From Clytia hemisphaerica (lineage: Eukaryota; Cnidaria; Hydrozoa; Leptothecata; Clytiidae), in the NCBI GenBank assembly GCA_902728285.1, contig CACVBU010000630.1:1-64000 (forward strand): a DNA stretch of 64,000 nt, in the 5' to 3' direction. Positions 1 through 64,000 of this stretch are shown here, piece by piece. Both the position numbers and the translations under genes were made by a program. Position 1 is the first letter of the stretch. Every line of letters begins with the position of its first letter. Below the pieces are notes generated by a model. The model had not been told where the DNA came from and ran no database searches. It saw only the letters and a program-made list of their open reading frames with translations.

Positions 1-398
1 AAAAAAGGACAAAAAATTTAATAACATATCCCACGCACTAACTGATTGAAATTTCTACTTCCCTTCTTTTATAGGATCGTGATATGAAGTTATTCGCAAA
101 GTATTCTCGGAGCGGTGTCTAGATTCATTAAAGAGAAAATGACAGTCTTTTCACTGAAACTTGGATTCTTTGGCACCAAAAGCTGTGCGAATTTGAGTGT
201 CAACATTGAACAATTTGGAAAAAATTACCTTTCTCGTGGTTTTTTTCTTTTCCTCTCGGCAGAACTACTCTGCCACGACGGCCCTCGTTTTTTCAACGGT
301 GTCCTCTCTGTTGCGCCCATCGTTAATTCCTTCAATGTCCCTATGGTAATAAAATAATATACTTGAAATTAAAACTGATAGAATAGATTTGGGAAATA
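1..398. other. AT-rich DNA without a recognised gene
   Basis: Only a short reading frame of about 80 codons is present, with no recognisable motif. I see no RNA gene or repeat pair in this stretch. Confidence 0.4.
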
Positions 399-544
399 GG
401 TGCCAAATAAACGGGCCCACCACCGTTGATTAATTTTTAAGAATATTCTCAGTTGGGAAAAAAAAAATTGCTCCAAAACCTGATTAACTAATATTTTCCT
501 TATTTTGGGTTTTCAGTAGTACAATTTCCCTTTATTTGGCACCT
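399..544. mobile_element. MITE with TA target duplication
   Basis: The ends GGTGCCAAATAAA and TTTATTTGGCACC form a perfect inverted repeat, and each end is flanked by TA. The 146-bp interior has no coding capacity. A TA duplication is the signature of Tc1/mariner-type elements, so this is probably a non-autonomous derivative of one. The family is not recognised. Confidence 0.6.
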
Positions 545-955
545 ATAAGCAAAACTAGAAATGATGAGAGTATTGGGAAATAACCTGTAAGTTCTTTTCA
601 CGAGAACGGAATTTTTATCGGGTCTAGCAGTCTCGCCATATAAGGAATTTTTTTTTCCCGACATTATGTGAAGTTGACTAATTGGCGTTTCCTTTGGGTA
701 ATTCCCCATATTTTTCCTTACATGGTTAAAATTTCTTTTTAACATCGACATTGACTTTTTTAGTCCTTATTAAGTGAATGCATTCCATATTGTACGTACG
801 CAAAGATTTTCCAAAAATTCATACCCTCTCCCACCCTTGTACGCTGAGAACAATCGAAATGATTTCATTTAAACAATAAATGTACGCCTTTGGGGTACCC
901 CCTCCCCCCTTCACTGCGTACGTACTATATGGAAGGCATCAAATAATTTAACTAC
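545..955. other. Intergenic or intronic DNA, no gene seen
   Basis: AT-rich with a few C-runs near 890-910. It lies downstream of the minus-strand splice donor at 955/954, so it would be the first intron of that gene. No further exon was identified. Confidence 0.35.
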
Positions 956-1154
956 CTTTCATCTGCAATACATTGCCGTGAAATTCTACACCGTCCTTCC
1001 TGATAACGCACTTCTCGCCTCGTACTGTCCAATTTAACGATTCTGTTTTACGGACAATCGTTCTTCCGTCCACATCAAAATGAATCAATGCCCAATCAGG
1101 CAATGGTTGCAGAGGTTCGCGATTTCGCATGACACGTTGTTGAGTTGAAGCCAT
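956..1154 (-). CDS. First coding exon of an unrecognised gene (partial)
   Basis: The ATG at 1154-1152 opens about 66 codons, starting MASTQQRVMRNREPLQP. The exon ends at a good splice donor (AAAG|GTAGTT, GT at 955-954). The peptide segment WALIHFDVDGRTIV followed by VIRKDGVEFHGNVL resembles the small beta-barrel start of many invertebrate transposon-like or BEN-type proteins, which combine an 'alive/IHF' strand with a later 'x-G-x-x-x-A/G-x-V-L' strand. That resemblance is weak and the product is unknown. The upstream core promoter (TATA box and initiator) at the expected spacing is the best evidence that this exon is real. Further exons would lie at lower coordinates, possibly outside the window. 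Confidence 0.5.
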
Positions 1155-1200
1155 CTTTAATAATTTACAAATTTAACAGCACCAAACACCGAAATAAGAA

Positions 1201-1237
1201 ACACTGAGAAAAAGATGCGACGACGACGCTTTTATAG
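1201..1237 (-). promoter_or_regulatory. TATA box plus initiator core promoter
   Basis: On the minus strand CTATAAAAG (1237-1229) is followed about 30 nt later by an initiator-like TCAGTGTTTC (around 1207-1198). The ATG lies about 45 nt further on. The spacing is that of a canonical TATA-Inr promoter, giving a 5' UTR of roughly 50 nt for the exon at 1154-956. Confidence 0.55.
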
Positions 1238-1255
1238 GGGGCTTTATTCTTATCT

Positions 1256-1685
1256 CCACAACTATAGAACGACATGGGAACGACATTTGAGTTTGCACCA
1301 GTCAAGTTTCGAGTTTTAGCGACCAGGAAATTTTAATTGTTCATCCTTTTCTGTATCCACCAATCAAAATTTAGAATTCTGACGACCAGTAATTTGACTG
1401 AGGGTGGGCTTGATTTCCACAACTATAGAACGACAGGGACGACAGTTGAGTTTGTACCAATCAGTTTTGAGTTTAGCGACCAGAACTTTTATTGTTCAAC
1501 CTTTTCTTTATCCCCAATCAAATTAGAATTCTGACGACCATATGAGCTTGTTGTGATTCCCACTCTAGAAACGACATAGAACGACATTTGTGTTGCACCA
1601 ATCAGTTAGAGTTTTACGACCAGGAAATTTAATTGTTCAACCTTTTCTTTAGCCACCAATCAAATGAGAATTCTGACGACCATAC
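1256..1685. repeat. Three-copy tandem repeat upstream of the promoter
   Basis: Copies start near 1256, 1417 and 1560. Each contains the same order of blocks: CCAC..ACTATAGAACGACA, then a caccaatcag-type block, GCGACCAG, a TTCAACCTTTTCTTTA-like block, and GAATTCTGACGACCA. The copies differ by small indels, so the period is about 145-160 bp. The array lies directly upstream of the minus-strand TATA box and could carry its regulatory sites. Confidence 0.75.
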
Positions 1686-4077
1686 TACTTTTGGCTAGGT
1701 GGGCATGACTGGATGTGACGTAATCAGTGTCCACGATGACTTTAGAATTCGAACCTAGTATTGCTTTCGAATGTTGAGTTTGACTGTGAATGAGGTCATT
1801 TCGCTTTTTTCTTTTGATTTTGGGAGAAGTAATAACTAGATTAAATGTCTGAAAAAAACCTCTGAAGTCGAAAAGAACAAAAGTGGATAAATTTTGGACA
1901 AATGGCTGTGGTTGCAAATGGGACTCAAAGGAACAATGCGCCTCAATTAGTAGATGAATCGCCGCACTTACGGACACTATTTTTAAGTTGAGCACTGGAG
2001 GGTTTTTGGTGTTAGGTTTCATTTTAGCAACAACCAAAATTGGCGATACTACGTACGTCTTTATGGAAAACGGTTTTGTCGTGCGAACCTTTTATTCGTT
2101 TTGGATTTCTTCCTCTTCTAATACTTTTGTAAACATTTGAGGAGAAAGCACGGTAGCTCGTGAACATGGGAATAAGGACGTTACAATAAACTTTTCGCAA
2201 GCAACAAAGAGCACGCGTTAGTTTTTTAAATTTCGCTGAGGTTTGCTTTTACCGCCGGCAAGTCCCTCATTATAGAGATGAAGATGGTTCATACAGCTAA
2301 TTCCAGCACATCAACTAAGAAATCAGTTCATCAAAATTACCTTACTGCTTGCAGGAAATCACACTCGCCTATGGGTTTTATTCTTTCGTGTTATGGAAAA
2401 ACATCTGCCCACATTAAATTCTAAGACCATGGCTGACCCTCTCTGGCTTGCCAGCGGCAATACTAAATGATTAGAGCTCGTGCTAAAATGCAGAGGTAAT
2501 CACACTGAAGCAGATGAAGATTGATGAGTCCCCCCAATTATGAAGCGGCCAAGAAATCAGATATTATCGGCCCAAGTAGAAAGGCAAAGGAACTGCCAAA
2601 ATCTTGTTCAAAGCGCAGAAAATTTAATGCATTCGAAAGCAAACCTAAATTTCGTTAGAGGCATGCCCATTTTCTTGGATTATGCACAACGGTTCACTAC
2701 CCTTATCACCCACAACAACCTGGCCAAGTTTTTTCAAAAACCGCTAAATGTGGTCTTTTGGAGTTTTGCAATGACGGATCGGCATCCAGTACTGTTATTC
2801 ATTGATAAATAACAGCACTGGGAAAGATGCAATGCCACAAATCAGCTACGTCACCACTTTTTGGAGAATTGCAATTTTGGTGAAACTGAACTTATATCAG
2901 CTGATAACTGTTCGAGTATGTTAGCTTTAGTCCCTTAATTCTTGCACATTGTTTTTTATAAAATTATAAAGTGAAAGTCTAAATGTTCAGTTTCCAAAAA
3001 TGTAAACAGAAATTCTTGAAAAGATTCTCATAGACTGCTCAAGGTTTTTTTTTAATTCCTACAAAATACCTTCTACTAAAACCAAAATTAAAAAATGTTT
3101 TTTTGTCAACGTATTGGCAAAACAGAACAATGCTTCATTCGTTACTAATGTGGAGAATCATCTGATATCAGAGAAATTGGAAATTCTTTATGGTAGCTGG
3201 TCATACAAGTCGCTGGCGATAGGTACTCATGAGTGACATCTCTTTGTTTTTTTTCAGTTTCCCTGTGTCCATTATACGAAATTCCTACCTAAATGGGTTA
3301 ACTGTAAGGGGAAAATGACCTAGCTACTCGTCGCTCTTTTGCTTGCCTCTAGCTTTTTCTACTAGGCTTTGAGTATAAAAATCTTTTTGCCAATTTGGAT
3401 TGCAGGGCTTTTGGTGCATTCAAAAAGAAATTACGACGACTCAGTGTCTCATTGTATGATCTAAAGAATGTTTGTGACATACGACGTAGTGCTTGTTAGT
3501 GGGACTCATGATAACAGTCATGTGCCACTATGAGTGGACAGAGCTTTCCATACAGGGTTACAAATTTAAACCGCTTTGACAACAGTTAGAAGATCACCAT
3601 TTTACAGTCCTCGAAGAGAAGGCAAGATTTGTTCGAGAACTAGTGATACACCGGTAAAAGTATCGATCCTTGGAGATGTTCCAATTGAAAAAATTACTAG
3701 TGATTTGCCAAAAATTGTCATCCAAAAGGTTTCAGTACGAAAAGGAAGAAACCTTTATACAGATATTCGTGAATCATGCACAAGGAACAAAGGTCTCACA
3801 GCGCCTATCCAGACATGTAGTAGTCTATATAGGACATAAGACTTGTATTTATTTCTTAGTTCCGAGCACGAAAAGTGTTTCATCATCATTCATTGCGAAT
3901 TGATGTTAGTTGCATTCATGTGAATGCTAAGTCTAACTCTAAGATGTTAATACTCGTTCTTTATTGCAATTAAGAGACAAAAAATACTAGTAATCATGCG
4001 ATCGTATCACTTTTGATATGCTCGGTTTTTGTATGACTATACTTACACAGCCCTATGATTAATTTATCTTTTTTTTA
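1686..4077. other. Long stretch without a recognised gene
   Basis: Contains several reading frames of 65-125 codons on both strands (for example minus 2037-1660 and plus 3576-3839). None has a motif, a low-complexity signature or clean splice sites that I can support. No tandem repeat was seen. Confidence 0.35.
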
Positions 4078-4240
4078 GGGCGGAGTACTAAATCCTATTG
4101 GCTTACCTTCACGTGGTGTACTCTGTTACGTACTTTCACATAAAATCTTACAAAGTTGTGTCCATTAATACCTTTACTTGTATATACTGACTTGTTTCAA
4201 TGTTGAAAGTGCAAACTAAAGCCAAAGGTAAACAAGGGAA
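4078..4240. repeat. Dispersed repeat copy with a CACGTG E-box
   Basis: The block around CCTTCACGTGGTGTAC, preceded by AATCCTATTGGCT and followed by CTGTTACG, is repeated at about 21,256-21,365. Both copies are followed by a TGCAAACTAAA..GCCAA block. This copy has about 50 extra bases between the two blocks. Confidence 0.65.
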
Positions 4241-5271
4241 GCGCTGATAATAAGAAAAATTCTTGCAAACAATATTCTCTCTTTTTTAATTTCATTTTTT
4301 ACTTTCTTTTTTGATAGTGAATATTAAAATTAAAAATGGAATTGACGTGCAGGCATTCCGACAATACCAAAGAAATCCGGAGGTGTTAGCCCGGAATCAG
4401 TTTTCATCGGGAAACGGAAGGTGGGAAAGACAAGCTGGATATGTGTTATATCCCGAACCCCAAAAAAACAAAAAAGAGAAAGAAAAAGAAACAAGAGGCT
4501 ACATCATAAAAAAAACTATTTTTTTTTGAAACAAGGTCTAAACGACAATGCTTCCATTCCAAGATGTGAAAGTGTGAATTTGCTAATCCGTACAAATTTT
4601 TATGTTGCTTTTACACCAAAAAGTGTTGAAAACCTGAAATTCTTCTTTATGGTATGAATTTAACATTGTATTTTAGGAACTTATTATTTATTTCTATTTA
4701 TAAATTTTTCAAAAATAAAATTTCTACTACAGATATGTATGGAGTTTTCAATTCCATATTATAATTTGTAGTAAACTAACATTAATTTATTAGCTTCTAT
4801 ATTCTAGATCTTTGCATTACCTGTTTTTTTTATAAGCATTGCACTTGTAAGCATATACGAGTTCTGAGATTTTTCCGTACAATATTTACGGAAAATCCGT
4901 AAACTGACCCAAAAAATGCACTTTTTGTGTTGGAGGACACTTTTGTAGCAATGTGACGTTAGATTGCTTCTACCGCTTCAATGCAACAACATCTTTTCGT
5001 CAATTTATAATTTTACATGTAAAATACAAGATATGTTGTACTCTTTTTAATTAGAGCAGTTGACGGTAGGATATAAGCATTCCTCAAGCATTTTTCGGCC
5101 TTATGAAGCTTTTGACCTAAGCATCATCTCTCTCTGAGCCTGTTTTCGGATTTTTATAAATATGTAATAGCTGGACTAGGACTCATTATCTGTTAAAAAG
5201 AATGTTACCATCAAAAGAATTTTGGCTGTAGTCATTAGTTCAATAGCTCGTCGCCATAATATCACCTATAA
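4241..5271. other. AT-rich DNA without a recognised gene
   Basis: A short AGAGCAGTTGACGGTA block at about 5,053-5,069 also forms one end of the MITE at 31,119-31,538, so a fragment of that family may lie here. No coding sequence was recognised. Confidence 0.35.
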
Positions 5272-5671
5272 CCAGACGGTGTCAATCGAACAACTTCGAA
5301 CAAAAATCACAATCGAACCAATCGAACGTAACCAAACGCGATCGAATAATTGCAATTCGATTGTCGAACGTAATCGAATCTCAATCGAACGGCCGATTCC
5401 TGGGTAATTTCGGTGTTTCGAGTAGGTTTATTGGTTCGATGATGGTGACTATGTTCAATTGGCAGCGCTTAAGTGGCCGTACAAACGAATAAAATCCTAA
5501 TTACAATTATCTCTAACTAACAATACAATCAAACATAATCGAAAATCGAACGGCAAATCTAGTAATATTCGATTGCGATTCGATTGCGTCGACAATCAAC
5601 TGCAATTATTCGATTGTGTTCAATTGCGTCAATTGATTCGGCGTTCGATTCGTTCGATTGACACCGTCTGG
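5272..5671. mobile_element. Foldback element built of a degenerate AATCGAAC motif
   Basis: The ends are a perfect 20-bp inverted repeat beginning CCAGACGGTGTC. The inner arms remain inverted and similar for over 100 bp. Both arms consist of loosely spaced copies of ATCGAAC/GTTCGAT, including a central AATAATTGCA palindromic block. The 400-bp element has no coding capacity. Flanks (..TATAA and CATAA..) do not give a clear target duplication. Confidence 0.7.
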
Positions 5672-6340
5672 CATAACAAACATCTTTTCTTTGCTTTCAA
5701 ATAATATTATACGTATGTATAGAGTACCCTGCCAGGGCAACCAAATTTTTTTTTCAATTCCACTTCTTTTTTTTTTTTTTTGAAAACCTTTTCGACTAAC
5801 GGCTAGACAACTTTAACATGCTCTTCGGTTTGTTAATTATTCAAAAATGTGTGTTAAAACCAAAAACCCTTTTTAGTACACGGTGTTTTATTGAATTCAA
5901 GAAGAGATGTTGCATATATACAGGCTGTGTCTTTATTTGTAAATAAGATGGTACGTCCCGCCAAACACAGATTCGATCTGTACTCACACTTACCATTATT
6001 CAATTATTTAGAATTTTTACGAAACAATTCTCTCTCTTCAAATCACAAAGAAAACTCCATTGAGAAAAACTGGAACGCTAATCTATGAGCTTTTGATAAA
6101 AAAATTCATCACTCTTCATAAACAAAAAAGAAAAGATTTGAAAGAAACAACGATGGAATGAAAATTAAACATAACCTTTTACCTATCCTATCATATCTTT
6201 AAAAATTCAATTCCTTCCGACTTCTCTGAAGATAGATTTGTATGGAGGGGCTTTGTTTACTTTTTTTACGTTCGATTGGTTCGATTCTTTTTTTATTAAA
6301 CGCATGCGCAGTATATTATTTTGGAACTGCCGGCAGCCGA
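5672..6340. other. No gene recognised
   Basis: AT-rich, with A/T homopolymers and one further GTTCGATTGGTTCGATT block at about 6,270-6,287, a likely stray relic of the element at 5,272-5,671. Confidence 0.35.
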
Positions 6341-6350
6341 AATCTATTGC

Positions 6351-6520
6351 AAAACCGGTCTTCTTCTCTTCCAAACCGGTAGCAACCGGTTCTGATTGAC
6401 TGAGATTTCAGATTTTTTGGAAACCGGTTTAGATCGGTTTGAACCGGTTGCACAAACGATCGGCACCGGTTCGAACCGGTGTGAAACGGTGCAAAGATCG
6501 GTTTTTCGATAACCGGTTCA
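6351..6520. repeat. Cluster of AACCGGTT-type palindromes
   Basis: Eight copies of ACCGGT, most in the wider context AACCGGTT, occur at irregular spacing within about 165 bp, with related ATCGGT and AACGGT variants between them. In AT-rich DNA this density is far from chance. No terminal repeats were found. Confidence 0.7.
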
Positions 6521-6806
6521 AATCGGGTGTTATGGAAATCGCTTGGCAGGACACATATTAGATTCAAAGGAAAACGAATAAGAAAATTAATTTCACCATA
6601 CATTCTTTTGAACAGGTTCAGGCCATGTTGAAGATTTCGCACACGGAAACTCTGGGATAAATCATAAATGAATGGCTCGAATCTAGTCTAGTATGAACAT
6701 GAAGATTATCTAGTCAAAAAGAGAATATTATAATGCTATTCAAACAACAATATATGAAATACTAATAATCTAGAAATATATTAGACTTTAGAAATAAATT
6801 AGAATC

Positions 6807-9263
6807 TAGTCCGGGAGCCAAACCCAAAAAATGGCATTTTGCTTAACCCAAGATTCTACAGGATAAACTATACATTTTTGGAATCCTCAACTATCCTAGT
6901 TTTGGAAACGGTCGGTCCCCAAAGCTAACTCCTGGTCAATTTTTCATACTGGGTCCGAGTTTAGGGGGTACTTTTTATCCTTTGTAAGGATTTGTTAAGG
7001 AAAATGCCATTCCAGGGATGATATAATTTGCTTATCTAGTCAATCAGTTAACCAATTGCTTTGAAACTTTGCAAAAAGTTTTAAGGTAGGCTGATGATTA
7101 TTTTCGGCAAAAAATTTTTGTGAAAATTATTTTTTATAGGTTTGGCCTGGGGAAAAAGGGAAATTGGGTATTTTAACTAATTTGACCCTTTTTAAGTCCG
7201 GGACCTACCCCCCAACTTTAAAGAGACACAACTAGGGTTATGATAGACTTGATGCAATACATCAGAAAAATTTCAAACAGACAGTATTTCGATTTTTCAG
7301 GGCTGCAGGGGTAAAATTGCCCATTTTTATGGGTTTTTCCTTTTTGAGCAATTTTCACACTATTCTTGGTTAAAAGTCATCACGAATAGTTTTAACTTGA
7401 TTTCGTGTAATATATCCTGAAAGATTACAATGCGACTTAAAACTAACAACCAGGCTGCAAATGGACAAACCAGGGGTAAAAATGCCATTTTAGGCGATTT
7501 TTATCGTTTTTGGACCTATTTCACCCATAAAGCGGTTTTATGGTGTACCAATTTTATTTCTGACCACTCATTTTGTAGTAGGGGCAACGGGAAAGTTATT
7601 TGTGGTTTTCATTGTCTGTAATCAGGGTCGCTGTGGGCCAAATCAGGGGGTAATACACCACTTTTGGTAGTTGTTGCCTGAATTTGGATGTTTTTATTGT
7701 ATGGTAGCCTCAATTTATGAATTTTGAGATGGAAACCAGTTATATACCCTTCAGTCATTTCTTAGTACTTTTGTTGACAACTACACAAAATAATAACGGG
7801 TTTAAAACTTAAGTTATGGCCAAATTGTAACATTTTTTTGACGTAATTTTGTCAGTTTTTGCTTTGAGATTCCACTATATTGCTATTCAGAGCTTCCCAA
7901 AATGGTCCCAGCTACTTGTAGAATTATTATCTTGAGACTAGCTACTAATAAAAGGTCAGTAAAACGGCAAAAAGATCAGTAATTATGATATGTAGTACAT
8001 TATGAGTATGCAGAGGACCGTTAGTTTTGTTTTCACAAAACGATGAAATTTTCATCAACAGGCCTTAACAAGACACATCACTTTATTTCTACCCAAGTTA
8101 ACAATATTTTACAAATTATGATGCTCCAAATATTCTACTTAAAACCAGTACAGGGACCATTTTTGAAGCTCGAATAGCAATATAGTGGAATTTCAAAGCA
8201 AAAACTGGCAAAATTACGTCAATAATGTTATAATGTGGCCATAAATAAGTTAATCCGTCATTATTTTGTGTATGTTCACAAAGTACTAAGAAATGACTGA
8301 GGGTATATAATGGTTTCCATCTCAAAATTCATAAATTTGAGGCTACCATAACAATAAAACATCCAAATTCAGGCAACACTACCAAGAAGTGGTGTATTTC
8401 CCCCTGATTTGGCCCACAATGACCCTGATTACAGACAATGAAACCACAATAACTTTCCGATTGCCCCTACTACAAAATGATCCTTGTTTCAGTGGCAGAA
8501 ATAAAATTGGTACACCATAAAACCGCTTTATGGGTGAAATAGGTCCAAAAAAAAAAATCGCCTAAATGGGCATTTTTAAACCTGGGTTTGTCCATTTGCA
8601 CCCTGGTTTGTTAGTTTAAGTCCATTGTAATCTTTCAGGATATATTACACGAAAATCAAGTTAAAACAATTTTTGATAACGTTTTAACCAAGATTAGTGG
8701 TAAAAATTGCTTAAATAAGGTAAAAACCCATAAAATGGGCAATTTTACCTGCAGCCCTGAAATAATACTAATAGGTCGTTTGAATTTTTCTGATGTATTA
8801 CATCAAAGTCTATCATAACCCTTAGTTTGTGTCTCATTAAAAGTTGTTTGGGTAGGTCCAGACTTAAAAAGGGTCAAAATTAAGTTAAAATACCCAAATT
8901 TTCCCTTTTTTCCCCAGGCAAACCTATAAAAAAATTTTTCACAAAAATTTTTTGCCGAGAATAATCATCAGCCTACCTTGAAACTTTTTGCAAAGTTTCA
9001 AAGCAATTGGTCAACTGATTGACTAGATACAAACAAATTATTCATCCCTGGAATGGCAGTTCCGTACCATCCTTACAAATGATAAAAAGTACCCCCTAAA
9101 CTCGGACCCAGTATGAAAAATTGACCAGGAGTTAGCTTTGGGGACCGATCATTTCCTAAACTAGGATAGTTGAGAATTCCAAAAATGTATAGTTTATCCT
9201 GTAGAATCTTGGGTTAAGCAAAAGTGCTTATTTAAGGAGATATAGGATTTGGCTCCCGGACTA
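6807..9263. mobile_element. Giant inverted-repeat (foldback) element, 2.46 kb
   Basis: Left arm 6,807-7,930 and right arm 8,131-9,263 are reverse complements with scattered mismatches and small indels, around a spacer of about 200 bp. The outer ends are TAGTCCGGGAGCCAAA and its complement. No protein is encoded; reading frames here are incidental. The element sits inside a TCTAGAAATAAATTAGAA-type simple repeat (about 6,765-6,806 and 9,264-9,330). Transcription of either arm pair would give a hairpin RNA over 1.1 kb long. No known family was recognised. Confidence 0.85.
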
Positions 9264-9539
9264 ATCTAGAATTAAATTAGAATCTAGAATTAAATTAGAA
9301 TCTAGAAATAAATTAGAATATGATTTAGAAAAATATTTTATATCAATGGAAAATCTATGATACAGAAATTTTCTATCAATTCTATTGATCAACCATGAAA
9401 AATATTTTATGAACATCTCAATAAATATATTTTTGGACATTTTACATAATCGTATTTGCTCTTTGTAGAAACAATTTTATATGAAATTTATAGAAACATG
9501 TTCTGGAAATAAACTATATCTTTTAAATAAAAAGAAAAT

Positions 9540-11130
9540 TTAGAAAAAATAATGTGACCACTCGTCCATTTTACATTCGACTTTCATCATCTCATCTGTC
9601 ATCCGACAATCAGTGTTATTAGCCTTCAAGATCCACCATTTCTCTTTCTTCTCAAAGTATTGAATTCTGCATTCGTCCAATATTTTGTCAGTGACAACTG
9701 CAAAAAACCCTTTGAACATCCCTTTTCTAATTTTGACATAATCTCCAATTTTAAGGGTCTCAGCTCCCCTCAGCTTCAAAGTCTGAGTTTTCGTCAGTAT
9801 CTGACTTATTCGCCTCATCTGATAACAATTCTGGTTCGGACTCAACAGATTCGATATCTGAAGCAGCATCAACAGAAGGAAGGACTTCTTTAGGCGAAGC
9901 TTTTTTAGTTGATCTTTTTTTATCAGTTTTTTAAACAAAAGGTTTAGGTGGAAGTGATGACAACTCCCTCATTTCAAGTTTTACACCACTTCCATCAGGC
10001 TTTAAGATAGCATAGACTTGATTGGCATTACCAGTTCCTTTCACACTTTCGAGAAATTCTGGGAGGGCATCAAGCTTTCTTTGCACATCTTCGGCAGTGA
10101 AAGTATGAACACTGATAGTAGTATACTCTGGTAAAAATTGCATAAAATCGTCAATGCTGCTGAAAAGTTGATCAGGATGGTGGATAATGATATCTGATAA
10201 TGCGCGCTTCAATGTGGCTCCTAAACCATCCGCAGCTCCCTTTCCTTTTCCAGATTCTAAGTAAATCCATTGATGGATGTCATATTCAGAGATATACTTA
10301 TTAAGGATGGGTTTAAGTGATGCAAACACTGCATGGGATTGGTGATTTGTTTCATCTGATATGGCACAATGAGAAAATTGACCAACAGAAGTCCAAACAT
10401 ACATGGCATGGATAGATATTTGATCTACACTATAGTAGGCGCTTTTCTCTTCTTGGGCCTGACGAATCGCTGCATTTTCTGACCAGTCAATTGGAAATGT
10501 TGCCTCGTGTTAATTCTCTGTTGCACTCGTCCTGGCAGATTTGAATTCACGAAATTGCATATGTGCCCGGTGAAGATGATCTTTCAGGAACTTCAATTCT
10601 TCAATGAAATTCTTGACCATGATCTTGAGGGGATGAGTAATATGCTGTTTCCTTGAAACTTTCGACTTATTCCCTTTTTTTGTTACCACCTCAATCAAAT
10701 TCCATTCAGTGTAAGAAATATTATCATCACGTTTTTCACCATTTTGACAGTTTGTTTAATTTTTCAAGGAAGTCATCAAACCCATAGTCATCATTAACAA
10801 TAGTTTGAAGCTCACAACTGTCAATTAGCTTTTCACGAATTAATTTTTCTGCTTTCAATTCAGGGTTAATGTTTATGGGTCTTTTACACTTTTTTTCTTG
10901 TCCGGACATATTTTAGAGATAACATCTCTGAGAAAAAACTTTTGAATCTCATCCTTTAGAGAATCTCTTTCTGGGTCTTCTGTGGAGACTTTATTACTCA
11001 GGTTTATTCCCAATTGTTGCCTGACTTTGGAATTGGTGCCAGTCGATAAGCTAGGTAAATCGTCTTGAATATTCAACTTTGATTTTCGACGACTTCTCGG
11101 CGACAACAACTTCCACAATAAAGAGTGAAT
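9540..11130 (-). pseudogene. Decayed transposase gene, main exon
   Basis: Reading the minus strand from an acceptor (TTTTTCATAG|ATTC, exon start 11,130), the frame runs through a Ser/Lys-rich linker, a FPIDWSENAAIRQAQ block (about 10,500-10,455) and the signature GKGKGAADGLGATLKR (about 10,250-10,205), then an acidic tail and a KOW-like GDYVKIRKGMFKGFFAVV segment (about 9,740-9,690). This order matches a widespread, poorly named family of animal transposon proteins with an 'H/G-GK-x-A-DG-x-G-x-x-KR' motif. Breaks: frameshift near 10,875, TAA at 10,512-10,510, TAA at 9,933-9,931 and a frameshift near 9,775. The region that usually carries an 'SDG' aspartate before the GKG motif appears deleted. 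Confidence 0.65.
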
Positions 11131-11440
11131 CTATGAAAAAATCATGAATAAATTATTTAACAGCTGATTCCCCATAACTCGAATGTCTCCATTATTACTG
11201 GAACAGTTTCCTGGTCCCTTTGAATACATGTCAAGTTATTTTGCATCCCCTCTCCATAACCCAAACAATCACAGTCTCCTTTAGTTTTCGGAATTGCGGA
11301 AACTCAACAACCGTGACTTAAAGCTTTTAGAAAAATGGAAGAAGTGCTTAAATACATTGACAGAACATTTAACTTGATACCTATTCAAAACAATATATTA
11401 GAATGTTATATGTAATTTTCAAATGAAATAGATTATTTAC

Positions 11441-11734
11441 CTTCAATGGAGTAGTTGGTCGCTTAGGAGAAGATGTAGCCCGAGCTGATATAGCTTCTGA
11501 AGGTGTAGAATAAGGTGACCTCTTTGTTGACGTGTTATTATTCTGGTATCTTCGTTTCGTTCTGTTGAAAACCATTCTCTTTTCATTCCACATTTCCTCT
11601 TTCCACTCTTCCTGGCGGAAGGGAGGGCTTTCTACCACCAACTTTTTCTTTTCAGCTCTCTGTCTTCTCTTCTTCTCCCTCTCCTTTGTTCTTATTTGTT
11701 CAACGTCTCTCTCAATCAGGTATAACTTTTTCAT
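11441..11734 (-). pseudogene. Upstream basic coiled-coil exon of the same transposase gene
   Basis: This minus-strand exon encodes a Lys/Arg/Glu-rich segment (IRTKEREKKRRQRAEKKK) followed by a Ser/Thr/Pro stretch. It ends at a donor (TTGAAG|GTAAAT, GT at 11,440-11,439). Together with the acceptor before 11,130 this defines an intron of about 310 bp. A basic, arginine-rich N-terminal exon is usual in this transposon family. Whether the reading phase is preserved across the junction was not established. Confidence 0.45.
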
Positions 11735-12308
11735 AACTCACTCTTTCTGCTTACGCTCAGCATCTTTCTTCTTAAAGTTATTATGTGCTATCTCATCCTG
11801 ATACAAATTCCTCCTGTGTGTCTTAAGATACTTCCTACACTTAGTTGTTCTGTTAAATTGCTTTTTCCAGTGAGGCTGTAATAAATTGATATTGCCTTTA
11901 ATAAGATTTTGGAAATATCGATTCCTACCTACAGTACATTATATATCAATGGCAAATGATCCCATCAATCTGTACGACTAAATTGACTTTGTCTGTCCCA
12001 AAAATTAAATGCCAATTCTAAGCAACAATACTTTAAGACCATCTCTGGAAAATAGTTTTAGAGCTTGCAAACACATTAGAATAGTAAATAATAGACTTAC
12101 TTGACATTTTGATTGATTATAAACACTAAATAGACACTCCAATCTGACAATACTATTGTTTCTATAATTACTCTAAAATGACAAAAAAAAACATTCACTT
12201 AGACTTATCATGACTCAAGAGCTTCTTTTTTACCATAAACTTGCCCGGGATACTCTATGGAATGAAAATAAATCAACTGGCTTTAAGCTAAAAGAGGTAT
12301 AAAATTTA
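11735..12308. other. No clear gene; possible further 5' sequence of the transposase gene
   Basis: The sequence from about 11,740 to 11,880 remains rich in basic-type codons on the minus strand, so another exon is possible. I cannot place its borders. The rest is AT-rich. Confidence 0.3.
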
Positions 12309-12689
12309 TGATTTCGGACAGGACAAGTGATTTCGGACGGGACATATTTTTCTAGCACCCCTAAAATCAAATCTATTGTGCTTTGAATCTTAGATTCACT
12401 CAATTAAAATATGCTATATCCTAGGTTACAATATTCAGCCATTCAAATCTTTCTACCCTGCAGAATTTCAGAAATATCGTCAATCTTATCGTGATTTCGG
12501 ACGGGACATTTTTTGGTGTCACTTCCAATCCCCAATACAATGGGACCTATAGAATGGTAAACTGATGGTAGAATTATACTTTTTGACAGATTTTCAAACC
12601 CATACAGATTGAACTTACTCTCAAACTTAAAAAACCTTCAATAAGCACTCTTAAAATGGGGGCAATGTGTAATGATTTCCGACGGGACA
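12309..12689. repeat. Spaced repeats of TGATTTCGGACGGGACA
   Basis: Four copies of the motif occur at 12,309, 12,328, 12,492 and 12,673. A fifth lies at 14,179, on the far side of the foldback element at 12,854-14,040. Copies 3 and 4 share the following TTTTGGTGTCA. The 164 and 181 bp spacing suggests a degenerate tandem array interrupted by the foldback element. Confidence 0.65.
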
Positions 12690-13397
12690 CATTTTGGTGT
12701 CAAAATGGACGTAAACAGAAAATCACTGCTAGAGCAAGATGGAAAAAAGGTTTCAAACACTTCTTTTGTAGAAAAACACATGAATAAATTCCCTATATGG
12801 AAAATCAAAATTCCAGGTCAAATACCTTTCTGGAAAGAAAGTGCTACCATAAACACAGGAAAAAATTTTCGATTTCCAAGGTTGGAAATTCAATATTTTT
12901 GGGTTGGAAATTTTGGTTTTATAATTGAACGTTGGGAATTTGGGCGATTACCTTAAGCTGGTTTGGAAAACGTAAATTACCCATAGGTTTTGTAGAATAA
13001 ACCAATGCCCTTAAAAAATCAAGTGAAAAAAACCATGTAGAAATGACAATTTTCCAAGGCTGGTTGGAAAACATGACTTTTTGGGTGGGAAATTTTTATT
13101 TTCTAAACAGTTAGGGAATTGAAAAAAAAGGTCAAAAATCGATGTGAAAATAAATATTTTAGTAAATTTGATACCTCAAGTTGAAAAACTAGATTTTTCG
13201 GGTCGGAAATTTGTATTTCTCCCAAACAGTTTGGAAAACGTTAAAAATCCATGTGGAAATTACGTTTTTCTAACCATTTTCTGCGCATGTCCTTGGGAAA
13301 ACCACAAGCGATTTTTCGCTCAAAACTGTTTTGATGTATAGCTAACCTAGATATTAGGCTATAATGTGAGCAGTCAAGCTGTAAGTTTCCGTCAGGT

Positions 13398-13556
13398 GAG
13401 GCGTCTCTTCGGAGCGGCCTCGGTCAATCGCAGTGAGTTCGCACAGTGAAGCACATAGGTTACTTATGTCATAGTTTCAAATAGTGCCCTGCTGAGCTGT
13501 GTGAGTGATCTAAGATCAACCACGTATCTGTGCGAACAATAACGAGAGATTGACCG
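13398..13556. other. GC-rich nested inverted repeats (candidate structured RNA)
   Basis: At 13,398-13,421 GAGGC..CTC-TTCG-GAG..GCCTC folds into a hairpin with a UUCG-type tetraloop. It is followed by two collinear long-range stems: CGGTCAATC (13,421-13,429) pairs with GATTGACCG (13,548-13,556), and GTTCGCACAG (13,437-13,446) pairs with CTGTGCGAAC (13,528-13,537). The block is much richer in GC than its surroundings. No known RNA family is recognised. Confidence 0.4.
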
Positions 13557-13647
13557 GTAGCCATTGAGCCTAGGCTAGCGAGTGACTGTTCGCAAAAACA
13601 AAAACCTTGTTTAAGATCTCTTTTCCACATCTCTGCCATCACTTTTT

Positions 13648-13910
13648 AGATTTTGGCTTTTTTCAACCTGAATTTTCGAAATTTCCAACCTTGTTTAGCT
13701 TGGATTTTAGCTTTTTTCCAGCTGAATTTACAAAAATTCCAACCTTGTATTTCGGCTTTTGGCTTTTTCCAACCTCGATTTTCGAAAATTCCAACCTTGT
13801 TTAAGCTTGGATTTTGGCTTTTTTCCAACTGAATTTTAAAAAATTCCAGCCTTGTTAAATTTGGATTTTGGCTTTTTTCAACCTGGATTTACGAAAATTC
13901 CAAGCCATGG
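13648..13910. repeat. Minisatellite, five units of about 54 bp
   Basis: Units carry TTGGATTTTGGCTTTTTTC, then CAACCTGAATTTTCGAAA and TTCCAACCTTG. Copies differ by substitutions and short indels. The array is open in frames on both strands, which produces spurious reading frames. Confidence 0.8.
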
Positions 13911-14040
13911 AAAATGCAAAATTTCCAACCTTGGAGAATGTCCCACATTTTCAGGTTGGATTTTCCATTGGATTTTATCTTTTTTCCAACCAAGAAAACT
14001 TGAAATTTCCAACCTTGGAAATCGAAAATTTTTTCCTGTG

Positions 14041-14658
14041 AAAACTGAAGCACTTTTTTGCTAAAAATTGCCAAAAGGAGGAAAAATTGTCACACAATTT
14101 ATGAATTGCAGACTAATGATAGACAGTTAAAACATGAAATTATTAACACTTAACCTTAATGAGATATATGCCAAAAATGATTTCGGACGGGACGGTACAG
14201 ATTTAGAGTAAATCGCCCAATTAGAGATTCTGAAAAAGGATTTTAAAGGAGATTTTAACGTCAACCAAATCTAAAGCGAATTGCATCTCATTAAAACGAT
14301 CTTTAAAGGGTAGCAACCAATTAACTTTAGTGATATTTGCAAAACATTGCAGGCTATTGATAAATGCATTCGCCCGATGATTAAAAACATTTGGACAGTC
14401 GTACGGATCGCTCTCACAAGTGGGGCTACGTCCTGCGACACCAGAGAGAACTTTCTTCATGTGGAGAAGGATTAAAACATGGCTGAGATCAATCATGGGT
14501 TAACGACACTATAACTCTTTGGCTGTGCTCAATTTCTATCCTGATATTGTTGATAAACTTTCACTTATAGAAGTGGCTCAACGTTTCATTGAATGTCAGG
14601 AGAAACGCCAAAATGAGTTTGGAACATTTAGAGGAAGTGATTTGTAGAGAACTCTTAA
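14041..14658. other. Intergenic, with one possible minus-strand exon
   Basis: Holds the fifth GATTTCGGACGGGAC copy (14,179). The minus strand is open at 14,496-14,221 (91 codons, containing AGRSPTCESDPYDCPNVF), with a protein-like composition but no recognised domain and no confirmed splice sites. It may be a relic exon. Confidence 0.3.
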
Positions 14659-14693
14659 TTGCGGAACGACCGTTTTGAGGGCGCGAAGCGCCC
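14659..14693. repeat. Left terminal repeat plus inner hairpin
   Basis: 16-bp terminal sequence containing the partial palindrome AACGACCGTT, then a 6-bp-stem hairpin with a GAA loop. Its GC content contrasts with the flanking AT-rich DNA. Confidence 0.5.
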
Positions 14694-15236
14694 GAATAGG
14701 GAGTGTAGCATCCTTTCTCTAGATCTGCGCGTGGCGTAAAAAAATCTGTATTATGTACGAAAATTTCTGAAAATGAGCCGGTGGGATGGCGAAATATCGA
14801 CTTTGCTTTGTGTTGGATGGGATCAAAGTTAGTTTAGCACTATTAGAAGTATTTGTTTCGTAAAATACTTATTTTAATAGAATGTAATCTATATTTTGAG
14901 TATTATAATGTAAGATTTTTTATGACAATTGCAACTTTTGTACAAATAATAGTAGTAGTGTCAAAACTTTATCTCCTTTGCTTTTTTCCCGCTCTTCCAG
15001 ATGTCTGGTCCTAGGCCTTTTTTGCGTTACAAAAATATTTTTTGTAGAATTTTGAAACTTTTCAACATCGCTGGTTTTCAACCTCACAGAAGTTTGAATT
15101 TGTCAAGGTATATCTTTGATGTTGAATGATTTGAATATTTGGGAGCCAATAATTTTTTTGAGCAATTATTATTTGGGTGTAATAATTTCTGGCTTTGAGT
15201 TAATAGAAAGTTTTGTTGTTTTTGTTTGGTTTAATA

Positions 15237-17060
15237 ATGTTAATTCCAATAAACATTGATAACATTGAAAAATTGTTGAAGAATACTGAGAAAATTTGTG
15301 CTGGTACTAACAATTATAGACGGATAGAGATACCAAAGTCCTGGCCTCAATACAGCACTGTCCCTGCCATATTAGAAACTGCACGTAGTAACGGGTTGAA
15401 TGTTTTCTGTGTAAGTGAAACACCTGGTGATGGTAATTGTTTTTATTGGGCAATAATTGAACAGCTACGCGACCGCGCTGATCTTAGTGGGGATATTTCT
15501 GCTTTGCGTTTACGGTACCCTAATCATCATTTATTGAGAAGTGCTGTTGTAGAATTTGTTAGGTCTGAAAGCCTTCTATCAGAGGAAGAGTCACCATACA
15601 TATTTCAGTACAAGGCTTTTTTTGAAACAGGAGCTGTGCGGATTGTTAGAGCAGAAGGTTTCAGCTGGAATCAATTCTTAAATCAACAACTATGTGATAC
15701 TGTTTACACTACAGAGGTTTTCGTTAAAGCTACTGCGGTTTTACTTGGAAAAGATATTTGTGTCAGTTCTGAGCAATGTCGATATGGCGATCCCCTACTC
15801 AGAGTAACGTGTTCATGGGATAACTTTGACCAGTTTGATGCGCATGAACCAGTAGGCAATTTTTTTTTGATAGCAAATGTAAATGGAAACCATTTCCAAT
15901 CACTTCTACCTGGTACTGCGGGACTCTTCAGTGATGTATACAACCATGGTTGTGTTTTATTGCCTGAGATTGAAACAGACATTGATTTTTCCATATCAAC
16001 AAATGTCTCTAAAAGGAAAACTCAAATTGCTTTAGAAAATGATGACTTTGGAGGGAATCAAGCAAAACGTATCAAGTTGTCTTCTATCACTATTAATTTA
16101 AACCCTATTGAGTTCGATCTGAGGGAAAGATGTTTGAATAGTGGGGTAGAATACATTGGTGCTGGTGAGCATGAATCCATGTCTGAAATGAAAAAACGAA
16201 GACAAAAGTTGAGCATGTCAATTATTGGCAAACAGAAAAGCATGTCTGCTGAGAAAGAACTTAAACACTTGTGTGTTGAAAAAGGTGTAGACTACATCAC
16301 ACCACCTCTTATTGAATCTGCAAAGGAAAGGAAAAATAGGAGAAGCAGAATACGTCGTCTTTTGAAACAAGCAAATAAGGAAATTACTGCAAATGTCAAA
16401 ACTAAAGAGGGAAGTACTAAAAATGTTGAAAAAAGTACATCTCGACCTCTACAAGTTAACAATATACCAGATGCTAATACGTCAGCTTCAAATGAGAATT
16501 CTGCATCAAACCTACATTCTAATCCTCGTGTTATTGAAGCGGCAAACATTTTTGAAGAAAATGAATTGAAACACGAGGTTAAAAAATGCAAAATTTGTAA
16601 TGAAGTGAGAACTGTTTTTCACCAAGCTCCTCAAGTACAGCGTATTTTGAATAAAAATGATTTGTATTCACCTTTTTCATGGTCAGTAAGGGAAGATGGT
16701 AAGTGCAACAGGTGCCATCAAGAGGAAAAAAGTAACAGCAAGAGGAAAAACCCCAGTGCTGCTCCTAAGTTTTCAGGTATTTTCACAAATAATGACATTG
16801 AAGGTAAAAGAGTCCCTCATAATAATATGCACTTTGAGGATGTACCCCCTTATTTGCAAAATTTGACTCTTCTTGAAACTGCTATGATTTCAAAGATTAA
16901 TACTATAACAAATATAACCATACTTAAGTATGGAATGCTAAAAGGTAAAGGGCACAGCATAGCTGTCCCAAATGACATGAAGATAGCAAAAACACTACCA
17001 AATCTCCCTCAAGAAGTGGGCATTATATTGCTTAGAAAGAAAGGTGCAAATGGTGAGTGA
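15237..17060 (+). pseudogene. OTU protease and DUF6570-like part of a Helitron-like helicase protein
   Basis: The first ATG in frame is at 15,237. An OTU cysteine-protease domain follows: PGDGNCFYWA carries the catalytic Asp and Cys (about residues 65 and 68), and NGNHFQSLLP carries the His (about residue 219). A basic Ser/Lys-rich middle leads to a Cys-containing block (KCKICNEVRTVFHQ..., CNRCHQEE) and a DUF6570-like segment (VPPYLQNLTLLETAMISKIN ... LPQEVGIILLRKKG). OTU and DUF6570 modules in front of Pif1 are typical of Helitron-related proteins. The frame ends at 17,060 after a one-base shift near 17,050; the same protein resumes in the next frame. GGTGAGT at this point also looks like a splice donor, but the reading continues directly after it. 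Confidence 0.75.
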
Positions 17061-17427
17061 AGTCTTGAAAGACTACACAGTTAGGCGGGATTTTGTTGAA
17101 AAGGCTTTAACAGGTCTTGTCTCTGGTTGGCCGAATGGAGGTATAGAAAATGCCTTACCAAACTACAAAATATATGACGGACCAGATCATATTCATACAC
17201 CTTTGAAAGGACGTTACTTTGAATGGGCTCCGAATCCTTTTTATTCTGATGTTATTATTGACTTTTTAAGGTTAAATGGATTGCCTCTAGATGGTAAACA
17301 AATATGTCCTGGAGTTCCTAATTTAGAGTTTAAAACAGAGATTCCTAACTTGAATAAAAATTTGTCTGAAGGTCAGCTAGGATGCTCAGATTTGGAAAAT
17401 ACTCACTCAGGCATTGTGACCCCCCCT
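17044..17427 (+). pseudogene. Continuation of the Helitron-like protein (linker before the Rep/helicase region)
   Basis: Resumes the family reading as SEVLKDYTVRRDFVEKAL and runs to a stop at 17,428-17,430, just after a run of seven C. The 'VRR-x-x-V-x-x-AL' pattern is usual between DUF6570 and the Helitron-like N region. Two small shifts between about 17,421 and 17,461 separate it from the next block, one probably in the C-run. In complete Helitrons the two-histidine nickase motif would lie between this block and the helicase. No such motif is seen, and only a short stretch is left for it. Confidence 0.6.
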
Positions 17428-17460
17428 TGAACCTAATGACATCATTAAAAATATTGAAAA

Positions 17461-18936
17461 ACTATTGATAGTGAGACTAAAACCTCAAAAGGAAAAGATA
17501 CTCATCCATTCCATTCACTTGTTACCAGTGGTGAACACCCACGCTTTGAAGGTAATAGAGATCACCCGTTTTTGATTTCCCATATTAAAGCCCGTTTGCT
17601 AACTTGGTTGGCTAATTCAGATACACAAGCCATAATTGATCAAGACTTAATGGCTCTTTTACGGTACATCTGTCAGTATGCCTGTAAAGGTGCAGCATCA
17701 ACAGATGACTTCATACGTTTGTATAAACATTTATTAGATCGTAATAGTGATGTTACATCTGTCAGGAGTATTGCCCATCAAATACTCATGAAAATCATTG
17801 GGATGATTGATATGCCAGCAGCAGCTGTTGACTTTTTAAATAGTGGTGGTCATTTATTTCATTGTACCAGACACTTTAGGAAGATAGGTCTCAGTGGTTG
17901 TCGTGCCATAAATTCAAAGCCATATGACGGCAATGCAACAAAGGAAACACCTTTGGAAAAGTTTTTGAGTGAAAAACGGCGAAAACAATATCCTAATATG
18001 ACTTTGTATACTTGGGCACAAATATGTATATGTTCACCTAAATGTGGAAAGAGCCATGTCCCTGTTTTCACAGGTATTCCAACTCTTCCGATATGGCCAC
18101 TGAAAGAGGATTACTGTAAAGGCCAGTTGATGATTCATTCACCGCGAACATGGGAAAATGTCGATGAACTGAAACAAGGAAAAGAATCTTTTTTGGAAGC
18201 ATTCTTTGAGTTTTTGGAAAGTGATTTATGCCCAACAGTTGTGAAAGAACTTGTGAAGAATGCCAAAAAAGAAAATGACAAAAAGGTCGAGAGAGATCGT
18301 AAAAGAGCAAACAGAAGGAAGGATTTTGACCCAACTGAAAGCTCGTCTGATTATGATTTTGAATCTGACGATGAGTTTGAAAATGAAATCAGAAACGAAA
18401 ATGAGTTTATGAAATACTTGGTTGAGAATAGACCTCAAGAGTTTGAAGATTTGCATGCCTTTAGAGATCTGCCTGATGGTGGAGAAGGGTTTGATTGGCA
18501 TCAGCATGCAACTCAGTGTTTTGGAGGTGATTGGCCTGATGGTGCGTCAGATTGGCTTGAAAACATCTCAAAGGTTGCAGAAGAAAGGCAACAGGCTCAA
18601 AACCAGGATTGTGATTTAACACCCAATATTGATTTATTGAAGGCTAATGCGCTTCAAAGAGTGATTATAGCCATCAACATCCTGAATATCATGTCTGGCG
18701 TTAACAATGAAGACCAGGAAAAGGTGCGTCTCTTAGTTCAAGGGACAGCTGGGAGTGGTAAAACGTTCACCATTGTTGCCTTAACTTATTTGGCTCGACG
18801 ATTCTGCAATCGTAACAATGCTGTGATGAATCTAGCACCAACAGGAGCTGCATCTATTCTCCTACCCTTTGGGCGAACTGTTCACTCAACAACCAAGAGT
18901 GAAGAAAAAAGAATCCAAAACATTGCAGTTAACTGA
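17461..18936 (+). pseudogene. Helitron-like middle region and N-terminal half of Pif1 helicase
   Basis: Opens with a linker, then MALLRYICQYACKGAAS (about 17,650-17,700), which resembles the tyrosine motif of Helitron nickase domains. Next come YCKGQLMIHSPRTW, usual just before the helicase, an acidic linker (DPTESSSDYDFESDDEFENE), and helicase motif I GTAGSGKTF (about 18,743-18,769) with APTGAA. It breaks at a one-base shift in the A-rich run near 18,905 and terminates at 18,936; the rest of the helicase is in the next frame. Confidence 0.7.
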
Positions 18937-20128
18937 TAAGCCATTGAATAGTATATCTCTCACTGCCTTACGTGAACTAACCGGTAGCAATCTGGAAGGT
19001 AATTCTATGAAATTAATGACCTTAAATTTAGATGAAAGAGGTATGTATAGTCATCGTGTTTTAGCATGGTGTAGTCAACGTTTTAGAGAGGCCACATGTG
19101 ATTTCTCCAACAATTTTGGTGCAATACCAGCTGTAAATTTTTTTGGAGATTTGGGTCAATTAGGGCCTGTTGATGCAAAAGATTTGCACATTGAGCCATT
19201 ATCTTCAGATTCTCCTGATAAGCTTGCAGGTTATGCAATCTATCGTACATTTTCACATTGTATTGTTTTAAATGAGACGATGCGACAAGGGCCAGATCAA
19301 ATATCCTTTTTGGAAATGTTATTGAGAATCAGAGAAGGTAAGCTAAATCTGGATGATTGGAAGACAATTAATTCTAGGTATGAAGGAGATCTTCCTGAGA
19401 GTATGAGAGAAGATTTTAAATTGGATACTTGTCTAACCGTCATGGAAACATGGCAAGAGGTCAATGTTGAAAATCACAGCAAACTTTATGATTTACAAGT
19501 CCCTGTTGCTACTATACCAAGCAAGGGAAAGGGTCGCCATCACACTCAATCTGTTAATCAGATGGGCCAAATACCTGCAATTTCATACATTGCTGTTGGA
19601 AGTCGGGTACTTCTGACTAAAAATCAGCTCAGTCTAACACCTCTTGGTTTGAATAATGGAGCCATTGGGAAAGTGGTTGCAATTTTGTATGCTGAGGGTG
19701 AGGGACCTCCATCATTTCCTGAAGCTGTTGTTGTTTATTTCCCACGATACAAAGGCCCAAGCTGGATCCCTGAACATCCTTCATGGGTTCCAATACCTGT
19801 AAATGAATCACGGTGTGATAATAACTGTTGTTCTAGGAGGGGCTTGCCATTGATGCCTGGTTATTGTATTCCAATTTCAAAAAGTCAAGGTATGACCATA
19901 GGTCCGAATGAACAATGTACTCATATAAGGTTAAAGCTGAATCAAGAGATTTTCATGGAAAAACTTAACCTTGGCATTACTTATACTGCCCTCAGTAGAG
20001 CATCCAAATTAGAAAATGTTGCTCTGGTAAACAAAATCCCCTTTGATCGACTAGAGTACATCAATAAACATCCAATACTTACAGAGAACTGTTATGTGAA
20101 TTTGATAGCTTTGTCAATGATGGCCTAA
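18869..20128 (+). pseudogene. C-terminal half of the Pif1-type helicase
   Basis: After the frameshift the frame carries a motif II equivalent (LDERGMYSHRVLAW, with DE kept), NFFGDLGQLGPV (motif III), ETMRQ (motif IV area), a long central region, PISKSQGMTIG (motif V) and YTALSRAS (motif VI), ending at 20,128. The order and motifs are those of SF1B Pif1/RecD-like helicases. All helicase motifs are present, so the gene was disabled only by a few frameshifts. Those could also be assembly errors, since they sit in or near homopolymers. Confidence 0.8.
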
Positions 20129-20810
20129 GGTGTTTTCAGGAAAGTCCGTAGACTTGTCCTTTACTGTGTTAATATTTTTAAATCAGTTGTAATTCTTAGC
20201 TGCTTGTATTGTTAAGACGTTTTGTATCACTTCCTAGTTGTGTTAATTGATGTTCCATGTAAATATTTTATGCAAATAATAATAATAATAATAATAATAA
20301 AAATAATTAATGATTTATTTAGAATTGTAGACACTTGGAGTTGAATTGAATTTAAATGAACAAGAGCACGTACTGGTTAAAGTTTGTAAATAGTTATTTA
20401 GTATATTTTTTAGGTTTGCGAGGTTGTTTTGAAGGGTGGGAAAGTAATAGATTTTGGAAGTGATACAAGATAAAAAACAATATAAATTTGTCTCATCTGC
20501 TACCAGGTGTCTAATGGATGATTATTGGATAATACAAGATATTCCAAATGAAATCTACAAATTTTAAAATATGAACTTAAATGAAAATGAATATTTGATG
20601 CGCTTCTGAACTACAAGACGTTTGAAGTTATAATTTTTGAAAAGCTTCAGATAGGGTAAACTGTATCTAATAAAAGAGTAAAATTATTTAAAAGCTTTAA
20701 GATTTATTACTAGGCGACCGAGCATTTAGCCATCGTTTATTAGGCACCTGAGAGTTAGAATTTCAAATCAAAGCTATTTTCTATTTTCTGTTGATGGCTA
20801 GAGACAGGTA
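20129..20810. other. 3' region of the helicase gene, no ORF
   Basis: AT-rich and noncoding. A weaker relative of the hairpin loop motif (TGTTGATGG) occurs at about 20,789-20,797, just upstream of the five-hairpin array. Confidence 0.4.
20277..20300. repeat. (ATA)n microsatellite
   Basis: About eight AAT/ATA units in the 3' region of the helicase gene. Confidence 0.85.
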
Positions 20811-20984
20811 TTTGATGGATGTTGATAGTTGTTTCCATCAAAGGTGGATGTTGATAGTTGTTTCCACCCTCTGGTGACATGTTGATAGTTGTTTGTCACA
20901 TACAGAGTATGACACTGTGAATGTTGATAGTTGTTTTCACAGTGACCCTTGTAACATGCTGACAGTTGTTTGTTGCAATAAGGG
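20811..20984. repeat. Array of five hairpins with one constant 14-nt loop and different stems
   Basis: The loop TGTTGATAGTTGTT is identical in units 1-4 (20,820-33; 20,849-62; 20,880-93; 20,922-35) and differs at two positions in unit 5 (20,957-70). The flanking stems all pair but differ in sequence: TTTGATGGA/TCCATCAAA, GGTGGA/TCCACC, GTGACA/TGTCAC (plus CTCTG/CAGAG across a bulge), CACTGTGAA/TTCACAGTG and TTGTAACA/TGTTGCAA (one G-T pair). Stem changes are compensated on both sides, so structure is maintained. The array lies between the helicase gene and the coiled-coil ORF. Function unknown. Confidence 0.85.
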
Positions 20985-21255
20985 TAAACCATGTTTCTAA
21001 TGAAGCCCAATACAGCAAAATAAATAGCCTTGTACCTTTAAAATACCTTCTGGTCTCTACACAGACTGCAGAGACTATTGCTCCAACATGAGTTTATTAG
21101 CAAAAAAAACAGCACGAAAACTTTTTCTTGAAATTGGAGGGGCTGATTCTGGGACAGGACTTCTGACTTAAAGGTGTGTTTTGAACGGTCTAGATTTTAG
21201 GAACTAGCTTTGCTTGGAAATCTATGAAAGTAGAAGAGATCGGAAGGTATTTTAG

Positions 21256-21365
21256 GGTGGGGTACAAAATCCTATGGCTTCTCCTTCACGTGGTGTACCC
21301 TGTTACGCATCTTCATTATTTTGTCGAAAATGCAAACTAAAAGCCAAGGTTATCTAAAGGAAGAT
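21256..21365. repeat. Second copy of the E-box dispersed repeat
   Basis: Matches 4,078-4,240 through AATCCTATGGCT, CCTTCACGTGGTGTAC, CTGTTACG and TGCAAACTAAA..GCCAA. Here it precedes the coiled-coil ORF by about 200 bp and may be part of its promoter region. Confidence 0.65.
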
Positions 21366-21547
21366 AAAAACTATTGTTACTGTTTTCAAAAGTTTTATTA
21401 TCTCTCTTTAGATAAAAGAACTTCTTTTCAGAGTGTCCATGCAATAGGGATGTAGATTTCGATGACCATTGATTGAAAGAAAAGCATTTTTCCGTGTATA
21501 TAACTCTGTTTCCTTCTTGTATGGACACGCATTGTGAATCTTTTTTT

Positions 21548-22075
21548 CTGATGTTTAGTATAAAAATGAACGGCATGTCTTTTTCGCCAATGAGTGAAGA
21601 TTCTTTAAGTGCTGAAATTGCAGCAGAGGAAGCAAGTGAGAATTTAACCGTGGAGCAAGTGGAGTTGGGTAGACAGAAAAGAGAGATAAAGATGAAGGAA
21701 ATTATAAAACGGAATGAAGAAGAAAGAATCGAGAGACAGCAAGAGAAAGAACAAGAAAAGACGAGACAGGAAGGTGAACAGAATACGAGAGAGCAAGACA
21801 AAAAGAAGAGAGACAAAGTAGCAAAGAATAAAAAGAAAGAACACAAGGAAAAGAAAAAGAGAGATCAAGAAGAACGCGAAAAGAAAGGAGATGATAATGA
21901 TAGTGAATTAAAATGTGTGTCATTTACGGCATACAAGAAAATGAGGCAGAAGAAAGGAGGACCGATGTCTTTGAGGTCCTATCAATTTTTTAAAGCCAAC
22001 AGCTTCAAGGACAAAAAGGGCTTCATAAAGTCATGGGTGCAAAGACACCCAAAGCCCAAGGTCAGAGATGGTTAA
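21548..22075 (+). CDS. Basic coiled-coil protein, about 175 aa, unknown function
   Basis: The ORF is open from further upstream. The start MFSIKMNGMSFSPMSEDSL at 21,548 is the first plausible one, and TATATAA at about 21,497 could serve its promoter. The N-terminal third is acidic and Ser/Glu-rich. The middle is an almost uninterrupted Glu/Lys/Arg/Gln helix of about 90 residues, a probable coiled coil. The C-terminus (SFTAYKKMRQKKGG, RSYQFFKANSFKDKKGFIKSW) is more protein-like and could be a small DNA-binding or interaction domain. It lies inside the candidate Helitron-like element and is intact, unlike the helicase. A stem-loop follows the stop codon. No family was recognised. Confidence 0.5.
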   Translation: MMFSIKMNGMSFSPMSEDSLSAEIAAEEASENLTVEQVELGRQKREIKMKEIIKRNEEERIERQQEKEQEKTRQEGEQNTREQDKKKRDKVAKNKKKEHKEKKKRDQEEREKKGDDNDSELKCVSFTAYKKMRQKKGGPMSLRSYQFFKANSFKDKKGFIKSWVQRHPKPKVRDG

Positions 22076-22081
22076 ACCAAG

Positions 22082-22122
22082 CCAGTAACCGCAGAAAAGA
22101 TCTTTCATATCTCGGTTACTGG
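22082..22122 (+). promoter_or_regulatory. Stem-loop seven bases after the coiled-coil ORF stop
   Basis: CCAGTAACCG (22,082-22,091) pairs perfectly with CGGTTACTGG (22,113-22,122) across a 21-nt loop that contains AAAGATCTTT. A 3' UTR element or processing signal is possible; function unknown. Confidence 0.55.
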
Positions 22123-23506
22123 TGAGGGTTCGGTTGGTGTTCGTTTTTAAATATATTAGTTTCGTTTATTATATCTATATTTTTAATACCGTATTATATT
22201 TTTTTTAGGAGGGGCGTTAATTCGAAGGAGAGTTTATTAAATACTCTGTTACCAAGGTGACTTTCATTCAAGGATGTAGAAACTCAGTTCGAATAATAAT
22301 AAAATAATGCCATTGTCATTATTATAATTGATAATCATAACTAAAGAAAGAGGGATTTATTCGAAGTAATACGGTATGATAGTTTTGTCAATAAACATTT
22401 TTATCGAGCTGCTGTTCCCTTTTACAATTTCTTTTACTTTGGAAGTTGTCATTTTGTCATCTGTTATTGTTTGTGTTCACCTATTAACCTATTAGTTTTC
22501 GTAAAGGTAGTTTTATAACTCGAAGTATGTTCCAAGAACTTTGGAGTTTTGTTGAGTTGTGGATTATTTAACCATTCTTTTCATAAATCGCATTAATTGA
22601 ACTATTCAATCATAAAAAATCATAAGTTCTCTAAAATATTTTCAATTTAATTGATTTTACCATATCATGCATTCTTTATGGAAGTTTGTCACCATTCATT
22701 ATTTATTTATGTAAGTCATTATTTATTTTATGACAACAAATATATCAAATCTTAGTACGTTCAAACTATTTATTTTTTTCATTGTATCCACCTAAGCCTA
22801 GATAAAATATTTTGTATTAGGATTTTAATTTAATTTATTATTATATTCACGTTATCAATGACGAAAGTAAGTTTGAATTTAATTATGAAAAGACACTCTA
22901 ATTGTTCTAAATCAATCGGTTAAATTTTCGGCACAATGCTATTTGAAAACCTTATTTTAACTAATTCCGTTATGTATGTTTATCTTTTTTTTACAGTAAT
23001 GAAAGGGAAACAAAATAAAATAAACTGAATTAAAAGAGACAACTTGTTCGAAAAAATGGATACCTATGCATTCACACATTTATTGTGCTTGGTAAGAGAT
23101 ATGTTTTTCTTTCATGTATATTATCTTTTGCATTTGATATTGCTATTATCATCCCTTATATGTTTTGAAGTGTGGTGAAAGGTTCGATTTGTTGACTCTT
23201 TTCACCGGCAGATATACACTCTTTTGCCTTAATTCTGCTCTGTTGGCATCCTTTTCAAAAGTTTTCCACACAAGACATTTTTATTCGAACCCCCTCCCCT
23301 CCTTATCAAGTTTTGAGAATTTTTCCTGCCGGTCCGTTTATTCCAAACATCCCGTTTATTAGGTATTCCAGAGTAATCTGCTATTGATGCAATTTTTCAA
23401 GTAACTTGTGCTTAAAACATTTTCTTCTCAATTAATTCTAATTAGCAATTTGAAATCGCGTTGAAATAGTTTAAGCGGTAAAAAAACGTCTAATCTTTAT
23501 TCTCAG
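22123..23506. other. AT-rich DNA without a recognised gene
   Basis: No domain or long ORF. A short ORF-start-like segment (ATG at about 23,056, donor-like GGTAAGA at about 23,091) has no confirmed partner exon. A block at about 23,266-23,374 resembles 25,540-25,680 (CCCCTCC..CTTATCAA, CCCGTTTA.TAGGTA, AGAGTAAT). Confidence 0.35.
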
Positions 23507-23823
23507 ATATTGGCCAAGAATTGTGATCCTTAATCAACTAGTACCATCAACAATGCACCACCCATCTACCGATAAGAGAAAAGACGAACCAGTATACGAT
23601 TCGTAAGTGTTCAGACTGTATTTCACATTTCATTAAATTTATTTAAACCAAAAACAGTACCAAAGACGCAATTGTGCTGGCATATTTTAAATGGATACAA
23701 CTTTGTTTAATATTCATTTGAAAAACATAGTAATATCAATATTTTACCCTATTTACTTTCAGGAGATCGAGAAAGGGATGCGAAGAAGAATATCACGAGA
23801 AACACAACCTTTCACTGATTTAA
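23507..23823 (+). CDS. Two possible terminal exons of a small spliced gene
   Basis: Exon 23,507-23,602 lies between TTATTCTCAG and GTAAGT and is open in one frame (YWPRIVILNQLVPSTMHHPS...). It joins in frame to 23,763-23,823 (acceptor TTTACTTTCAG), ending SRKGCEEEYHEKHNLSLI and a stop. AATAAA follows at 23,859-23,864. Good splice and polyadenylation signals are the only support. The peptide is not recognised and the 5' part is not found. Confidence 0.3.
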
Positions 23824-23864
23824 AACATTATTTTACTATCTTATTTATTTATTCATGGAATAAA

Positions 23865-24196
23865 AAATACATCTAGGATGTACAGTTAAAATGAATGTTG
23901 TCAATTTGATTCGTCTACATACCAAAGGCACTAGTATATCTTTATTATATGACAAAAAAGACAAAGACAACGAAAATTACATAATAATAATGTCCTGAAA
24001 GAACTGTTATAAAAAACCTTTTAGCATCATTCAATGATTGTAAAATTGTTTGCTTTTTTTTTAGTCTCGATTTCTTTTACATAGAAATAAAAACAACAGA
24101 GTATTTTTCATTACGCAGACCTGCTCGTAATGCGTTAAAAATTAGATCAGGCAGAGATGTCAAAATCAGACTTATCTCAATCAAGAAAATATTCTC
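23865..24196. other. No gene seen
   Basis: AT-rich spacer before the right end of the candidate element. Confidence 0.35.
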
Positions 24197-24230
24197 TTCG
24201 CTTTGCGAAAACGGAACGGTCGTTCCGCAA
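24197..24230. repeat. Right terminal repeat plus inner hairpin
   Basis: Hairpin TTCGC-TTT-GCGAA, five bases, then AACGGTCGTTCCGCAA, the complement of 14,659-14,674. It contains the palindrome CGGAACG-GT-CGTTCCG. Confidence 0.5.
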
Positions 24231-24420
24231 CCCCTTTTATGTTGATTTGCTCTTAAGGAAATTAGGATATAAGATAAGATAATATGATATAGGATAAGTA
24301 TTTTTACTTTAGGATGGTTTTCTGAACAGAAAAAGATAATGAAGAGGAATCATTAGCATAGTTATTGAATTAGTAATAATATACCGTTTAGAGGGGTGAA
24401 AGAAGGGTCAAAAGTCGAAA

Positions 24421-24578
24421 ATTTTCTTCCTCGCCCACCCATTTTGGCCCCCTCAATTCGACTTGCACGCTGGCGGCCATGCCTGCCTGATGGCAATTTG
24501 AACACTTTTGGGTTGGTTACTCATTGATTCGGACGTAGTCCTCCTTGACCAATTTTCGTGGGATTTTCTAAACTCGAT
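24421..24578 (-). pseudogene. Downstream fragment of a ZMYM2/QRICH1-like gene
   Basis: Read on the minus strand across the 9-bp duplication, this fragment continues the frame of 25,933-26,345 with ENPTKIGQGGLRPNQ, the 'ENPTKxxQGGL' signature of the family, before a TGA. It was separated from its other half by the 1.34-kb insertion at 24,588-25,923. The reading downstream of the stop has decayed. Confidence 0.6.
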
Positions 24579-24594
24579 GTAAACAGCGGTGTCA

Positions 24595-24764
24595 GGAAAA
24601 TTGCCCCCGAGAAAACTGCCCCCCGGAAAACTGCCCCCCGGAAAATTGCCCCCGGAAAACGGCCCCCCGGAAAAATTGCCCCCTAGGAAAATTGCCCCCC
24701 GGAAAAACGGCCCCCCAGAAAATTGCCCCCTAGGAAAATTGCCCCCCGGAAAATTGCCCCCTAT
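24595..24764. repeat. Left minisatellite arm
   Basis: About eleven units of GAAAATTGCCCCCCG with variants (GAAAACGGCC, CCTAGG). Open in frame on both strands, which mimics a Pro/Gly/Lys repeat protein. Confidence 0.85.
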
Positions 24765-25758
24765 TTTTCCATCTTTCGAAACTAAATCTAACTCAATTTT
24801 CAACATTTGGGAGATTTTGGATTACGCAATTTTACGTGATCGCGTCTTAACGGATGAAGAGATCTAGAATATTTTGGGGCTATATTTTGGTCCAACGGTT
24901 GCAGGTTGCAGCCGTAATTTTCATTAAGTTGACGCTTTTTATAAGGAATAATGTGGTTTAACCATGGAATACAGAGAAAGCTTCTCTGTTTAGCGATAGT
25001 CAATTTCAATGTGTCTTATACTGTATTTCTTTCGCTATTCAAGTATTTTCTTTATGGTTTGACAAAATTTCTTGGTCATATGGAATGGATAACTTCATTC
25101 TTACTATATTCCTCGCGCTGACCATTGATCTGCTTTGCATGTTTTAGTTTTTAGTTTTTTCTTAAAGAAAAAAGACGCCTCAAAAACGACTTTTACAAGT
25201 TTTGTATGAGGTGGAGAAAGATTCTCGAGTAATAAAATCACTTTCAAAAAAATCTTTCCCCATTTCTTAACCCTAAGCGCCCTATCCGTGCTATCTTAAG
25301 CTAAGGAAACTAATTTTTACTAACTCGCCAAAATAAGTTCCCACCAAAATTAAAATTTCAGTTTTCTTGGCTAAATAACCCCTGAAATTCAACAAAGTTG
25401 CTCAAAATAAGATGAAATAGAACAGATTTGCGCTGTCATTCGCTAAAATTAATTCCAACCACAGTTAAAAAATTAATTACAGTATTCCCCAAAAAAAGTT
25501 CCCACCAAAATAATCTATTTTTCGAAAATTTTCTACCCAGGACATTGTTGATCCAACCCCTCCTCCGCTTATCAATTTTTCGGAATCTGAAACTTCTTTT
25601 TTGTACGGATTATGCTGTTTTAGCCTTTTTTCCAATCCACCCCCGCTGACCCCCGTTTACTAGGTACCCTAAGAGTAATTCAAAACTACTTAATTTTACA
25701 GCTACAATGGCCATTTGAAGTTTCATTGGATTTTATAAAAAGTGGAAAAAAAGATGGC

Positions 25759-25917
25759 GGGGGGGGGGGCAATTTTCCGGGGGGCAATTTTCCTAGGGGG
25801 CAATTTTCTGGGGGGCAATTTTCTGGGGGGCAGTTTTCCTAGGGGGCAGTTTTCCTAGGGGGCAATTTTCCGGGGGGCAGTTTTCCGGGGGGCAATTTTC
25901 TCGGGGGCAATTTTCCT
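25759..25917. repeat. Right minisatellite arm
   Basis: Reverse-complement array of the same unit (GGGGGGCAATTTTCC), starting in a run of eleven G. Confidence 0.85.
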
Positions 25918-25932
25918 AGAACCGTAAACAGC

Positions 25933-26345
25933 TCCAGTGGATTCATCTTTCTGACAAAATTTTCTATTGTCATTGTAGAATGTTCGTGTTGTCCTCTCTG
26001 ACCAAAATGTTGGACATTAAAAAACCACATGGTATGGACAAGTGACGAAGGAGATGAATCACCAAGTTTACCAGCTTCCCGTGACATTTTCTCTTCTCAA
26101 TAAAGCTTTGCCTTCCAAAACACGTCTAATTTTTACGAATTCAACATCTGACATGATCGATTTTGGATAGTTTTGTTCAACTAAATGACGATGCAAAGCT
26201 GCCTGTATTACTCTGAGTGACTCTGGTTCATATTCGGTGCCATCTTCCTTTCGAATCTCGGCATAAAATCTTTCCAATACATTATTCAATTTATACGGTT
26301 CGTATTTATTTATGCTCTCACGAAATTGTTCCCATCTTTTTAAAA
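25933..26345 (-). pseudogene. ZMYM2/QRICH1/KCTD1-like gene fragment (Crypton-related domain)
   Basis: The minus strand reads WEQFRESINKYEPYKLNNVL, ERFYAEIRKEDGTEYEPESL, RVIQAALHRHLVEQNYPKSI, then after a frameshift near 26,080 GKLGDSSPSSLVHTMWFFNV and HFGQRGQHEHSTM. This block order (FYAEVRKxDGxxYEPxSL, QAALxRHL, GDSSPxxLxxTxW, HFGxRGxxEH) is the hallmark of a large metazoan family related to the C-terminal region of ZMYM2/QRICH1, thought to derive from Crypton tyrosine recombinases. The fragment is truncated upstream, frameshifted, and interrupted downstream by the insertion at 24,588-25,923. Confidence 0.75.
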
Positions 26346-26789
26346 GCGTTTAGCCAAGTGTTCGTGCTTTTATTTGTATTCTTGTTTGTATTTACTAATT
26401 CTGATGGGGAAAAAATAGTGAGTCCAGTGGAACCCACATATTATGTAGCGGAAACTATTAACTGTCACACCAAATTTAAATTTAAAACCAATCAGATTCC
26501 CTCTTTTTTAATCTATAACTATGGTCTTCGCATAATTAGAGGGGCTGACACCATAATTTTTCTTTCTAGAGTGGCAGGAAAAAAACAAACATAAAAGTTG
26601 AACATAAACTTTTATTTTTAAAAAGAAATCACTATTTGCTCCTGAAGGGAGCCTATGTTGCTTCACGAGGCCGTGCTGGGGATCGAGCTGGCGAAAAATT
26701 GTTCAAGAAAAAAAAACGGGACGATATAACCTAGTGTCCGCATCTAAAAGATTGCCGTGTGGTGAGCTTTTAAGCTAGCTCGACCTCGC
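26346..26789. other. No gene seen
   Basis: Short plus-strand frames (to 26,594) have hydrophobic, non-conserved composition. No motif recognised. Confidence 0.35.
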
Positions 26790-26908
26790 GAACAGATATT
26801 TTGCGTTTTCGGCGCGCCAAAGGCATAGCTTGGAAAACAACAACACCGCGTGAACAGAAATTTAGTGTCTTTAGCGCTCCAAAGTCATAGCTTGGAATAC
26901 AACAGCAA
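26790..26908. repeat. Two-copy tandem repeat, 62-bp period
   Basis: GAACAGA..ATTT, GCGCNCCAAAG.CATAGCTTGGAA and ACAACA recur at 26,790 and 26,852. Confidence 0.7.
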
Positions 26909-29900
26909 AAAGCAACGAAGCAACTTGGGACCAGTTTGGTTTCAGAAAGCAGAATGTATAATCCCATATACTGTTCTGCAACTTTGATAGCAAGTATAAT
27001 ACTATTTTATCAAAAGTAATGTTTCAGATAGGTTGTATGATTGAATATTATTTTAAAGAATTTCTTTTTGCTTTGTATCCTTGTTGCATAATCAGGCATC
27101 AGTCTGTCAGTTACTTTACTGTTACTTTTGGGTAATTATTATCAGAAATTGGAAAAAACTTTACATACCACCATTAACGAACCTTCTGTTTATCTCCAGG
27201 CGATGTCAATTGAATTCAATTGATCCAAATTTTCGTAATTGAACTATCAAATTTTATCAAACAGAATCAAACTATAGCCTATAGGTGTTGTTTGGTTACT
27301 GAACCTGATCGAAGACGACCCTGTCGAACGAAAGAAATATTTCTATCCCCAGACAAACAAATTGCGCTGCCAGATAAGTGAACCACACGGCTGGATAAGT
27401 GCAGGGGCGGTGCGACACCCCTGCAAAACATGCACTCGCAGGGTATGCTCCGGAGTCTTTTTTGTCGCAGCTTGTTTTTAGCCTACCTGGAGTTGTTTTT
27501 CCGGATCATTCGTTAGTGTCATTAGATTTATTTTACTGACTTAAAGTCCGCTGTAAATATAAGAAAACTGTTTATTAAGTCGCGTTATAGGAAGCGTGAA
27601 TTCGAGTCTGTATTTTAGATTTTGTGTACAAAAGAGTTTTGCAGGCCTGCACCCTGCAAAATTTTGCAGAAAGACCTGGATGAGGTCAAAATGCAGGGTT
27701 TGCCCGGGATTTGATGGCTGTTAGTGTCAAAACGTTAAAAGTCAAGACTCGTCAAATGGCTTTAGATGCTTGGAGAAGAAAAAACAGAATAGACAGTCCT
27801 GATTTTATCTATTTTGTCGCAAATTCTGAAGAATTTGAAGCCTGCACATTTTCGATCTTCTCCAAATTCGTCATCTGAGGGCTGCCATCAACGTCATCTC
27901 AATTTTTGTTTTTCCTTTTATGGTTATCTTCTGAAATCCATTGCAACAAGAAAAGTCAAATCTGTAAGGTATGTGGTATTTTTTTCTATTATTTTTCATG
28001 CCTGCATGTTATCAATTATAATCTGATAAGTGCAGGAAAAACTGCTTCCCTTCCCCCTGCCCTATTTCTCTACTTATCTGCCTATGGCCTATGACTTTTC
28101 ATAATTTTTGGTAATCAACAAAACCACTTGTTGTGTGTGGTGAGTGAGTGGTGAGTGAGTGGCCAATCATGTAATATTTATAAGATATTTGATCAATCGG
28201 GGTACATAGTTACTGTTTGTTTGGCCAATCACTCTGGCTAAGAAAAGGTTGACGATAGGAGATAAATTTGTGGCAATTTAAGAGTTAAAGGAACAACCAA
28301 CCTATTGTGATTTCATTTTGAAATAAGAGAAAAAAATAACATTGAAAATTTTGTGATTCTGACCTTGACACCCTAATGTTTTTAATATGTTTTGGGCGGT
28401 TAAAAAATTTTTCTGGGGAGAGAAAGAGCTGTGTGGGTTTTTCGCACACTATTTTGAGGTACACAAACAGATTGTATTTGACTATGTTTAGTTTGCGGGC
28501 TAGCACCTGCCAGTCAAGTACTGGTCATAAAAACTGCACGACAATCTTAAAAATGATTTCTCTATTTTGTTTTAGTTCTCTTCCAAATGGAAATTGCCTG
28601 TACAGTTCCATTTCTCTCGATCTTGTGGGCAAAAATTCTTTGATGGATACACTTTGATGCCTTGCACGTGTGCAGAAATTTTCCTGAATTGTAAGTATTA
28701 TTCTCAGAACCAAAAAAAAACCATCCAAGAAGTTCAGTAGATTTGCTCATGAAGCATTGCGGTTGGCGGTTACCCACAGTCAGCCGGTTATTATATAAGA
28801 TTAATTTCATTGGTTGTCCAGTTGTCATTTGACTTAAATTTTGTTGTTTTGTGTTTGTTAATGTAGGTGTAGCTTGCAAAGATCTTAATTCCCTCTTTAT
28901 CATATACTTTCAGGTTAGTTGCCATCGTACTGTCCGTAGATTATTTTGCACCTTCACGTGGTTGGTACGAAATCTTTGTAAACACTGACAAAATCTGCTA
29001 ATAAGAAACCATATTTAACTTAAAGGAAACAACAGACTGGAATAATTCAATCACAATGATGATGTGTACCTAACATTTAGTTTCTTGGAAGTTTTTGGAT
29101 TCAAAATTTTCCCTGTAAACTGGATATCAATATTTGTCATGTAAATCATCTCTGGAAAGTACATCTTGATTTGATTTTGACATGTACTGTAATTGCCAAT
29201 GCAAATGAATTTGGAAGCATAATGTATATAGTATAAAATTTATAACACAACAACTGAATTTTGATACCAAACTAAACATAAAACATGCTGCATTATGTAC
29301 ATAATGAATAAATGGGTTTCTGATGACATATGGTTTGTTTTCAATTCAGATTTTGGGCTTTTTACCCCTGGTACAGGATTCCCTACTTGATTTGGCAAAC
29401 AGTTCCAAACGAGACACCAGAATGGGGCTAGACTACAATTTCATGATGAACCAACTATAGAGTTTTCAGCTTCAGTACAAATTCTAGTTTTTGATACTTT
29501 AATGCATCATTTTAATCAATTTTCTAATGAAATACTCTTTTCTTGAGCAGTCTGAATAAAGTAGTTTCTCTAAATTTTCATTTGAAATGGCAGAAGGCTA
29601 TTATTATTAATCTGCTTGAAATTATTTAAGTCACCTTAGGCAGCAATAAGATAAATAAATTTGACATAATAAGAATCAAAATTATCTTAAAAATTTTTTA
29701 TTGTTATTGCTATTATCACGATCAGATAAAGATTTTTGTATAATCTTTTGTGTGCTATAGTATTATTTTGCTATAATTTTTCACTTTTTTGTGTAAAGTT
29801 CAAAAAGTTCTTAAAAAATTCATGATAGTTATGATTTTTGTCATTGATATAAATATAATGAATTGCCAATGTTTCACACCTCCTTTCTCTTTCCTTCATT

Positions 29901-30348
29901 TTTTCCATATTTTAGAGGCCACTCTTTTTTTGGTTCTTAAAACAAAAAACAGGTTCTTTAACCCAAAAAACTATCTTAGTTTTACCAGCTTCATTTTGTG
30001 TTTAAATGAAATGAATTTTAATTCTTTATCTCTGGTTTATGGTACATTGGGCATAAAAAGGTGGCTGTTTTAGCCAATCTAGAGGGTCGAAATTCAAAAA
30101 TTTTCGGCCCCGTCGGGCCCAACCATGGTGGGCCCTCCTTAGACACTATATATTGCTGGATCACTATATATAGCTGAATCTTTTTTGCAGGGTATCCTAA
30201 AAATCCTACATACGCCCCTGTAAGTGAGCGTGTTGTCACGAGTTAACGCACGGTCGACTAAGCTCGCATGAAAGCGGGCAGAATAGGGATGGTGAAATTG
30301 ACGCCCATGTGATCATCATCCGATAGTCCTTTAGGCGATCACGACGGT
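26909..30348. other. 3.4 kb without a recognised gene
   Basis: Contains a cluster of TGCAGGG motifs at 27,400-27,710, including an 8-bp stem TGCAGGGG/CCCCTGCA (27,400-27,425) and the 16-bp palindrome CTGCAAAATTTTGCAG (27,654-27,669). There is also a GTGAGTGAGTG microrepeat (about 28,138-28,160), a partial TTCACGTGG match (about 28,952) to the repeats at 4,078 and 21,256, and a GC-rich transposon-end-like block at about 30,090-30,220. No coding sequence is supported. Confidence 0.4.
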
Positions 30349-30647
30349 CTATTGAATAAGTAACTCCACCAGCATAAATCACTTACCCCAAGATGTGTGG
30401 GCTGGAAATCATTTGTTCCGTATTACGGAAAATTAAAACCTAAAGTTGTATAAATACTTTATAGTACGCCGCGCAGGAAAATTTGCAACATTACCGTGTG
30501 CCAATTTGAACAATCTTATCTGTAGGTAATATCTAATTTCCCGCTGGTTTCACTTGCATCCACTGAAGTATGGAGGTATATCATAATTTAAGCTGGTGGA
30601 ATTAGGTATGCTAATAATTATTCCTGGTGGAATTACTTATTCAATAG
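30349..30647. mobile_element. MITE with 24-bp inverted ends
   Basis: CTATTGAATAAGTAACTCCA (30,349 onward) and its complement ending at 30,647 match over 24 bp with one difference. The interior is noncoding. Immediately outside the right end lies the palindrome ATAGTCCGGACTAT. Confidence 0.65.
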
Positions 30648-31118
30648 TCCGGACTATTGTTTAGGTACGTCTTGCAGACCATGTGTTCAGTTCGGAGTAA
30701 TTCTCAAAAAGTAATGTTAAAATCCTTGGACACGCCACAAGAAAATACCTGGAGTCCAGGGAATCGGCAGGGTCGTTTGAACAGTAATTCAACTTCACTT
30801 TGAGGGAAACTTTACATTGCCTCCAAACTGCAGACCTTTCTTGGTCTGCACTTTGTCTAAGCTAAAGTGTAAATTAAATGTTTTTGACTTTTGAATTTTT
30901 ACAATTTTATTACCAGAAAGCTCTACTATTTTGAGGCGATACCAGTTTCCCTCCAGTGATTACCCTTTTTCACGGTAATCAAACAGTCTGATTTACATCA
31001 CCTGGATATTTATTACAAATTATCTAATATTTCAGCTTTATGGTTTTGCCTTCCAGCCTTCGTTCATTCACCATGACATATACCATATTAACCATTAAAG
31101 TAGTTTTACACTTTGGAT
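30648..31118. other. No gene seen
   Basis: Moderately AT-rich, noncoding. Confidence 0.3.
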
Positions 31119-31538
31119 GTACCGTCAACTGTTTTAAAGCCAGATTGACATTAAATGTTTTTACGAGGTCTGAATCGCTGTTTCAAGAACGCTGAGTTTG
31201 CACACAAAGATAGCAGCTGTTCAACCAATCATCAAACTTCATTTTAATATTTTATAACATTTTAATGACAAGAGAGTTTTGACTTCAAAATGTTGACCAA
31301 GAATTGGAATGAATTGTCTGCGTTTTTAATGGAGCTGTGCAATATTTGTGCAATGGGACACCAAAACAGCAACCATTTTAACCGAACCTCCACAGAATCA
31401 TATTTTTTGTACTGTCCAAGAAACAAGGAAATCTGTTTGTTGTTTAAGAGGATGTGACGATAGAGAGAAAAAGCTGACCAGAAAGCAGTACGTCCCATGT
31501 TATCTCAAGTAATCCCATTTTAGAGCAGTTGACGGTAC
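31119..31538. mobile_element. Candidate MITE, 13-bp inverted ends
   Basis: GTACCGTCAACTG (31,119-31,131) and CAGTTGACGGTAC (31,526-31,538) enclose 420 bp of noncoding DNA. The AGAGCAGTTGACGGTA block recurs at about 5,053-5,069, supporting a dispersed family. Confidence 0.5.
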
Positions 31539-33424
31539 ACAAACTTGACATTAACACTCCTTTTGTTTGAGAAATTCCTGAAGGATATTTCATGTTATGT
31601 TCCTGTTGTTTGGTTGTACTTTGAATCAATTTGGAATGCTTCTGTACCCACTGCCTGTCATCGGGAGCATCATAGCGAAAGTTACTTGCTAGTTTATAAG
31701 TGTTTTTACTTTTTCTGTTGTATATAAAACATAATGAACAAAAAATGTCTTCCTCGCTTGTGTTTTCAGATGTAAAAACCAAAACATTTGTTCAAAAAGT
31801 GTAAATTAATCACCAAATTTAATTTAATTTAATTTAATATTTTACCACTGATCCTACTGTAGTGACTAAGTTCTTCGTTCATTTCTACCGTATCTTATCT
31901 ACCATTTTGCCTTCGACTTCTCGAAGGTTTATTTACATCCCCTTGGTTGTATCTACTAAAGATCTATATCTCAAACAAAATCAACATATTGAGAGGATAT
32001 TATTTAAAAAAAGCTGTGCGACCACGAAACTCTCTATTTTGTTTTTAACACAGCGAATGAGAGAGCATTTTATTCAATATACTTTTTGCCGTATTAGCGT
32101 AGAAATTGCACTCCAACGTAGATAAAAGATAAAGTAGATAATTATAAGAGGACAGTCGTATGAAAAAGAAAGCGAGTATACATATTAGCAACAGCATCGA
32201 ATTTTACTTTTTCTTAATGGCAAAATGAAAGACTTCCATTATTTTCTCAATGTGATTAGATTGGTTTTCTTCTTTAAGATCTTCACTGTAGAATTGCTTC
32301 ATAAATTTTCAGATTCTCAGAATTAGATTTTGTTTTGAACGGCAGTTAGTCAAAATTAATAACTAAGCCGTGGTTTTTCTCACTGAGATAAAAACATTAT
32401 CTAAAGACAAACAATACGGCCATTTTATTTTTAATTAAACAACCACAGATATTGCGCAATTTTAAATTATTTCAAAAGTTGACGCATGCGCCGACAGAAA
32501 ACTTTCGAGGGGTTCCCTCTGACGTCCTATCGCAGCGCTATCATTCAAATCAGAAAGCGAAGATAGTATACGGCAGATCTTATGACTACGCGGTATTACA
32601 AAAATAAGCAGGCTATTACAAAAAAAGAAAACCCAGTTGGAGGATGAGAACACGCAACCTAAATAAAACCAGTCATATAATTAGAAATTCAATGTTTTCT
32701 TTTGAAAAGAATTCGAATATTACTAATGAATAGGGTCGTTAATTACATTCGAAAAGATATAAAAGAAAAGAGAAAATAGGCAGGCAGCTTTGCGCGTGTC
32801 ACTTTGCATTCGTAATTTTTCTGCATATTTAATTTTTTCCGGTTCTTTCTGCTGTTCTAACTATCCGTATTTATCAATTATTGCTGTAGTAACAAACTCT
32901 ACTCTATATGATTGGTTTAAAGAAATTATTAAAATAATTCATGCTTTTATTAACTAATTATTCCTTAGTTTTTTTGCGCGATCTGAAAGGGGATTTCTAG
33001 CGATCTCGGGATCTCTGGATCGCTCCGCCGGTATTTTGAAGATATTTTGAAAATGAATTAAAAATGGCTGCCTAAGCGGTGTCGACCGGGAAAATGTAGG
33101 TGACTTTGTTTACTTTTATGATTTGCTGGAATGTTTTTTCTTTATAATTATTATCCTCTGTAGGCATTTGATATACGACTTTAAGATCTATAAAGATATT
33201 TTAGTATTTTTTCCTTCTCTAATCATAGAAAGTATTTAAAAATCTGAAAATGTACCTAGCGTTCTTTTTCTAACAATGCGGGCTTTCATTCGGATTTCAT
33301 TTTTGTTGTGACATTTGGCTTCTGTCTGACTATTAAGTATGGAAATCTTAGTGTTTTATGTTGAAATAATAAAACAAATTTTTTATAAGTGATCTAGAAA
33401 ACACAAAATAACTATCCTTCTTCT
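31539..33424. other. No gene recognised
   Basis: Around 32,980-33,080 a less AT-rich patch with GATCTCGGGATCTCTGGATC and AAAATGGCTGCC, where the frame stops at once, resembles the 5' flank of a gene or element. No ORF follows. Confidence 0.3.
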
Positions 33425-34346
33425 AGCCTGGATATCCAAGCTCAAAATCCAAGAAAAAATAAGTTTTACCTCAGCCAGACAAAGTTATAAAATTATAGAG
33501 CTTGGCTCACCTAGAAATCAGGTAAACCCCTGTTGACAGATTTTCCTGCATGAATCCCATGGCTGCAAATAAATATATGCACATAATGATATGTATAATT
33601 TCAAGATGGTATCCCAGCAGTGATAAATCAATTTAGAATGGCAGCATTGACCATAAAATATAGACATTGTGGTGGAAAGTCTGTTAGACAGAAAGTGCAA
33701 AGTGAATTTTGGAGAAGTAAAATTATCAAAACAAAACTTCCAACCCAAAACAGCACAAAATTGGCAAACAGAAAAAAGTATTCTGGGAATCCAAGCTCAT
33801 AATCTTAGAAAAAAACAAAAAATACCTCACCTCACAAAGTTCTAAGATTATAGAGCTTAGTGCAGGTAGATAAGTCTGACACAGAATGTTATAAACAGTC
33901 TGTGTGTGAACCCTTGTTGACAGACTTTCTGAACTTTGGAAACCCAGGCAAACACACATAATCAACTTACCATAAAAACTCTTTCACAAGCTCTAAAGAC
34001 TTTCAAAACTACTAAAAACCACATCAAAACATCAGCCACATGTTCCAGACTTCCAGCCAACAGCCATTTTGTTTCGAGATGAATCTATATTTTCATTTTT
34101 ATTTGTTTTCCTTTTTCTGCAGAGTCAGCTTTTTCTATAAATTATGCGCGCGCATCGAAATTATCAAAATGCGTGCAAAAGTACTACTAAGTAATACGCC
34201 GAAAGCTCGCCAATCAGGCCGAACCTGCATTTCAGGGAAAAATCTCCCTGAAGGCGAGTTACCTGCGCCAAGCATTAAACAAGCAGCAAAAATATCATTA
34301 ACTAAACTGTTGTGAACAAAGTTTAACGCTTGGATTCCCAGGCTAA
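33425..34346. mobile_element. Noncoding element with TAGCCTGG inverted ends
   Basis: TAGCCTGGATATCCAAGC at the left and the complement of TAGCCTGGGAATCCAAGC at the right match 16 of 18. Inside, the segment at about 33,430-33,560 is repeated in direct orientation at 33,783-33,950 (TCCAAGCTCA, TACCTCA, ACAAAGTT, ATTATAGAGCTT). Confidence 0.6.
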
Positions 34347-35497
34347 CAGAAAAGAAGAATTGAAGCAAAATAAAGATGTACCTTTAGTTCTTTACACGAT
34401 GCAACCAAGTCATTAAGAAGATTAAAAGATAACAACCAGAACATCTAAAAATTCCCATGTTTTGATCTTCCCACTTCTTCCCTACTATTATTGTTATTCT
34501 TATTTGGATGCGTGGTAAAACACCCAAGGGAGATAATTAGGGATTCTATTGTTATTTGCTTCAAAGAAGAAAAATCAGGGATGTTTGCAAATCAGCCTTG
34601 CTGATCGCCCGCCCGATCCATCCAAATACTTAGGCGGACACTTCAAGTCGGCTTGCATAATTTCTTATATGCCCTCCACCATTCACATCTCTGATTCGCT
34701 TGGACCCAACCAATCAGAATATCCGCATAATCATCCTCAGATCGGAATGGAGACGATCTAGGTAAACCAGACCATAAACATAAGAAATATCAAAATCAAA
34801 AAAGAGTTTACGGGCTGGACCTCCGCTTTTTTCCCAGCAATAACCATTCCAACACCTAAATTCTGCATGCTCTCTTTTTTATCGATACTAAACATCTATA
34901 TTACCTAATGCATGCAATAAATATCGTCGTTGGAACTCTTTGCATGTTTAGCTGGGGGTGACTTGGGAGCCCCAGCTTAGCTCCAAAGAAAAAACGCGAT
35001 TAAAGCGACACCCACTCATGCATATGTCAAGCCTGGTGAGGGGCCTGCAGGTTCTTGTGCACTGGAGTCGTTACTTTTTTTAATTTGCAACTCTGTTGCC
35101 CGTTGGTTCCTGGACAAGTTCTCTTTGTTTTTACGGTTTCATTCGGCAAGTTTCTTGCCGGCTGTAATACGACCTACTTTTTTTTTGCACGAGCTGTTTA
35201 GCTAATACTGTCGACTGTTTGCAGACATTTATCTAATTTATCTAATCAGCAGGCAACAGAGAGAACTTTAAAGTCCCTCGGATGTTCTAGTCTTACAAAG
35301 AGGCAAGCATATTAACCAAGGTATTATCTATCGCTATCAGTAAGCATAAAAAAGCTGATAATACGCAGGAAACGAGGTTGCTGGGCTACCATCAGACCTC
35401 CCGCTGCAAAATCCTTGACGCGGTTTTGCACAATAAATTCCGTAATCTAAGCCTTTCAGATGGTGAAAACTCGAAAACTTGTGTGCAAAAAATAAAT
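34347..35497. other. No gene recognised
   Basis: The 34,580-34,760 part has a near-genic base composition, but its frames show no conserved domain. Confidence 0.3.
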
Positions 35498-35517
35498 TTC
35501 GAGTTAGCTAACTCGAA
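35498..35517. repeat. Perfect 20-bp palindrome
   Basis: TTCGAGTTAG followed by its complement. The same TTCGAGTTAGCTAA sequence, with the palindrome broken, occurs at about 39,090-39,104. Confidence 0.8.
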
Positions 35518-35568
35518 AAAAGGTTTTGTGAAAAAAAATCCATCTACACTGTCGAACAACTTCTTCGA

Positions 35569-35710
35569 CGCCCACTTGTTCGATAAAGTTCGTTGAACAA
35601 GTGGGCGTTGAACAATTGGGTGTCGAACGGGTTGTCGATCAAGTGGGCGCCCAATCCTCCAACAACCCACTTGTTCGACAATTTTACGAATTTGTCGAAC
35701 AAGTGGGTTG
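35569..35710. repeat. Cluster of CCCACTTGTTCGA hairpins
   Basis: Hairpin A: CGCCCACTTGTTC (35,569-35,581) pairs with GAACAAGTGGGCG (35,595-35,607). Hairpin B: a perfect 19-bp stem starting CAACCCACTTG (35,663-35,681) pairs with 35,692-35,710 across a 10-nt loop. Between them are further GAACAATTGGG and GATCAAGTGGG variants. The stem bases distal to the loop differ between A and B but still pair. Confidence 0.75.
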
Positions 35711-35735
35711 TCGAAAAAATGGATTGTTGAACATG

Positions 35736-38700
35736 TGACATATCACCCTATGGTATATGACCCCCAAAACGTAGGTCGCTATCAAAATGAGGATTCTGAC
35801 CTTTACAATTATCAGCATTTGACGATTTTTGTGTATTTTGAAAAAATGATGTTAAAATTGAGTATGTTTTTGATAGACAAATTTTTGATAGTTTATAAGG
35901 CAGAGATTCAAAATAATAAATTTTTTGCTGAAGAAAATATTAAAGCGACAAAATTAGATAAAGATTGCATACTCATTCTAGCTCCTTGGATATTGGAAAC
36001 AAGTCACACCTAAGGCCTTTCAGAAAAGGCAAGATGAGTGAAATATATAGCATCATAAAAAACAACCAATATGTTGGGGGCCCTAGAATCAGCATCGATA
36101 AATTCTAAATATGAGTAACGGCAAAACTTCTAGGAATTCTGTTTCTACCAACTTAACATTTTACATATTTTTTTTGCTGATTCAGCAAAAACGACAAATT
36201 TTGTCATTGTTTTGATAAATATGGGAGGAAAATAACTGCAATTTCTTTTTCAGCTTCAGTTAAGCTGCTACGTGCATAGCTATGTTTGGATGATGTATTT
36301 AAAAACTACAACCTCTTTGCAAGCGCAACATTCTCTTCATAGCGATTTACAGCTCACTCTTCAAACTGTCGATTCAAAACTATGTAACAAATATTTATTA
36401 TCTGTAAAAAATTCGAAGGCAAGAAATTTCGTTTCTTGTCAATCCCTAAGGGGCTAAAGTAGATTAATTTTTGGGAGGATTGCGTTAAAAAAATTCGCAA
36501 GCTTTAATGTCTCACGAAAATCTATCCACTAAGTTAGGTAGCTTTTGCCGAAGGGTTGTTTACTAAAGTAATGTCGGTTATTTAGAGGAAATAAAATGAG
36601 CAACTATTTTACTGTTTCTGTGGTAAGAAAAAAGGTGAAAATGTTCCAAGTAACCCAATTTGTACTAGTAATCTCATGGTTTGGATTAAAATTCTAATAA
36701 TTCTGTATAAAAGACGTCAATTTAACACTGGAAATTAATCTGAAACTTTAAAAAGAAGTCTAAAAAATGTCATGGAAACGCAAGCAAATTAACGTAAGCA
36801 AAAATGTCATTCGAATTTCAATCAACCATGAGATTAAATGTAGAAGACCTTACTTGACTTGGGAAGATGTTCAGAATCAGCCTTTGCACATTTCTCAAAT
36901 TTCTGCTTCACACCTCTGCATCTTGCAGAAACTCTGTGTAGAGGGTAATAGTAGAACCAAGTAGAGACAAGATGCCTTCTAAAAAAAGCTTACAGTTGTA
37001 TTTCTGAAAGAAATCGTTCGTTAAAACTCTAATATTCTTCAAGATTTATATAAGGAGAAACAATGCAGACGCAATACCTGAGACCACTATATTCCCTCCT
37101 GAAAGTGCAAGTACAACTACAGGCATTTTTGTTAATTCTGAAATTTGTACAACCTAAATAAAAGCCAAACCACCAGAACTTCGATATCATTAACTAGAAT
37201 ATTACATGCTTTGCTCTGGATTAAAACTAAACCAAAGGAGAAGGATCTAAAAATTGTCAAGGATAGGCTAAAAATGATATTTTGATAATTTTATTGATTT
37301 AAAAATGTAATTTATATTTCATCTTCATGTTCACCTATAAATCTTGACCTGGCTCATAACAAACTAAAGAAAATATTTAATCTAATTTAGGTTGACACAG
37401 AGAAGACCTGAGAAGACACGAATTTAATTTGGTATAGTAATAATAGTGGCTAGCTTACTTTACAATCACATGCAGTATTTTCCTTACATCAAAAACCATA
37501 CCATAAATCTTACCAGTCTGTGAAGCTGCCCAATCTTTTCATCTTCTTTCTTTTTCCGTTTTGCAGGATCTTCTATCTAAAATTTCTATAGAAATATGAA
37601 AGGATAGGCATGATGTTAAAAAAGGTTAAAAAACTAAAGTATATATGGATATTGGCATGGGCATGAATGTTTTTATTCTTTTTCTTTAGAGATGGGCTAA
37701 AAATTGTTTCCTTCGATGAGAATAACAAATTGGAGGTCTCTTTTATTCTTCATTTTGCATCGATGTACAGTGACATCAATGTACAACACAAAGTAACAAC
37801 ATATAATTGGGTTAACAATCACAGCAGGGGGGGGGGTCAAGCAGTAAATAATTGCCAAATTTTAGTACTAACTAAGTACTAACGTGAAAAATAGGATTTT
37901 GAGAAGAAATGTTCAAAAAAGACCGTATTTTAATTTTAACCCGGGGGTACTGGGTTGCAAGCGGACTATTTTTCCAACCCTTAGTAGGACTTTGGAAATC
38001 CAAAAAGGTACCCTTAAGGGCGGCACGTACCGTACCCTCCATTTGCCTAAATCCCCCGGATTGTAACAAAATTCTAGGAAGTTGAATTTGTTTTTTAATT
38101 TCGTAAATATTTTTTTTAAATCTTAAAAACGATTTGTTGGTTGCCATAAAAATTCGATTTTCTCAAATGTTGTAATTTGAGATGGGAAATTGAAACATTA
38201 AAGATATATTAAATTTTGTTTTCTCTGATTTTATAATATTTATGAAAGTAAAAAAAAGCCTTTGTCAAGGGTGGTGTATATAAACTTGACCCAAAATTCA
38301 ATTAGTACCAACTGTACTAAGTATACCAAGGGTGGTGGTGTTACTAACATCTTACGAAAAAGTAGTTAGCAGGCATAGTGTCTTGTACCAACTGCTTGAC
38401 CATATGTACCACAAAGTCCTTTTTGGATTATATCTTCTCCAAAAATTTCTATTTATATTATCTAAAAATCACCTCAGTTTATCAAACTTACATTTATTTT
38501 AAATTTTCCATGACTTCCAACACGCGCAGACGTTTGCTCACCAGCTAGATTCTGTGTGCTGTCTGCCATGACAATAAATTTCTTTAATGAATAATTGGGT
38601 ATGTGTATATACTATCTGAAATAAAAGGGTTTCAAGCTTGGCGTTGAAAGCTTACATTAGAAATAAGAGAAGTATTGCGGTGCATCTTTTTGCTTGAGAG

Positions 38701-39107
38701 TCAGGTAAACGATATAGCGCTTTCGCATCATTCATCTTTGATACGCATTTCGGCATGACGCTAGTGTGACTAACTGACTAAGCTACTGATTCAGTCACAA
38801 CTTTAACCATCATATTTTTACCAAGTGATTGAATGGTAGCTTAGATTTCTAGGCTAACAACAAAGTTGCGTGATTGTGTTCATGAACAGGGCGCCGTATC
38901 AGTTTTTAACTTTCCGGCGCACAATGAGATTCTTGTTGTAGAATTTTCCGCGGGAGGACTATTTTCGTCAGATGTATAATTTTCAAGCGCCTTCAGAGGT
39001 TTACCGTGCGCCTAAGAAAATTATGAACATCTGTTATCAGGTTACTTTAAAGAAGTTCATTTGTATTGATATAATAGAGGCCCGGAAACTTCGAGTTAGC
39101 TAATTTA
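35736..39107. other. 3.4 kb without a recognised gene
   Basis: Includes a run of ten G at 37,827-37,836 and paired GGGTGGTG blocks near 38,270 and 38,330. Short reading frames of 60-100 codons have no motif. Confidence 0.35.
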
Positions 39108-39138
39108 TGACGTCATAAAAGTGCAAATTATGACGTCA
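39108..39138. promoter_or_regulatory. Two CRE palindromes TGACGTCA
   Basis: Perfect TGACGTCA at 39,108-39,115 and 39,131-39,138, 23 bp apart. CREB/ATF proteins bind this site in animals. Whether these are functional or part of the repeat family at 39,547 is unknown. Confidence 0.4.
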
Positions 39139-39546
39139 CTCGACTCAAACTCGATGTTTTGTTTTCAAAAATCTTTTTCGAGGTAGAAACTCGAAAAAAA
39201 ATTTGCGAAAAAAAAATTCGAGTTTATTTTAACTAGAAAAAGAATCTTACTATACTAATTGAGTTTATGAAAAATTTCTGTAATTTCAGAATTATTAAGA
39301 GACATCTCCGTCTATCACGGGCTTCGCATAGCCGTAAGAGTATACAGATATAGGTAATCTATGAAATTTTTTTTGAAGAAGTCGTTACAGTGCAAATTTT
39401 TCGCAAATTTAAAAACCCACTTTCCCGTGGAAATAATTGACGTTTTTTGTTTTTTTGGGACCCTTGGGCATAAGCTACTCGTTGACCGCAAAAATTCCAA
39501 AATTCCTGAATTGACCGTTGACAACATTAGGGGTAACGGGACCCAA

Positions 39547-40060
39547 TGACGTCACAGGTTTGGAAAAAACTTCAAAATGCGATATCTCGAGTTTGAAAAG
39601 GACTTGGAGGTCGTTGACCCCTCATTGGATCGAGAATTCTATGGGGAATAAGATGGGAGGCTTATGAGGCTTGAAAAAGGCTTGAAAATTTGGCTGATTT
39701 TTCAGGCGTTTTCACTTGATGACGTCATCAAAACAGGAACAATACGATATCTCGAGATTGGAAAGGAGTTAGGAGATGGTTGACCCCTCATTGGATCGGA
39801 AATTAAATGGAAATAAGTTAGGAGGGGCAAGAGTGGGTATATAAAGACTTTCGAAATTAAATATATTCAAATTGAGGCATCTCAGGTCCGATGACGTCAT
39901 CAAAAACTAAAAAAATACAATATCTAGAGTTTGAGAAGGATTTAAGCAATGATTGACCCCTCATTGGATCGGAAATCATCATGAGAATAATTTGGTCAAT
40001 GAAGAAATAGTTACAGTTAAGTGAAAAGTTTATTACACATTCGATGACATCATTTAGAGC
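39547..40060. repeat. CRE-bearing tandem repeat, period about 173 bp
   Basis: TGACGTCA recurs at 39,547, 39,720 and 39,892, with a degenerate TGACATCA at about 40,044. Each unit also carries ATATCTCGAG or ATATCTAGAG and GACCCCTCATTGGATCG. The period is close to one nucleosome repeat. Confidence 0.8.
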
Positions 40061-40181
40061 CTAAATGACGTAATGAAACATAAAATGTGTCATATCTTTA
40101 GTTTTAAACCATTTTAAGTGGTAATTTTTCGTTCTTTAGGATTAATTCAGTCTATAGTATTCCTTTACTGGGGGGGGGGGG

Positions 40182-40372
40182 CGTACGGGATATCGGTACA
40201 TCGGTATTGGCCTTATTTTAGATCGGTAAATCGGTATTAGAGGAAAAAATTGATCGGTAATCGGTATTTTAAGACCATCTCGGTATCGGTAAAAGACCCT
40301 TTTTTATTTCGGTATTTCGGTATTTTTGGTCAACTATCGGTATCGACCACCTCCTTGGTATCGAAGATCATG
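40182..40372. repeat. Cluster of ATCGGTA motifs
   Basis: About a dozen TCGGTA copies, usually ATCGGTA, at irregular spacing in under 200 bp, directly after a run of twelve G (40,170-40,181). Confidence 0.75.
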
Positions 40373-41317
40373 AGCCATTGCGCTCCAAAACCAATTTTGG
40401 TGGAATAAATTTTAAAATCTTGCAATTTTTTTCGCTCACTTCCCTCGCAATACACAACTTGTGTTCACCAATTTGGTTAATACACAATATTTAAAACAAA
40501 ATATCTCGCTTCGCTCGCACTAGCCTCTTCGAATTCTTCTTGATAAGTATCAAATTCTCACCGCTTTTTTAGGGTTTATGCTATATGGTTGCGGATGACT
40601 TTCAAAAATTTTCCATATGGCCAAAGCCTCCTTTTCCATGTGAATATATGAACGATATGTTCTAAGCACTCACACGTAAATTAGTACAAATTAAGGAACA
40701 CTCGGGGACGCCAATTTTAAGAATAGTTTGATAATTGCAAACTGCAATTTTGATAAGGCAAGAGTCTCAGCCAGGGGTCTGCTTGACACATTTTCCTGCC
40801 GTGAATACAGTTGACGCTGTCTAAACGATCCATTTTGGCGTTTTGGCATGGGGCACGCCTCCCCAAGTGGAGTTTTGAACGCCCAACTCTTAAAATTACC
40901 CTAAAATGCACTTTAAATTGCGCCCAAAGACCAGAAATAACTTGAGAAATCATGAAATTTTTTAAGTTATAACACCATTTTTCAAGGGAGATCTAACTGC
41001 GCCCCACGACCAATTTGGTGAAAACAATACTTAAAACAAAAACTCACAATTTTTTTCTTGCTTCATTCGCATGCACTAGCTTCCTTCAATTTTTTGATTT
41101 AGAGACCCGTTTTGATCTACCCGTTACTTTCTACTATTCGACATTCTATCACTCGATAAGCTCCCATTTTCGATGAAAGTTCGAGGTTCCTTGATGGTTT
41201 TCCATTCTCTTATTCAATTTTTAGCATCTTGCTAAACTTTTGGTCAAATTTAATCTCTGTTTTGGAAAAAATTTTGAGTTAACTTTATCCATTGACTAAT
41301 AGAGAAGCATGACCATG
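40373..41317. other. Noncoding, diverged direct repeat
   Basis: A block with CCAATTTGGT, TTAAAACAAAA, TCGC..CGCACTAGC..TTC at 40,470-40,540 recurs at about 41,010-41,095. No gene seen. Confidence 0.4.
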
Positions 41318-41507
41318 GTTCTTTTTTTGTCAAAAATTTTGTTCAATGTCATTATACTGTAATTGGCTTTACTCAATCCATCTCGATGAGCAATGTCGCA
41401 ATTTTTTCTTGGTTGGTTGTGTTTTTTGTTCTTTTTTTGTCAAAAATTTTGTTCAATGTCATTATACTGTAATTGGCTTTACTCAATCCATCTCGATGAG
41501 CAATGTC
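41318..41507. repeat. Recent tandem duplication of 80 bp
   Basis: 41,318-41,397 and 41,428-41,507 (GTTCTTTTTTTGTC ... GAGCAATGTC) appear identical, separated by 30 bp. A run of eight G follows at 41,510. Confidence 0.85.
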
Positions 41508-41890
41508 CAGGGGGGGGTACTTAGGCAAAAATGGATGATGGGGATGTGCGGACCGTAAGGGTCGGTTTTTTCACCTTTCAAGGTCTCTCTCAGGGTCGGA
41601 AAAATCAGAAAGTTTTAAATTAGTCTCTCCATAGACACATGAATAAAACCATAGACGGGAAACGAACAAAAGCCTTTTGTTCGAACTCTTTCAATTTGAT
41701 TTTACTCGGGACGAGACTACTTCACGGGGTCAAAACATTCAAGATGGCGGATTGGATGCAGGAATTGTGGCTGTTTTTGGTTGTTTAAATGTTTTTATAA
41801 CATTTTATATTATCTTATGGCAGGAAAAATGAGGCAAAGATTAATTGAACAAGAACAACAGACATATTATTTCGTTGTTTATAATAAAGT

Positions 41891-42116
41891 ATGACAGGAT
41901 CTAACTGTGCCATTGTGGGTTGTAATACAACAAGAAAACACAAGGAAAGATGTCAGTTCAGATGCCCTAACCCAAAGACCTACCCTGAATGAAACAAACA
42001 ATTTCTCTCTGTTATCACACAAGATAGAGTTATTGATGCGAAATTCAAGACTCAGGTCGAAAAAAACAATGTGTATGTCTGTGACCTTCACTTCAATGAA
42101 AATGATTTATGGCACT
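41891..42116 (+). pseudogene. P-element/THAP9-like transposase, exon 1 (THAP zinc finger)
   Basis: The ATG at 41,891 opens a THAP domain: CAIVGC gives the first cysteine pair and VCDLHF the Cys-x2-His end, with PNPKTYPE between. THAP domains bind DNA and begin P-element-type transposases. A TGA at 41,990-41,992 interrupts the domain where a tryptophan is usual. The exon ends at GTAAGT (42,117). Joining to the next exon is not in phase with the acceptor I see, so that junction is uncertain. Confidence 0.7.
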
Positions 42117-42433
42117 GTAAGTATTTTTCATAATTTATAGACATTCAAGACATTTGGCAACAACTTTTTGTATTATTTCTTGTGCTTTCTTAGGAGGAAT
42201 TATATGTGTAGGAGGAGGAGGAGGAAATCACATGACAGAACTAAATCTGGGGGGGGGGTTTGCATACCATGAAATTTTAATAAAGACTTATCATTGTAGG
42301 GTATAATCTGATAATTTTTTTTCCAATTGGTTACCAAGGTATTATATTATGAAAACACTCCAAACCACACTAATGGAATGAGTATACACTGTATACACTG
42401 TACAACATATAAACATTTCCTTTTTAATTGAAG

Positions 42434-42920
42434 TTCAAGTCAAGAATTGGTTCAGATCCTAATAAATTTTTTTCTATAGATTCTCACTGTACAAAGATGA
42501 AAGAAGGAGTACTGCCAACACTTAATCTTCCCGTCAAAAGTCACTCTAGCAAACCGGTACCACGACCATCATCAGCCATTTCCAAGAGGGAACAATGCGT
42601 CATGGAGCAACAAATTGAAATTGATTCTACTCCAAAGCCTTGTTACACCAATTATGCCGAATTTGTTCAAAGAACTTCAAAATTGAAGCTTATTGGATGG
42701 AATGTATACGACAATAACAATTTTCTTGAAGCAAAGTATTTGGAGCCGACCGCACTCATTGCAAAGTATCAAATTTTTGTCAATCAAGATCTTAGCTATA
42801 CATTGAGGTGTTATGGTTGGACTATCACAAATTCTGAAATACTGCAGCTTCACCCATCATTCAACATGATAACATTTAGTGACTTCATAAAGACTCTCAA
42901 TTCATTCGTAATATGTGAAG
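42434..42920 (+). pseudogene. P-element-like transposase, exon 2
   Basis: Open throughout, with a Ser/Pro-rich start and then a segment ending SFNMITFSDFIKTLNSFVIC. Bounded by an acceptor before 42,434 and a donor GAAG|GTATAT at 42,921. It leaves one base (phase 1) that joins exactly with the exon at 45,397, giving a continuous reading across an intron that now holds the Rep-bearing element. Confidence 0.6.
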
Positions 42921-42977
42921 GTATATAGATTAAAATATAAAGGGATGCATTTTATATATTTTACTCTGGTCTGCCTG

Positions 42978-43184
42978 CTACAATCAGGTCTGTAATATTT
43001 TGGCAGTAAGCCTCAAAAACAACCCCTCAGCTATGTTTTTAAATCTCTAAGCCCCCTCCCCCCAACTTCAATGGTTGATAAGCCCCAGAGAGCCAAATCC
43101 AACCATTGAAGTTGGGGGGAGGGGTTTGACTTCAAAAAACATGAAAATCACTGTTTACTGCCAAATATTACAGAACTGATTGTC
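42978..43184. repeat. Left-end palindrome of the Rep element
   Basis: 42,978-43,076 and 43,101-43,184 are imperfect reverse complements. They pair at ACAATCAG/CTGATTGT, CTGTAATATTT/AAATATTACAG, GGCAGTAA/TTACTGCC and CCCCAACTTCAATGGTTG with its complement, around a 24-nt spacer. Confidence 0.75.
43125..43183 (+). repeat. 59-bp direct repeat, left copy
   Basis: Begins TTTGACTTCAAAAAACATG and ends ACAGAACTGATTGT. It matches 45,189-45,247 at 58 of 59 positions. It contains AAATATTAC, one base from the TAATATTAC motif of the origin. Confidence 0.9.
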
Positions 43185-43416
43185 TGTATTTGAGAAAAAA
43201 AATTGAAAAGGGAATGTACAAGCTTCTAGTAAAAAATTTCCCACAAATAAAGTAACAAAAAGGTGAAAAATAAGCTCTATAATTCTCTATACTGCAGCCA
43301 GGAAGCAAGGGGCTTCTTCCGACCACGTTTTTCGGCTACCATTTTGAATGCTAATTACACATCCAGTGAAATGAGAATTTCCGATTTTCGAATCCAGTGA
43401 AAACGTAAACAAACTT

Positions 43417-43427
43417 TTTGGCGGGAA
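43417..43427 (+). promoter_or_regulatory. E2F-like site upstream of Rep
   Basis: TTTGGCGGGAA is a textbook E2F binding sequence, placed 19 bp before the Rep ATG. E2F drives S-phase genes in animals and plants. Activity here is inferred. Confidence 0.5.
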
Positions 43428-43446
43428 TTTTAAAAGTAGATTCAAA

Positions 43447-44937
43447 ATGGCTGACCGTAGAAGTGAAGACAGTGAAAGTGATTCGGATTTTGAGGATTGT
43501 GATGAAAGGAAGACTGCCAGAACATATTTATTAACTTATAGTCAAGCAGACTTAGAGAAAGTGAACTCCACCAGACTATTCGCAGACATTGTACTTGAAG
43601 CGTTAAATGAGGGCACCAGTAAAGTTGAGATCACACAGTCGGCAGCATGTCGGGAGCCGCATGCTGATGGTGGAAAACATTACCACATGCTTGTAAAACT
43701 CAATGGGACGCGGAAGTGGAAGCCCATATTTAATAGTATCCGGGACACTTGGGCGATCAATGTTAATTTCTCTACCACCAAAAAGGGATATCTGCGGGGG
43801 TATCGATACGTAATCAAAGACAAACCTTCTGAGATGGTCGTTCACAGCCCCGGCCACCCTGATCTTACCAGCGCGAAATCCCCAAAATCTAAAAAGGGCT
43901 TCATCAAATCTTCGCAGAACGCAAAGCAAAAACGCAAACGTAAACGCTTGGCTGCTGCGGAAAATAATGCGCCTCCTCCCCCTCCACCTCGTCCTGTTCC
44001 CGTTCCTGTTCCTGCCCCTGTCAACGCTGCTGTACACCACAATGACCAATTTTCCCCAAGGCTTAAGCCCGAGCACGTGATGAAATTTATTAGGAGGAAC
44101 AACCTGAGAACTGAACTTGAACTATTAGCCGCCACGAAAAACAGGGAAGCGGAAGGTTTATCGGATGTTTATAATAATATAGGCCGTCAAACTTCAAAGT
44201 CATTGAATGACCTTCTTGCTATGACGTGGAGATTGGAAGAAGCCCCTGCCTTGGTACAGCGCCAAAAGATGTCACGTATGGAGGTTGTTCTTAGTTTTCT
44301 CCACAAGCCTTGCGTGGAAGGCTGCAATTCCACATGGTTAGACGCTGCGATAGAAATTCTCCACAACAATGACATTAATGTTTTTGTATTCGCAGACCAT
44401 ATACGCAAGTGCCTAACCGTAGGCCGCTCTAAATATACAAACATTTTATTGCATGGGCCACGAAACTGCGGGAAGTCTTTCCTCCTAAACCCCCTCGAGG
44501 ACATGTATAAAACTTTTATTAACCCGACAGAGGGTAAGTACTGCTGGGTGGGCCTTGACGACTGTGAGGTGGCCCTTTTACAAGATCTCAGATGGAGCCC
44601 CGAGCTGATAAAGTGGAGTGACTTTCTCGTCTTAATCGAAGGTCAAACTGTTCACCTTGCACGTCCCAGAAATGTTTACCCCACTGACATGACCATCCCC
44701 AAATCGAACACCATCCCATTTTTCGCAACCACCAAGTTACCCTTAGTCTACAACAGGGGTGGATTCTCAAGGGAAGAACCTCAAGAGGAGAAAGACAAGA
44801 ATAAGGACACCCTGATGATGGATGCGCGTTGGCGACAAATAAAATTCACCCATGAAATGCCACAGGAGACCCTTAGAAAAATAAAGGAGTGCCCGCATTG
44901 CTTCAGTGTGCTCGTCACCCGTGGCATGAATGACTGA
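43447..44937 (+). CDS. rep: Intact CRESS-DNA replication initiator (Rep), HUH nickase plus SF3 helicase, 496 aa
   Basis: ATG at 43,447 in AAAATGGCT context. Acidic N-terminus, then HUH-endonuclease motif I (YLLTYSQ, residues 27-33), motif II (HYH, 78-80) and motif III (YVIK, 121-124, catalytic Tyr). A basic NLS-like KQKRKRKR (160-167) and a Pro/Val hinge follow. The C-terminal half is an SF3 helicase: Walker A GPRNCGKS (337-344), Walker B VGLDDCE (368-374), motif C around IPFFATT (423-429), and a late RWRQIKF arginine-finger candidate. Rep proteins nick a hairpin origin and start rolling-circle replication. All catalytic motifs are present and the frame is unbroken, unlike the host transposon. 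496 aa is longer than usual viral Reps because of the hinge and tails. Codon use is richer in GC than neighbouring exons. Confidence 0.88.
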   Translation: MADRRSEDSESDSDFEDCDERKTARTYLLTYSQADLEKVNSTRLFADIVLEALNEGTSKVEITQSAACREPHADGGKHYHMLVKLNGTRKWKPIFNSIRDTWAINVNFSTTKKGYLRGYRYVIKDKPSEMVVHSPGHPDLTSAKSPKSKKGFIKSSQNAKQKRKRKRLAAAENNAPPPPPPRPVPVPVPAPVNAAVHHNDQFSPRLKPEHVMKFIRRNNLRTELELLAATKNREAEGLSDVYNNIGRQTSKSLNDLLAMTWRLEEAPALVQRQKMSRMEVVLSFLHKPCVEGCNSTWLDAAIEILHNNDINVFVFADHIRKCLTVGRSKYTNILLHGPRNCGKSFLLNPLEDMYKTFINPTEGKYCWVGLDDCEVALLQDLRWSPELIKWSDFLVLIEGQTVHLARPRNVYPTDMTIPKSNTIPFFATTKLPLVYNRGGFSREEPQEEKDKNKDTLMMDARWRQIKFTHEMPQETLRKIKECPHCFSVLVTRGMND

Positions 44938-45021
44938 ACATAAAAACTCAAAGCCTCCATACGTTAATATTTGTTTTTGATGGAAGTATCTTGCCACCTG
45001 GTTGCAGTTGTGTTTTTTAAA

Positions 45022-45184
45022 GTGTGTCACCAATGCGTCACCAATTGGAAAGTAGGTTTTTCAGGCAAAATATTGTGCGTCACCATGTGTCACCATGCGT
45101 CACCAACTTTTTTTTTAAAGTAATATTATATAATATTACTTTAAAAAAAAAAGTGGTGACGCATGGTGACGCATGGTGACACAC
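45022..45184. repeat. Eight 10-bp iterons (ATGCGTCACC / GGTGACGCAT)
   Basis: Reverse-oriented copies at 45,022, 45,033, 45,075, 45,085 and 45,095; forward copies at 45,155, 45,165 and 45,175. The core GTCACC is constant. Directly repeated iterons beside a hairpin are how CRESS Reps recognise their own origin. Confidence 0.85.
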
Positions 45185-45190
45185 AATATT
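45069..45190. promoter_or_regulatory. Candidate rolling-circle origin: 122-bp hairpin with TAATATTAC
   Basis: The two 61-nt arms are complementary with about four mismatches around a centre at 45,129/45,130. The apex TAATATTATATAATATTA presents TAATATTAC on the plus strand (45,131-45,139) and, as its complement, on the minus strand (45,120-45,128). TAATATTAC is the conserved nonanucleotide nicked in geminivirus origins. The stem holds three iterons per arm. Confidence 0.85.
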
Positions 45191-45247
45191 TGACTTCAAA
45201 AAACATGAAAATCACTGTTTACTGCAAAATATTACAGAACTGATTGT
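45189..45247 (+). repeat. 59-bp direct repeat, right copy
   Basis: Matches 43,125-43,183 with one mismatch and abuts the origin hairpin. The start-to-start distance between copies is 2,064 bp. Confidence 0.9.
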
Positions 45248-45396
45248 AGGTATAAAAGATGTTGTAAATTATGGAAATAATATTTTAAATTAAATTGAAT
45301 CAGTTCACTATTTCCATTCATAATGTTATTTGGATCTGTCTGTGTGTGGCACTGTATAATACCTTATATATTAAATCCTTTTCAAATTTGTTTTAG

Positions 45397-46083
45397 GTGT
45401 CAACCTTGTTGAATTCAATCAAGCAATTGATTTGAAGTACCATGTCATTCCAAAACCATTTGATTATCCCACAGCGCTTTTACCAGAAGCAAACGCAGTA
45501 CCGTTATGTCAACAGGAGTTCCTAAGAGCACCAACTTGCCGGCTTTTAATCAAATTGGATAAATGCTCTGAGTGTCATAAGATGGAGATCAAAATTCGAT
45601 CACAGTTGAACCAAAAGAGAAAGAACTTAACGTCACCTGTCCATCCAAATGCTCCTCTGTCATTTGTTTCACCGGACAGATTGATTTCTACCATCCAAAA
45701 ATTAAAACAGGATGGCAAGTCTCTTCAGATGTAAAATCACGTCCTGACTGAACGTTTGAAAATTGCTCTCGAGAAAAACTCAGTGCTTGTGGAGAAAGAA
45801 GTTGATGATGCTCTTGTCGACATATTTCAAGGAATACCTGAAGGAAAAGTGCCACCCTTTATGAAATTGTTCTGGCAAGAACAACTAAAATATCTTCACA
45901 CGGAACACAAGGGTCAACTGAGATATCACCCGGCAGTTATCAAATATTGCCTTTCGATTGCTGCCAAATCAGCTTCAGCGTATGAACAATTACGTGTTGA
46001 CAGCAAAGATGGATCTGGAGTTTTGATATTGCCCAGCCAAAGAACTCTACGTAGTTACAAAAATTACATACGACCAAAACAAG
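45397..46083 (+). pseudogene. P-element-like transposase, exon 3
   Basis: Acceptor TTTGTTTTAG|GTGTC. The frame begins VNLVEFNQAIDLKYHVIPKP and includes a Cys pair (DKCSECHKMEIK) and a P-transposase-like core (FMKLFWQEQLKYLHTEHKG, YHPAVIKYCLSIAAKSASAY, LPSQRTLRSYKNYIRPKQG). It is broken by TAA at 45,732-45,734. It ends at CAAG|GTAAAA in phase 1, matching the next acceptor. Confidence 0.75.
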
Positions 46084-46357
46084 GTAAAAATTATTTTAAA
46101 TCAACACTCTTTTTTCGGTAGTCTTTCCTGGAGTTAAATTTTGCAAAGAAAATTGTAATTCACAGGAACAAATTTTTTGTCTAACTTATTGGTTCTTTCT
46201 GTATGGCCAAAAAATATTCCCTGCTGGTTCAGGCTGGTTCTATTATAAGGTAGTTTACCATTTTTTGCATTAAAAATCTCAAAGTTGTTCGCAAGTTTTT
46301 TGGTTTGCAAGTAATGAAATTTGATATTAAAAAAAGTAATTTTTTTCACTACTTTAG

Positions 46358-46773
46358 GTTTTAATCTTGATATCGTGGAAGATCTTACTGAAAGAACAAG
46401 CAAATTTAGTGAATCTGAACGTTTTGTTACCATTTTGATCGACGAAATGAAAATCCAGGAAGATTTGGTCTGGGACAAAAACACTGGGCAACTTATTGGG
46501 TTCGTTGATTTCGGTGATGACCAAATCAATGAAGCGCTTATCGAAGACAAGGAGAAATTGGCAACCCATATCATGGTCTTCTTGGTCAAAAGTGTCAAAA
46601 ATCCCCTATCGTATAGCTTTGCCAATTTCGCAACAGATGGTGCATCGTCCTGTCAAATTTTCTCATTATTCTGGAAATGTGTTGGCATTTTAGAAATATC
46701 TTGTAATCTCAAGGTTATTGCAACTGTGGCTGATGGTGCATCAATTAACCGTAGATTTATGCAAATGAATAGG
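46358..46773 (+). pseudogene. P-element-like transposase, exon 4 (catalytic region)
   Basis: GFNLDIVEDLTERTSKFSES, then VTILIDEMKIQEDLVWDKNT and GQLIGFVDFGDD, the signature block of P-element/THAP9 transposases with catalytic Asp. It continues through FANFATDGASSCQIF and ATVADGASINRRF. The frame is unbroken, and splice phases agree on both sides. Confidence 0.8.
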
Positions 46774-47075
46774 GTGAGTACATTGATATTTATATATCTA
46801 TATGAGACAAAGGGACCCAGAGAAGACTGGTCATCTTCTCATTGTAACATAGTCTCTCTAGGAGGAATAGAGTTTGGCCAATCTTTGTTGTTTGTAAATC
46901 TGAGGGGAGAAAATATCACATGTTCATAATAGTACTTTTCAGTCTCTGACAATTAATAACTCTCCCCCCCCCCACTACTTAAAGATTTTTTGAAAAATAT
47001 TTTAAATATTTCCTTTCATATCAGCCCTCTTCTCATAATTTTTTGCTCATGTTATTTCCGTTATTTTTTCACCAG

Positions 47076-47236
47076 GACCATGATGATACCGAATCTATTG
47101 TTTATCGTGTTGTAAACCAGTTTGCGGAAACGATATATATTTTTCTTTGCTGATGCTCCTCATCTAATTAAGACTGCAAGAAATTGTCTCTGGTCTTCTG
47201 GCTCCGACTTTTCATCTAAACTTCTTTGGAATTCAG
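47076..47236 (+). pseudogene. P-element-like transposase, exon 5, frameshifted
   Basis: Starts DHDDTESIVYRVVNQFAE in phase with exon 4. It shifts frame near 47,130-47,145 and resumes as ADAPHLIKTARNCLW, a conserved P-element block, to a donor ATTCAG|GTATT. Later exons and the 3' end were not found, so the gene is truncated or its end lies in unrecognisable sequence. Confidence 0.7.
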
Positions 47237-48368
47237 GTATTAAATGTTTAGTATGGTGGCCCATCGTTGTCAACATATTATTTTCTTCGAGTAAGAAAGA
47301 AATTTAAAAAGTAATTAAAAAAAAGAAAATATTTTTTTATTTCTGAATGAAAATTTTAAAAATCGTTTAAAAAGAGAAAAATAAAAAAAAATTATTAAAA
47401 AAAATAAATAAATAAATAAAAAAAGAGTAAAAATAACGCGAAAAAACCACGTAGCCCAGCGTTGTCACTGTCATTATTATCTCCCTAGTAATTGGAGTTC
47501 GGGAATACGTTAAGTTAGCAAGAGAAATCACAAAGTGGAGAATGAAGAACGAGTGTATTTTGACAAACTTCCAAGCAGATCACTTCCACTGGACACTGCA
47601 AACCTGTGGTTTCGTAGCCTGTATAGAACTATTCTTCGCTGAAAAGATAACACGAAGTACAGTTTGCTACGGTTAGGCACTATTCCGTGTCTGAGACATT
47701 TTTTCACAAGTCTCTAAATGTCTGAGACAAACTAAGACACAAACGTTCTCTAACCGAAACAGACCGACACCACTGCAAGATTTAAAAAAAAATAAAAATC
47801 GCCCGTGGGCGTTCGGGGTGGTACAGGCTAGTGGTTTTGCTTTGTATTGACTGAAAAAATTTCTCCGTGCGAGCCAATCAACGGAAGCTTTTTCCTTAAA
47901 AAATAAATGGGTTTTTCAAACATATCTGATGAGCCTCGGAAGATTCCCTCCCTTAACCAGTGGGATCGTACCACGAGCGTCAGAGGCCAAAGCTTCTGCG
48001 AGAATATTTGACCTCACTGACGACGAGGTGGGTGATTTTAATCTGCGAGGTCACGGCATTGCAAAACGTTCGAATCTTGAAAAGTTTTACTATGTAAAAA
48101 AAATCTCAAAAATCTAAACAAGAGCTCAAAATTTTCAGATTCTTGGTTGGAATGAGAGTTCAAATAAAAGATTTTAAATGTTTTGGGGTTAATTTTCTAA
48201 GGACTTTGAAGGTCAAATAATAATCCTACGTCAGTGTACAGCAGGGGTCTCAGTATTGGAAAACCGAAAAAGTAAAATAAGAGTTTAAGTTTTCACTTGA
48301 AATAAAACTTTAAACATTTTCGAACTGATTGAACTATAATAATACTAAAACAAATTACTATATTAAAT
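47237..48368. other. No gene recognised
   Basis: An A-rich low-complexity tract (about 47,310-47,440, with (AAAT)n) is followed by about 600 bp of near-genic composition without a recognised domain. The frame at 47,929-48,117 is open but unidentified. Confidence 0.35.
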
Positions 48369-48438
48369 AATAAACCTATGTCATCTTCAAATGAAACCAA
48401 CCGCATGTCCTCAAAGAGAGAAAATGACAGTGTAAAAA
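48369..48438. repeat. 70-bp inverted copy of part of the alpha-kinase gene
   Basis: Appears identical, in opposite orientation, to 50,101-50,170, which encodes residues around NKPMSSSNETNRMSSKREND of the kinase. It is flanked by unrelated AT-rich DNA and lies 780 bp past the gene's stop codon. Confidence 0.85.
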
Positions 48439-48960
48439 AAAAACCTACTACAAAAGAATGTTTTGTATACTTATATAGGGCCTATATAAATCAAACAAAT
48501 GTCAACCGTACCCAATCTTTCCTAATTGCCCCATGGCACTTTGATTTACTACTTATTCTTTCGATTATTTCGAATTCAATGTCGTTCATTAAAAAATTAA
48601 TTGGCTAGGCTGGAATGTCTTAAAGGGGCAGCTCTTTAGAAAAGACTTTTATTGATAAAGAACTAAATCAAAACCTAGCTACTGAAAAGCCACTAAGAGG
48701 TATTTACAAATACAAACTATATATAAACATAATGCAAATCTTGTAAAAAATAAACCCTGTTTCTAAACACCCTTAAAAATAGCATGAATAAATCCAATTT
48801 CCAAAGACAAAATATAAGTTTTAGGGTACTACAACAAAAAGTTTCAAATTGAAACAAAAGAAGAAAACAAACGAAAGAAAACTTAAAATCGATGGAGATA
48901 TGATTGCATGATGAAAACTACATCTCAGCATGAAACAAAAAATACCAAACAAAAGATTTA

Positions 48961-49147
48961 CCTTAAGGGAACTTATTTTGGCGAGAACTTATTTTGGCGA
49001 ATCAACGATTTTTTTAAATTTTGGCGAGAACTTAATTTGACGAATGACCTAAAAAATTAAATTTGGTGGGAACTAAATTTAGCGAATTTCGAGTTCGCTC
49101 GCCAATTTCGCCAAAATTAGTACTCGCCAAAATAAGTTCCCTTAAGG
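48961..49147. mobile_element. 187-bp MITE with 24-bp perfect inverted ends
   Basis: CCTTAAGGGAACTTATTTTG at the left and its complement at the right, flanked by TA on each side. Internal GAACTTATTTTGGCGA-type blocks recur. Related sequence lies in the element at 24,588-25,923 (about 25,330-25,520). Confidence 0.8.
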
Positions 49148-49218
49148 TAGCAAATTTTCAAACAAACAGAAAAGCCAGCAACAATGCCAACAAAATAATG
49201 TTTTCGACAGACAGTCTT

Positions 49219-50523
49219 TTATGGATTTACTGATGGATCCTCCAATTCCACTTCTTTTAATCCGAGAAGCCTACAGTAAATATTACACTTGTGTGCATCG
49301 AAAAAGTTGGTGAAAGCAGTTTCGTTCAGATTTCCTGCACAAAAATATCTTTCATTTTCATTTTGTTGAAGTTCATCTGCTGTTGCAATTTCTGGATCGT
49401 ACAAGGTGTAACCGCTGCCTTGCAAGTCGACAAGGAGCAATTTCTCATAACTTTCTTGGTACGAAAAATGTGTAAGAGCTTCAGCCTTCTCATACATGAA
49501 ATTCAAGTCATTTCTTACTTTACATGGTACACCATCATTATTAAGATACTTGATGAAGGCTCCGTCAACAAAAGGCTCCACTGTAACTGGCTCACCATCA
49601 AGAATACTAAAAAAAATAGTTTGATATGTGAACCATTTTTCACGAAAACCAGGCCTTGTAACACATTTCACTGTGATAGCTTTAGCTGTAGTATGCATCT
49701 GCACTTGTTTTCGAGTGTGCTGCTCAAGGGTCATTTCATAGCGTGGCCCACATACTTCCCAAGCTGTTGCCTTGAATTTCTTAATGACCCACATTTTTGT
49801 CGCATCATTCTCTGTTTTGTACGCTTTAAATGCATTACGAAATCCTCCATCAGCAAACTTTTGTAATTGCATACGAAAGGTTAAAGGTGTTTGTTTCAGC
49901 CATATTCCATGTTTTATATTGAAAGATTCAAGTATCAATGGTACTTCCTTCTCCTCTGTTGGAATCACCAGCTTTCCTGCATTTAAGAGGTCACCGATGG
50001 AGATAGATGTTGGCATACTATTTTGTGGGCAAGGTTGCTTTGAAGTCAAGACTGATGTCCTTTTCCTCTTACTCTTGACTGGTTTAGAAAAAAGAACACT
50101 TTTTACACTGTCATTTTCTCTCTTTGAGGACATGCGGTTGGTTTCATTTGAAGATGACATAGGTTTATTGGAAATCTCTGACGGCTTGACAAACCGCACA
50201 CGGAAAAATTTCATCCCAGAAAGTTGTTCATCTAATGAACAAGAAGGTCCTAACACATCATAAAGAACATCACAAGAGCCAGCTGCTTCTCCATAGAACT
50301 TCTCACAAGCATCCTTTACATTTTTCAGTGTTAACTTCGAATATGATGAAAAGTCAATGAAATCCCTTGGTTGTGCAGGTTCATACCTCTTAAGTTTTCC
50401 TACTGGGACTGGCTTCATTCTATGAACTATAAGTGTTGAAACTTCCTTTATGTTTTTTTTGGTATTTCCTCCAGAGCGCTTATCTGAAATGGCTCTTCGA
50501 TAACCTTTCCACTTTTCATTCAT
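49219..50523 (-). CDS. Alpha-kinase domain protein, 434 aa
   Basis: Intact minus-strand frame. The N-terminal part (about 1-115) includes DFIDFSSYSKLTLKNVKDAC and GPSCSLDEQL, and a Ser/Lys-rich linker follows (about 120-175). The C-terminal alpha-kinase domain shows KFADGGFRNAFKA (222-234), WVIKKF (245-250), VEPFVDGAFIKYLNNDG (315-331), LTHFSYQES (350-358), LLLVDLQGSGYTLYDPEI (362-379) and CAGNLNETAFTNFFDAHKC (395-413) with the downstream Cys of the zinc site. This is the MHCK/eEF2K/TRPM-type atypical Ser/Thr kinase fold. A splice-acceptor-like TTTTTTATAG lies 18 nt upstream of the ATG, so a 5' UTR intron is possible. The substrate is unknown. It may be a host gene or a transposon passenger. 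Confidence 0.85.
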   Translation of the reverse strand: MNEKWKGYRRAISDKRSGGNTKKNIKEVSTLIVHRMKPVPVGKLKRYEPAQPRDFIDFSSYSKLTLKNVKDACEKFYGEAAGSCDVLYDVLGPSCSLDEQLSGMKFFRVRFVKPSEISNKPMSSSNETNRMSSKRENDSVKSVLFSKPVKSKRKRTSVLTSKQPCPQNSMPTSISIGDLLNAGKLVIPTEEKEVPLILESFNIKHGIWLKQTPLTFRMQLQKFADGGFRNAFKAYKTENDATKMWVIKKFKATAWEVCGPRYEMTLEQHTRKQVQMHTTAKAITVKCVTRPGFREKWFTYQTIFFSILDGEPVTVEPFVDGAFIKYLNNDGVPCKVRNDLNFMYEKAEALTHFSYQESYEKLLLVDLQGSGYTLYDPEIATADELQQNENERYFCAGNLNETAFTNFFDAHKCNIYCRLLGLKEVELEDPSVNP

Positions 50524-50759
50524 AGTTGATTAATATCTAATTCTATAAAAAAGAAAACAGAAATAAATGAAAAGCATAAAAGGTACCTTAAAATAATAGT
50601 TTTTGGGGAACTAATTTTTGCAGTTCAGCAAAATTGAATTTAACAGCAAGCAATCCTTCCAAAATACCAGACACAATAACCTTATCTGACTGACACCCCC
50701 GGGGGGGGCACTAGCCTTGGTGACCGACGGGGACGTGTCGCTGGAGTTTGAAAAATCGA
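50524..50759. other. Upstream flank of the kinase gene
   Basis: Contains CCCCCGGGGGGGG at 50,696-50,708, one of several long G-runs in the window. Promoter elements were not identified. Confidence 0.3.
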
Positions 50760-50935
50760 CCCTGTCAGATACGAGCTGCTACGAAAATACCTACCCTGTC
50801 AGATATTACCTTGAAAAAGCCTACCCTGTCAATTATTAGATTACCTTGAAAATGCCTACCCTATCACATTCTACCTTGAAAAAGCCTACCCTATCACATT
50901 CTACCTTGAAAAAGACCCTGTTGGAGTTTTCCATG
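50760..50935. repeat. Minisatellite, about 31-bp period, 5 units
   Basis: Units carry TACCTTGAAAAAGCCTACCC and TATCACATTC or TGTCAGATAT. The last copies are nearly identical. Confidence 0.8.
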
Positions 50936-51341
50936 AATAGCAGACCCTGAAAAGATTGAAGTTGAGAAATACAATACACGCTTTTTTTTATAAGAATAGT
51001 GCACTTTGACTGAGGGTCAAGTATTCTTAAGAAATTGCCAAAATTGAGGGTGAAATATTCTTAACGTATTCTTATTATCTCAGAGAAAAATTTCCTTTCT
51101 TGCCAGCTTATGTGAGTAATTCTTATTGTTAATTAATTTGTGTCACTTTTGTTTTCCCATTTTCTGAAAAATAACAGTTTTATTCTTATTGACTGATTAA
51201 AACTCACCCTGGAGGGCATTCTTAGGGTATTCTTACGATTTGGCCAATTTTCACCCTGATATTCTTACGAAGATATTCTTATTAAACAACATATTTAAGT
51301 ACTGTAGCATACAAACATATCTTTAACCCTTTCTTATCCGA

Positions 51342-51359
51342 CGGGACTTCAGAGTCCCG
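51342..51359. repeat. piggyBac subterminal palindrome, left
   Basis: CGGGACT-TCAG-AGTCCCG. A second copy, GGGACTTTGAAGTCCC, is at 51,693-51,708 and a third, GGGACTCAGAGGTCCC, at 53,939-53,954. Likely transposase binding or structural sites, by analogy with piggyBac subterminal repeats. Confidence 0.6.
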
Positions 51360-51812
51360 CCTCTCCTCAGGAGTGTTAACTCCACCTCAGGCGCTTCTTT
51401 TATGTTATAGCATCTCTTTTCCGTACGCTGGGGGTTCAGGTAATGGATTTTAGTGAAAAAAATGAAGCTGAACGGGATTTTTTACAATCAAAACAAAATT
51501 TCAAAATGGCGACTTGATGTGGGGGTCTCTTGTCTGTGTATAGTGTGTATGATAATAAATTTGTAATGTTTTGCTTTTGAAAGAGACCTTCACACTTTTT
51601 TTACTGTTTATTTATTATGTTATTGATTGATATTTACAAAAAGATTCATTCAACTTATATTTTATCTTTCAATAACAAACATAAATCTTTATGGGACTTT
51701 GAAGTCCCGACAAGCTCTAATGGAACAAAAACAAGCAGTTTTTCAATATTTTCTTTCTTAGCTATCTATGTCACAATTTCTTGGTTTATTTCATGATCAT
51801 TCTGTTTTACAG

Positions 51813-53751
51813 ATGTCTAAGAGAAAAATATACAATACAACAGAGGCAGTATCTTATATTTTGGAAGATTTGCCCTCAGATGATGATTTGTCTGATCTTG
51901 AGTCATCCGAAGACGATGATGACGAAATTGACCATTTAGCGGATAACGCTTTACCGGCAAGAGATAATGAAATGAATGATGACTTTCAGACTGTTCCTGA
52001 TGATCAACTTGATGAAAATAGTGATGAAGTGAATGAAACTAGTGGTGTTGCTGAGTTACTAGCTGAGGATGATTTGACCGATGAAGGCAGTACGGACGAC
52101 AACAATACAACTGATGGCGGTACGACCAGCGTTGACGCAAACAAACTAAGTACAGCTGCTGATGTCGTTGATGACCAAGCTAAAGGTGACAGTGGTAAAT
52201 CATCTGGTAAAGCTGCATCTTCTGATGAAGTTTATAAATGGAAAAAGTCACAAATGGCCTTATAAACCTTCAACATTTTCTTCACACGAGGGCCCTGTGC
52301 TTGCTTATTTTGGCGATTGTAACACCCCCAATGACTATTTTCTTAAATTTTTTGACAACGAAATTCAAGAAAACATTCTTTACCAAACAAACTTGTATGC
52401 TACCCAGAAACAAAATGGTAAAGCAATAACACCTATCAGCCGACAGGAACTGTATGGTTTCTTAGGAATAAATCTACTCATGGGATACAATAAGCTTCCG
52501 TCGTGGTTGGATTATTGGAAAACTGACCCTGATTTGGCTACGCCGTATGTTTCAAATGTCATGAGTCGCAATAGATTTGGACAGATTCTCTGGAACTTAC
52601 ATGTGAATGACAATGCTCGAATTCCAAAAAACAATACTGATAAACTGTACAAATTACGCCCTCTTATAGATAGCCTTAATGGGAACTTTTTGAAGTTGTA
52701 CGATGCATCGCGCTATCTCAGTATTGATGAAAGTATGATTTTATTCAAAGGGAGACACTCTATCAAGCAGTATAATCCTAAAAAACCAATAAAAAGAGGG
52801 TACAAACTGTGCATGATTGCTGACACTGATGGGTACATCAATAAATTTGATGTATACCAAGGAAAGTTTGAATCTGTCCCTGAAAATCTTAAGTCTTTTG
52901 GTCTTGGTGAGCGCGTAGTATTGAAACTTGTCGACCACCTTCATCACAAAGACCATGAGGTTTATATTGACAACTATTTCACATCAATTTCATTATTGTC
53001 TCAGTTGCAAACTGTTGGTGTCCGGGCTTGCGGGACTATAAAGGGGAACCGCAAGCATATTCCCACTAATCTGCAACGAGATAAGTCAATGCAACGCGGA
53101 GACTTCGATTACAGGCTTGCGTGTGAAATATCTTATTATAAGTGGATGGACTGAAAGCCAGTAACTGTTGTTTCTAATTTCAATGGAACCTCCTCAACAA
53201 AGATCTTACGTCGATTGAGAGATGGTAGCCGTAAGGAATTTAACTGCCCGTTGGCAATAAAAGAATACAATATGTACATGGGCGGTGTTGATCAGGCAGA
53301 TTTCAAGTGTGCGGTCAATGGCCTTAGTCGGAAATCGACAAAATGGTGGCATCGGATTTTTTTTGGATTGCTTGACCGAACTCTGTCAAATGCATTTATT
53401 GTCTTCAGAAAGCTGGAAAACAACAACATGCCCATGTTGAGTTACCGGAGACTTGTTGTTCAGTCACTTGTTACTTTGTCAAAACCGCCGAAAGTTGGTC
53501 GACCACTTGGCAATTCTCCCTTACCGGCATCCAAAAAGCGGCGGAAAGCAGACTATTCCGTTTCAAAAAGCATTAGATTGGAGAATAAAGGTTGCCACTG
53601 GATAGTCTTCGAGGAAAAGAGGGGAAGATGTGAAGTCTGCAGCAAACAGAACATTGAGTCTAGACCTTTCAGCAAATGTTCGACATGCCAGGTCTACCTT
53701 TGTTGCAATCCTAGCAAAAACTGCAACCTTATATTTCATGAAGCAATCTGA
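51813..53751 (+). pseudogene. piggyBac transposase, disabled by a frameshift and a stop
   Basis: Start MSKRKIYNTTEAVSYI at 51,813, directly after an acceptor-like TTTTACAG. Acidic N-terminus, then the DDD transposase core: LSIDESMILFKGR, VYIDNYFTSI and GGVDQADF carry the three catalytic aspartates. The C-terminus has the Cys-rich zinc finger (CEVCSKQN, CSTCQVYLCC). A one-base shift near 52,250 in an A-run moves the reading into the next frame, and TGA at 53,152-53,154 interrupts it after YYKWMD. All catalytic residues remain, so inactivation is recent. Confidence 0.9.
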
Positions 53752-54149
53752 ACTGAAAAACACTTTTTGACTGTTGAAACTTTTCTAATAGTGCTATTAG
53801 TACTAAAAATATCAGTTAAAATTGATTTTGTGGTGTTGCTATTTTTTTATTATGAAATAGGTTCCATTTATTTTATTATTTTACGAAAAACATGGATATT
53901 CTTGAAATCTACCTTTTTTTCAGTATTTCTAATCCGTAGGGACTCAGAGGTCCCATATTAATTTTTTGGGGGTATGGGTATGAATTTTTGAAAATTCAAC
54001 TTTCAGGTAAAGTTTCACATAGAATTGAGTAACTTAGCATGAAATATCCCTCCAATTTCATTTTTTTGTTGTCTTGGATAAGAAAGGGTTAAATTAAGAA
54101 AAAATGGTCAAAAATTAACGCTGCTTTCAAGTAAAAACTACAAAATGTT

Positions 54150-54229
54150 GGCCCTTTTTACACCGGCCCTTTTCTTGTTACGTCAAGAGCCCAAAAATAA
54201 CGCCAATAAGGCCCGGCGTAAAAAGGGCC
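54150..54229. repeat. 80-bp foldback
   Basis: GGCCCTTTTTACACCGG (54,150-54,166) pairs with CCGGCGTAAAAAGGGCC (54,213-54,229), one mismatch. Possibly a small MITE. Confidence 0.65.
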
Positions 54230-54913
54230 GATAAGGTAGATAAAAAACATCGAAATTGACGTTACAGTTGACTCTCTCTAATTCGAGCTCCAAGGGGAAA
54301 CTAATTTGTTCGAATTATATATAGAAGTTCGAATTAATGAATATCGACTGTATAACAAAAAGTGTCAAAAAGAATGTTACCTTGACCAACTTTTGTATTC
54401 TTGACCCGAGTTTCCGAAGGTGGCGTTTATGAGTATCATTTTCAGCTCTTAGCAGTTTGTTTAAGATAATTCGAATGATCTCATCAGATAATAACATATC
54501 GAACCAATTTTAATTTCTATTTTTCATACATGTATTAATCATTGTATTAATCTGAAATAAAAAAATATGGAATAAGTGGATCTTTGAGGTTTCAATAGAT
54601 TTTCCCACAATGCAATAGATATTGATGAGTAAATCTAGCCTGAAGTAAAGAGTAAAAAGTAAAACCGCCAAGTATGTTTTAGTAATTATTTTCCAAATTC
54701 GAGATATCACAATTTGAAATTTCTGAAAATGAGTTCTCACACAGTTCTTATAGGTTGAAATTCTTTTGTCTTCTTACTAAAAGTGAAAAACTTGTAATTT
54801 AAATATCTCGACTTTAGAAAATATTTAGGTAAGAATATTTTGAGGTTTTGCTCAGGATAATAGAAAGATTACACGTGCCAAATATCTCTAACCATCTAAT
54901 TATCCCTTTAACC
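54230..54913. other. No gene seen
   Basis: AT-rich. Repeated TTCGAATTA-type words at about 54,278-54,342. Confidence 0.3.
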
Positions 54914-55102
54914 ATGTTTTTGAACTACTATGTACAGGTAAATATCTAAGTGGCAATCTAAGTGGCAACACTATAAAGTAAAGTAAAATGTCAATGATAA
55001 AGAATGTTACAAAGCATGTTTTTTGAACTACTATGTCCAGGTGAAAATATAAGCGGCAACACTATAAAGTTAGCTAAAATGTCAACGATAAAGAATGTTA
55101 AA
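54914..55102. repeat. Two-copy tandem repeat, about 105 bp
   Basis: CATGTTTTTGAACTACTATGT, GGCAACACTATAAAGT and AAAATGTCAA.GATAAAG recur in order. Confidence 0.75.
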
Positions 55103-55299
55103 ATATCAATGATAAAGAGAATGCTTTTAAATGTTGCTTTAAAATAACTAACTCCACAAAAAAGGAAATCTAAATAAATCATAAAATATAGTTGTTAAAG
55201 AAATAGCTCCTCTAAATTTTAGTTGAGCCTGGAGTGTTTGTAAGAGCTTGAGAAAATGTTCCATAAAAATGTTCCAAGGACTTTTCATTAACACGTAAT

Positions 55300-56281
55300 G
55301 TTGTTCACAATACCAACAGTAGACTCTATCAGACACAAATCTTCGGTTGTAAAAAGAAAGTTTGAAGCATTGGAAAATCCAGTACCAAACCTCGGTGCAA
55401 TTTCCAGATTTTGGATAATGCCTTTTAACGGGAAAATTACAATTAACCCACACGTGGCTATCTTCCATTCATTTTCCTGGAAGTATAGCTCAATAGATTT
55501 GTCAATATTGGGATAGTTTCACTCTAAGTAAAAAGGTGAAGCACCATTTCGAGTGTGATGCCTTCTTTATCTCCATTGCTTAATTTTATTCTGGGGTGCG
55601 ATATTCAAATCAAGCAAACTATCCAGATCTCCTTTCTTTATATCGGTAAGAGCATTTTGTAAGATTCCGTCATCGACTGTAAACAGCGCCTCTGGTTCAC
55701 GACCAAAAAGGTAATCCACAATACCTGGGTGGAGACAAGGACCTTTGCCAATGAAAAGAATGACGATTGCTGATAGTTGTCCAATTTTGAAATAATCCTC
55801 ATTCCGGATATTATTAACATTGCCAAATTAAAGCAAGCAGCATCGCTTTCATCGCAAATGTGAGAAATTCTCTAAAGGGGCCATAGCCAACTCCATCCTC
55901 GCCAGCAAAGCGAATTGAAATACAATGGTTCGAAAGATCGAATTTTTGTTTAAAGATCAAAGTCTAGAACTTGTTTTGATTTCGTTGGATAATAACATTA
56001 CGTGTTACATCATTGTTGACTTTTTCCTCATACAAGACTTTATCTTTCCATCAAATTGATTATTTCATTGCCATTCTCAGCATGACAGGCTCGTCTTCAG
56101 GAGCAGAATAATTTTGGAAGAAGCTTTCAACAACTTCTTCCCCAAACGGAACCTCGACAACCTTTTCATTTTCCGTTGGGCGGTTGAAAAAAGTCAGTCT
56201 AGCTTCTCTAACTTCATGGTAGGTAGGTTGTATTTCATCCTCCGTTTGAGATTGATCGTTGGACAGCGTCGTGTTTGCCAG
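55300..56281 (-). pseudogene. Decayed G2E3-like HECT ubiquitin-ligase sequence
   Basis: From an acceptor (TTTTTAG|CTGG, 56,281) the minus strand reads an acidic region (EVREARLTFFNRPTENEK, EDEPVMLRMAMK), then after a stop the HECT start HCISIRFAGEDGVGYGPFRE (about 55,920-55,860), and in another frame KIGQLSAIVILFIGKGPCLH, PGIVDYLFGREPEALFTVDD. This order matches HECT domains of the G2E3-like type, which are amplified in several animal genomes. Breaks: TAA after MAMK, TAG before TLIFKQ and a shift near 55,818. The catalytic-cysteine end is not identified. Confidence 0.55.
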
Positions 56282-57223
56282 CTAAAAAGGAACATTAAAG
56301 AGAGAATATTTCTAAAAGAAAAATCAAGGACAAGGTTCATTGATATGATTTTTTAATTTTTTTAATAAGGATTGCGGTGGTTTGACCAAAACTAGGAAAC
56401 ACAATAGGGAAATTCACAATTTATCGGGAACGCATCATTTGGGGCAAAAAATCTGAAAAGTCAGGTGGAGATGGCCTAAGAAAATTGGGGGTGGAAGGGT
56501 GGTTGTTTCCCACTATGAAAGACGTGTTAATCTTGTGAGTTAAAAATTTACACGATAGGCCTGAAGACTTTCTTGAAACTCTATTTTGAATACAACGTAA
56601 GCAATCTTCTCCTTGTCGGAAGGAGCAATGAAATATAGGACAAACGAATCTATCATACATTCCAATTCCCTGTCAAGATAGGAATAATGGCTCTAAGTCA
56701 CTTTCATGAATCCGTAATAAAGTGATTAATTTCATTTCCAAGATAACTTTGATGAAAATACATGCTAGACACTTTGAGAATAATTTTGAAGACCCAGACT
56801 TGGAGTTGAAAAATAAAACAATAACAAGCCTTTTCCCGGGCCTGGGTTTTTCGTGGCTGAAAATGACCAGTTCCCAAATCTGGACAAAATTTGCAATTTT
56901 CGACTCCCGCAAAACCACAGGCCTGGAAAATAGGGTTACGGTACGGTTGTTCCATTTTCCATCCCTGAATCCCAGACCTTACTTCATCTTTTCCATTTTT
57001 TTCCTGTGATCAAAAATCGTTGTAACTAAACAAATATTGTATCTAAATAATTTCAATTTCATTTCAAACCTTATCATACTTTAAATAGTTTCAAAACGGT
57101 TACCAATTATTAAGTGCTCCTGGCACTATGATCCTTGGGGACTTCAAGTCTGCATATCTAAAACCTGACCCTATTATTCCAATAGCTAATCACTATTTCT
57201 TCGTACTATTTATTGTTACTCAC
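56282..57223. other. No exon supported
   Basis: Short reading frames on both strands without motifs. If the HECT-like gene is real this is intronic. Confidence 0.3.
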
Positions 57224-57605
57224 TTGATGATCGTTTGATTCTCAGTTATTGGTGTTTTGATTCTCAGTTATTGGTCCTTGAAGATCCTGGCCACGAATTG
57301 ATGAATCGTTATTGATCTAAAAAATAGAAAAAGATAGCTTTAGAATGTAGTATCTATGAAGCACTAAAACACAGTAATTAGCAAATCGAACATGAAACCA
57401 ATAAAACCAGAGATTGCGTAACCTAAAAATCTAAAACTAAAAACATGTATTCTTCTAAAACATACTACAAAATATTTACTTACACTAGAGGTACCGTTTA
57501 AGTTGGAAACTGTTTCATTAAAATCATTGATTTGTTCATTTCTCAATACAAATTCACGGTCATCCTCATAATGCAAATCAATCTCATCTCTGAACCCAAA
57601 TCTCC
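57224..57605 (-). pseudogene. Possible upstream exons of the HECT-like gene
   Basis: An acidic open segment (GFRDEIDLHYEDDREFVLRN..., about 57,605-57,485) ends at a GTAAGT donor. A second segment, 57,316-57,224, lies between TTTTTAG and GTGAGT but contains stops and a duplicated ATAACTGAGAATCAAA. Assignment to the HECT gene rests only on strand and proximity. Confidence 0.3.
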
Positions 57606-57826
57606 TTTAGGCGCTTTACTTAAGCTAACATGGCAATATGTTTTATTGTTTCATCTAAAAAGGAGAAAAAAATAAGGTTACACATTTATTTAGTAGAAGA
57701 AAATGTGAAGGGTGATGCTGTGTTTTTGACTGAACTCACTAACCTTGATTATAAAGGTAAAGTCTGTTTATAAATTGTAACAGCTCGTGTTATTCAAATT
57801 TCTATGTTTGCTGTTGCTAAGAAGGA

Positions 57827-59278
57827 CTATTATGGTGGCCCATGAAGGCCAATCTATTTTTTAAAATTGAAAATGATTATTTATTTCCTAAACTAAAGAA
57901 AAAAGTCAAAACATATCCATTTTGATTTTCGTTTTCAAAGTACTACTGCCCATTCTGGTCCATTGCGTGGCCCATAGAGGCCATGTGAATTTTGGTTAAG
58001 TAATAAAAACTACTTTGGTTTTGATTTTTCAACCGTTTTTTAAATGTTGTGTCCTTCATGGTCCATTGCGTGGCCCATTGAGGACACTAAAATTTCGGCT
58101 GCCGTAAGATTCTATTGTTTTTTCATTTTTATTTCCAAAATGGTACCTATACATGCATGCTCATATCTTCATGAAAGTGAAAGAAGTCTTTGTCAGTATG
58201 TCGAGTATGTGTTGTTTTTTTTGAACTTATGGAAACTTTTGAATGATTTGTTTTTATAATTACTATGTATTTGTGTACTTCATTTGTACACCCACAAAAT
58301 ATTTGAGCATAATTAATTTCAACACTGTAAAAGAATGAATGAGGGGTGTGCTTGGTTACATTTATATTTTTTGTGCTGCTTCAAAGTGATAGATTAAAAT
58401 TTGGTTATCAAGAATAACTTATCACATTAAAGAGAGGTATGTAGTCTATATCTATAATTTAGTTTTGATATACAGATATGTGCCGATGTGCTTTCTATGG
58501 AATTGTTTAGCCAAAATGAAAGGCTCAGTCAGAAAATCCTTTAATGACTTTTGTTAATCTATAGATATATCTATAAGATATTTTTTGTTTAATTTGGACC
58601 AAATGGAAGAAGGCAAATAGAACCACGGGGGTAGTAGGGTTGCGAGCTGCCGGGGGAGGGGGTGCCACCCGACTTTCAACCTTCGAAGAACCCTTACCAG
58701 GACTAAAAAGGAGAAAACAAGGAAACGTTTTGTGAATTTTACGAACCTTATTGGGAAAAATTCGACCTGTATTTAGCCATCTAATTTTTTTTCATTCATG
58801 AACCAGGGCTATAAAAGGTGTCGAGGGATACTATATATGAAATTCCTACAACATTTCGATGCAAGGCTTCTAAGAACATAGCCTTTGTATAAGGGCCACT
58901 TTTTTATCAAAATTCAAAGATTTGGTTGAAGTTCTCAAGCCCACATCGCCCCACACTCTCAAACACTACCCCACACACACTCCAATACTGCACTACCCGC
59001 TATCAGTAAACCAAAACTTCAAAAGTAAGCAAATAAGAAAGGGACAAAATTGAAAAAAATCTTTTCTCTTCTAACTAACACAAATTTTGTTCAATGTCCT
59101 TAATGGGCCACGCGATGGACCATGAAGGACATCACTTGGAAAAAAAGAAAAGAGAAAATAATTTTTTTTATTTTTTCTTAATTTGTTTTTGGTTTCACTT
59201 TGAAAAATGAAATAAAAAGTATTTCATTTCAATTAAAAAAAAAAACGGGTTGGCTCTAATGGGCCACCATAGACTATA
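57827..59278. mobile_element. Foldback element with repeated GTGGCCCAT blocks
   Basis: ATGGTGGCCCAT near 57,832 and its complement ATGGGCCACCAT near 59,260 mark the ends. Inner blocks GGTCCATTGCGTGGCCCAT at about 57,958 and 58,061 are matched in reverse at about 59,101 (ATGGGCCACGCGATGGACC). The interior, with a G-rich patch at 58,625-58,670, is noncoding. Confidence 0.65.
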
Positions 59279-59596
59279 GATCTTTTTTAAAGAAGACGCC
59301 CTGTTAATAATTAATTAGTCAGAAGCAGAAATTATGTAATGAAAAATCAGCCGCAGTGTCGCACGTTGAGTTTTTTCTTTACAGCTGTTACGCATAGAAG
59401 TGTGTCCGCGCAGCAAGCTAGAAAGTACACATGCAATCATTACGTTGTGAATTCCGAAACCTGATGATTGATCTCCACTTTCTGGCTTACCACACGGACA
59501 CTTGCATAAGTCGTAAAGAAAAATTCAGCGTGCGGCGTTGCGACTGGTCATCTGCTTTAAGGTATTTTCATTACGTATTTTTTGCTGGTCTACCAG

Positions 59597-61216
59597 CAGT
59601 TAATAAAAATCGTACTTTAGTCAACTCAGTCAAACCAGCACAATCATCTCAGGGAAAAGTTAGAAATCACATTGAGAAAGTGGAGAAGGTCCAACCAGCA
59701 CAAGAAGTTAAGAGAAATAGCACTGCTTCAGTGGAAGATATCAAGAAACAAGGTACCCTTAAAGTACTACTACTATTGTTGTTCTAATTTGATCCTCAAA
59801 TTTTCATTTTCTCACTCAACTAATGTCTTTAAATAGAAAACTAGTCAATATTTGGTATTTTTCATAGTTTCCTACCCCCTTTCTGCTAGCGGGGATTTTT
59901 TCCCCCGAAAATTTTTTTTTTTGCAGATAAAATGAAATAATTGAAACATGTTTTAAATAATGTACTATTTTCAAATCTTTTTATTATTCATTTCAGCTCG
60001 TATTGAAGAATCTCATCGAAACAAATCTTTCGAACCAATCCCTCCTGCAGTAAATGGTATGCTAAATCATCTCAAGTTATTTAGTTTGGATTCACACATT
60101 TGGACATTTACTTTGAAATCAATCCTGATAAGAATGGTGAATGACCTATAACTTTAGATTTATTTCCGCCAAAATTTTCTCTTTTTTTATTAAGATATAA
60201 ATGAAGTTTTGAAAATTTCATTTTTTACTTTACTTTGGGACAATCCTGAAAGAATGTACTCTCAAAATTTGTAAAAACTCTCCTCCTCTTTCAGAAAAAA
60301 TTCAGGGAAAATCACCATATTCCACACCAAGTAGAGATCATGCTGGTGAGATATTCATTCGGAAAAAGAGTCATTTTCGCATGAACTTCTATATCTTAGA
60401 AAATTCACCTATGTTTTCATTTTTAGCTCTTTTATTAGTTTCCTTGAAAAATTTCTAAAATATCAAACAAGTTAAATATTGCCTAACATTTTAATGGAAA
60501 GTTCTCACTTTCACCATAGTCGGTATAAAAAAAAACCCTGGTCTTGAAGTCTATTGTTGTACTTTTTGTTAACTTTTTCTTTGTGAATAACAAAAAAATC
60601 ATTAAGAATTGATTTGCTCAGTTTTTGATCACGTTACCAAATACTCCTTTTGGGATTGGTTCATTATTTAATCACATGGTGGGCAAAACAAACCAATGTA
60701 TATGCACAAGTTCCTGCAAGTTCAAGTTATTAACAATAAAAAGAAACAAAAGGCTTCTTCCAGACTGCGGCTTTTTTATACGGACAATGCTTTGACTGCT
60801 ACACTTTCATGAATTTATTACCTAAAAAGGTTTATTAAAAATATGGCATATTTTTTTCATTATTCTAGGCTTAGCCGAAAACCACATTACTCCATCGCAA
60901 GAAAGGAGCTATCTAAACCTGCAAAACTCTACCGGTTATTACTTAGGTAAAAAAGATAACGGGACAAAATTTCAAGTTTAAAGTGAAACTTTTGGGTTGA
61001 AATTAAAATAAATATTTTATGCAATGTATATAACACTGGCGTTGTTTTTTGACTGTTTTTTTTTTTGTCTAAAAATTGTATTAAGTTAGCGTTTTTTCAA
61101 TTCTCAATATCATCTAAAAATTTAGATTTAATAATAAAATCTTATGTATTTCAATTTTATTTCAGGTCTCGTGGACTCTCCTCTTGGGCCAGAGGAAATG
61201 GCAGCTTGGTTGAAAG
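59597..61216 (+). CDS. Chain of five symmetric phase-1 exons of an unrecognised gene
   Basis: Exons 59,597-59,752 (156 nt), 59,997-60,056 (60), 60,295-60,345 (51), 60,869-60,946 (78) and 61,166-61,216 (51). Each is a multiple of three, bounded by AG and GT, and every junction is phase 1, so the reading is continuous: AVNKNRTLVNSVKPAQ..., RIEESHRNKSFEPIPPAVN, KIQGKSPYSTPSRDHAG, LAENHITPSQERSYLNLQNS, LVDSPLGPEEMAAWLKG. The product is polar and probably disordered, without a known domain. The first exon contains a 21-residue repeat related to the minus-strand repeat at 61,546-61,940. The 5' exon (an open ATG at 59,431 exists) and 3' exons are unresolved. Confidence 0.6.
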
Positions 61217-61545
61217 GTATCTCTATAAAACTAAATCCTGGTAAAAAAAGAGGGGTTTAATAGGGGGTATTATGTACATTTTTTGTCAAGGTTTACTCAA
61301 GTTTTGTAAAATATGCCAGTTTTTAATTAAGACTTTGGTACGGTTAGGCTGAATAAATTTCCTTTTAATTGTCAAAAATATCTTTTTATGAGATTAACCC
61401 AAACCCAAAATAACTTTTTGAAGTTAGAGTAAAAATTGAGGCTAACATTTAGCTCGAGTAATAGTTCTTTGAAAGCTTTTCAGTTAATCAAATAAAGATT
61501 TACACTATTATTGACCAAGATCCCTCCCTGGAATTGTATGGAATA
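61217..61545. other. Probable intron or intergenic
   Basis: AT-rich. No further exon of the plus-strand gene found. Confidence 0.3.
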
Positions 61546-61940
61546 TTAGTACTTTTTCGGCTGTACCAGTCTGACTACAATCAACTTCTTCCTGGGGTAA
61601 TTCTGTTGATTGGTCTGTCTTGACTGCAGCAATGTGATTTCTATTAACTTCGTTCTGAAACACCTAGAAGGATACCTGTGTTGGTTGCATTTTCTCCATT
61701 GGTAAAGTGTGATCCAGTGTGCACCAGTAAGATTAAAATCAACTTCATTTAGGGATTCTTCTTGGGATAGCTGTGTTTGTTGGATTTGCTGCACTACTAC
61801 TGCAGTGCGGTCTTTATTAACATCTTTGGATTCTGGTTGTGGATGGATTTTGTCCACTACAACAGGAGTTCAGTCTTTATCAGCATCTTCAATTTCTTGT
61901 TGTGGTTGGATTTTTTCCACTACTGCAGCAGTCTGGTCTC
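61546..61940 (-). pseudogene. Minus-strand tandem 63-nt coding repeats
   Basis: Read on the minus strand, two clear 21-codon units (TAAVVEKIQPQQEIEDADKD and TPVVVDKIHPQPESKDVNKD) and a third beginning RTAVVVQQIQQTQLSQEES are followed by a tail where LPQEEVD-like pieces reappear in a shifted frame. A TGA replaces an expected Arg between units 1 and 2. The NKDRTAVVV...Q..SQ pattern resembles the plus-strand exon at 59,597 (NKNRTLVNSVKPAQSSQ), so this looks like an inverted, decayed paralogous exon. Confidence 0.5.
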
Positions 61941-62053
61941 AATATCAATATCTTGCGTTCGTGAGTTCCAACGCTTTGGATGAGTTACACTAAAAAATTT
62001 TAATTTATCAGAAAAAAGATTTCAAATTAATACCCATAATTGTGCATCGAGGT

Positions 62054-62441
62054 AATACACCGTTTAGTAGTGTCGACTGCGCACGCGTCCAAACAATTTT
62101 CCATTGTTTTGATTGCGGGAAACTACGGGGGAGAGCGTAAAAAAACCGTAGGTAAAAATTTGGTTTTCATAAGGAAACTCAGCAGAAAAGCGGTAGGTAA
62201 AGAACTCCTTTTAATCATAACTTCTTTTCCTCTTAATGAATTTTTGTGAAATTTTCAGGAGAGATCCATAAAATTATCATTGATATTATGTTCAAATATA
62301 TAAGCCATTCTTTTTAACGGAAAGAAAAAATTGACAATGTTTACATTCCTCTAACCTTCCACAGGACTAAAGTGCGCATTTCTACTTACCGTTTTCACGG
62401 TGGAACACGGTGGAGGAGGCGAGACTCCTAAACGGTGTATT
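62054..62441. mobile_element. MITE with AATACACCGTTTAG inverted ends
   Basis: AATACACCGTTTAG (62,054-62,067) and its complement (62,428-62,441) are perfect, and similarity extends to about 28 bp. The 388-bp interior is noncoding. No clear target duplication. Confidence 0.65.
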
Positions 62442-63209
62442 GGGTGGTTTGGAGTACAATGAAGGGGACTTTTAACAGGGTAAAAAGGGAAGGTGGTTTT
62501 GAATAACTCCACAAAAAGTACACATTTTAGGCACTAGGCTAGTACCACAACTATATCAGGCATCGAAATAAGGGATAGAGAGTGCATCGTAATTTTTTTT
62601 GTAAGCATGATTTTGCATACTAAACTAGATCAATTTTCAATTTTTAGCTTGTAAGTAATCCAAAAAAACGCATCGCGAAATGCGATACGCTAATTCGATC
62701 CCTGCTTAAGGCTAAAAAGTACTGAAATCCAGTAAGAGCAAGATTCAAAGTATTATAGATTTAAACTCTTTTTGCAAGCATGAAGTTTTGCAAACTTCTA
62801 AATTTTCAATGACATTTTAACTTTGGTGAAAAAGGCTAAAATTCACAAAAATGCTTTTAACTGAAAATCAAGTCATCATTATGTTATTATCATGCGCACG
62901 TAAATAGCAACACTTGATTGGCTTCTTTACTGTCCAATATTTTAGAATATATAGTTTCTGTGGACGCTATATATTTGCAAAATTGATGTCACTCGAAGAA
63001 ATTTTGCATCTTCTATTTGACGCTACGTCACAAATTAGAAATTTTATACTTTCAAGAAAAAGTATTTTGAATCTCGATTTATCAGTTAGGAAGTTGGAAT
63101 TATACTTGAAAATGATTTATATTTTAGCAATCAACGGATAATAAACAATTTATTTGGACTGTCTCATCCAATATGAAAAATATTGGCCTATATGAGAAGA
63201 GAGAGATAT
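62442..63209. other. No gene seen
   Basis: AT-rich, noncoding. The frame at 62,914-63,141 has no motif. Confidence 0.3.
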
Positions 63210-63625
63210 CGAAGGTTCGTTAGTCTTACATCCCTGTTTCATTCTTTGAAAAAGTAAATTGACTTTAAGTTCGTTGATATAAGACAGAATTTCGCTAAAT
63301 ATCAAGTTGTAAACGAAGGTTCATTAGTCTTACATTCCTGTTTCATTCTTTGAAAAAGTAAATTGACTTTAAGTTCGTTGATATAAGACGGAATTTCGCT
63401 AAATATCAAGCTAAAACCGAAGGTTCGTTAGTCTTACATCCCTGTTTCATTCTTTGAAAAAGTAAATTGACTTTAAGTTAATTGATATAAGACGGAATTT
63501 CGCTAAATATCAAGCTATAAACGAAGGTTCATTAGTCTTACATCCCTGTCTCTTGCGATCAATAGTAAAATGACTTTAAGTTTATTGCTATAATATAATG
63601 AATTCAAATTTAGAATTTCGCTAAA
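63210..63625. repeat. 104-bp tandem satellite, nearly four copies
   Basis: Units begin CGAAGGTTCRTTAGTCTTAC at 63,210, 63,314, 63,418 and 63,522, an exact 104-bp period. Copies 1-3 are over 95 percent alike by eye; the fourth is diverged and carries a small insertion. Confidence 0.9.
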
Positions 63626-64000
63626 TATCTGGTTCTGATATCTAAACGCTTTTCTTACAAAAGTGCAATTTACAACTATAAGCACGGGGAGAAAAAAATC
63701 ATACACAAAGTTTTCTATACAACGTATAACTATACAACAATAAGATTAATTTACTTGAGTGAATTTACTTGAGTGAATTCTCTTTCTCTCGAAAGAGCGA
63801 ATCTCGTTTTTTTTTGTGCGTTTTGACCCCCGTGTTGAAGAAAAGTGAAGTTTAGTGCACGAAATGTGTTTTTAATAAAGTGTACCTTTTCCACAATTTT
63901 TAAAAGAATTTTAAACTTTAAAATGTGTGTTTATGCAAAAGAAAACTTCTATGGGTCATTTGGGAACAAATTTTCTAGGATTTGTCCAATTTAAAGAAGG
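63626..64000. other. Window end, no gene recognised
   Basis: Contains TTTACTTGAGTGAAT twice in tandem (about 63,750-63,779). No ORF of note. Confidence 0.35.

What the first reader, a model, noticed from the sequence alone, without database searches (positions are those of the whole stretch)
42978..45249. CRESS-type rolling-circle replicon lodged in a P-element intron
Seen: an intact 496-aa Rep with HUH motifs I-III and SF3 helicase motifs, an E2F-like site before it, iterons and a TAATATTAC hairpin after it, all within inverted ends. Known: this set (Rep, iterons, nonanucleotide hairpin) defines origins of geminivirus-like CRESS DNA replicons. Inference: the unit is a mobile or recently integrated replicon that lost, or never had, a capsid gene. 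Usually endogenous Rep copies are decayed and lack an origin, so an intact Rep beside a matching origin is unusual.
Basis: partly seen in the sequence, partly recalled or inferred. Interest (0 to 1): 0.93.

Follow-up and report, generated by a model that had tools for sequence, protein, structure and literature searches.

The report
Transposon with rolling-circle replication gene
The stretch is a shortened copy of a mobile element that in its full form pairs a virus-like DNA replication protein with a cut-and-paste transposase, and that sits in many copies, some in tandem, in an animal genome that is probably a coral or a relative.

Summary
In detail: an intact 496-aa Rep, iterons, a large palindrome and inverted ends lie at 42978-45249. 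The interpretation changes. This is a deletion copy of a transposon whose structurally complete copies (about 4.3 kb) read U-Rep-palindrome-transposase-U. U is a ~205-bp unit with its own inverted ends and a hairpin, repeated in direct orientation. The second gene is a DD34E Tc1/mariner-type transposase facing Rep; no long ORF suggests a capsid. The own genome holds 122 merged Rep loci; 77 have the transposase convergent within 3.5 kb, and 17 contigs hold two or more copies head to tail. An empty site shows that the window copy entered CTAG and duplicated TA. Rep and transposase homologs also share contigs elsewhere; relatives occur in named corals. TAATATTAC is not conserved between families; a palindrome with family-specific repeats mostly is. 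Likely mechanism: the transposase integrates (footprint shown); Rep amplifies a circular or concatemeric form (inferred). Multimers could also come from recombination; the flanks of one array point that way. Prior art: a truffle Rep-transposase element (PMC3198968) and KolobokP (PMC9587614). New variant of a known kind.

The parts
42979..42980 (.). left copy of the duplicated target TA (host C at 42978)
   Evidence: empty site C542 reads CTGCCTGCTAGGTATAAAAG with one TA
42981..43182 (+). left unit U: ends CAATCAG..CTGATTG, imperfect inverted repeats, internal hairpin; inner border reads TCT (43183-43185)
43053..43124 (.). hairpin in U, 25-nt perfect arms CCCCTCCCCCC..GGGGGGAGGGG, 22-nt loop; similar C-rich/G-rich hairpin in U of other families
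43415..43427 (+). E2F-like site TTTTTGGCGGGAA before Rep
   Evidence: TTTGGCGGGAA upstream of Rep in 8 of 18 loci examined
43447..44937 (+). Rep, 496 aa, HUH endonuclease plus SF3-type helicase, intact
45023..45183 (.). iterons TGYGTCACCA, 5 direct and 3 inverted, partly 10 bp apart
45057..45202 (.). palindrome, 73-nt arms, AT-rich centre (candidate Rep origin)
45120..45139 (.). centre GTAATATTATATAATATTAC; TAATATTAC on both strands; not found at the centre in other families
45189..45192 (.). deletion junction, TTTG microhomology; transposase gene and most of the right U are missing here
   Evidence: comparison with L009
45189..45246 (+). remnant of the right U, ends in ..CTGATTG
45247..45248 (.). 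right copy of the duplicated target TA (host G at 45249)
46321..46926 (+). part of the host P-like transposon (TNP-like RNase H domain) that the element interrupts

Best explanation
A composite-like DNA transposon with two engines. Complete copies are U-Rep-palindrome-transposase-U. The DD34E Tc1/mariner-type transposase recognises the CAATC../..GATTG ends of U and inserts everything between two such ends (one U alone, or U-Rep-transposase-U) into CTAG, duplicating TA. Rep, made in S phase through an E2F-type promoter, binds family-specific iterons in the palindrome between the two genes, nicks there and replicates a circular form carrying one U; rolling-circle products are head-to-tail concatemers, which supply the U-to-U substrate and the arrays. 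The window copy is a non-autonomous derivative that kept Rep, the palindrome and both outer ends. Shown: structure, linkage, conserved catalytic residues, TA footprint at one CTAG site, head-to-tail copies, solo U. Inferred: nicking at the palindrome, circles, S-phase timing, concatemers as the integration substrate.
For: Full copies and solo U. Transposase identity. 77 of 122 merged Rep loci with convergent transposase, 1 other orientation, 44 without; about 0.0004 expected per locus if transposase loci lay at random. Linkage in other sequence sets: 6 Rep/transposase pairs agree in contig length, source and contig count, jitter mean 0.07, maximum 2 in 5000 trials. Empty site. Border rule: host side CTA/TAG, inner side AGA/TCT in the window family and C254; parts of it in further families. 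Palindrome beyond all 100 shuffles in 7 of 9 loci. 17 contigs with two or more copies in one direction, spacing 3.75-4.88 kb; three units of C254 without a mismatch over 3,857-3,858 aligned bases. Purifying selection: Rep dN/dS 0.125 and 0.03, transposase 0.38.
Against: No circle, nick or transcript was observed. Arrays can also arise by unequal or ectopic recombination: the two flanks of the C254 array belong to two different host repeats, each with CTAG at the junction, and the C827 and C751 copies share a right flank but not a left one (by eye). The right ends of C625's array and of the C827 copy are not clean TAG ends. SF3 motif C lacks the usual Asn (recalled consensus). The palindrome test failed in 2 of 9 loci. 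Rep dN/dS within the C625/C850 family was 0.40 and 0.70 on few changes. 44 of 122 Rep loci have no transposase match near.
Confidence: 0.6

Rival explanations
1. Cut-and-paste transposon whose multimers come from homologous recombination between U units (as proposed for KolobokP); Rep acts only as a nuclease or helicase that provokes recombination, without rolling-circle replication.
For: Flanks of the C254 array come from two different repeats; C827/C751 share one flank; KolobokP forms the same multimers with a homing endonuclease instead of Rep (PMC9587614, section 15 read); motif C deviates.
Against: HUH residues are kept in 35 of 35 and Walker A Lys in 34 of 35 aligned sequences, and a palindrome with family-specific repeats lies beside Rep in 7 of 9 loci, which fits an origin better than a recombination hotspot.
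Confidence: 0.3
2. Integrated CRESS virus or capsid-less replicon, with the transposase beside it by chance.
For: HUH plus SF3 Rep with weak geminivirus Rep similarity; palindrome with iterons.
Against: Linkage in 77 of 122 loci and in other sequence sets; precise CTAG/TA insertion; two IMG/VR scans with no confirmed relative; no ORF above 108 aa besides the transposase in the C827 copy's second half.
Confidence: 0.05
3. Rep has been taken over as a transposition cofactor: it unwinds or nicks the element in place during host replication to offer the transposase ends, without any free circle.
For: Convergent genes with the palindrome between them; hairpin kept inside U.
Against: Does not by itself explain identical head-to-tail units.
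Confidence: 0.05

Closest known systems
Geminivirus-like transposon of the truffle Tuber melanosporum (Liu et al. 2011, PMC3198968)
   Same: Rep gene plus transposase ORFs inside terminal inverted repeats, multi-copy (abstract and passages read).
   Different: Fungal; the authors' reconstructed copy has an interrupted Rep and interrupted or truncated transposase ORFs; 37-bp ends and no obvious target duplication; no terminal direct repeats or multimers in the passages read. Sequence relation not tested. The same paper counts 18 Rep-like sequences in Hydra and reports parvovirus-like elements there, without a transposase in the passages read.
KolobokP (Kojima and Bao 2022, PMC9587614)
   Same: Terminal direct repeats with their own inverted ends, solo repeats, multimers (repeat-internal)n-repeat, a transposase plus a second nuclease (abstract, passages and section 15 read).
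   Different: [quoted passage not shown] repeats of ~450 or ~660 bp instead of ~170-213 bp.
IS630-Tc1-mariner transposons
   Same: DD34E catalytic triad, HTH_Tnp_Tc3_2, TA duplication at CTAG (that IS630 prefers CTAG is recalled).
   Different: No Rep gene, palindromic origin or terminal direct repeats in ordinary members (recalled).
CRESS-DNA viruses (Geminiviridae and others)
   Same: HUH endonuclease plus SF3 helicase Rep, iterons, origin-like palindrome.
   Different: Second gene is a transposase; nonanucleotide not conserved and placed in a stem; helicase motifs B and C deviate; helicase profile nearest to papillomavirus E1 among solved structures.
Helitrons and Replitrons
   Same: Eukaryotic mobile elements with a HUH protein (recalled).
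   Different: Helitrons carry Pif1-type helicases and lack a DDE transposase and TA duplication (recalled); Replitrons were not compared here.

Membership tests
CRESS-DNA virus or replicon | HUH Rep with motifs I-III | tested here: met
   T30, Y31, H78, H80, Y121, K124 in 35 of 35 aligned sequences
CRESS-DNA virus or replicon | SF3 helicase with motifs A, B, C | tested here: inconclusive
   Walker A Lys in 34 of 35; motif B is [N/Q]D; motif C position is Lys in 33 of 35 instead of Asn (consensus recalled)
CRESS-DNA virus or replicon | nonanucleotide NANTATTAC in a hairpin loop (recalled) | tested here: not met
   in the stem in the window family; at the palindrome centre in 2 of 15 loci, both of that family
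CRESS-DNA virus or replicon | capsid gene | tested here: not met
   by ORF length only: besides the transposase, no ORF above 108 aa in L009 3300-5600; the short ORFs were not searched against libraries
CRESS-DNA virus or replicon | circular single-stranded form | not testable with these tools
   no reads
Tc1/mariner (IS630-Tc1-mariner) transposon | DDE triad | tested here: met
   D173, D272, E307 in 26 of 26 aligned sequences, 34 residues between the last two; DDE_3 E 7.7e-12
Tc1/mariner (IS630-Tc1-mariner) transposon | TA target duplication | tested here: met
   empty site with one TA; one site only; a second site was sought and not found
Tc1/mariner (IS630-Tc1-mariner) transposon | terminal inverted repeats | tested here: met
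   25 nt, 96%
KolobokP | terminal direct repeats with own inverted ends, solo units, multimers | tested here: met
KolobokP | Kolobok transposase and His-Me nuclease | tested here: not met
   transposase is DDE_3/Tc3-type; second gene is Rep
Truffle Rep-transposase element | Rep plus transposase between inverted ends | tested here: met
   text of PMC3198968
Truffle Rep-transposase element | common descent of its Rep and transposase with these | not tested

The most novel reading that the evidence does not exclude
A deep lineage of animal transposons that multiply outside the chromosome by Rep-driven rolling-circle replication and return by a DDE transposase acting on head-to-tail concatemers, so that integrated size is set by which two U ends are chosen; solo U elements and arrays are by-products of one cycle.
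Probability: 0.5. Interest if true: 0.88.

Novelty: new variant of a known kind. Interest (0 to 1): 0.74.

Why it matters
It joins, in one conserved and apparently recently active animal element, an initiator of rolling-circle replication and a cut-and-paste transposase. That bears on how Rep-encoding viruses and transposons arise from each other, and makes it testable whether concatemers feed a DDE transposase. It also gives a likely identity to unnamed proteins of corals such as Acropora millepora and Montipora foliosa.

Tried and rejected
Capsid gene in the missing part: the complete copies hold a transposase there. Viral relatives: none confirmed in two IMG/VR scans; none in the phage records with the HUH piece. 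Nonanucleotide as conserved origin core: rejected. AAATATTAC inside U as a second nick site: the C254 U reads AAATATTATT, so not conserved. RNA families at gathering score and tRNAs: none in the window. Structure prediction of Rep was never accepted, so no fold search was made. A second empty site was sought for the C254 array: no listed place spans the joined flanks, which are two different repeats. The same question for the C374 and C751 copies did not complete. Own-genome searches with the left half of U and with the palindrome did not complete. The coral CMITE paper (PMC2872659, abstract only) links its elements to piggyBac; not pursued. Of the ten literature searches no listed title or abstract start names a Rep plus Tc1/mariner transposon in animals; several lists were cut far below the number of papers found, and subscription papers and preprints are not covered.
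Full report
What was checked. The Rep ORF at 43447-44937 is intact. Its first part matches Gemini_AL1 and REP_ORF2-G2P only weakly (E 8.9e-4 and 7e-4, both below the curated cut-offs), its second part the papillomavirus E1 helicase (E 2.3e-5, below cut-off). A profile of 35 sequences (the window's Rep and 34 of the 47 relatives) finds E1 helicases first among solved structures (1tue, E 0.0017), with one Rep endonuclease at E 0.064. H78, H80, Y121 and K124 are invariant in 35 of 35; Walker A Lys is in 34 of 35; motif B is Asn-Asp or Gln-Asp; the motif C position is Lys in 33 of 35. The last two are departures from the CRESS consensus as I recall it.

Repeats. The repeat finder gave the inverted ends, and also a 65-nt direct repeat and a hairpin at the left end. 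This did not fit a simple replicon between inverted ends. Searching the last 60 nt in the own genome (417 Mb, 951 contigs) gave 25 places. Mapping pieces of the window element on 20 loci around them showed structurally complete copies at C827, C105 and C374 and one split by a large insertion at C751: a ~205-bp unit U, Rep, the palindrome, about 1.85 kb more, and U again in direct orientation (C827 4,363 bp, C105 4,253 bp). Rep is whole in C827; it is broken in C105 and split by two insertions of about 1.4 and 1.0 kb in C374. C662 and C128 hold damaged copies with one U found. Thirteen loci hold U, whole or in part, without Rep pieces.

The second gene. The extra stretch carries, on the opposite strand, a 374-aa ORF in C827 and C374, broken in C105 and split in C751. 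Pfam: DDE_3 (E 7.7e-12) and HTH_Tnp_Tc3_2 (E 2e-7); nearest solved structure Sleeping Beauty (E 9.6e-7). D173, D272 and E307 are invariant in 26 of 26 aligned sequences (the C827 protein and 25 relatives chosen from the 120 listed of 284), with 34 residues between the last two: DD34E. Besides it, the largest ORF in that part of C827 is 108 aa and overlaps the transposase on the other strand; the short ORFs were not searched against libraries. The window copy lacks the transposase: its palindrome joins the right U at TTTG, a word present at both break points of the complete copy.

Linkage. In the own genome, 133 Rep matches and 116 transposase matches, merged to 122 and 106 loci, give 77 Rep loci with a transposase convergent within 3.5 kb, 1 in another orientation, and 44 with none; the median gap is 590 bp. 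The matches are lower bounds, many are fragments, and both queries came from the window's family. In other sequence sets, 47 Rep relatives and 119 of the 120 listed of 284 transposase relatives (one without contig length left out) include 6 pairs that agree in contig length, source and number of contigs (3,908, 4,062, 4,487, 4,660, 16,501 and 28,679 bases); jittered lengths gave a mean of 0.07 and at most 2. A seventh equal length (1,873) differs in source and is too short for both genes; I count it as chance. Three further equal lengths appear with the Reps (3,906, 5,330, 5,066), but source or contig number differs and I do not count them. The contigs themselves could not be read. Rep and transposase identities to the window-family proteins correlate over 33 hand-picked linked pairs (Spearman 0.69; no correction for relatedness).

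Insertion. At the host side, U reads CTA-CAATC and GATTG-TAG; at the inner side AGA-CAATC and GATTG-TCT. In one search, of 20 outer left ends 13 read CTA, 4 differ from it by one base, 1 by more, and 2 were not located; of 17 outer right ends 12 read TAG, 4 TAA, 1 neither; two of these loci (L022, L023) share their flanks and are duplicates. In other families: C254 (65% Rep identity) shows both sides; C65 (42%) shows CTA outside and TCT inside at its left U; C625, C319 and C748 show the inner AGA/TCT only. The joined flanks of the window copy match C542:15658-15849 at 98% over 192 of 192 bases, with CTAG at the junction and one TA; the flanking similarity runs on for about 1.1 kb to the left (in two pieces) and 1.6 kb to the right. 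So the element entered CTAG and duplicated TA. That IS630 prefers CTAG is recalled, not tested.

Arrays. On 17 contigs, two or more Rep loci follow each other on one strand at 3.75-4.88 kb; nine contigs have a single such step, eight have more. At C254, three units have no mismatch over 3,857-3,858 aligned bases and a fourth is 97.7% alike over 3.4 kb. The array starts with CTA and ends with two overlapping U units and TAG. At C625, seven Rep copies and one damaged one lie in a row, and the right end stops a few bases beyond U, without TAG. Against a single concatemer insertion at C254: no listed place in the genome spans its joined flanks; they belong to different host repeats, each with CTAG at the junction. 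The right flank of the C827 copy is, by eye, the right flank of C751, and C827 runs 24 nt into a next unit before the host sequence. So recombination between copies has probably also been at work.

Origin candidate. Between the 3' ends of Rep and transposase lies a palindrome with inverted repeats of a family-specific word around an AT-rich centre. It exceeds all 100 dinucleotide shuffles in 7 of 9 loci, about four families; the loci at C759 and the second C748 element fail. TAATATTAC is at the centre in the window and C827 copies only, 2 of 15 loci. A C-rich/G-rich hairpin or its remains is in each of nine U units examined, picked where both ends could be located. TTTGGCGGGAA precedes Rep in 8 of 18 loci, another E2F-like word occurs in 6, none in 4; 12 further loci of the 30 fetched were not examined, and no shuffle control was run.

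Selection and age. Window versus C827 Rep: 15 synonymous and 7 nonsynonymous changes, dN/dS 0.125; two C254 units: 9 and 1, 0.03; within C625/C850 one comparison gave 0.70 on 18 changes and two gave 0.40 on 5; the remaining ones had no changes or saturated dS. Transposase of C827 versus C374: 10 and 14, 0.38. Left and right U of one element are 99.0, 98.1, 96.7 and 92.2% alike (C827, C751, C105, C374).

Spread. A profile search, which scored only the 7,999 candidates sharing most words, found 128 Rep proteins, among them unnamed proteins of Paramuricea clavata, Acropora millepora and Montipora foliosa. The host is therefore probably an anthozoan; this was not determined.

Comparison with what is known. 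Liu et al. 2011 (PMC3198968; abstract and passages read) describe a truffle element with an interrupted Rep, two damaged transposase ORFs and 37-bp inverted ends without obvious target duplication, and count Rep-like sequences in Hydra. Kojima and Bao 2022 (PMC9587614; abstract, passages and one section read) describe KolobokP with terminal direct repeats, solo repeats and multimers, and weigh unequal crossover against circles. Kazlauskas et al. 2019 (PMC6668415; passages read) treats HUH replicons in general. The present elements combine the gene pair of the first with the architecture of the second. No listed title or abstract start of ten searches names this combination in animals; the lists were capped.

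Verdict. A real, multi-copy, apparently recently active transposon lineage; the window holds a Rep-bearing deletion copy. Integration by the transposase is supported by its footprint; rolling-circle amplification is the likeliest role of Rep but is inferred.

Noticed in passing
window 15213-20128 (+): ORFs with DUF6570, a weak OTU-like protease match and a PIF1-type helicase: looks like a Helitron.
   Followed up: no
window 52162-53154 (+): ORF with a DDE_Tnp_1_7 (piggyBac-type) transposase domain (E 1.6e-79).
   Followed up: no
window 49219-50523 (-): 434-aa ORF with an alpha-kinase domain (E 2.9e-29).
   Followed up: no
L009 5579-5900 and L012: The C827 and C751 copies share the right host flank but not the left one, a sign of recombination between copies or of a duplication.
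   Followed up: partly
L060, C254:3398333-3399894: A tandem satellite of about 176 bp follows the C254 array at once; its repeat family has many copies in the genome.
   Followed up: partly
L039 (C522): A damaged U lies in inverted orientation before this Rep, with another inverted repeat between U and Rep (by eye).
   Followed up: no
A1 columns at Rep 379-380 and 430: SF3 motif B is Asn/Gln-Asp and the motif C position is Lys in nearly all of this Rep lineage.
   Followed up: no
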